Part shown: one piece after another, positions 1 to 36,503 of the stretch
How positions within the stretch are numbered: the stretch's first letter is position 1
How the letters are laid out: every line of letters starts with the position of its first letter
NCBI GenBank assembly: GCA_017303975.1
Contig: JAFLBG010000005.1
Coordinates: 103,353 to 139,855, forward strand
Length of the DNA: 36,503 nt
From: Bacteroidota bacterium
Lineage (GTDB): Bacteria > Bacteroidota > Bacteroidia > JAFLBG01
Direction: 5' to 3'
Made by a program: the position numbers and the translations under genes
Notes under the pieces: generated by a model
The model's input: only the letters and a program-made list of their open reading frames with translations
Told to the model about the DNA's origin: nothing
Database searches by the model: none

Positions 1-2414
1 GCAGAGTATATAATTCCACTAGATTGAGACGAACAAATTTGAGTAGACCCAGTTATATTTTGTACAGTAGGAACCTGATTGTACAACTTGATTTTAAAAC
101 TAGTATGTGCACTAGCATTGCCATAAGTGTAAACCCTAAAATAATATGTTTGACCAATAGCAAGGTTGTGTAAGGTTGTTACTATAGTAGACGCAGTAGT
201 ATTACTATTGCATTGAATAGATGTTCCACCGCATAAATTAAATACTTGTATTACGGGTCGGAATAGAGAGTTAACACCAACAACATCAATATTTACCATA
301 GTATCTGTGGCGGTAAATTTAAACCAAACATCATCGTCTGCTGTTCCTGTGCAGGCCGCCAACGACTGCGTAGAAGCAAAGGTGCTATATGTTAACCAAT
401 TTGTGCTGTTTGAGATGCCTATTGGTATATTAATGGCTCCTGCACAATTGTCATTTGAAATAGTGCCATATGCTCTAATATTAAAACTAATCCAACCACC
501 TTGTGTTTGATACGCTCTAACAAAATAGGTCGCGCCTATGGTAAGTCCTCCACTGTTTAATGTACAAGATGTTCCTGTTGAGCTCGCACATTTAATAGCA
601 CTTGTAGAGCTACAACTATTATGTAGCTCCAATCCTATATTGGAGCTAGAGGCACTAGACATTGCCACATACATAAAAGTATCGGTGGCAGTAAACGAGT
701 ACCAAATATCTGCCATGCCGGAACCGTTACAAGTTCCATTAAGTATATTAGCTCCATAGGTATCGCCTACAACCCAGTTAGTAGAGGAGGGAGAACCAAC
801 AATTAGATTTACAGCATTGTCGCAATAATTATTGGTTGGACTAGGGAAAACCTTCATTTTAAAATTTCCATTTATCCGACCCGATCGTTCGTACACCCTT
901 ACATAGTAGGTATTACCAATAATAAGGTTGTTTTGGGTTAGAGTAGCGATAGGACCAGATGTTGCTCCTGAACAACCTATCATACTTCCCCCACAAGAAC
1001 TATAAATAGAAACATTCGGCAAGTCGGTACTGCTTCCTATAGCAATACTAAAATCTGCTGATACATTCATTACAGAATCTGTAGCAATAAACTTATACCA
1101 TACGTCAGCATTATTAATTCCAATACATGCAGGGTCGGATGAATTGGAGCCAAAAATTGTTTGATTTGATAGTGTTGCATTAACTGTTAAAGTTGTTGCT
1201 GTTGAACAGTAATTGTTAGTAGGGCTGGGAAAAACTCTCATTTTAAAATTTCCATTTTTCTCACCTGATCGTTCATACACCCTTACATAGTATGTATTCC
1301 CAATAATAAGGTTGTTTTGGGTTAGAGTAGCAATAGGACCAGATGTTGCTCCTGAACAACCTATCATACTTCCCCCACAAGAACTATAAATAGAAACATT
1401 CGGCAAGTCGGTACTGCTTCCTATAGCAATACTAAAGTCTGCAGACACATTCATTACAGAATCTGTAGCAATAAACTTATACCACACGTCAGCATTATTA
1501 ATTCCAATACATGCAGGGTCGGATGAGTTGGAGCCAAAAATTGTTTGATTCAACAGTGTTGTACTTACTGTCAACGTTGTTGCTGTTGAGCAGTAATTAT
1601 TAGTAGGGCTAGAAAAAACACCAATATTAAAATCCATTACCTCTCCAGCCTTCTCGTAGACCCTTAAATAATAAGTAGCGCCAATTGAAAGATTGTTTAC
1701 TTGCTTAATTAAACTTGTTGAAGATGCCGAACTACAAACAATTAGACTTCCTCCACAAGCAGTGTATAAACCCATTGCGGGAGAATCCCAAGAAGAAATT
1801 GAGACAATGCTTATGTTCATAACCGAATCAGTAGCGGTAAATTTATACCATACATCGGCTGTTACTGTTCCTGTGCAGGCTACCATAGAAGAGTTTGCGC
1901 CATTTGTACTTCCAGCAGCAGTGCTATATGAGATGGGGGTGCCAGGCAGCAAGGTAATTGCATTACTACAATAATTATTGGTTGGACTGGCAAAAACACG
2001 AATATTAAAACCCATCCCATTTCCACTTCTTTCATATACTTTTATATAATAAATTGTACCTATTGAAAGATTGTTTACTTGATGAATTAAACTTGTTGAA
2101 GATGCCGAACCGCAAGCTATTAAACTTCCTCCACAGGCACTGTATAAGCCTATTGCCGGAGAATACCAAGAAGAGGTTGCTGTTACACTTATATTCATTA
2201 CCGAATCGGTAGCTGTGAATTTATACCATACATCAGCAGTTACCGTTCCTGTGCAGGCGGGGTCGGTTGTTGTTGCACTAAAAGTGGTTTGACTCGATAA
2301 CGTTGTACCTACTGTAAGAGTTGTAGCATTGGAGCACAAATCATTGACAGGTGCAGACAAAGATATTCTTAGGGTTATAAAAAAAAGTAAAACAGATAGA
2401 TTAATTAGTTTCAT
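1..2414 (-). CDS. Large secreted repeat protein, N-terminal part (runs off left edge)
   Basis: The frame is open from the ATG at 2414 to the window edge, about 804 residues, with no stop in view. It starts with a hydrophobic signal peptide (MKLINLSVLLFFITLRISLSA). About six tandem domains of 115-128 residues follow. Each begins N(D/N)xC(S/D)xAxxL and contains a DVWYKFTATDSVMN-like core, a YSxCGG loop and a GxxYYVRVYERSG-like strand. This resembles the prepeptidase C-terminal-like beta-sandwich repeats common in Bacteroidota exported proteins. Near the edge the sequence changes to PTVQNITGSTQIC, which looks like the start of a PKD-like/Ig-like domain. The C-terminus, where a T9SS sorting domain would be expected, lies outside the window. 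It is probably an adhesin or other surface structural protein, but no enzymatic motif is visible and the function is unknown. Repeats 3 and 4 are nearly identical at the DNA level. Confidence 0.85.
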   Translation of the reverse strand, partial: MKLINLSVLLFFITLRISLSAPVNDLCSNATTLTVGTTLSSQTTFSATTTDPACTGTVTADVWYKFTATDSVMNISVTATSSWYSPAIGLYSACGGSLIACGSASSTSLIHQVNNLSIGTIYYIKVYERSGNGMGFNIRVFASPTNNYCSNAITLLPGTPISYSTAAGSTNGANSSMVACTGTVTADVWYKFTATDSVMNISIVSISSWDSPAMGLYTACGGSLIVCSSASSTSLIKQVNNLSIGATYYLRVYEKAGEVMDFNIGVFSSPTNNYCSTATTLTVSTTLLNQTIFGSNSSDPACIGINNADVWYKFIATDSVMNVSADFSIAIGSSTDLPNVSIYSSCGGSMIGCSGATSGPIATLTQNNLIIGNTYYVRVYERSGEKNGNFKMRVFPSPTNNYCSTATTLTVNATLSNQTIFGSNSSDPACIGINNADVWYKFIATDSVMNVSADFSIAIGSSTDLPNVSIYSSCGGSMIGCSGATSGPIATLTQNNLIIGNTYYVRVYERSGRINGNFKMKVFPSPTNNYCDNAVNLIVGSPSSTNWVVGDTYGANILNGTCNGSGMADIWYSFTATDTFMYVAMSSASSSNIGLELHNSCSSTSAIKCASSTGTSCTLNSGGLTIGATYFVRAYQTQGGWISFNIRAYGTISNDNCAGAINIPIGISNSTNWLTYSTFASTQSLAACTGTADDDVWFKFTATDTMVNIDVVGVNSLFRPVIQVFNLCGGTSIQCNSNTTASTIVTTLHNLAIGQTYYFRVYTYGNASAHTSFKIKLYNQVPTVQNITGSTQICSSQSSGIIYS
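841..1608 (-). repeat. Near-identical 384-bp tandem duplication within the repeat protein
   Basis: Two adjacent copies (about 841-1224 and 1225-1608) match almost base for base over most of their length. For example, gttgctcctgaacaacctat occurs at 961 and again at 1345, an offset of 384 bases (128 codons). The other domains of the same protein are much more diverged, so this duplication looks recent or kept homogeneous by gene conversion. Confidence 0.85.
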
Positions 2415-2434
2415 TGTGAATATTTTTAAGGTCG

Positions 2435-2442
2435 CAAAAGTA
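2435..2442 (-). promoter_or_regulatory. Bacteroidota -7 box (TACTTTTG)
   Basis: TACTTTTG on the minus strand fits TAnnTTTG and lies 20 bases upstream of the ATG at 2414. No convincing TTTG/TTG -33 element is seen at the usual distance, so this is only a probable promoter for the secreted repeat protein. Confidence 0.4.
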
Positions 2443-2553
2443 AATATTGAATGCTATTTACACTATTTAATTACAAGACAAAATGGGGGACAACACACAA
2501 TCAATTGAAAAGCAGTAGCTTGTATTCAGTAAATTTGCACGCCTAGACAAAAT

Positions 2554-4416
2554 CTAGCTATTTAAAATCACATTCTCCAATTCCTCTTGAATGTCTAAAT
2601 TCATTCGCTTACGCAACCGCTGTCGAGTTTTTTTAACACTATCCGCAGAAATACCTAACATAGTGGCAATTTCTTTGGAATTAAGATTGAGTTTTATGAG
2701 AGCCGCCAACCTGATTTCGGCATTAGTAATATCGGGGTATTTTGTTTTATATACATGAAAAAAACCACCGTGTACTTTCTCGAATAATTGTTTAAACTTT
2801 GTCCAATCATCTTCGGTAATAATTTTGGACGAAGTAAGCTCTGTTATTTTCTCTAGCTTTTCAATATCGGTAGATTTAATGTTACCAATTATTTTCAATT
2901 CATCGGTAAGCTCCACTACCCTTTTCTGATTTTCAACTAAACTATGCGCATAATCAATAAGAGCCTGTTTATTAAATTCAAGTTCTTGATTTGCTTTTGC
3001 AACTTGAGCTTGCAACAACTGCTTGTTTTTTCTATTGCGAGTTACAATAAGCAATATGACTAAAATCAAAAAAACAGCAATTGAAATCCCTGCTAAATAA
3101 ACCAATCTAATATTAGATTCTTTAATTCTCAGCTCATTATTCAGCAACTCTATTTGCGACTGTTTTTGCTCGGTTTCAAACTCAACTTGCAGTGAAAGAA
3201 GTTTGTCGGAGCTCTCTTTATTAAATAGCGAATCATTTATTTCTGCATATAATTTATAATACGCTAATCCCTTTGAGTAATCATTAAGTCCTACATATGC
3301 TGCATGTAGACCAAAATTAGATAATGCAATATATTGCTGCATCCCCATTTGAGAAGCCAACAAGAGTCCATTTTCGAAAAACGAGATGGATTTTCTATAT
3401 TCTTTTAATTCATTGTAAGTAGACCCAATATTATAATTGGCCAGCATTTGTGCTCTTTTGTACCCATATCCATTTCCTAATTCTAGCGCTTTATTAAAAT
3501 AGATGAGTGCGCTATCAAACACATTCTTGCTGTGGTAAATCGTACCAACACTATTATATGACTCACATACACCTTGTTTATTGGATACTGCTTGAAAAGA
3601 CTCCAATGCTCTTCGGTGAAATACGAGTGCGCTATCAAACATTTCTAATTCATAATAACAAACGCCCATGTTAAAGCATGAATTTGCAATTGCGTTGGTA
3701 TCATTTAACGGCAAAAGTAAATGCATTGCTTGGTTATGGTACTTTAAAGCGGTTTTATGATTTTCTTGCTCAGAATATATAATGGCAATATTCTTTATAA
3801 TTGTAGCTGATAATGAAGGGGTATTACTAGTTTCAACATATCTTAAGGCTTTTAGATAATACTCTAACGCTCTGTTTAGAAGACCTCGTTCAGAATTCAA
3901 TATGCCAATATTCACCCACGCTTTTGCAACGCCATCAGAATCATTGAGTACTGTGTAGATTTTTTCTGCAGCATTAAAATTATCTTCTGAGGTAGCAAAA
4001 TCTCCCTTACGCCAATAAGTTAATCCTATAACAATATGCGTGTTAGCAATCTCTAACTCTTCATTAAGTTGTTTAAATATACTCATACTTCGAGTAGAGT
4101 AATCTAATGACTTATTATAGTCCCCCTGGGTAGAATATATATTCCCTAGAGTTTTACTAGCCTGTGCAACTCCAAATAAATAGTTTAGTTTTTGGCTTTG
4201 GGTTAGTGCATTGTTAGCATATAACTGAGCTTGTTTTGAATTATTTTTTTTTAGCTTAGACGCCAATAAATTAAGCGTATTTATTAAAGCGGTATCTTTT
4301 TGTGTTGTTGCATTTTTAAGAAGCAATTCGATTTCGGGCTGTGCTGCTACATTCAGAAAATAAAATCCGATAAGAGAAAGGCTCAAAATATATTTTATGT
4401 TTCTAACAACAGCCAT
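2554..4416 (-). CDS. TPR repeat protein with TM helix and LuxR-type HTH (membrane-anchored regulator)
   Basis: A 620-residue protein. The ATG at 4416 was chosen because the longer frame opens only with TTG inside the upstream gene. Residues 1-26 form a signal peptide or anchor. Residues ~30-400 are consecutive TPR motifs (GDYNKSLDYSTRSMSIFKQL, FDSALVFHRRALE and others). A transmembrane helix lies at about 437-459, followed by a coiled coil. The C-terminus has a helix-turn-helix (LNSKEIATMLGISADSVKKT, ~578-597) of the LuxR/GerE type. This layout (periplasmic TPR sensor, one TM, cytoplasmic DNA-binding tail) is a widespread Bacteroidota regulator architecture. There is no histidine-kinase or receiver domain. 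The gene begins 4 bases after the dusB stop, so the two are probably cotranscribed. The target genes are unknown. Confidence 0.88.
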   Translation of the reverse strand: MAVVRNIKYILSLSLIGFYFLNVAAQPEIELLLKNATTQKDTALINTLNLLASKLKKNNSKQAQLYANNALTQSQKLNYLFGVAQASKTLGNIYSTQGDYNKSLDYSTRSMSIFKQLNEELEIANTHIVIGLTYWRKGDFATSEDNFNAAEKIYTVLNDSDGVAKAWVNIGILNSERGLLNRALEYYLKALRYVETSNTPSLSATIIKNIAIIYSEQENHKTALKYHNQAMHLLLPLNDTNAIANSCFNMGVCYYELEMFDSALVFHRRALESFQAVSNKQGVCESYNSVGTIYHSKNVFDSALIYFNKALELGNGYGYKRAQMLANYNIGSTYNELKEYRKSISFFENGLLLASQMGMQQYIALSNFGLHAAYVGLNDYSKGLAYYKLYAEINDSLFNKESSDKLLSLQVEFETEQKQSQIELLNNELRIKESNIRLVYLAGISIAVFLILVILLIVTRNRKNKQLLQAQVAKANQELEFNKQALIDYAHSLVENQKRVVELTDELKIIGNIKSTDIEKLEKITELTSSKIITEDDWTKFKQLFEKVHGGFFHVYKTKYPDITNAEIRLAALIKLNLNSKEIATMLGISADSVKKTRQRLRKRMNLDIQEELENVILNS

Positions 4417-4420
4417 TTTC

Positions 4421-5410
4421 TTATACCAAACTATTACTGTAGCGTAGAGCAATTTGATGTAATGTATCGTGCAACTCTTGCAGCGAATAAGTTGTAACCA
4501 ATATCATTCTATAATCCTTTATATTCTCCAATCCTTTAAAATAATTGGTATAGTGCTTACGCATTTCAATAATGCCAAGCTTCTCTCCTTTCCATTCAAT
4601 TGATTTTTGGAGGTGTTGTTTACAAATAGCTACTCTATCTTCAATGGTAGGTGCAGGAAGCTTTTCGCCCGTTTTAAAAAAATGTTTTATTTCATTAAAT
4701 ATCCATGGATAACCAATACTGGCACGACCAATCATTACACCATCTACGCCATATCTATTCTTCATTTCCATTGCTTTTTCGGGACCATCCACATCTCCAT
4801 TTCCAAAAATGGGAATTTTTATTCGTGGATTATTTTTCACCTCCCCAATCAAAGTCCAGTCCGCAGGCCCTTTATACATTTGTTTGCGGGTACGACCGTG
4901 AATGCTCAATGCTTTAATACCTATATCCTGAAGCCTTTCAGCCACTTCCATAATATTCTTTGTGTTATCGTCCCACCCTAAGCGTGTTTTAACAGTAACC
5001 GGCTTTTTCACAGCTTTAACAATTTCCGCAGTCATAGAAACCATTTTAGGTACATCTTGCAAAAGCGCTGCTCCTGCTCCTTTGCAAGCTACAGCTTTTA
5101 CAGGGCACCCGTAATTAATATCAATTAAATCGGGATTGGCTTGTTCTGCAATAATTGCAGCCTCGCGCATGGAATCAATATCACTTCCAAATAGCTGTAT
5201 GCCTATTGGGCGCTCGTATTCAAACACATCAAGCTTCTTTACACTTTTTGCAGCATCACGAATAAGACCTTCGGATGAAATAAATTCGGTGTACATTAAA
5301 TCGGCTCCATTCAGCTTGCAAACAGCCCTAAATGGAGGATCGCTCACATCTTCCATGGGAGCAAGCAACAAAGGAAATTCACCCAAATTTATGTCACCAA
5401 TTTTTACCAT
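4421..5410 (-). CDS. dusB: tRNA-dihydrouridine synthase B
   Basis: A 329-residue FMN-dependent enzyme that reduces uridine to dihydrouridine in the tRNA D-loop. The hallmarks are all present: APMEDVSDPPFR at residues 17-28, the catalytic cysteine in INYGCPVKAVACKGAGA (C102), the FMN-phosphate lysine in VTVKTRLGW (K141), HGRTRKQMYKG (H171), GNGDVDGPEKA (203-213) and GVMIGRASIGYPWIF (224-238). The length fits the DusB/NifR3 family (E. coli DusB is 321). The ATG at 5410 is preferred; a longer frame to 5428 begins with TTG and would include a promoter-like box. It overlaps nothing and is followed after 4 bases by the TPR/LuxR regulator. The 5' end faces a divergent membrane-protein gene only 35 bases away. 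Confidence 0.95.
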   Translation of the reverse strand: MVKIGDINLGEFPLLLAPMEDVSDPPFRAVCKLNGADLMYTEFISSEGLIRDAAKSVKKLDVFEYERPIGIQLFGSDIDSMREAAIIAEQANPDLIDINYGCPVKAVACKGAGAALLQDVPKMVSMTAEIVKAVKKPVTVKTRLGWDDNTKNIMEVAERLQDIGIKALSIHGRTRKQMYKGPADWTLIGEVKNNPRIKIPIFGNGDVDGPEKAMEMKNRYGVDGVMIGRASIGYPWIFNEIKHFFKTGEKLPAPTIEDRVAICKQHLQKSIEWKGEKLGIIEMRKHYTNYFKGLENIKDYRMILVTTYSLQELHDTLHQIALRYSNSLV

Positions 5411-5414
5411 TGCG

Positions 5415-5446
5415 CAAAGATAGGGCAAAGTAATATATTAGTGCAA
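5415..5446 (-). promoter_or_regulatory. Putative dusB promoter, near-leaderless
   Basis: On the minus strand, TTG (complement of 5444-5446) is followed after 21 bases by TATCTTTG (complement of 5415-5422), a good match to the TTG-N19-23-TAnnTTTG promoter of Bacteroidota. The box ends only 4 bases before the dusB ATG at 5410, so the transcript would have almost no leader. The -33 triplet touches the start codon of the divergent gene. Confidence 0.5.
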
Positions 5447-6273
5447 TGGGAATGAGAGAATCTATAAACTACCTTACCAAAACACATTTATTTATTTGTG
5501 CTATCTGCGGCATTCAAATGTACGATAGCTTTTCACTGCTTGACAAAACACTTGATTATACGTATTTATTCTTTTGTATGGCAGGTGTACTATTTGTATA
5601 CAATTTGCACCGAGAATTGATTCTTCAAAAAACACCTACACATCAAGCCTCTACAAATTATTTTGACTGGGATATAAAAAACAAAATACTTAGAAGAGTT
5701 ACAATTGCTACGGCCGGAATATATTTACTTTTTTCTATTTCAAAACTACCCTTGCTACAAACTCAGCTATTATTTAGCACCGCTCTTTTCTCAATGATAT
5801 ACTTACTCCCAAAATCTTTTGTTAGAAAAAATTTATTTGCAAAAGTTATCGTGCTTTGTTTTTCTTGGTGGATGGTTATTGCTGTAATTCCAATACTTAC
5901 AACTACTACTTTATCAATAAAAAATGTTCTTTTATTGATAGACAAATTGATTTTACTTTTTGCCATCGGATTTTTATTTCAGCATAAAGATTTGGCAAAA
6001 GACATTGAAACAAAAGAGCTTGACTACACAAACACACACTTACCTTTTAACATTTCACTGCTGCTTCTATTATTCGGCATGGTATTTACAACACTACTTT
6101 ATGCTATTAGCACTATTAACGAAACTTTCTTTTATTGCACACTTCTACAATTTTTAATTGCCATACCATTATTTTATGTTACAAAAAAAGAAAAATCGGA
6201 GAATTACTATTTACTGTTTGTAGATGGCGTATTGCTATTAAAACCTCTACTAATAGTTGAATTCAGCAAATAG
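5446..6273 (+). CDS. Polytopic membrane protein, UbiA-like
   Basis: A 275-residue integral membrane protein with about seven to eight hydrophobic helices (for example YTYLFFCMAGVLFVYNLHRE, VIVLCFSWWMVIAVIPIL, ISLLLLLFGMVFTTLLYAIS). The LLPKSFVRKNLFAKV segment before a membrane helix, together with the helix count, recalls the degenerate UbiA-prenyltransferase-like proteins of Bacteroidota. The Asp-rich NDxxD catalytic motifs of true UbiA enzymes are not evident, so enzymatic activity is doubtful. It diverges from dusB with 35 bases between the start codons and converges on the frameshifted SBBP-like gene after 76 bases. An alternative ATG lies at 5452. The family assignment is tentative; that it is a membrane protein is clear. 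Confidence 0.75.
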   Translation: MGMRESINYLTKTHLFICAICGIQMYDSFSLLDKTLDYTYLFFCMAGVLFVYNLHRELILQKTPTHQASTNYFDWDIKNKILRRVTIATAGIYLLFSISKLPLLQTQLLFSTALFSMIYLLPKSFVRKNLFAKVIVLCFSWWMVIAVIPILTTTTLSIKNVLLLIDKLILLFAIGFLFQHKDLAKDIETKELDYTNTHLPFNISLLLLLFGMVFTTLLYAISTINETFFYCTLLQFLIAIPLFYVTKKEKSENYYLLFVDGVLLLKPLLIVEFSK

Positions 6274-6349
6274 AACAATTTTATATTCACTTACATATAT
6301 TTTAAAACAAGTCCGTTACCCACTAAGAGCATTGAAAGGAGAGCCGCGA

Positions 6350-8135
6350 TTAATTTACCACAAGCTTCTGCGCAGCAATGAAAGAGCCTTGTTTAACAAG
6401 TAGATGATACATACCGGGTTGTAGTTTTTCTTTAAAATCAACAACAATAGTTTTATTGTCAACAGTATATTTCGCAGCATGAATTATACGCCCCATCATA
6501 TCATACACATCAACAGTACAGGATGCTACTGAAGTAAATTCAGGAGAAGATATCATTATTCTTTTATCGCTAGTAGGATTCGGATACACAACCATCTCAT
6601 TCAACCTTTGCAAACCTTCATATACCGATGAAACAACTCCGGTTTGAGCTATATACATACTTCCATTTACATTTAGTTTTCTTCCGGCAATAAAAATACT
6701 ATCACTAAAATATCTGCCCGCTACCACCAATTCATTATATCTATTTGATGTAACGTGTTGGTTACCCTCATAGTAATTACCCTCTACAAGCATTCCCCAA
6801 AGCGGTGTTCCGTTGGGGTCGGTTGAAAGTAAAAAATTGGCTTGAGTATAAATAGTATCGGGAATAACTATCGATTGCCACGTAAATCCCGAATCGCAAT
6901 TGCCGGATAACACAGGGTTAAAAAATTTATCGTGCGTTAATTTTAAAAACTCGTCTCTTCGCATTTTTAAATCTTGCACTTGCTTTACCCACTGGTAAAC
7001 TCCGGTTGTTTTGTTAAGCCTAGCCAAAAAAAACAAAATCTCCCGCAACTAAACCTGTATTATTAACTAGTGTGGGATACAAACTATTTGAGTCGAAAAA
7101 ACAAGAATCGTCAATCATTTTTCCGGTAACATAAACGGCATTATTCATATTATCAACCTTAATATCCTCCACCCAATTTTTTCGAAATGTTTGTTTAGAC
7201 CACAGTGAATTACCTGAAGAATCGAGTGCTAAAATCAATCCATTGTAATCATCTAAGGTGATATTATTAGAAGGTCGTTTTAAATAAAACAGTTGATTGT
7301 TTATGCCAAACATATCGGCATTGAAGGCGCCACACGCATACATGTTTCCATTTAAGTCTGCTTCTATGCCATAAAACGTACTATTGCTATAAACAAAGTT
7401 GTTGTGCACAGAAATACTTTTTTTCAACCAATTATAATTTCCTTGCACATCAAACTGAGCAATGAACGCTTCGGAAGTGCCAAATGATGGGCCTGCATAA
7501 AATGTAGTGCCGGAAACATTTATAGAATCGCTAAAAGAGCCGCAAAAATAAACCAATCCATTTTTATTATCTACCTCAAAATCTTTTATGGCAGTTGTTA
7601 CAAAACCATTTGTATTTAATGGCATTATTGCAATCTTTTTGGCCCATGTTACATTTCCAAGCACATCTAACTCCGCCATAAACACACCTTTGCTATTGGG
7701 CTCTGACAAGGTAAATGTATCTAACTGAATTGTATTTATAAATTGTCCTATCAAATACACTTTACCGTTGTTTGCCTCTACGGCTTTTGTCACCATGCTT
7801 AATGAATTAGCTGATGTATGTGTAGTTTTCTTTATCCAAACATACTTTCCGTTGTTATTAATTTTGGCAACAAAACCTTGAACGTTATTTCCCCAATGTG
7901 GATATTCAGCTACTAATTTTATAGTATCGAACAACGCACTATCTGCAAAATAGCCCGACACCAGCGTGTTAAAATTTGCGTGAATAGCAGACACCTCTAC
8001 CTTTCCTGCTAAGCCAATATTTAGGCTGTCTTGCTTAGCCCATTGCCAAATGGGTTGAGAAAATGCCGTTGCGTTGCATGCCAAAAAAACTAATAAAACA
8101 ACAACAACAACTCTTTTTGTGTAAACTATTTTCAT
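6350..8135 (-). pseudogene. SBBP/beta-propeller-like T9SS protein, frameshifted at a T8 run
   Basis: Two overlapping minus-strand frames together encode one protein. The first (8135 to a stop at 7020) has a signal peptide (MKIVYTKRVVVVVLLVFLAC) and blades of the type GFVAKINNNGKYVWIKK and AFIAQFDVQGNYNWLKK, as in SBBP-like propellers. It stops just after GDFVFFG. The second frame continues with ARLNKTTGVYQWVKQ, the exact remainder of a blade, and ends in a type A sorting domain (MVVYPNPTSDKR ... LQPGMYHLLVK). The second frame's nominal start is TTG and it has no credible start of its own. The break is in a run of eight T (coding strand; complement of 7026-7033); seven T would restore a single ~594-residue protein. 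The cause could be a sequencing or assembly error, slipped-strand phase variation, or a real mutation. Confidence 0.8.
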
Positions 8136-8194
8136 CTATCTAACTTTTTGTTTTTCACTATTGGCTTGGGTTAGAGAGCAACTTCATATCTGTT

Positions 8195-8210
8195 ATGATT
8201 AAAAAATCAT
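8195..8210 (-). terminator. Weak hairpin 3' of the beta-helix gene
   Basis: atgatt/aatcat form a 6-bp stem with a 4-base loop, 24 bases downstream of the stop at 8234. There is no clear T tract, so terminator function is uncertain. Confidence 0.25.
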
Positions 8211-8233
8211 TTGAAACAAGAAGCAATCTATCC

Positions 8234-11200
8234 CTACTTGACAATCACTTTTTTGTTGAAAAATTTATTATTGCTACTCGCGGTAATGGTGTATAAACCA
8301 GGAGCTAAATTTTGGGTAGTTTCTATGTTTGCTATTAATTGTTCTTCTTCCAAAATAAATGCTTTAGAGTAGAACTCTTTACCCAGCACATCGTGCACTA
8401 CTATTAACACTTCCTCTCCAGACTGTCCGTTGAATAAAACATTCATGTTGCTGTTGGTTGCAGGATTAGGGTAAACCACCAACATAGAACTTTCCAACTT
8501 TAAACTTTGAAATTCCACAGAAACTAATTCTGAATAATCATATGCCCCATCAAAATCGGTTTGTTTAAGACGGTAATACGAAACTCCTTGGTAGGGCTTA
8601 AAATCATTGGTTGTGTAATTCAACACTTGTGCGCTGTTACCGGCTCCAGCTACTTTGGCTACAAATTCGTAGTTTATTCCATCTTGTGTTTTTTCGATCG
8701 TGAAATAATCGTTATTGGTTTCGCTGGCGGTGATCCATTTTAGTTGGGTGTATTCGTTGTTTATATTTTCTGCGCTAAAACTGAGTAGTTCTATTGGCAA
8801 GCCCACCATGCAAGTGGATGCTAGCTCGGACGTGTTTAAATCACTAACGGTGCGTGCCGTTGCAGTTACACTTTCTCCGTTATTAATCGTTACTCCTGTA
8901 ATACTCCAATTGCCACTACCATCAGCCAGCACAGAGCCTAAATAAGTCATTGCGTCTTGACATTGTCCGGTAGTATTCTTAAAAACCTCTACAGTATCCG
9001 CAGCTGTTGCTGTACCGCTTGCACTTGTTCCTGTAAATGCAGTTACGGTTGGTTTAGCTTTCGATGCATTAGCAGAACTAGCAAGAGAAATACCGTTTCC
9101 TCCATTGGAATAAATTAAATTTCGAGAAATTAATATTCCCGTTGAAGCAGCTCCGGTAATAGTAATGCCGTTTGTGGTGTTGTAGGCTATTAAATTTCCT
9201 TTTGGTCTGCTGGTGCCTGCACCAGAATTGCTTCCTATAACAATACCCGCATTTGTATTTCCAATGCTTATTCCGATGTCTTGACTTGAACCGCCAATGT
9301 TGGCGCCATTTATATCCGGACCAATATAATTTCCATAAATATATTTGTTGTAGCTTCCTCCGGAAGAACCTGATATTCTAATTCCTCTTGCTGTATTTCC
9401 GGAAAGGATGTTTCTGTCATTAGATGTGCCCCCCCCTATAGTTACTCCAAGTGCAGATGGTCCAAATATACCTATGCCGCTGTTTTGAGAAGGGGAAACA
9501 AGAGATGTGCCATTTGCTGCTAACCCGATAATATTTCCTTTTATAGTGGTATTTGATGTTGTGCCAATAAATATTCCATAACTGGTTCCGGCACATTCGT
9601 TACCGGAAATAACATTGCCTTCTAAAGCCGAGTAGTCTCCACCTATAGTTATATCATTTGCCGAAACTCCTATTCCTGCTACAACAGAGGAATTCGAGAC
9701 CGAATAGGTAGTTGCACCATCGAAAGCTACACCTATGTAATTATTTTTTATGACTGTTCCAGACCCACCTGATGTTATATTTATTCCTCTAGAGTAGTTA
9801 CCTACAATGAAATTTGAATATAGTGGATCCCCAGCCTCTCCAATATAGTTGTTGGGTGCATCTATGAGTATACCAACAGATTGAACTGTGGATGTAATAG
9901 CGCTAACTCCATCTGCTTGCAAACCAATAAAATTGCCTTTTACAGTATTTCCAGAACTACTATTCAGTATGCTAATACCCGTTCCATTGCCGGAAATAAT
10001 ATTGCCTTCTCCAGTATTTACATAATCGTAGCCTCCAATTGTTACACCAGAAACAGAATTAGTTAATACGATACCATTGGTTTGACTCCCCACTACGGAT
10101 GTTCCTGTTGCATTTAATCCAATAAAATTGCCAAAATAAATACTACCTCCAGTTGCCTCACTCCCTGTCACATAAATACCGGTTCCGTTATTTGATGATA
10201 CAACCGATTGATATACTTGAGGGGGGGTATTATTGAAGTATATACCAACCGATTGAGAAGCAACACCCGAAACTGTACCTGTTCCGACAGCATTAGTTCC
10301 TATTTTGCAACCATTAACAAATCCTTCAGCTTGATCAAAATAGATATTATATTGCTGTCCAGAAATTACGCAATCCGATAGGCTATATCCTGAAGTTGCT
10401 CCAGTAGCATAAACTCCATAGGTTTGCGTGGTTTCCGTAACAGATGTACTTCCATCTGATTTTAAACCAATATACGTTGAACTAATTCCATTGCTAGCGC
10501 CATTATCATTATATATATTTGTATTATGCCCAGCTATAATTCCTACAACAGCTGAATAAATTCCACTATTCGATCTGGCACCTCCGGTATAGCGTATTCC
10601 ATAATCTTGTGGTTGAGAGGCTATATACGTAAATCCATCAGCTGCCAAGCCAATGATATTGCTTCTGATGGTGTTTGATGAACAATTAGCACCGGTTAGA
10701 TAAATACCTGATTCGGTATTTCCCGAAATTACATTTCGGCCTGATGCAACATTGCTACCAATACTATTACCTGTACTATTATTGGCAATATATACTCCAT
10801 ACTGCTGTGTAGAGCTTGTTACTAATGAGCTTCCATTACTCTGCAGACCAATGGTGTTGCCTAAAACCGTATTTGTTAAAGCAGCATCTAAATATATTCC
10901 GTTGCCGGAGGTTGCTCCATCGCTATTGCCGGAGATGATATTGCCTTCACCTGCTACGGTTCCACCAATTGTGTTTTTTGAAGCCGATGAAGCAAGATAA
11001 ATTCCGTGATTCTGGGAACTGGAAGAAACAAAAGTGGCACCATCTGATGCTAAGCCTATATAATTCCCTTTTATAGTATTGCCCGTTGATGTACTACCTG
11101 TTAGGTACACCCCATATGTTTCGTTGTCTGAAATAATATTTCTCTGATTAACACTACCATCACCTCCTATTACGTTAGTCCTAGAGCCATTTTCTATATA

Positions 11201-14200
11201 CACCCCCGATGTTTGGTAATTAGAGCCGGGATTTAATCGTGTAGTGCCGTCTTTACCCAGTCCTATAATGTTCCCTATTACCGTATTGGTGTGTGCCGAA
11301 TTCAGATGTACTCCATAACTGGTAGAAGGAGACACTGCATACAACCCGGAAATTAAATTTCCCTCACCGGAAGCTGTACCACCAATAGTATTGCTATAGG
11401 CATCATTAGCTAAGGTTACTCCAAAATTTTGTCCATTGGTAGCTATGTACGAACCATCCGATGCTGTACCCAAATAATTGCCTTGAACTCTGTTATTATT
11501 AGCACTATAAATTAAATGCACACCCGACACACCATTTCCGGAAATTATATTGCGTGCTGTAGAAGAGCTACCACCAAGTACATTGCCTGAAGATGCTGTG
11601 GTTAAAATTATACCATAATCCTGACCGGAAGATAGACTAGCACCATTAGGGCGTAACCCTATTATATTTCCCTGCACCGTATTGGAATAGGCAGCAGTAA
11701 AGTAAATGCCGTTACCGGCAGATGAGGCATTTCCATTGCCGGAAATTACATTTCCCTCTCCGCTTAAAGCCCCGCCAATAGTATTGAATGAAGTGCTGGA
11801 TGCAAAATAAACCCCCTGCTCTTGTGTGTTGGATGCTATGTATGTTCCATCACTTGCAATACCGATATAATTGCCCTGTATTTTATTTCCAGTACTGGTT
11901 GAGCCTGTAATATAAATACCATGATCCGTATTATCACTAATAATATTGCGATGAGCCGATGTACTGCCTCCAATAACATTACCAATTGAACCATTACTCA
12001 AATAAACACCCGTACCCTGTGTTGCAGGCGTACCGCCAACACGGGTATAGCCGTCTTTTTGTAACCCGATTATATTTCCGACAACAGTATTGGTAACAGC
12101 TGCGTCTAAATAAACGCCATACTCAGTGGTTGAAGAACTATATTGGCCCGATATTACGTTTCCTTCACCTGCTGCGGCACCTCCTACTATATTGAAATTA
12201 GCTCCGCTTGCAAGGTAAACTCCGTAATTTTGATCGGAAGATGTTATATAAGTACTTCCATCGGAGGCCAGACCTAAATAATTTCCTATAACAACATTGC
12301 CGCTACTCGATGGATCAAATATAAATACTCCGGCTGCCCCATGTGAGGATATTATATTACGAGCTATTGCCGTGGTGCCTCCAATTACATTATTCCACGA
12401 ATCGTCTAGAGATACTCCATATGTCTGAAGCCCACAAATAGTGTAGCCGTCTTTCATAGTTCCAATAATATTGCCAACTACTGTATTAGAGCTTACGCTG
12501 TTCATGTAAATTCCATTACCACCAGCTGTACCTCCGGCAGCATTACCAGAAATTACATTTCCCTCCCCTGTTGCATATCCACCAATGATATTGCGGGAAC
12601 TGCTACTTAACAAATAAATCCCATGGTCTTGCATGTGCCCCGCTATTTGTGCACTTCCACTCGATTGCAATCCTATATAGTTACCTTGAATTTTATTCCC
12701 TGTACTGGATGATCCTTGAATCGCTACTCCCGAATAAGTGTTGCCCGATAAAATATTTCGCGCTCCAGTGGCAGTACCGCCTATTTGGTTGTTAGCAGAG
12801 TTGGATACTACAATTCCATTTCCCTGAACAGTACCTGTTACCAAAGAAGTACCGTTTACTCGCATACCTATAGTGTTACCTACAACAGTATTTGTTGGTG
12901 CTGTATCAAAATAAATACCATAACCAATATTTGCGGGCTCATAATTTGCAGAAATTACATTACCTTCTTCGGTGCCCGTTCCTCCTATGGTATTAGCATT
13001 TGCACTAGAGGCAAAATAAATTCCATAATCTTGTTCGGATGATGTAATATAGGATGCTCCATCGCTAGCTAAGCCAATGTAGTTGCCCTTTATTGTATTG
13101 GCGCTACAACCGGAGCCGGTAGCGTAAATTCCGTATATTGAATTGCCGGATATAATATTTCGGCCACTACTAAGCGTATTGCCAATAATGTTATTGGTTG
13201 AATTATTTGCCAAATAAACCCCATAAGGCTGCACAGTGGTATTAATAATGGCAGCCCCCGTTCTGTCGGGGCCAATTATATTGCCAACTACAGTATTGCT
13301 AGATACCCCATTTATGTAGACGCCAGTCCCACCCGATGTACTTCCCGTTGTGTTGCCTGAAATTACGTTTCCCTCTCCGGTAGCAGTACCTCCAATGGTA
13401 TTTAATGTTGCTGAAGATGTAATATGTACACCAAAATCTTGCGAAGAGGAGGCTATAAAGGATGAACCATCGCTAGCGGTACCAATATAATTTCCCATGA
13501 TTCGATTCCCGGTAGATGCAGCCCCCGTAATACGAACCCCATACCCGGAGTTTCCGGACAAAATATTTCTGTGAGCAGAGCTGGTTCCTCCTACAACATT
13601 GTTATAAGATGCACTAATTAATACCCCATCTTGATTGGATGATGTCTTCTCGACTCCATTGGCTGCTACACCTATTCTATTGCCAATTATAGTATTAGAA
13701 TATACCGAGTTTAGTTGAATACCATTTGAATTGCCGGAAATTACATTTCCATCTTTACTGCCAGTACCACCAATTATGTTACCATAATTAGAGGTGGTAA
13801 TGTTTATTCCTGTTCCTTGAGACGACCCTGTAGTGCCATCAGCTAAAGTGCCTATTAGGTTTCCTTTTACGATATTTCCGGTTGCGGAAGCCCCGGAAAT
13901 CTCAATACCGAAACCACCAGCTGTCGCATAAAAAGTACAACAAACGCTGGTTGTAATTTTTGCTCCAGAAATTAAATTTAATCCACCCTCACTACCATCA
14001 CCAATGGTGTTGTTTGCTCCAGTTATGTACACCCCCCTACTCGTAACTGAAGTTGTAGTAACACCATCTGTGGTGATACCCAGGTAGCACCCCAACACTT
14101 TATTATTATTTCCTGCCAGCGTTATTGCCCTATTTGTACCACTGGTAAAGGGAATACCTATATCTTTTATTACCAATCCCTTTATCTCATTGTAATTGCC

Positions 14201-14674
14201 AGTTACAGAAAATCCGGAGATAGAACTAACTGTAGTATTGGTAATAATTACTGCATAACTTGGATTAATAGGAGTAACAGTACTTGCAGAAAAAACAGAA
14301 ACAGAATTGGGTGTACCATCGTTAGCTCCATTTTCCCAGCCATTTATAGTTAAACTATTACAAGTAATGGCAGGCAATGCACTGCCCAGATTTAGATTAA
14401 TGGTGTGAGGAATGCCTGCTCCCAAATCGAATATAATGGTGTTTCCATTGCTACCATTTGCCAAAATTATTGCATCGCGTAAAGAGCAATCTCCATCTGC
14501 ACAAGAACCATCATTCTCATCTGTAGTAGTATTTACGGTATAGGTGGTTTGGGCTGTTACGGCACAAGGCAAGGCACAAAATACAATAAATAAAAAAAAA
14601 ACAACAAACACATTCTTATAGTTAAACAAGAACTCATTTGTAACACTTTGTTTTTTATTTGCGTCTACTTCCAT
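8234..14674 (-). CDS. Giant CSLREA / right-handed beta-helix surface protein with T9SS type A domain
   Basis: 2146 residues from the ATG at 14674 (the codon before it is TTG). A signal peptide with a hydrophobic core (VFVVFFLFIVFCALPCAVTA) is followed by TYTVNTTTDENDGSCADGDC and SLRDAI, a CSLREA-type N-terminal domain. Residues ~100-1880 are parallel beta-helix rungs alternating NxIGG..RNIISGN.xxGVYI, GNYIGLASDG, NTIGG..GEGNVISGN and NTVVGNIIG modules. The best-kept part is about eight tandem units of ~135 residues. An Ig/FnIII-like module follows (LPIELLSFSAEN ... VSYYRLKQTDFDG). The end is a type A sorting domain (MLVVYPNPATNSN ... LAPGLYTI). It is likely exported by T9SS as an adhesin or polysaccharide-binding fibre. 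Beta-helix folds also occur in polysaccharide lyases, but no catalytic residues could be identified. Confidence 0.92.
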   Translation of the reverse strand: MEVDANKKQSVTNEFLFNYKNVFVVFFLFIVFCALPCAVTAQTTYTVNTTTDENDGSCADGDCSLRDAIILANGSNGNTIIFDLGAGIPHTINLNLGSALPAITCNSLTINGWENGANDGTPNSVSVFSASTVTPINPSYAVIITNTTVSSISGFSVTGNYNEIKGLVIKDIGIPFTSGTNRAITLAGNNNKVLGCYLGITTDGVTTTSVTSRGVYITGANNTIGDGSEGGLNLISGAKITTSVCCTFYATAGGFGIEISGASATGNIVKGNLIGTLADGTTGSSQGTGINITTSNYGNIIGGTGSKDGNVISGNSNGIQLNSVYSNTIIGNRIGVAANGVEKTSSNQDGVLISASYNNVVGGTSSAHRNILSGNSGYGVRITGAASTGNRIMGNYIGTASDGSSFIASSSQDFGVHITSSATLNTIGGTATGEGNVISGNTTGSTSGGTGVYINGVSSNTVVGNIIGPDRTGAAIINTTVQPYGVYLANNSTNNIIGNTLSSGRNIISGNSIYGIYATGSGCSANTIKGNYIGLASDGASYITSSEQDYGIYFASSANANTIGGTGTEEGNVISANYEPANIGYGIYFDTAPTNTVVGNTIGMRVNGTSLVTGTVQGNGIVVSNSANNQIGGTATGARNILSGNTYSGVAIQGSSSTGNKIQGNYIGLQSSGSAQIAGHMQDHGIYLLSSSSRNIIGGYATGEGNVISGNAAGGTAGGNGIYMNSVSSNTVVGNIIGTMKDGYTICGLQTYGVSLDDSWNNVIGGTTAIARNIISSHGAAGVFIFDPSSSGNVVIGNYLGLASDGSTYITSSDQNYGVYLASGANFNIVGGAAAGEGNVISGQYSSSTTEYGVYLDAAVTNTVVGNIIGLQKDGYTRVGGTPATQGTGVYLSNGSIGNVIGGSTSAHRNIISDNTDHGIYITGSTSTGNKIQGNYIGIASDGTYIASNTQEQGVYFASSTSFNTIGGALSGEGNVISGNGNASSAGNGIYFTAAYSNTVQGNIIGLRPNGASLSSGQDYGIILTTASSGNVLGGSSSTARNIISGNGVSGVHLIYSANNNRVQGNYLGTASDGSYIATNGQNFGVTLANDAYSNTIGGTASGEGNLISGLYAVSPSTSYGVHLNSAHTNTVIGNIIGLGKDGTTRLNPGSNYQTSGVYIENGSRTNVIGGDGSVNQRNIISDNETYGVYLTGSTSTGNTIKGNYIGLASDGATFVSSSSQNHGIYLASSASKNTIGGTVAGEGNIISGNSDGATSGNGIYLDAALTNTVLGNTIGLQSNGSSLVTSSTQQYGVYIANNSTGNSIGSNVASGRNVISGNTESGIYLTGANCSSNTIRSNIIGLAADGFTYIASQPQDYGIRYTGGARSNSGIYSAVVGIIAGHNTNIYNDNGASNGISSTYIGLKSDGSTSVTETTQTYGVYATGATSGYSLSDCVISGQQYNIYFDQAEGFVNGCKIGTNAVGTGTVSGVASQSVGIYFNNTPPQVYQSVVSSNNGTGIYVTGSEATGGSIYFGNFIGLNATGTSVVGSQTNGIVLTNSVSGVTIGGYDYVNTGEGNIISGNGTGISILNSSSGNTVKGNFIGLQADGVSAITSTVQSVGILIDAPNNYIGEAGDPLYSNFIVGNYSRGINITSGGSGTVIKNNYIGVAFDGATTYSVSNSSVVAGIGVSANDITIGGDYSALEGNVISGNECAGTSYGIFIGTTSNTTIKGNIIGLAANGTSLVSPSQNSGIGIFGPSALGVTIGGGTSNDRNILSGNTARGIRISGSSGGSYNKYIYGNYIGPDINGANIGGSSQDIGISIGNTNAGIVIGSNSGAGTSRPKGNLIAYNTTNGITITGAASTGILISRNLIYSNGGNGISLASSANASKAKPTVTAFTGTSASGTATAADTVEVFKNTTGQCQDAMTYLGSVLADGSGNWSITGVTINNGESVTATARTVSDLNTSELASTCMVGLPIELLSFSAENINNEYTQLKWITASETNNDYFTIEKTQDGINYEFVAKVAGAGNSAQVLNYTTNDFKPYQGVSYYRLKQTDFDGAYDYSELVSVEFQSLKLESSMLVVYPNPATNSNMNVLFNGQSGEEVLIVVHDVLGKEFYSKAFILEEEQLIANIETTQNLAPGLYTITASSNNKFFNKKVIVK
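10700..13600 (-). repeat. ~405-bp tandem repeats encoding beta-helix double modules
   Basis: The RN(I/V)(I/L)S module recurs at about 13570, 13155, 12755, 12355, 11945, 11553, 11143 and 10735, a period of 390-415 bases. Intervening GEGNVISGN modules keep the same phase. Less regular rungs flank the block on both sides. Confidence 0.8.
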
Positions 14675-14947
14675 CAAGTTGTTTTCCTAATATCTCACCT
14701 ACTAGGTATTTCTACGTATTTAACCTACTTAAAGTTGCTTTAATTCAACTATAAAACGGCAGGAGCGTTTCTAGTTTTAGAATTTGGAGGTTAGAAGAGT
14801 TTGAAAATAAGAAATTGTTGCGTAAGTACAAAATAATTAAAAACTCTATAGGCTGTCCCAAACTTCTAAATATCCATACAAAGCGGGAAGATTCCTTTTT
14901 TAAAAGAACGGAGATTGCCGAACTATTTACTATTCCAGCACTTCGCT
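14675..14947. other. Intergenic region without a recognised gene
   Basis: 273 bases between the start of the beta-helix gene and the stop of the TIM-barrel gene. There is no coding potential on either strand and no TAnnTTTG box at a useful distance. At 14786 it contains ggaggttaga, the complement of the loop word seen in the hairpin elements at 17559 and 24655; the surrounding bases do not match those elements well. Confidence 0.5.
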
Positions 14948-17344
14948 CTAATCTATTTTTACAAATCTTGTGTAGTAACGCTTTTTAAAATCGTCTATCC
15001 TAACTATATAAATTCCAGGTTGCAAATCGTTAATATCAATTTGTAAATTATTAATGGCTATATTATTAATTTGCTTGACAAGTTTGCCGCTAATTGAATA
15101 TAATGTAATATTTACTTTTTTACTTTCAGTATTTACAGCTTCTATCTGCACACTAGTAGAAGCCGGATTAGGGTAGCACATAATGCTACTTTGAAAAGAC
15201 TCTTGCTCCCCACTATAGATAGAATAAGGAATATAAACTGCCCATCCACTTTGGGGAGGTAATGCTAACTGTGTTTGGTTTATAAATCCACAATACAAGG
15301 AATCAGAGTTATTTATTGAGGCATGAAAACTTACTTTTCCTATAGATGATGGCAGTGTAACATTCCAAGGCAATGTCCAATTTCTGTTTACAAATACCTC
15401 TACCCCATTTTGGTATGAAATTTTTGCACGGCTCATAAAATAGGGACTTCGCAACGAATCGAAATTTTGTATGTGCTTACGAATATAATCCGAAGCAGAC
15501 AAATATTGTGTTCCATCAAAATACTCTATTGTTGCAGGACACTTGTTATAAATAAGTTTATGCACATTAAACACATGATTATTTTCTAGTTCCGCTACTT
15601 TGTAAAAATTTTTACTTGTGCGAGGTGTCAATATAAAAGAACCATTTCCGTATGCTAGTTCTGTAGCCATATACGTTAATGTAGAGTCGATAGAAAATAC
15701 TTTATTATTTTGCTTCCCAGTAGAGTCGGAAAAAAAGCGTGAGTAATAGCCAACACCGTGTACCGAAGTTTGGTTGTGTATTTTCGTTAGTTTGAAATCC
15801 AATAACAGAGGCGCCCGAACTCCTCTCCAATAGCCGGAAACACGAGCCGTATTTATTTCCGCCTCAATATCATCATAGTAGCCTACGTAGTAAATATGTT
15901 GGTAGCCCTCGCCAGATAAGGGTCCATTGTGATAATTTCTAAACAAGGAAGCATTCTGCCTGTTTAACTGCAATGGTGTTGTAAATAAACCCGCTCCAAC
16001 TTGAGTACTATCAAAATCGACTAAACGAGCTGGGTTAATTGCAGTGTGCACATCTACAAAACTGGAGTTTGTTTTATACGCGCTATGAATGGTAGGTGTT
16101 ATTTGATTGATATAGCTAGCTGCTATACTTTGCTTCATCTGCAACGAAGTATCTGTAGTGTGAATCCATGCGGTTTTAAAAGAACCATCAAAATTCTGAG
16201 TAATGTGAGCGGGATTAAAACTCGGAGCATTTTTGTAAAAATCAATATAATTTTCATGTAGCGAAAAAAGATAGTTATACTTTGCACAAGAGTCTGAAAG
16301 AGCTATTAATTCTGAATCTCCGCCATACTTAGTACTGGCAGGCATTACATCGGGGTATTCTCTATCATAACCAGCTCGTTGCCAAAAATGATTAATTACC
16401 CATGCGTTTTTATATCCTTTATTCTTAATATTTACAATGTGTTTAAGTGTACTTTGAAAAGTATCAGACCACATATCAAACACCATTCTATTGGCAGAAC
16501 TATCTCTATAGCTAGATATAGGATTGATAAAATTAGGAAACACATCCGTTAGCTCCTTAGATACACTTATATATAGTTTTTCCCTTAAAGGATTATATTT
16601 TTTGTTTGTTATGTTGCGATATGTAACCGATGTTCCATAATAAAAAGAACTGTCGTTAAACTTAATATCGGATACATTTAGTTCAGAACTTTGCGTTGCT
16701 TCCCAATCAAAAAACGCAGAAATAAAATGTTGCTGAGAATACAATACATTCATATTAGTTAGATAAGGTATTCCAATTATTTTTGCTTTTTTTGTGTTTG
16801 CGCTACGATCTAGAGTAAATCCGGTAACATGTGGAGATATCGACTCCATAGCAATTTCAAGTGTTTTTCCTTTGATATACATCTTGTAGTTATAAATTGC
16901 GGAATCAGAAAAAGAAAGATTCTTGTACTTCATTTTCCATTGAACAAATAAAGTATCATTTTGTACATAATGTAACAAAAGGGTGTACTTCAGTTTACTA
17001 TCCCATGGGCTAATTGATTTAGTTAAAGCAAACGGATCTTTATTAGACATTATAACTCCTCCAAAATTAGAGGGCCAAAAATTAGAGTGTGAGGTAATAC
17101 ATTTCAACGCATTTAAGCTACCGTTCTTATTTATATAATATTTAAAATGAGTTGTATCGGCTGCATAACATGAAAATGTATATGAGCTGTCGGAAGAATT
17201 AAAAGCTGAAAGCTGATTTTGATAAATGCCTTTAGTTGTAGGTATAACAGAATTTGCCGGAGTAAAACAGTTTTGAGAAAATGCTTGCAAACAAACCAAT
17301 CCAAAGAAGATGAATGGTATAACTATTTTTTCTGTTTGAGCCAT
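14948..17344 (-). CDS. Secreted GH101-like (DUF5696-type) TIM-barrel glycosidase candidate, T9SS type A
   Basis: 798 residues with a signal peptide (IVIPFIFFGLVCLQAFSQ). The N-terminal ~270 residues look like a beta-sandwich. Residues ~280-560 resemble a TIM barrel: DMWSDTFQSTLKHIVNIKNK, NAWVINHFWQRAGYDREYPD, an LHENYIDFYKNAP strand, and a VDVHTAINPARLVDFD strand that could hold catalytic acids. This arrangement recalls GH101/GH129-related endo-alpha-N-acetylgalactosaminidases and the DUF5696 family, a tentative link made from motif style only. A C-terminal beta-sandwich follows, then a type A sorting domain (SIMCYPNPAST ... LQPGIYIVRID). It would act outside the cell, possibly on glycans. 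It sits between a beta-helix protein and a DUF2341 protein, both also cargo. The protein being secreted is firm; the enzymatic class is not. Confidence 0.7.
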   Translation of the reverse strand: MAQTEKIVIPFIFFGLVCLQAFSQNCFTPANSVIPTTKGIYQNQLSAFNSSDSSYTFSCYAADTTHFKYYINKNGSLNALKCITSHSNFWPSNFGGVIMSNKDPFALTKSISPWDSKLKYTLLLHYVQNDTLFVQWKMKYKNLSFSDSAIYNYKMYIKGKTLEIAMESISPHVTGFTLDRSANTKKAKIIGIPYLTNMNVLYSQQHFISAFFDWEATQSSELNVSDIKFNDSSFYYGTSVTYRNITNKKYNPLREKLYISVSKELTDVFPNFINPISSYRDSSANRMVFDMWSDTFQSTLKHIVNIKNKGYKNAWVINHFWQRAGYDREYPDVMPASTKYGGDSELIALSDSCAKYNYLFSLHENYIDFYKNAPSFNPAHITQNFDGSFKTAWIHTTDTSLQMKQSIAASYINQITPTIHSAYKTNSSFVDVHTAINPARLVDFDSTQVGAGLFTTPLQLNRQNASLFRNYHNGPLSGEGYQHIYYVGYYDDIEAEINTARVSGYWRGVRAPLLLDFKLTKIHNQTSVHGVGYYSRFFSDSTGKQNNKVFSIDSTLTYMATELAYGNGSFILTPRTSKNFYKVAELENNHVFNVHKLIYNKCPATIEYFDGTQYLSASDYIRKHIQNFDSLRSPYFMSRAKISYQNGVEVFVNRNWTLPWNVTLPSSIGKVSFHASINNSDSLYCGFINQTQLALPPQSGWAVYIPYSIYSGEQESFQSSIMCYPNPASTSVQIEAVNTESKKVNITLYSISGKLVKQINNIAINNLQIDINDLQPGIYIVRIDDFKKRYYTRFVKID

Positions 17345-17535
17345 GTCGTATTGGTATTTATCTCAAACTAATAGAAATGAAAACAAATATCAAGAGCTAC
17401 ATCCGAATAAATAATCAACATTTTAATTTTCAATTCATCAGATTAACAGGTCATACAATTGATTATCTGCAAATTACAAAGACTAAATTTAATTTTTCAT
17501 AAAATTTCAGACAGGTTTTTTGTTGTCTAAAATGG

Positions 17536-17594
17536 TCCCGGTACTTTTGTCTAAACTATCTAACCTCCATTAAAAGTAAGACATCGTACCGGGA
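17536..17594. terminator. Hairpin element (family 1) 3' of the DUF2341/CHU_C gene
   Basis: Perfect 9-bp inverted repeat tcccggtac/gtaccggga with a 41-base loop that holds tctaacctccattaaaa (17559-17575). It lies 6 bases beyond the stop at 17600. On the plus strand it is followed by a T-rich stretch. The same 17-base loop word recurs at 24655-24671 with a different stem. Confidence 0.6.
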
Positions 17595-17599
17595 TGCTT

Positions 17600-20116
17600 T
17601 TATTTCAATACTATGATATGACCATTTTGCTCTCTATTTTCGGCAGTTAGCGCATCTTTATAGGAAAGTTTATACACATATATATCGTTTAACACTTCGT
17701 TATTCTTATTTTTTCCATCCCACCCAGATTGTGCATTCTCTAAAGTTGTTATTAAATTTCCCCATCTATCAAATATGCTACACGTAAAATCAGAGGTACA
17801 TAAACTCTCAATGCTCCATACATCATTTATCCCATCTTTATTCGGACTAAAAGAATTTGGAACATAAAAAGTAGAATAGAAATCTTCTGACAATTTTATA
17901 GTTTGAATTGCTGTATCCTTGCAACCATTGTTGGTTGTTGCAATTAGCTCTAGCGGGTAGCTACCCGATTTAGAAAGTGAAATAGATAAATCGGCAGAGA
18001 AAACAGATTGATTATTTACTTTCCAACTATACATATCTGCACCGGTAGATTGATTAATAGCTAACGCATTATAACTACACACAGAATCTATTACTGTTAA
18101 TTGGAAATCGGCAACTGGATTGGGGTGTATCGTTACAGGAACCAGCTGTACTGCGCTGCATCCATTTACATCTGTAACAACTAAACTATAGTTAACGCTA
18201 TTATTTAGCGTTTGCGTTATAGATGGAGACGTATAAGTATTGTTAGCTTCATCCGCCCACAAATAAGAAACTCCGCCTGTTGCACTTAATGTAAAGGGAA
18301 CACTTTCACATGCTTGAGCAGTATTTACAACAATTGTAGGATTATTGTTTACGGTAACCACTCCAGAGGCTTGATTGGAGCATCCTGTATTTGCATTAGT
18401 AACAGTTGCAATATAAGTAGATGTAGTATTTGGGGTAACGTTAATATTTATTCCGGCTTGCCCATTGCTCCAGACAACTGTATTTTCTAGTGTTGTAGCA
18501 ATAAGCACAGCTGTTTCTCCATCACAAATAGTCTCGGAGTTAACTGTGATAGCTGGCAATGGATTAACTACAATGTTGCTTTGAGCAGTATTGGTGCATC
18601 CGTTTTGATCAGTACCAATTACAGTTAAACTAATGTCTGCAACAGGATTAACAACTATAGCTGCACCGTTTTGCCCATTGCTCCATTGATAGGAACTAGC
18701 TCCCGTTGCATTAAGTGTAATGCCACCTCCTGAACATACCGCACCGGAAGAGGCGGATACTGTTGGCAAATCATTTACTACAATTGTTGCCATAGATTGA
18801 TGTAAACACCCATTTACAAAATCAGAAATGGTATAAACACCGGAATTAGCAGACCCTACAGTAGGCACACTGATTTGATTTAAGTTGGTTGTAACATCTA
18901 CTCCAAGATTGTTTGTAACAGTATGTGTAGTAACAAAACCGGGATTGCATGCATAAGAAATAGAGAAGTTTAATGTTTGTCCCGCACAAACAGGCGAGTT
19001 GTGCGATGTTGTAAGCGCACACATCATATTTGGTCTTTCAACATTCAGTGCAAGTGTTGGCTCTATCGCAAACGTATTTCTGATAAATACGAAGTCGAAA
19101 TATATTTGTAAGCCTTGGTATGCTTGGGAACCCAAAAAGAATCCAACCGTAGTACCAGTTTCTGTATTAAATAATTGCGATGCCGAAGTGTAAGAGCCAA
19201 CACTGCTATTGCTGTAGAAAGGCATATATTGAAAGCGCTTTGCTACAGCATTATTCTGGTAGGTAGCTATCCGTGTATAGTTCCAAGCATTGCGCATATC
19301 CAAACTGCTATTGTATTGTGTGGTTGTTCCTGTCCCACCACCCAAATTTGTCCAAACCTTATCAGAGGGAAATTCATCATCACACTTATTAGCAGCAATA
19401 ACTTTATTTCCTATAGTATTTACCCAGCCAATCAATGGGTCGCTATCCGGAAAGTTAGAACCACCGCCTGTATAAGGATGATTAGTTAAAAACATTTTAG
19501 TACCTGCCTCATAATTTCCCAGTGGCATCGGACGAAACAATCCTGCGTCATCATTTGGGTTGCTTGTTGTATTTGCCGTAAATGTATAGTGTCCGGAAGT
19601 AGAAGCCAATGGGGTAGTATAAAAAACTTCGCCACCATTATTGGCTATTTGAATTGGCCACTTAGCAGTATTTATGGTAGGTGCGTTGAAATCATCGAAA
19701 AATACAAACACATTGTCCCCACTAAAATAGGGATTGATAGCGGGTGCATTAGGATTACCGTAGTACATATATACTGTATCTACCCCGGGATCTAAAGAAG
19801 GTATCTTAATCCAAAAAGTGGTTCTAAGATTATTAAACGAAGAATCTTCCATCCAAAAAAACAAGTCTTGACATTTGTGTTGAAATAATATATCATTTGC
19901 AGTCTGACTCATTTTATTGGAAGCAACCAATACATTAGTTTGCATATCAAAAGATAGTTGAACATTTGATATTGCCGTTGCATTGGGATTCGTAACCACT
20001 ATAGGCAATACATAACTATACGCCAAATTCGATTGAGAGAATGAAGAAAATTGTATTAATAGAAAAAATAAAACTGACAGTGTAACAGATTTTTTATAGC
20101 CACTTGTATTAAACAT
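17600..20116 (-). CDS. DUF2341 / Ig-like / gliding-motility C-terminal (T9SS type B) surface protein
   Basis: 838 residues with a signal peptide ending about FSSFSQS. Residues ~30-150 match the DUF2341 style (YVLPIVVTNPNATAISNVQL, DTVYMYYGNPNAP), followed by a concanavalin-like region (FFDDFNAP..NTAKW). Next come three to four Ig-like/PKD-like repeats of ~75 residues with the pattern CSGGGITLNATGASSYQWSN ... VxGTDQNGC. One further PKD-like domain contains SYNALAINQSTGADMYSWKV. The C-terminus is the CHU_C type B sorting domain (FYVPNSFSPNKDGINDVWSI ... FDRWGNLI ... GWDG). Such proteins are exported by T9SS and stay at the cell surface or are released; the ligand is unknown. A TACATTTG -7 box lies 20 bases upstream of the ATG. 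Confidence 0.92.
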   Translation of the reverse strand: MFNTSGYKKSVTLSVLFFLLIQFSSFSQSNLAYSYVLPIVVTNPNATAISNVQLSFDMQTNVLVASNKMSQTANDILFQHKCQDLFFWMEDSSFNNLRTTFWIKIPSLDPGVDTVYMYYGNPNAPAINPYFSGDNVFVFFDDFNAPTINTAKWPIQIANNGGEVFYTTPLASTSGHYTFTANTTSNPNDDAGLFRPMPLGNYEAGTKMFLTNHPYTGGGSNFPDSDPLIGWVNTIGNKVIAANKCDDEFPSDKVWTNLGGGTGTTTQYNSSLDMRNAWNYTRIATYQNNAVAKRFQYMPFYSNSSVGSYTSASQLFNTETGTTVGFFLGSQAYQGLQIYFDFVFIRNTFAIEPTLALNVERPNMMCALTTSHNSPVCAGQTLNFSISYACNPGFVTTHTVTNNLGVDVTTNLNQISVPTVGSANSGVYTISDFVNGCLHQSMATIVVNDLPTVSASSGAVCSGGGITLNATGASSYQWSNGQNGAAIVVNPVADISLTVIGTDQNGCTNTAQSNIVVNPLPAITVNSETICDGETAVLIATTLENTVVWSNGQAGININVTPNTTSTYIATVTNANTGCSNQASGVVTVNNNPTIVVNTAQACESVPFTLSATGGVSYLWADEANNTYTSPSITQTLNNSVNYSLVVTDVNGCSAVQLVPVTIHPNPVADFQLTVIDSVCSYNALAINQSTGADMYSWKVNNQSVFSADLSISLSKSGSYPLELIATTNNGCKDTAIQTIKLSEDFYSTFYVPNSFSPNKDGINDVWSIESLCTSDFTCSIFDRWGNLITTLENAQSGWDGKNKNNEVLNDIYVYKLSYKDALTAENREQNGHIIVLK

Positions 20117-20135
20117 ACTGTATTGTTTTTGTGTA

Positions 20136-20143
20136 CAAATGTA
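20136..20143 (-). promoter_or_regulatory. -7 box TACATTTG upstream of the DUF2341/CHU_C gene
   Basis: TACATTTG on the minus strand matches TAnnTTTG exactly and lies 19 bases before the start codon at 20116. No clear -33 TTTG is seen. Confidence 0.45.
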
Positions 20144-20322
20144 TACCCAATTGAATCATCTGTCGAAGTTAAATAGGCGATAATTTAATTTTCTAACGAC
20201 CATATTGAATTATATATGTATTGACTTACAGAATCTTACAAGCGCTTTATTAATGATTCAATTATTATATTTCATACAATCATTTGGCTATTTTACCTAA
20301 TTCATAAATGTATATAAAATTG

Positions 20323-20383
20323 CCTTCGACAGAATTTATCCAAACCCTAACCACAGTGGCATAGAAAAAAATTCCATCGAAGG
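20323..20383 (-). terminator. Hairpin element (family 1-like) 3' of the small exported protein gene
   Basis: ccttcga/tcgaagg form a 7-bp outer stem. After a 2-base mismatch the stem continues with gaattt/aaattc. The 31-base loop contains ctaaccacag, related to the ctaacctcca loop of the elements at 17536 and 24629. It lies 22 bases beyond the stop at 20406. In the minus direction it is followed by attttata. The rest of the 289-base gap (20117-20405) shows only the promoter box. Confidence 0.55.
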
Positions 20384-20405
20384 TTTTTATTGAATTATAA
20401 AAAGA

Positions 20406-20987
20406 CTACTTAATTTCTGTTAAATCCCACTTCTTCATTCCTTTTACTTTTACAACTACAGGAAAGTCAGGATTATCTAGTATCCATAGCTCATCGCCAA
20501 AAGTATTGTAAGTACAAGTAATTACAGGCACATCTTTCGCCTTACCAGCAATTTTAATAGAAGTTTTTATATTTCCTGTTGGCTTTAATTTGTCCGTTAG
20601 CATGTTGCAGCCCTCTCTGATATCAGCCTCTGAGCCTGCTTTTATGAGCGTGTATATATTTTTGCTAACCATGTATCCAGGTAAAAAATCATAACAATTT
20701 ACATCTCCGCTTTGAGGAAAAGGCAATTCAAAAGTGTGGTTTAATGCTTCCTTTTGTGCTTTTTCGGAAACAACGTAAACACCTTTGTCATTGTATTCAT
20801 TTTGAGTACTCCAATTAATAATAATGGGTTTTACTGATGTTAGAACAGCGGTGTGTACAACAGGTTTACTTGCATAATCAATGTTATAAACCAGTACAGA
20901 GCTTTGTTTAATTTGTGCTCGTAAATGATTTATGTTTAAACCCATAAATAGTAGTGCAATGTAAATAAGTGCAGTTTTTGTTTTCAT
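20406..20987 (-). CDS. Small exported protein of unknown function
   Basis: 193 residues with a signal peptide (MKTKTALIYIALLFMGLNIN, cleavage near LRAQ). The mature part is a compact beta-rich domain. It ends with a pattern KDVPVITCTYNTFGDELWIL followed by DNPDFPVVVKVKGMKKWDL. Bacteroidota envelope proteins resembling DUF3108 often have such a final hairpin (LDN..PLilkv.g), but the match is loose. There is no T9SS sorting domain, lipobox or catalytic motif, so it is probably periplasmic. It lies downstream of the surface protein gene at 21127-22983 on the same strand, separated by a 140-base region with a hairpin, so cotranscription is possible but not assured. Confidence 0.75.
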   Translation of the reverse strand: MKTKTALIYIALLFMGLNINHLRAQIKQSSVLVYNIDYASKPVVHTAVLTSVKPIIINWSTQNEYNDKGVYVVSEKAQKEALNHTFELPFPQSGDVNCYDFLPGYMVSKNIYTLIKAGSEADIREGCNMLTDKLKPTGNIKTSIKIAGKAKDVPVITCTYNTFGDELWILDNPDFPVVVKVKGMKKWDLTEIK

Positions 20988-21064
20988 GTTTCTTTAAGTT
21001 TAAAGTTGTAAAGTTTGAAGGTTTAGAAAGTTTATTTTTTGTCGAGAAGTCGAGAAGTCTACTA

Positions 21065-21111
21065 GTCGGTTAGTTCTTTAGTTTTTTTACCTGACCCACA
21101 GACTAACCGAC
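21065..21111 (-). terminator. Hairpin (family 2) 3' of the first module surface-protein gene
   Basis: Perfect 10-bp inverted repeat gtcggttagt (21065-21074) / actaaccgac (21102-21111) with a 27-base loop, 15 bases past the stop at 21127. The flank contains tandem gtcgagaa copies (21041-21058) and the words ttgaaggtttagaaag and ctactagtcggttag, shared with the region at 24710-24802. Confidence 0.6.
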
Positions 21112-21126
21112 CAAATGACTTTTTAA

Positions 21127-22983
21127 CTAATTCTTAATTAATTTTTTGATCTCTTTAGTTTCATTTGAGATAACCTCTACAAAGTACATTCCTGCAGGTA
21201 GTTCAGAGATGTTTAGTTTTGTTTCGGCTTCTGTTACAGCAATTGTTCTTACTGCTATACCATTGTAGTTATAGATAGTAATTACTGCACTTTCTGTTAG
21301 TGTAGTTTTTACAGTAAGGTCTTCTGTTGCAGGGTTAGGATATACTGCTACCCCTAAGGAAGATACTTCAGATGAAACTGTTTTGTATTTGTTGCTGTAG
21401 TTTTCATCTGCTTGTTCTTCTGGCGATAATGCACTACCAGATAAGCTATAGCATAGCGTAACATCACTATAATTTTTAGTTACCTTAAAAGTAGATGTAG
21501 GTGCATTCACTAAATATTTAAATGTTCCTATTGTGTAAATGCCGGTTACATATACATTATTTTTATGTGCTATAATTAATGGTGCTGCCACATACCCAAC
21601 TGCAGCCGAAGTGGCTTTTATTCTATTTTTCCACACTTGTGTAAAAGCGTGTGTTTGGGGATTACTTCTAAGTTTAATGATGTATAAATCTTTTACATCG
21701 TTTCCTGCGAAATATATATTGTTCTTTGAATCAATATAGAAATCATTTCCATTTGCTGAGGATATAGATGGTCTTAGATCGGTAAATAAGGATTTACTGT
21801 TACCCATTTTATCGAATTTAGCTAAGAATATAGTGGCTTTGGTACTGCTAGCTATTACTTGTGCATTGGGGGCGAAAGTGATTTTTAGTGTGCTCTCGTA
21901 CGATCCCAACAAGCCGCCTAAATAGATGTTCCCTAATTTATCAACCAACGTATTGCATTCAAAACCTACATTAAACATTTTGCTCCACGCTAATTGCAAG
22001 TTGGGTTGATATTTAAGTAATACAGTATTATATGGCTCTGTATTGCCTGTAGGAATTGTTATTGATTGAACACCTGCTTGTTTAGCATCCAAATCTGCTT
22101 TTGCAGCAGTATTACCTTTGTGGTAAATAGCATTGATTACAACGTTTTTACCGGCATCCATAACTAGATTTCTTACAACAACAGTATTGCCATTGCCCTC
22201 AATTTTGTTATGTGAGATATAATTTAAATTTGCATCGAGTTTTACAATTGCAACATCACCTTCTTTAAATTGTACGTTTTGGCTTACAACTCCAGGATTT
22301 AAATCATATGATTGAGTAGAACTACTGTACGTTTCATTGTTAAAAGCTACAACAGGAGATCCGTTTACATCAACACCCAAACCGGCAACATAACTATAGT
22401 TTCCAGGGGTAGCGGTGGTTGGTTTAATAAACGCAGCCTTTAATAGTTTTCCTGTTCCCTCAATTTTGAAGATAAAAATATCGTTTGCCACAGACTCTTG
22501 CTCAGGAGTTGGTGCCGTATTTTTAGAATTGAACGTAGATGTACCGTATGTCATTTTACCAATGAATCGGCCTACAGCATACAACCCCTTTTGATTGCCA
22601 ATTGGAATTACCTGGTCTAAGTACACAAAGCCACTTGATGATATTAATTTTAATTCATTTGCCCATACATAGGCTCCGTTTGCAGCGTTGTATGAGGCAA
22701 TTACAATCCCTTTTTTAATTGCTTTTGCTACCCCCGGATTATAATCAATTGTTTGGGGTTGTTCCATCTCATCTAGGTGGCTAAAACGATATAGCTGATT
22801 ACTTAATGTATCCAATACTCCATTCGTAAAGCCTGTGGTAACTTCATCTGAAGAAGGATCAAAATAGCTAAACGGAGATTCTTGCATATTAGTCCTCCAT
22901 TTAACAGTGGCCTGTGCATTAATGGTTGTATAGCTCATTGCTGTTAGGGCTAATGATGCTATGATTTTTGTTTTTGTTTTCAT
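21127..22983 (-). CDS. T9SS type A surface protein, SBBP-like propeller (module copy 1)
   Basis: 618 residues with a signal peptide (MKTKTKIIASLALTAMSYTT, cleavage near INAQ). The middle is beta-propeller-like, with blades such as GIVIASYNAANGAYVWANEL, GDVAIVKLDANLNYISHN and TIFLAKFDKMGNSKSL. A signature YSLSGSALSPEEQADE lies at ~518-533. The type A sorting domain follows (VAVYPNPATEDLTVK, ITIYNYNGIAVRTI, ELPAGMYFVEVISNETKEIK). It is a paralogue of the protein at 24816-26714 and of the partial gene at the right edge; the signal peptide and C-terminal ~100 residues are far more alike than the middle. An AAGGAG Shine-Dalgarno motif (unusual here) precedes the ATG, and a TATATTTG box lies at 23015-23022. 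It diverges from a helical-protein gene at 23148. Confidence 0.9.
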   Translation of the reverse strand: MKTKTKIIASLALTAMSYTTINAQATVKWRTNMQESPFSYFDPSSDEVTTGFTNGVLDTLSNQLYRFSHLDEMEQPQTIDYNPGVAKAIKKGIVIASYNAANGAYVWANELKLISSSGFVYLDQVIPIGNQKGLYAVGRFIGKMTYGTSTFNSKNTAPTPEQESVANDIFIFKIEGTGKLLKAAFIKPTTATPGNYSYVAGLGVDVNGSPVVAFNNETYSSSTQSYDLNPGVVSQNVQFKEGDVAIVKLDANLNYISHNKIEGNGNTVVVRNLVMDAGKNVVINAIYHKGNTAAKADLDAKQAGVQSITIPTGNTEPYNTVLLKYQPNLQLAWSKMFNVGFECNTLVDKLGNIYLGGLLGSYESTLKITFAPNAQVIASSTKATIFLAKFDKMGNSKSLFTDLRPSISSANGNDFYIDSKNNIYFAGNDVKDLYIIKLRSNPQTHAFTQVWKNRIKATSAAVGYVAAPLIIAHKNNVYVTGIYTIGTFKYLVNAPTSTFKVTKNYSDVTLCYSLSGSALSPEEQADENYSNKYKTVSSEVSSLGVAVYPNPATEDLTVKTTLTESAVITIYNYNGIAVRTIAVTEAETKLNISELPAGMYFVEVISNETKEIKKLIKN

Positions 22984-23014
22984 GTTGTCTCCTTATGGTT
23001 TAGTTTTATTGCTG

Positions 23015-23022
23015 CAAATATA
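23015..23022 (-). promoter_or_regulatory. -7 box TATATTTG upstream of module copy 1 surface protein
   Basis: TATATTTG on the minus strand fits TAnnTTTG and lies 31 bases before the ATG at 22983. No good -33 element is seen. An AAGGAG ribosome-binding motif (complement of 22989-22994) sits between it and the start. Confidence 0.5.
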
Positions 23023-23125
23023 TCTTTAGATGTACGGGGAAATACCATTGACGTTGGCAGGGAAGAGATTTTTACAACCTACTGTTGCTTTTTGTATTGA
23101 ATTTCAGTATATTACACTTCGTAAT

Positions 23126-23135
23126 ATGACATCAT
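23126..23135 (+). promoter_or_regulatory. Operator-like near-palindrome ATGACATCAT, 22 bases before the helical gene
   Basis: The sequence differs by one base from the perfect palindrome ATGACGTCAT found at 26947-26956, and sits at exactly the same distance (22 bases) from the start codon of a paralogous gene. The rest of the two upstream regions is largely dissimilar. Confidence 0.55.
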
Positions 23136-23147
23136 ATAAGTTGCAAA

Positions 23148-24622
23148 ATGACATTATACCAACAAATAAAAAAATTATCCGAGGGGCAATTAAGGCAACT
23201 AGAACGGCTTTTTGTAAACTCTCCTAAAAGCTTAGCTATTTTGCATTTAATCATAAAAAGCAAGAACACGCTTTTGAATAAGGATATAATCAATAACGTA
23301 TATACCGAAGAAATTGCTTTAAAGGGGTTTAAAATAGCAGAGAATAATTTTTTTAAACTGAAAGCAAGAATAGAGCAAACTATCAATTCTATAGATACTC
23401 CAGATTCGGTAGTTCAGAATGCGGATCTATTTTTATACAATTTAAAACACACAACACTATATGATAAGAAGTGGACTGCTATTCAAGATCAACTAAAGAA
23501 ACTAGAACAATTTTTCGAAAATAATTTTATAATTGAAAAGCAGTTTTTATTGTATGAAACCATTCTTCATAAAAAAAGAGAGTTAAGCATCAACATTGAT
23601 GCCACTGAATTGAAAAAACAGGAGCGAGTTAAACGTTTATATGCCGATTTTCTTGACGCAAAAGAAGCAAGCATTTTAGGAGGGAGTTTTTACAATAAAT
23701 ATGGCAAAAATGCAGCAAATGATTATTTAGCAAAGCTCAAATACTTAACACAGAAACATAAAAGCAATATCCGCTTTAAGCTCATTTATAATTATGCCGC
23801 TTCTCGATTTAAATTAAATATTACAGTTTCCAATGCCAAAAACAAAGTTAATAAGCATATACAAACTATTAAACAAATTCACTCTGAATATCCATTAGTG
23901 CCATTGTTTGAAGATGTTAAAAACAATAAAGAGTATTTAGATTTATTATTCTTAAGCGTAGAATCGCACTATTATTGGGACATTTCGGATGTTGTGCAAG
24001 CAGAGATGTTGCTAGAAAAAAAATGTATCTATTAAAAACAAATGAAAAGTACAAATCATTTTATTTCAAAGCTCCGGATTACTCGTTGTTAATACTTATA
24101 AAAACAAGGCTACAAAAACATATAGAAGCTTGGAGAATTGCGGAGCAATATGCTCAATTTGCAAAAGAAGTTGATCTGAATTTTTTAAAAATAAAGGTTG
24201 CTTTTTCAAAAGCTCAAATTTTATTAGACTCTTATCCAAAAATGCCTGCCAGAAATATACAAAGTGTGCTTCATGATTTTGATTACTGGTATAAAACTAC
24301 AAAAGAGAGTAAGCTATCCAATCAATACTTACTCACGTATTATGTTTATTGCAAGATGCTTTTACTTTCTAAAAAATATAAGCAGGCCTATACGTATTTG
24401 TCAAATCCGGATTGCAAGCATTATATTAATAGTTTCGCTAAGTGGGATTTGCATGCCTCTATTTATAAGCTTATGAGCGAAGGTAAATTTAAACTACTTT
24501 CCGATTATATTATCAAAGTGGAAAAAGAAATGTATAAGCAAGAAAACAGTTTAGTCTTTGAAGATTATAAATGGCTACATGGCATCTGCGCCACAGCATA
24601 CAAAAACAATGGTTTGCTCTAA
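23148..24622 (+). pseudogene. Lys-rich helical protein (module copy 1), interrupted at an A8 run; possible -1 frameshift
   Basis: The first frame (23148-24035, 295 residues) and an overlapping frame that reaches a stop at 24622 together encode one protein collinear with the 483-residue paralogue at 26969. Reading EKK then MYLLKTNEKYK aligns with EKKFKLADTNTSY in the paralogue without a gap, giving ~491 residues. The switch lies in AAAAAAAA at 24016-24023, phased as A-AAA-AAA in the first frame, which is a classic -1 slippery heptamer. Nine A would also fix it. The protein is all-helical, Lys/Tyr/Leu-rich, with no signal peptide; the KIAENNFFKLKARI motif near residue 70 is shared with the paralogue. 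It resembles the helical-repeat (TPR-like) hypothetical proteins of Bacteroidota. Function unknown; its divergent position beside a surface protein suggests a linked role. Confidence 0.75.
24016..24023 (+). other. A8 slippery run at the frame switch
   Basis: The zero-frame codons are GAA AAA AAA TGT ATC TAT TAA, so the stop follows four codons after the heptamer A AAA AAA. Slipping back one base gives ATG TAT CTA and the full-length frame. No strong downstream hairpin is visible, which weakens the case for programmed ribosomal shifting. Confidence 0.6.
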
Positions 24623-24628
24623 TTGAAA

Positions 24629-24694
24629 AGGCTCCCAACACAATGCTTTAAAACTCTAACCTCCATTAAAATTTTTGCATCGTATCGAGAGCCC
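24629..24694 (+). terminator. Hairpin element (family 1) 3' of the helical gene
   Basis: Imperfect inverted repeat ggctc/gagcc with the loop word tctaacctccattaaaa at 24655-24671, identical to that at 17559-17575. A catcgta word before the right arm and a ttattt flank after it are also shared. It lies 8 bases past the stop at 24622. Confidence 0.5.
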
Positions 24695-24755
24695 TTATTT
24701 GAACAGTTGTAACGCTTGAAGGTTTAGAAAGTTGCCTTTTAGTCGAGAAGTCTAC

Positions 24756-24802
24756 TAGTCGGTTAGTCCGTTAGCTTTGTTAACTAACAGACTAACCGAC
24801 TA
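24756..24802 (-). terminator. Hairpin (family 2) 3' of the second module surface-protein gene
   Basis: Perfect 13-bp inverted repeat tagtcggttagtc / gactaaccgacta. After a single mismatch the stem continues with gttag/ctaac around a 9-base loop. It lies 13 bases past the stop at 24816 and is equivalent in sequence and place to the hairpin at 21065-21111. Being between convergent genes it may act in both directions, though no T tract is seen. Confidence 0.6.
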
Positions 24803-24815
24803 ATTAACTTTTTAA

Positions 24816-26714
24816 CTAATTCTTAATCATTTTTTTGATCTCTTTAGTTTCATTTGACAAAACCTCTACAAAGTACATTCCTGCAGGCAGTTCAGAAATA
24901 TTTAATTTTGTTTCAACTTCTGTTAAAGCAACTTTTTTTACTGCTACACTATTGTAATTGTAAATTGTTGCAGTTGCGTTTTCTGCATTAGTTAGTTTTA
25001 TTGTTACTTCTTCCGTTGCAGGGTTTGGATATACCAAAACTTCCAATGCTGTAGATGTGCTTACTTCTGCTTTATACACATTTATATTACTCCCTTCTGC
25101 TTTTTCTTCCGGAGATAATGCGGCTCCGCTAAGCGCATACTTTATAATACAACTGTTAGAATTAGCCCCTGTAGCTTTAATTTTTTGCAGAGGATTAGAT
25201 ACTAATATTTTATAATCAATGGCCGATGGCGATAACAGTGCACCAACAAACACCTCTGAGTTATGTGCAAATATTGAAGAACCTGCTGCTCCATAACTTG
25301 AAGAGTTTCCAACAATTGCATTCTTCCAAATCTCAGCAAAGCCATTCTTTGTTTTTATTTTGGACATAAATATTCTGTATCCTAAAGAAGAATTTATATC
25401 GTTCATAGTATAGCTATAAAAAATATTGTTGTTGTTATCCATAAAATATTTAGTGTCCATACCATCCGTCTCTCCGCGCTTATGGCTTAAATAGTGTGCT
25501 TGATAGTTCCCTGATTTATCATACTTAACAAGAATTACACTTATGGTATCCTTCTTTTGCTTAAATGTAATTCCGTTTGTTATTTTATACTGATTAGCAA
25601 ACGTATTTCCCAATGTATTTACCAAGTAGATATTGCTTTGTTTATCTAGTAATACAGAGCAAAGTCCAACATCTACTTGTTTCTTAAATGTAGTACTCTT
25701 CAAATTAGGCTGAAACTTTATCAAAAAATCTGCTGTTGAATCTACTTGAATAGAAGCTCCAAGTAGATTAACCGCTGCACCACCATCTAAGTCAATATTC
25801 TGGTTACCAGTTTTTCTGATATTAACAGCCATTAACAAATTTTTAGATGCATCTGATTTTATATCTGATACATAAATATAATTTCCATTAGCCTGAACTA
25901 TATTGTGATTAACATATTTCAGGTTGCCATCAAACTCCACTACAAGTTGATCTTCGCTATTCATCGATATAACTTTAGATGTATTTGCCGATACTATTTT
26001 AAAACTCTTTGCAGTTTCTCCGTTATATTCCATTAATGCAATTAATCCTCCGTTTGTCGTATTTACAATTTTAGCAATACTTAAGCCCGGACTATGAAAC
26101 GCGGTTGCACCAACAGGAACTACAGATGCACTGCTCATAAAAGAACCATCTTTTCCTAGTCGCATAAAAAGCATGTCGGTATTCGAATGTACAGCACCCG
26201 AAGAAACAGAAGTGAAAACTTTCGACTTATACTTAATCTTGCCTCTATATTCCAATGCTACATATAAACCTGCTGACTTCCCTACTTCATTTATTGCCTG
26301 TATATTTGCAAATGAATTATTACTTGTAGATAATACATCTAATGTATTTACCCAACTCAATTTTCCATTTATTGTATTGTAAGCTGAAATAGCTTGAAGC
26401 CCAACAAAATTAGCTGCAACTACCTCTCCAAACTCCTCATCATAAACATTTTGATAAATATTCTTTCCCTTTACATTTACCTTGAGTGGAGTTGGGTCAA
26501 AATCATACGTTTCAGAAGCAAGACTCGAAGCATAGTACAGTTGCTTTCCTAACGTATCTAATCTACTCTTAGTCCAAACTGCATTCTCATCCGTTTCATG
26601 AAGAGTAACGCCATTAAGTTGTTGCTTCCATTTTACAGTTGCTTGTGCATTAATTGTTGTGTAGCTCATTGCTGCTAGAGCTAATGAGGCTGCAATTTTT
26701 AGTTTTGCTTTCAT
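24816..26714 (-). CDS. T9SS type A surface protein, SBBP-like propeller (module copy 2)
   Basis: 632 residues. The signal peptide MKAKLKIAASLALAAMSYTT is followed by INAQATVKW, identical to copy 1 over the cleavage region. The middle has propeller-like blades (GLQAISAYNTINGKLSWVNT, VILVKYDKSGNYQAHYL) but diverges strongly from copy 1. A signature KYALSGAALSPEEKAE precedes the sorting domain (LEVLVYPNPATEEVTIKLT, TATIYNYNSVAVKKVALTEV, ELPAGMYFVEVLSNETKEIK). It should be exported through T9SS and anchored at the surface. The gene diverges from the helical gene at 26969 across 254 bases that hold alternative pairing arms and a palindrome. It has no exact TAnnTTTG box. The ligand or role is unknown. 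Confidence 0.9.
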   Translation of the reverse strand: MKAKLKIAASLALAAMSYTTINAQATVKWKQQLNGVTLHETDENAVWTKSRLDTLGKQLYYASSLASETYDFDPTPLKVNVKGKNIYQNVYDEEFGEVVAANFVGLQAISAYNTINGKLSWVNTLDVLSTSNNSFANIQAINEVGKSAGLYVALEYRGKIKYKSKVFTSVSSGAVHSNTDMLFMRLGKDGSFMSSASVVPVGATAFHSPGLSIAKIVNTTNGGLIALMEYNGETAKSFKIVSANTSKVISMNSEDQLVVEFDGNLKYVNHNIVQANGNYIYVSDIKSDASKNLLMAVNIRKTGNQNIDLDGGAAVNLLGASIQVDSTADFLIKFQPNLKSTTFKKQVDVGLCSVLLDKQSNIYLVNTLGNTFANQYKITNGITFKQKKDTISVILVKYDKSGNYQAHYLSHKRGETDGMDTKYFMDNNNNIFYSYTMNDINSSLGYRIFMSKIKTKNGFAEIWKNAIVGNSSSYGAAGSSIFAHNSEVFVGALLSPSAIDYKILVSNPLQKIKATGANSNSCIIKYALSGAALSPEEKAEGSNINVYKAEVSTSTALEVLVYPNPATEEVTIKLTNAENATATIYNYNSVAVKKVALTEVETKLNISELPAGMYFVEVLSNETKEIKKMIKN

Positions 26715-26763
26715 GTGTTTTTAAGTTGTAATGTTTTGCTGGTTAAGTAAGTTGTAAAAAAAA

Positions 26764-26863
26764 TTGGGTGTGCTGCAGAAACTTCTAACCACAAAAAATA
26801 TCAACAGCACACCTCTAACCTTTTTGGTGAAGCTAAATTAATGGCAATAAGAAGCACACCCAA
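26764..26863 (-). promoter_or_regulatory. Possible 5' leader with competing hairpins upstream of copy 2 surface protein
   Basis: One arm, ttgggtgtgctg at 26764-26775, can pair with two others: its ggtgtgctg part with cagcacacc (26805-26813, 9 bp) or its ttgggtgtgct part with agcacacccaa (26853-26863, 11 bp). The two pairings exclude each other. In the minus-strand transcript the shared arm lies last, about 50 bases before the ATG at 26714, which is attenuator-like geometry. Whether the region is transcribed is not known. Confidence 0.4.
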
Positions 26864-26946
26864 ACAATAAAGACCAAATAACACAACTATATACAACCAC
26901 TATATTTATAATTTACATAATAATCAATATTTATATGACTATATTT

Positions 26947-26956
26947 ATGACGTCAT
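26947..26956 (+). promoter_or_regulatory. Operator-like palindrome ATGACGTCAT, 22 bases before the helical gene
   Basis: A perfect 10-bp palindrome whose first base lies 22 bases upstream of the ATG at 26969. The paralogous gene at 23148 has ATGACATCAT at the identical spacing. The position, over or just after a likely promoter, suits a repressor site. Confidence 0.6.
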
Positions 26957-26968
26957 AATATTACATAT

Positions 26969-28420
26969 ATGAACATAATTGTTTTTTACAACAACCTGTC
27001 AGACCAACAAAAACTGAAACTAGCTCGCGATGCGAAAAAATCGCCTTTAAAACAACGATTACTGCAATACTTACAACAAACAGATTCGAATAGCTTTAGC
27101 ACCAACAAAACAATAGAATACGTTTATGCAGACGAACTAAAAAATGGATTAGAATATAAAATAGCAGAAAACAGATTCTATAAACTACGAAAACGATTTA
27201 TCGAATTTTGTGAAGAAGAGAATCTAACTCCCAAAAAAGAATTCATTCTTACTGAACAAGAAAAAGAGCTAAACGAAATTTTCTTGGAATCAGAAAACAA
27301 TAAAGAGCTTAAACTAAAACGACTAAACAAATTAGAAAAAAAATGTTGGGAAAATAATATTTTCGAACTGCTGCCCAAAATACTGTTTTATCAATTTAGA
27401 CTCGGGAAACCGGTTGCAATTAGTGAATACACAACGGCATCAAAATTAGTAGCCGACCTACACACTACTCAACAAATTATAATAACGCTTCAAGAATTCA
27501 GCATTTCCATTAACTCCTATAAAAAAGAAATATATAGAGAACTAAAGCGATTAAAAACAATATATCTGGCAAATAAAAAATTTATACGTTTTAAATACAT
27601 ATACAATTATTATAGTGTTTTATGGAAATGCAACAAAAGTTTTTCAAAAAGCAAACTAGCATATGCAAGAAACTTAAATACATACACATCTATTTACCTT
27701 GAATACCCTGATGTTCCTATGATTGAGTATATGGGAAACTACAAAACCGATTTGGAAATTAGAAACATAAATCTTTTAATTCAACACTACAGATATATAA
27801 ACGATTTTAAAAGAGCGTTACTTTATATAGAGAAGAAGTTTAAACTCGCAGATACAAACACTTCCTATATGCAAGGTCAAATAAGGGTTGCAGACCATGT
27901 AAATATGATTACGTTTCTTTTAAAAAATAAAAAAACTACAGAAGCATGGGAATACACCGAAAAATACAGACAATTTTTATTCACGCAAAACAGAACAGAG
28001 TTGTATTATGACTTGTTTGTTCAACGAGCAAACATACTTATAGAATCATTCCCGAATACTCCTATTAAAAACTACCAACATATTATTAAAGGATTGAAAC
28101 AAACCCTGAAGAAAAAAGAAATACGAAAAACACCCTCAAGAGAAAATCTTATTTTATACACAATTTGTAAATTACTTTTAGTAGATACACAATTTAAAAA
28201 AGCATACACTCTACTAAAAAAGAAACAGTTAAAAGACTACATATCTAAATACATAGACTACAATTTACTGGCAACATCAATTGGTCATTTAGCAAGTAAG
28301 ACTTACACACACAACAAGAAATTTTTATTAGAAAAATACAAACACAAACTAAGTACAGCCAAAACAGAAATAGAAACGGAAGTGTATGAAAACCTATATC
28401 GTCTATTCAGCAAGTTGTAA
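26969..28420 (+). CDS. Lys-rich helical protein (module copy 2, intact)
   Basis: 483 residues, with no signal peptide or TM segment, and strongly basic. The N-terminal ~70 residues resemble the start of a family of Bacteroidota helical hypothetical proteins (SPLKQRLLQYLQQ ... YADELKNGLEYKIAENRFYK). The rest is consecutive amphipathic helices, probably TPR-like or another alpha-solenoid. No catalytic or DNA-binding motif is recognised. It is a full-length paralogue of the interrupted gene at 23148; the shared KIAENxFxKLxxR motif and the EAW-x5-YxQF segment anchor the alignment. It sits divergently beside a T9SS surface protein, as the other copy does, and its stop lies 3 bases from that of the convergent PKD gene. 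It could be a cytoplasmic partner or regulator of the surface protein; this is inferred from position only. Confidence 0.82.
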   Translation: MNIIVFYNNLSDQQKLKLARDAKKSPLKQRLLQYLQQTDSNSFSTNKTIEYVYADELKNGLEYKIAENRFYKLRKRFIEFCEEENLTPKKEFILTEQEKELNEIFLESENNKELKLKRLNKLEKKCWENNIFELLPKILFYQFRLGKPVAISEYTTASKLVADLHTTQQIIITLQEFSISINSYKKEIYRELKRLKTIYLANKKFIRFKYIYNYYSVLWKCNKSFSKSKLAYARNLNTYTSIYLEYPDVPMIEYMGNYKTDLEIRNINLLIQHYRYINDFKRALLYIEKKFKLADTNTSYMQGQIRVADHVNMITFLLKNKKTTEAWEYTEKYRQFLFTQNRTELYYDLFVQRANILIESFPNTPIKNYQHIIKGLKQTLKKKEIRKTPSRENLILYTICKLLLVDTQFKKAYTLLKKKQLKDYISKYIDYNLLATSIGHLASKTYTHNKKFLLEKYKHKLSTAKTEIETEVYENLYRLFSKL

Positions 28421-28423
28421 ATC

Positions 28424-31222
28424 CTACCTAAGAAGCGTTACACTGGTATTATAAACATGCTTTTTGTCAAATATATCTACTACAACAGTTCTACATATAT
28501 ACACATCTTGCGGAACAGTTCTGCCATTGTACGTTCCATCCCATGACCCATCAATACTATTGGTGTTAAATAACAACAAACCCCATCGGTCATAAATATA
28601 AAACTTCATTTCTTTAGCGCCTGTAGCAATGGGTTTAAAAAAATCGTTAACCCCGTTTGAATTGGGTGTAAAGGCATTAGGAATATATACCACAAAATCC
28701 GGATTCACTTTCAACGTTTTTGCGGCCGTATCCCTACAACCTTTTTCAGTTATTACAATTAATTGTGTAGCGTATACTCCTGTATCTTGATAGGTATGCT
28801 CAATCAAATCGCTTATTAAATTTTTTTGAAGCGAATCTCCGTCTCCAAAATACCAAATATAGTTTTGCCCACCAATTGAATGATTCATAAAGATAATCAT
28901 TGGGTCGAGCGTGGTAGTTGTTTCCGCACTAGTCGTATAGTCTGCAATAGGTAAGGGATACACTTCAACTATATTATTCTTAACCACCGTAGCAGAACAA
29001 TTTTTATCACTCACAACCGTTAAACTTGCCGAATATAAACCCGGTGTGGTAAAACATTTATTTACCTGCTGAATAGTATCCACACTTCCATCGCTGAAAG
29101 ACCAAATCCATTGAGCAATTGAGCCATTGGTTATAAAACTTGTATCGTTCAATGTAGCACAAACAATACCGCATGCAGCAGTATCTATACCAATAAAACC
29201 TGCCACCGGATTGGCGTGCAAAGAAATTGTTTTGCGCACACTGTCGGCACAACCTTCTATTGTTGCAGCAACAAGTGTTACTGTATAATCAGTTGCAGCG
29301 GCATAGGTGTGGGTTGTGTGAGTGCTTGTGTCAAAGTTGGAATTATCGCCAAAATCCCAAGAATACATAGTACTTCCCGAAGAATTAACAGTAGTTAAAT
29401 TTGCAAAATTTGCTGCTGAGCCAAAGCATATATTGCTCGTAAGAAAATCGACTATAGGCACATCATTTATTACAACCTGTTTAGTGATTGAATCTTTGCA
29501 ACCCAAATCCGTTTCTACATACAACTGGGTGTTAAAAAAACCTGAACCAGAATACAAATGTGTTGGGTCTTGAAGGAAAGAGTTGTTTGCGGCACCTGAA
29601 GCTACATCGCCAAAAGACCAATTCCAATTAGTGATATTTCCAACAGTAACTGATGAAGTCAAATTAAGAAAAGAAGTATTGTTTCCAAAACAAACCGAAT
29701 CGCAAGTAAAATTAGCTACAGGCTTCTCAGCAATGGTAATAACAAAAGTGGTGTCGTCTTTACATTGCTTATCGGACGTAACCTGTAGCGATGCAGTATA
29801 AACGCCTGGTGCAGCAAATGTAAAACCTGTATTTTGAGTCAACAGAGAATCATGTGTTGCATTGCCCAACAACCATTTCCATTTATTTATGTTGCCGCTG
29901 CTAATAGTAGAAGCATCGAACAAAGTAACCGAATCGCTACAAATTGCCTGAGTTAAATTATAGCTAGCCAGCGGCATTGCATGAAATGGGACATTAAAAT
30001 CTCGCACCATAGGACATCCTTGTTGCGGAGTAATTGTTACCGTATAAGTTCCGGCTGTGTTTATATTTATACTGGATGTTGTTTCACCGCTTGGCGCCCA
30101 ACTATAATTAAACGTAGGGTCCTGCGGTGCATAAATTGTTTTTGTAGCCCCCACACAAAGTGTATCTGTTAAAGGTTGTGTACTGTTGCAACTTGCATCA
30201 ATATAAGCATACGCAAAATGCCCGCCCGGTGCGCAATCTGATGTAGTAAACCGAATAGTTACATTTTGATTTTGATAATTACTTAAATCTACGTTTACTG
30301 TTGTCCATGGTTTCCAGTAAACAGAATAGTGTGCTGGATTTGTATTAGTACCCCATTGAAAAAAATTAAATCCACTTACACTATCCGGATTTATAAAGCT
30401 GTGTGCACACGTAATGGGTTGGTTGTTGGCATCGTAAACATCAACTCTAAAAAAAGCTTGATCGGAATGTGTATGATAGCCGAGTTTTCCATGCACTACT
30501 GCCGCGTATTGATATGTGAAATTAGAATTACTAGAGGTAACAAAAAAAGTTTGCTCCAACTGTGCAGCATACCCACCTCCTCTGCTATAATCTCCAAGCA
30601 CTACCGAAAAATTACCCCCCGGTGCAACCTGCGGTAACAACGTTCCTCCCAATGTTGGATCAAAACCTCCGGAAACTATATTATGCAGAGGCGCTCCTAC
30701 GGGACTTGCAGTACCCGCCTGCGGACATGTAGGCCACGCAAAAGAAGTACAAGGATTATTATATGCGTTAATTGTATTAGTTCCAACAGGTACACCATTG
30801 GGATGATCTCCGTACTTCTGCGTCCAACCAGTAAAATTGCCGGTTTCAAAATCCATGTTTACGCAAGATGAAGATTGAAGCGTGGGAATAGTTTGACTAT
30901 ACTTTTGCGAAGGGGAATAACCTACATTCTTTTTTACAGTGCTCAAAGAATTAAGCTCAGGCGTTACTTGATGTGGAGAAAAACTAAATTTATATCTGCT
31001 CTTTGCTGTTTGAATGTATTCTGCATGCTCGTGTTTAGGAATATTGTTTCTATGCAAATAGTCGAGCGTTTGTTGTACATCAAATCCATAAAGAGAATCG
31101 GAAGACAGTTGTAATGAAGATAATAACTGTGCATATCCAAATTGAATGCTATAAAAAATAACTAAAACAGAAAATACAATTCGCCTACCAATACTTATTT
31201 TCACTTTATAGAATTGATTCAT
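28424..31222 (-). CDS. PKD-repeat gliding-motility C-terminal (T9SS type B) surface protein
   Basis: 932 residues from the ATG at 31222 (a longer frame to 31252 opens with TTG). The signal peptide IVFSVLVIFYSIQFGYAQ is followed by a spacer. Residues ~115-350 form a lectin/jelly-roll-like module beginning CVNMDFETGNFTGWTQKYGD with a later VNVDLSNYQNQNVTIRFTTS strand. An Ig-like domain and five PKD domains follow, with W-W-x-FGD cores such as NWNWSFGDVASG, MYSWDFGDNS and YIWYFGDGDS. The end is a CHU_C type B sorting domain (VVYIPNAFTPNSNGVNDFFK ... YDRWGLLLF). It is likely an extracellular adhesin or matrix protein. It diverges from the Cys-rich peptide gene at 31591 across a 368-base region containing two TACGAAT(A/C)AT boxes. 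Confidence 0.92.
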   Translation of the reverse strand: MNQFYKVKISIGRRIVFSVLVIFYSIQFGYAQLLSSLQLSSDSLYGFDVQQTLDYLHRNNIPKHEHAEYIQTAKSRYKFSFSPHQVTPELNSLSTVKKNVGYSPSQKYSQTIPTLQSSSCVNMDFETGNFTGWTQKYGDHPNGVPVGTNTINAYNNPCTSFAWPTCPQAGTASPVGAPLHNIVSGGFDPTLGGTLLPQVAPGGNFSVVLGDYSRGGGYAAQLEQTFFVTSSNSNFTYQYAAVVHGKLGYHTHSDQAFFRVDVYDANNQPITCAHSFINPDSVSGFNFFQWGTNTNPAHYSVYWKPWTTVNVDLSNYQNQNVTIRFTTSDCAPGGHFAYAYIDASCNSTQPLTDTLCVGATKTIYAPQDPTFNYSWAPSGETTSSININTAGTYTVTITPQQGCPMVRDFNVPFHAMPLASYNLTQAICSDSVTLFDASTISSGNINKWKWLLGNATHDSLLTQNTGFTFAAPGVYTASLQVTSDKQCKDDTTFVITIAEKPVANFTCDSVCFGNNTSFLNLTSSVTVGNITNWNWSFGDVASGAANNSFLQDPTHLYSGSGFFNTQLYVETDLGCKDSITKQVVINDVPIVDFLTSNICFGSAANFANLTTVNSSGSTMYSWDFGDNSNFDTSTHTTHTYAAATDYTVTLVAATIEGCADSVRKTISLHANPVAGFIGIDTAACGIVCATLNDTSFITNGSIAQWIWSFSDGSVDTIQQVNKCFTTPGLYSASLTVVSDKNCSATVVKNNIVEVYPLPIADYTTSAETTTTLDPMIIFMNHSIGGQNYIWYFGDGDSLQKNLISDLIEHTYQDTGVYATQLIVITEKGCRDTAAKTLKVNPDFVVYIPNAFTPNSNGVNDFFKPIATGAKEMKFYIYDRWGLLLFNTNSIDGSWDGTYNGRTVPQDVYICRTVVVDIFDKKHVYNTSVTLLR

Positions 31223-31299
31223 ATACAGGTGTAATAGTACCCCCAATATCAATCTAAATCCAGAAAATTATTTCTAAATTTTAACTTTCTAAAAACACA

Positions 31300-31341
31300 T
31301 ACGAATCATATTAATTTGTTTTACAACAACTTACGAATAAT
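31300..31341. promoter_or_regulatory. Pair of TACGAAT(A/C)AT boxes, 32 bp apart
   Basis: tacgaatcat (31300-31309) and tacgaataat (31332-31341) are direct repeats with a start-to-start distance of 32 bp, near three helical turns. The second is identical to the two boxes in reverse orientation at 32769-32799. They lie between divergent genes, 78 bases from the PKD protein start and 250 from the peptide gene start. Confidence 0.5.
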
Positions 31342-31546
31342 TAATTCTTATTTCTAAACTAAATATTGATCGTACTCTTTCGGGAATATTGATAGAAATT
31401 GGTATCTCATTTTGAATTTATACTTGATCCTAGTAATGTTTATTGCCCAAACCATGGGTGGTTAATTTTCAAAGAATCAACAACTTATATTCTGCGAAAT
31501 CCCAAATTTCAAATAATAGAGCTATTCAATAAAACAGAAAACGTAA

Positions 31547-31577
31547 TTGACTTTACATTTCTGCAAAACTAATTTTG
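31547..31577 (+). promoter_or_regulatory. Promoter of the Cys-rich peptide gene (TTG-N20-TAATTTTG)
   Basis: TTG at 31547-31549, 20 bases, then TAATTTTG at 31570-31577: the best match in the window to the Bacteroidota primary sigma consensus. The start codon lies 13 bases beyond the -7 box, so the leader would be very short. Confidence 0.65.
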
Positions 31578-31590
31578 CTAAAAATAGTTT

Positions 31591-31944
31591 ATGGAAAAGA
31601 AAAAACTCGTTTTAAGTGAAATTCAAATTACAAGCTTTATTACAAACTTAGAGCCCAAAGAGCAGCAAACTATTCTAGGTGCAATGGGTGCGGACACTAA
31701 GCTAATAAACACGTGTGCGTACACACAACAAAATGCAAATGCCTGTTATAATTATACAGCCAATAATTGTCAAGCATCTTTTACCTGCGTAACACAAATT
31801 CCTGCTAATTGTGCGTCTGCTAAAATTCAATGTGGCGGAAACTCTAGAACCAATTGCAATACACAAAATCAAGCAGTGTGTGCCTTAGAATCGGTTGTAA
31901 AACTTTGCTTTGTGCCAGCATCAGATTTAATTTTTAATTGTTAA
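31591..31944 (+). CDS. Cys-rich peptide with pinensin-type RiPP leader (candidate precursor 1)
   Basis: 117 residues. Residues 1-31 have the leader pattern of Bacteroidota pinensin-family lanthipeptides: a Lys-rich start, KLVLSEIQITSFITNL, then EEQ-like acidic/polar residues and a TILGA end in place of the common GG. The leader has no Cys. The remaining ~85 residues hold ten cysteines (42, 52, 60, 66, 74, 81, 89, 97, 106, 117), spaced 6-11 apart and rich in Asn, Thr, Gln and Ser. This is far longer than a typical lanthipeptide core. No LanB/LanC-like, radical SAM or transporter gene is in the window. It may be a substrate of enzymes elsewhere, or a disulfide-bonded exported peptide that borrows the leader. 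A good promoter and a strong terminator frame it as a single-gene unit. Confidence 0.8.
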   Translation: MEKKKLVLSEIQITSFITNLEPKEQQTILGAMGADTKLINTCAYTQQNANACYNYTANNCQASFTCVTQIPANCASAKIQCGGNSRTNCNTQNQAVCALESVVKLCFVPASDLIFNC

Positions 31945-31970
31945 GTACTATTTGGTTAGGTTAGTATCTT

Positions 31971-32035
31971 AGCGTTAGTAAAGTATTTAGGGATGCTTTT
32001 GCACCCCTAAATACTTATTTTTTAGTAACAACGCT
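31971..32035 (+). terminator. Strong intrinsic terminator of the peptide gene
   Basis: aagtatttaggg (31981-31992) / ccctaaatactt (32005-32016) is a perfect 12-bp stem. It is capped by tgc/gca around tttt, flanked by an outer agcgtt/aacgct pair, and followed by attttttag. It ends the plus-strand peptide transcript and may also serve transcripts from the minus strand. Confidence 0.85.
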
Positions 32036-32180
32036 AGTGTTGCATGCACAAATCACTATAATTACAAGCTATAGCGCTCATATTTGGAACACCACAATTG
32101 TCTTCTACTTTTGAGCTATCTCGATCTCGTATGCCAAACCCACACAAACCTGCACTAGAAAACTTTTCAAGAGCAGCTAA
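32034..32180 (-). pseudogene. Possible remnant of a third Cys-rich peptide (no start codon)
   Basis: A 48-codon minus-strand open frame between a TAA at 32181-32183 and a TAG at 32034-32036. Its translation (AALEKFSSAGLCGFGIRD then SSKVEDNCGVPNMSAIAC and NYSDLCMQH) has four cysteines and looks like a core region. It has no ATG or leader before it. It sits downstream of the minus-strand precursor gene and ends at the terminator. It may be a decayed precursor or a chance frame. Confidence 0.35.
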
Positions 32181-32332
32181 TTAAATGAAATATGAAAATT
32201 TGTTTGTGCAGCAGTAGTATCGTATTAGTTACAATTAACATTTTATACCACAATAGCATTTGACCACAAATAGACATACAAAAAAATATAGATACTAATG
32301 TAAATCTTTTTAAAGTTGCTATCAATGGGTAA

Positions 32333-32662
32333 TTAGCAAAGACCCGGAAACTTTGAACATTCTGCGTGGCCATTAGATATGCAATCTTGGGAACATTGGT
32401 TGGTCATATTGCCACAGCCCACTCCACATTCCGTCATGATTTTTGTAACCTCATCAGAATTTGTTGGTAATATAATTGTTGCGGTAATAGTACACCCTCC
32501 AAGATTACTAACTATTCCTACCAGACATCCTACTCCAACTTCAGCTAAAGTTGCCAAAATTGGAGTTGTATCGGCACCATAAATGGTTTTTTTTTCATTT
32601 ACTGATAAATCAGTTACAAAACTTTCCACTTTAATTTCCTGAAGATTTAATTTTTTTTTCAT
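32333..32662 (-). CDS. Cys-rich peptide with pinensin-type RiPP leader (candidate precursor 2)
   Basis: 109 residues. The leader MKKKLNLQEIKVESFVTDLS followed by VNEKKTIYGA fits the Bacteroidota pinensin-family pattern (KKxLxLxExKVxSFVTxL, then a TIxGG-like end). The leaders of the two peptides align over their whole length (LxEIxxxSF(I/V)T(N/D)L...(Q/K)TI(L/Y)GA) while the cores do not. The core has eight cysteines (46, 57, 79, 83, 90, 94, 102, 109), a Gly/Val/Thr-rich first half and a dense CGVGCGNMTNQCSQDC second half, so it may be processed to a ring-rich peptide or disulfide-bonded. It lies just downstream of the stand-alone LytTR gene on the same strand, with paired direct-repeat boxes 107-137 bases before its start. 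No modification enzyme is nearby. Confidence 0.8.
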   Translation of the reverse strand: MKKKLNLQEIKVESFVTDLSVNEKKTIYGADTTPILATLAEVGVGCLVGIVSNLGGCTITATIILPTNSDEVTKIMTECGVGCGNMTNQCSQDCISNGHAECSKFPGLC

Positions 32663-32768
32663 ACGTAAAATAATTGTTATTCCCTTTTGATAAAGGCAAG
32701 GGGGTTAGCCTAAATAGTAATATTTTGGCAAGTATAGTTTTAACGGGTTACTTTCTAATACGCCATTT

Positions 32769-32799
32769 ATTATTCGTAGCCAAGCAGTGATTATTCGTA
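32769..32799 (-). promoter_or_regulatory. LytTR-type direct repeats TACGAATAAT, 21 bp apart
   Basis: On the minus strand TACGAATAAT occurs twice (complements of 32769-32778 and 32790-32799), start-to-start 21 bp. Two short direct repeats at two helical turns are the known binding arrangement of LytTR-domain regulators. They lie between the LytTR gene and the peptide gene, 107 bases upstream of the latter. A 6-bp tagcca/tggcta inverted repeat overlaps them. Confidence 0.6.
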
Positions 32800-32815
32800 A
32801 TCGATGGCTAAGTAT

Positions 32816-33172
32816 CTAGACAAACTCGGGAGTAAGGAGGGCTTTTCTAAGTACGCTTGTTTGTCTAACAGAAACAGGTATTTGCATACCATTTACTATT
32901 TTTACCATTCTTTCCAATCGGTTATACTCGTTCAGATAATTTAAATTAATAAGATACGATTGGTGAATACGAAGAAATATTTTGGCTGGTAGGCGCTCTT
33001 CAATCCAGGAAAGGGGTTTTGAGAGGAGAATAGTATTGCCATTCTTAAGGTGTATGGTAGCATAATTACTACTGGCTATAAAGTAAAGAATTTCGAAATA
33101 AGGAATGGATTTAATTCCCATCGCATCTGGGAATGCGAAAAAAAAACGGTATGGTAATATATTACTTTCCAT
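32816..33172 (-). CDS. Stand-alone LytTR DNA-binding regulator
   Basis: 118 residues from the ATG at 33172 (an upstream in-frame opening uses TTG). Residues ~22-112 form a LytTR domain: KSIPYFEILYFIASSNYATI, HLKNGNTILLSKPLSWIEER, the KIFLRIHQSYLINLNYL segment matching the family F-x-R-x-H-R-S-Y-(L/I)-(V/I)-N hallmark, and a final VSVRQTSVLRKALL strand-helix. There is no receiver domain and no TM helix, so any signal must reach it by another route. LytTR regulators such as ComE, PlnC/D and AgrA classically control bacteriocin and peptide genes through direct repeats. Here paired repeats and a RiPP-leader gene lie directly downstream, so local control of peptide expression is likely but inferred. 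Confidence 0.9.
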   Translation of the reverse strand: MESNILPYRFFFAFPDAMGIKSIPYFEILYFIASSNYATIHLKNGNTILLSKPLSWIEERLPAKIFLRIHQSYLINLNYLNEYNRLERMVKIVNGMQIPVSVRQTSVLRKALLTPEFV

Positions 33173-33255
33173 TATTCTAGGGTGCTCCAATTTTTTATTC
33201 TCTCCAAAATAGGGTTCTGTGCTTATTGGTTGTTATTTAAGTCGAGAAGACTCCT

Positions 33256-33286
33256 AGTCAATAAGAAACTAACCAACTAATTGACT
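33256..33286 (-). repeat. Degenerate family-2 hairpin flank
   Basis: agtcaat/attgact form a 7-bp inverted repeat. It is preceded by gtcgagaagactcctagtc (33241-33259), nearly the same words as the flanks at 21050 and 24742 (gtcgagaagtctactagtc). It follows the decayed sorting-domain fragment on the minus strand, as the other copies follow intact genes. Confidence 0.5.
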
Positions 33287-33342
33287 TTTCTCTTTTTAAC
33301 ATTCCATATTCTTTCTTTGTACTTAATACTTTATACTAACTA

Positions 33343-33450
33343 CTATTGCTTTATTATTTTCTTTATTTCCTACGTATTGTTTCCAACCATCTCTACAAAG
33401 CACATTCCTCAAGCAGTTCAAAAAACTTGCAGTTACTTCTAATCAATCTT
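33343..33450 (-). pseudogene. Decayed T9SS type A C-terminal domain fragment
   Basis: Reading the minus strand from 33420 down to the TAG at 33343 gives GMCFVEMVGNNT, a stop, then EIKKIIKQ and stop. This matches GMYFVEVVGNNFKEIRKIIK of the right-edge gene. Two in-frame stops and a 1-base deletion just before GM (gaactgcttgaggaatg against gaactaccagcaggaatg) show decay. Nothing recognisable of the N-terminal part remains. It lies between the LytTR gene and the intact SBBP gene and accounts for the 309-base gap together with the hairpin flank. Confidence 0.75.
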
Positions 33451-33481
33451 TAAGAGTTTTTTCTAACACTTTATTATTGAT

Positions 33482-35917
33482 TTACTCCAACACAAGTTTT
33501 ACTGCATTACCACTATCCTGTTCTCGCATAAAATAAATGCCGGCAGGTAACTTTTCATTTATAACAAACGAACTAGTAGTTATTGTAAATGTTCTAATAA
33601 CCTTACCCATTAAATCTAGTAATTCAAACACCCCACTTTTAGTTGTTTGAAGTGTAAACTGACCCATAGTAGGATTTGGAAAAACAATAAAACTTGTTTT
33701 GTTTATCTCTTCTATTCCCACCCCAGTACTACCCTGAAATTTTGCCAAAAATGCATCCCCTCCATCCACTTGTACACTGCCAGCATTGGTATTCTGATGT
33801 CCGCCTGAGGCTAGGTTGGTTGATGTTGCAACACCCGCCAAATAAACATTTCCGTTACCATCTGCTGCGCAGGAATAGCCTTTGTCATAATCACTACCTC
33901 CATAGTAGGTAGCCCATTGGCGAACTCCGCCACTGTTGAACTTTACCAAAAATGCATTTCTAGCCCACATACCGCCCCCATAGGTATTCTGATACCCACC
34001 TAAGGCTATATTGAAAGTTGAAGAGGTAGTACCTGCTAAATAGACATTTCCAATGCCATCCGTTGTGCAAGAAAATCCTTCATCCCAACCAATTCCTCCA
34101 TAGTAGGTAGCCCATTGGCGAATACCACCGCTATTGAATTTTACTAAAAAAGCATCAGCACCACCTGAAGGAAGGTTTTGATGTCCGTTAAAAGAAATGC
34201 TATCGAGTGATTGAGTCTTTCCTGACAAATAGACATCTCCATTTACACTCACTGCACAAGAATAGCCTTCTTCAGAATTACTACCTCCTAAGTAGGTAGC
34301 CCATTGGCGAACCCCACCGCTGTTAAACTTAACCAAAAAGGCATCTGTATATGGATATCCAGCAGATGTATTCTGATGTCCGCCAGAGGCTATGTTGGTA
34401 GTTGATTCTGTTGTCCCCGATAAATAAACATTTCCACTACCATCTACTGCGCAAGTGCAATTGTATTCATCTTTATTGCCCCCATAGAAGGTAGCCCATT
34501 GGCGAACTCCAGCACTATTAAACTTTACCAAGAAAGCATCGTTACTTCCGCCCCCATATGTATTCTGATGCCCGCCTGATGCTATGTTGTTACTTGAAGT
34601 TGAAGAAACATTACCTACTAAATATACATTACCAATGCCATCTGTTACACAAGATAATCCCCTACTCCCACTACCTCCGCCATAGTAAGTAGCCCATTGT
34701 CGAACTCCGCCACTAGTAAACTTTACCAAAAACGCTCCAGCATAGGTATTCTGATGTCCTCCAGAGGCAATATTGTTACTTGAAATAGTCCACCCCGACA
34801 AATAAACATTTCCATTACCATCTGCTGTGCAGGAAAAGCCAATATCATCATTGCTACCTCCATAGTAGGTAGCCCATTGTCGAACACCGCCACTATTAAA
34901 CTTTACCAAATATGCATCACTATCCCACAAAGCGCCCCCAAAAGTATTTTGATGCCCTCCTGAGGCTATGCTGCTATTAGAATAAGTTGTCCCCGACAAA
35001 TAAACATTTCCACTACCATCTACTGCGCAGGTGCTATTTTGTTCACTATAAGTGCCTCCATAATAAGTTGCCCAAAGCAAAGCAGGGTCTATTACCATTT
35101 CCTGCTGAGGGTTGTAGCTGCCTAACTCAAAACTCACTACGTTTCCCGTTAATTTAAATTTGGTAGCTATTGGTTTACCTTCTTGGAGGCTTACCGGTGC
35201 GTGGTCGGTAAGCTTGCCCATAAGGTTGCCCTGTATCAGATTACCGCTTCTGTCTACATATAATTCTTCTTGGTGGGTAAATTCCATTTTTATTCGATTA
35301 GGGGCTGCTCCCGGTTGCACTACAAAATCGTATTTCAAGCCGCCATTGGCTGTTATATATACCACCCAATCTATACCGGGATAAACTTGGTGATAAGTGA
35401 TTTTTTTGTAATAGTGCACAAATAAAGCATTGTGCGTGTAATACTGCATATAATCGGCACTTTTGCCTTGGGTAGTAATTTTCGCATTCGGATTGGCGCC
35501 TATCAACTTCATGTCCATGCGATAGGTTTCAAGACGAATATCGTTTTGCATACTATCCATTTTTTCTAGCTCTTCGGACTTAGCCATACGATCTGCCATC
35601 AACTCTTTGTATCCTTCGGGGTAATGCAATTGATTAAACTGGTATGCTATACCGCCTTCTTCCAATAAATACAAATTAACATTCCCGCTTTGTAGCAGAT
35701 ACTTTACATAAGGTGCAGGTTGTCCGTCTGTTTGCTTTATCTGACCTTTGTTTTCAATAAAGTAAGTTGCTTGTGTACTTCGATCATTTAAGAGTTGAGT
35801 ACTTGGCAAATCATTATTGTTCGATGCAGCGATGGCGTTAGTGTTAGCAAGTATTCCGCAAAGTAAAGCTGCGCTTATACTTACTCGAAGTAAGGATTTA
35901 TGCATATTTGTTTTCAT
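33482..35917 (-). CDS. SBBP-repeat T9SS type A surface protein with DUF7948-like N-terminus
   Basis: 811 residues. The signal peptide lies within residues 1-31 (LLRVSISAALLCGILANTNA). Residues ~50-275 look like the DUF7948 domain that usually precedes SBBP repeats (YFIENKGQIKQTDG, PGIDWVVYITANGGLKYDFV, the FELGSYNPQQEMVIDPALLW end). Seven SBBP (beta-propeller) repeats of ~63 residues follow, each with WATYYGGS..(D/E)xGxSC..DGxGNVYLSGxT...NIASGGHQNT...DAFLVKFNSGGVRQ. A type A sorting domain ends the protein (FIVFPNPTMGQFTL ... KLPAGIYFMRE). Seven repeats would suit one closed propeller. It is probably a surface adhesin. An alternative start (M5) lies at 35905. The repeats are similar enough at the DNA level (~190-bp period) to allow recombination. 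Confidence 0.93.
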   Translation of the reverse strand: MKTNMHKSLLRVSISAALLCGILANTNAIAASNNNDLPSTQLLNDRSTQATYFIENKGQIKQTDGQPAPYVKYLLQSGNVNLYLLEEGGIAYQFNQLHYPEGYKELMADRMAKSEELEKMDSMQNDIRLETYRMDMKLIGANPNAKITTQGKSADYMQYYTHNALFVHYYKKITYHQVYPGIDWVVYITANGGLKYDFVVQPGAAPNRIKMEFTHQEELYVDRSGNLIQGNLMGKLTDHAPVSLQEGKPIATKFKLTGNVVSFELGSYNPQQEMVIDPALLWATYYGGTYSEQNSTCAVDGSGNVYLSGTTYSNSSIASGGHQNTFGGALWDSDAYLVKFNSGGVRQWATYYGGSNDDIGFSCTADGNGNVYLSGWTISSNNIASGGHQNTYAGAFLVKFTSGGVRQWATYYGGGSGSRGLSCVTDGIGNVYLVGNVSSTSSNNIASGGHQNTYGGGSNDAFLVKFNSAGVRQWATFYGGNKDEYNCTCAVDGSGNVYLSGTTESTTNIASGGHQNTSAGYPYTDAFLVKFNSGGVRQWATYLGGSNSEEGYSCAVSVNGDVYLSGKTQSLDSISFNGHQNLPSGGADAFLVKFNSGGIRQWATYYGGIGWDEGFSCTTDGIGNVYLAGTTSSTFNIALGGYQNTYGGGMWARNAFLVKFNSGGVRQWATYYGGSDYDKGYSCAADGNGNVYLAGVATSTNLASGGHQNTNAGSVQVDGGDAFLAKFQGSTGVGIEEINKTSFIVFPNPTMGQFTLQTTKSGVFELLDLMGKVIRTFTITTSSFVINEKLPAGIYFMREQDSGNAVKLVLE
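33730..35070 (-). repeat. Seven ~190-bp tandem repeats encoding SBBP blades
   Basis: The tagtaggtagcccattggcg word and its variants recur at about 33905, 34100, 34290, 34490, 34685 and 34865, with a diverged form at about 35060. Each marks a WATYYGG blade boundary. Confidence 0.8.
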
Positions 35918-35975
35918 GTTTTTATCAATTTATTGGTTCTTTTGGTTTGCGCGCTATATTGTCTATAGTTTATAA

Positions 35976-36010
35976 GGTTGGAAGGATTAGAAGATTTTAA
36001 TTTTCCAACC
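35976..36010 (-). terminator. Hairpin 3' of the right-edge surface-protein gene
   Basis: Perfect 8-bp inverted repeat ggttggaa/ttccaacc with a 19-base loop, 33 bases past the stop at 36044. The word ggttggaaggattagaag resembles gtttgaaggtttagaaag in the flanks of the other two paralogues. Confidence 0.45.
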
Positions 36011-36043
36011 CCTCCAACTTACTTAACCTATCATATACAAGGC

Positions 36044-36503
36044 CTACTGTTTTATTATTTTTCTTATTTCTTTAAAATTGTTTCCTACAACTTCTACAAA
36101 ATACATTCCTGCTGGTAGTTCCGCGATTTCTACTTTTGTTTCGTTCTCCGTTAATGAAATTGTTTTTACTACTATACCGCTGTAGTTGTATATAGTAGCT
36201 ACAGCTGCTTCACTCTCACTTAGTGTAATTTTTATACTAATATTATCAATAGACGGATTAGGATATACAACTAGAGTAGCGGCCATTTCTTCTAAATTTG
36301 TTTTATACACTATACTATTTCCATCTTCGGCTTGTTCTTCATCAGCTAACGCGGCCCCACTTAAGGCGTACTCACCCATAAATACATGTTGCTTGGTGGT
36401 GTTTAATGAAACATAATTGGAAAGTGTATTGCCGTTAAATCGTTGATACCCCTTTTGATCGCCTACAAACAAAACCTTTTTTGCATAGGCAACTAGTTTA
36501 GGC
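36044..36503 (-). CDS. T9SS type A surface protein, C-terminal part (third paralogue, runs off right edge)
   Basis: The frame stays open to the window edge, so about 152 C-terminal residues are visible. They contain the signature YALSGAALADEEQAEDGN and a type A sorting domain (TLVVYPNPSIDNISIKITLS, ATIYNYSGIVVKTISLTENE, ELPAGMYFVEVVGNNFKEIR). Both are close to the proteins at 21127-22983 and 24816-26714, so this is a third member of the family. A shorter reading opens with TTG at 36472 but is unlikely to be the real start. Whether a divergent helical partner lies beyond the edge cannot be seen. Confidence 0.9.
   Translation of the reverse strand, partial: PKLVAYAKKVLFVGDQKGYQRFNGNTLSNYVSLNTTKQHVFMGEYALSGAALADEEQAEDGNSIVYKTNLEEMAATLVVYPNPSIDNISIKITLSESEAAVATIYNYSGIVVKTISLTENETKVEIAELPAGMYFVEVVGNNFKEIRKIIKQ

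Follow-up and report, generated by a model that had tools for sequence, protein, structure and literature searches.

The promoter repeats of the plantaricin (pln) genes of Lactobacillus plantarum follow a TACG-type consensus. In this system, which is served by the LytTR proteins PlnC and PlnD, tandem direct repeats spaced by about 21 bp precede operons for bacteriocin-type peptides. Lactic acid bacteria are already known to have tandem LytTR boxes in front of bacteriocin genes, and the part of the plantaricin literature that is cited in PMC4847170 describes cooperative binding of PlnC to the tandem sites and conservation of the promoter arrangement. A similar geometry is found at the yhjX site of YpdB in Escherichia coli, where two direct repeats GGCATTTCAT form two cooperatively bound sites (PMC4847170), and at the RcoM/CoxC operators, where direct repeats about two helical turns apart are served by LytTR domains that do not belong to classical response regulators (PMC11347149). 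LytTR sites have no common consensus (PMC4847170); the published ones consist of two 9-11 nt repeats with 10-13 nt spacers, and those of activators are usually located upstream of the -35 element (PMC4847170, PMC11347149).

Here we analyze a stretch of 36,503 nucleotides (the window) from a Bacteroidota bacterium with a genome of 3.43 Mb, where it lies at the end of contig C5. In this stretch, a pair of identical boxes 21 bp apart separates a gene for a small LytTR protein from the gene for a peptide with a pinensin-type leader. The locus resembles the pln promoters in its repeats and in the type of the downstream gene, but pln belongs to Firmicutes, depends on a quorum-sensing kinase and response regulators and produces unmodified bacteriocins, whereas the window has a receiver-less LytTR protein, a pinensin-leader peptide and a Bacteroidota-type promoter. 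The YpdB/yhjX system differs by its box sequence, by a response regulator with a receiver domain and by its single transporter target, while the RcoM/CoxC systems differ by three repeats (TTCNNGCA/TTNNNGCN), by a fused sensor domain and by the fact that CoxC represses. The pinensin clusters of Chitinophaga have the pinensin-type leader (NF038180) in common with the window peptides, but no maturation genes were seen beside the latter. In the literature searched, we found no paper linking pinensins to LytTR regulation. The boxes provide a testable regulatory handle on pinensin-leader peptides, for which the genome contains 12 genes and whose control is undescribed in that literature.

The 21-bp Box Pair and the Adjacent LytTR Gene

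An exact-match search placed the three exact copies of TACGAATAAT and the one-mismatch copy, TACGAATCAT, where the first-pass annotation had reported them (Table 1); no further exact copies are present in the window, and the reported spacings of 21 bp and 32 bp were reproduced as well.

Table 1. Features of the LytTR-peptide locus (positions in the window).
Feature	Position	Strand	Basis and remarks
Box TACGAATCAT with a single mismatch, 32 bp before the 31332 box	31300..31309	+	Box search
Box TACGAATAAT upstream of peptide 1, possible non-canonical half-site	31332..31341	+	Exact match
Putative consensus-perfect promoter TTG-N20-TAATTTTG directly before peptide 1, without boxes	31547..31577	+	Promoter pattern
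Peptide 1, 117 aa, pinensin-leader precursor	31591..31944	+	NCBIfam NF038180, 28.2 bits (cut-off 24)
Peptide 2, 109 aa, pinensin-leader (lanthipeptide-type) precursor, proposed target	32333..32662	-	NCBIfam NF038180, 37.9 bits (cut-off 24)
Putative -7-like element TATACTTG of the peptide 2 promoter	32729..32736	-	Match to TAnnTTTG
Putative -33-like element TTA	32756..32758	-	TTA-N19-TATACTTG
Proximal box TACGAATAAT of the 21-bp pair	32769..32778	-	Exact match
Distal box TACGAATAAT of the 21-bp pair, proposed LytTR half-site, points to peptide 2	32790..32799	-	Exact match, 21-bp direct repeat
Standalone LytTR protein, 118 aa, proposed regulator	32816..33172	-	Pfam PF04397, 5e-19, residues 20-112

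Read along the minus strand, the LytTR gene is followed, 16 bp after its stop codon, by the distal box, the proximal box, TTA, TATACTTG and the gene of peptide 2. From the start of the proximal box it is 20 bp to the -33-like TTA and 42 bp to the -7-like element, and the pair ends upstream of the former and does not overlap it. The putative promoter TTA-N19-TATACTTG has two mismatches to TTG/TAnnTTTG, of which the -7 part, TAnnTTTG, is documented in flavobacteria (PMC9723704), and is weak by itself. The LytTR protein has no receiver domain, with only about 19 residues preceding the LytTR domain, and neither close relatives nor orthologues of it were detected in 60 class relatives or in GTDB contigs.

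As a LytTR operator we considered at least two direct repeats of about 9-11 nt separated by a spacer of 10-13 nt, and the pair, with its 10-nt boxes, 11-nt spacer and period of 21, is a tandem direct repeat of this kind. The classical LytTR consensus is [TA][AC][CA]GTTN[AG][TG], with which TACGAATAA agrees at five of the eight informative positions, AA replacing TT and the last position being off. The LytTR arrangement that had been claimed for this pair is thus borne out in its geometry, but in sequence the window box resembles the consensus mainly in its TACG half.

The explanation that we favor, and consider rather probable, is that the 21-bp pair is the tandem operator of the LytTR protein whose gene directly precedes it on the same strand; that this protein is the cognate one is suggested by the adjacency. 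Two LytTR molecules, separated by two helical turns, would bind to the same side of the DNA beside the weak -33/-7 promoter and would most likely activate transcription of the gene of peptide 2. The boxes upstream of peptide 1 would probably be sites that this protein recognizes less strongly or in another arrangement. The deviation of the promoter from the consensus at two positions would fit a need for an activator, and the pair is probably a LytTR activator site of an already known kind.

Parallel Arrangements in Other Genomes

A leader-alignment scan returned four loci, one of them in the Ignavibacteria MAG Clear-D13 (JACVZY010000044.1, here G731:C44, loci L126/L127, 20925-40530). The locus is a lanthipeptide cluster of class I that encodes a LanC-like protein, a dehydratase C-terminal domain, a C39-peptidase ABC transporter and a REC-REC-LytTR response regulator, and that contains about 17 pinensin-leader genes. 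Upstream of ten promoters of the cluster, TACGYTCACTCC-type boxes recur every 21 bp exactly, two to six per promoter; at least eight of these promoters lead into pinensin-leader genes. At each of the ten, the distance from the start of the last box to TTG is 19 bp, and TTG is followed by N20-21 and TAGTTTTG, TATTTTTG or TATTTTTA; nine match TTG/TAnnTTTG in full. The exact TACGYTCACTCC pairs of this 5.7-Mb genome all fall inside the one cluster (18 of 18; control, 0), and the box TACGTTCAC agrees with the classical consensus at seven of the eight informative positions. With its ten promoters of nearly fixed geometry, the cluster is a clean model for LytTR activation.

The window pair and the Ignavibacteria boxes have in common the TACG core, the 21-bp period, the orientation and a near-equal distance to the -7 element (43 bp in the cluster and 42 bp in the window). 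This comparison, together with the state of the ten other pinensin-leader genes of the window genome described below, backs the proposal of the first-pass annotation that the 21-bp pair is a candidate operator of the neighboring LytTR protein. It also suggests that LytTR control of bacteriocin-type genes by 21-bp boxes occurs in Bacteroidota and Ignavibacteria as well.

Two Saprospiraceae MAGs (L089/L128 and L133) contain, in this order, a pinensin gene, a gene for a protein of about 513 aa on the opposite strand and a gene for a standalone LytTR protein of about 145 aa. At L133 (Saprospiraceae MAG-132), a distance of about 1.8 kb separates the LytTR and pinensin genes. The sequences TTTCGTCGGA/TTTCGTCGAA (TTTCGTCGRA twice) are repeated there at 21 bp, and this repeat lies 63 bp before the -7 element, i.e., 42+21, one 21-bp step further out; taken alone, it has a p of about 0.07. 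A 21-bp repeat is absent from L128, the second LytTR-linked Saprospiraceae locus with the same gene order, and from L157 on contig C1, where a response regulator is 3.7 kb away. When pinensin loci were compared by a test devised after the window had been seen, 21-bp repeats of at least 9/10 were present at three of five LytTR-linked loci and two of 31 others (p = 0.013), and, within 90-200 bp before the ATG, at three of five and none of 31, respectively (p = 0.0014). In the genome sample, the order is represented by the window genome alone, and the phylum and class samples contain few genomes with pinensin genes. Generic TACG pairs near other LytTR genes of the class gave no clear peak at 21 bp. 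Taken as a whole, the comparative evidence supports a putative LytTR operator at the 21-bp pair.

The Boxes Upstream of Peptide 1

The second group of boxes fits the LytTR pattern less well. The 23 nt around the TACGAATCAT box are 74% identical to 31319-31341, and both boxes are oriented towards the gene of peptide 1 and away from the PKD/CHU_C gene. The latter had been suggested to be under the control of these boxes, which is not supported, since they face the peptide gene, as the boxes of the Ignavibacteria cluster also do. Neither can the 32-bp pair be kept as an ordinary LytTR site, since its spacing is outside the published arrangement, in which repeats of 9-11 nt are separated by 10-13 nt (PMC4847170, PMC11347149), and the repeat/spacer definition that we applied does not cover it. 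The pair is beyond chance, yet it is not a canonical LytTR site.

In one version of the explanation that we favor, the 21-bp pair alone would be functional, and the boxes of peptide 1 would serve as decoys or influence a different transcript in the divergent region; we give this version slightly less than an even chance. In addition to the spacing, it is in line with the distance of the boxes from the gene, at -291/-259, while the putative box-free promoter that matches the consensus perfectly is at -44/-21. On the other hand, an exact copy accompanied by one with a single mismatch is rarely found by chance upstream of a sister peptide gene (see below), with a spacing of 32 bp the two boxes still face roughly the same side of the helix, and a weak -7-like TACTCTTT is present 41 bp from the proximal one. 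The boxes of peptide 1 may be weaker sites or may act on a longer transcript.

Repression, Another Regulator or Chance

The same operator could also serve in a different way, with the LytTR protein repressing peptide 2 or with the pair being mainly a site for another regulator of the cell, which we regard as unlikely. LytTR repressors exist, as exemplified by CoxC, at whose site the three repeats and the -35 box overlap (PMC11347149), but the 21-bp pair stops short of the -33-like element. Another regulator would be available, because the genome contains two LytTR matches besides the adjacent protein, three in total; however, it is the adjacent LytTR gene that ends 16 bp from the pair, and pair-pattern scans of the 3.4-Mb genome found no second 21-bp promoter pair. 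The latter result also leaves the small regulon that had been envisaged for these boxes without support.

How often such boxes arise by chance depends on what is counted. As a single 10-mer, TACGAATAAT is near expectation genome-wide: it occurs 26 times, the reversed control 21 times, and of its 23 copies elsewhere than at this locus, 18 are within ORFs of at least 80 codons. Direct pairs of TACGAAT 19-43 bp apart (TACGAATN{12,36}TACGAAT) occur four times in 3.43 Mb, those of the control not at all. The 21-bp and 32-bp pairs of the window account for two of these occurrences, and the other two are located within an ORF (L072) and at the 3' ends of genes (L075). A looser pair pattern gave two matches versus four for the control. 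The genome scan that had been proposed as a check therefore left the 21-bp pair without an equal elsewhere, but did not single out the 10-mer as such.

When the 153-bp stretch that separates the LytTR gene from peptide 2 was dinucleotide-shuffled, 0.16% of the shuffles contained an exact 10-mer repeat at 20-23 bp; for the region upstream of peptide 1, TACGAATAAT with a second copy of at most one mismatch was obtained in 0.02% of shuffles. In a fairer test, which asked for such a cluster of any 10-mer, 4% of simulated windows contained one, and 74.7 kb of intergenic background from the same genome yielded about four independent exact 10-mer pairs at 20-23 bp. For these two reasons the pair by itself is suggestive and not decisive, and it is the gene context that decides. 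That the boxes are chance repeats in AT-rich intergenic DNA, to which the any-10-mer frequencies, the lack of enrichment of the single word and the position of most of its other copies in ORFs would be favorable, appears still a little less likely than the preceding alternative, since the same word is present at both peptide genes, since phase, orientation and neighboring gene are those expected for LytTR, and since an independent cluster in Ignavibacteria matches.

Other Pinensin-Leader Genes and Accompanying Protein Families

The 12 pinensin-leader genes of the window genome occur as singles or pairs at eight places, on contigs C1, C4, C5, C6, C7, C10, C13 and C24. Both window peptides score above the curated NF038180 cut-off, i.e., the pinensin leader is present, and Pfam scans of nine window proteins revealed no LanB/LanC-type enzymes. 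Outside the locus, the upstream regions of nine of the ten other genes lack a box pair, and the tenth, on C7, has one TACG in 300 upstream bases and no pair. Apart from that, these genes have a single 10/10 repeat at 21 bp, a simple AAGTACAAAG repeat at C4.

A family of proteins of about 490 aa, without Pfam match, is encoded in the window (26969-28420(+) and 23148-24622(+)) and at L145:5363-6832, L160:3727-5214 and L159:1-633. All five detected members are in pinensin-leader neighborhoods of the window genome, and none was found in 800 kb of background; the family is possibly linked to the peptides. The 483-aa window member is predicted to be all helical, with a pLDDT of 50 that is too weak for a fold search. 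One could imagine that in several Bacteroidota and in Ignavibacteria a LytTR protein dedicated to the cluster, acting via 21-bp TACG boxes, switches the pinensin-leader peptides jointly, and that the 490-aa family takes part in the same circuit, for example by sensing the peptide. We consider this broad scenario improbable; if true, the peptides would be signals as well as products.

Homology between the 483-aa window protein and the 513-aa protein of Saprospiraceae was not detected. The window member at 23148-24622 looks as if split by a frameshift into two overlapping ORFs, 23148-24035 and 23975-24622(+). A second family, of about 510 aa, whose tested members are without Pfam match, is recognized by its LSxxEKxxFKxF start (L128:5175-6716, L133:2345-3883, L138:6475-8040, L139:7274-8830, L158:6902-9970 and L161:5850-7322); it is found near pinensin genes in several genomes and, in the window genome, elsewhere too.
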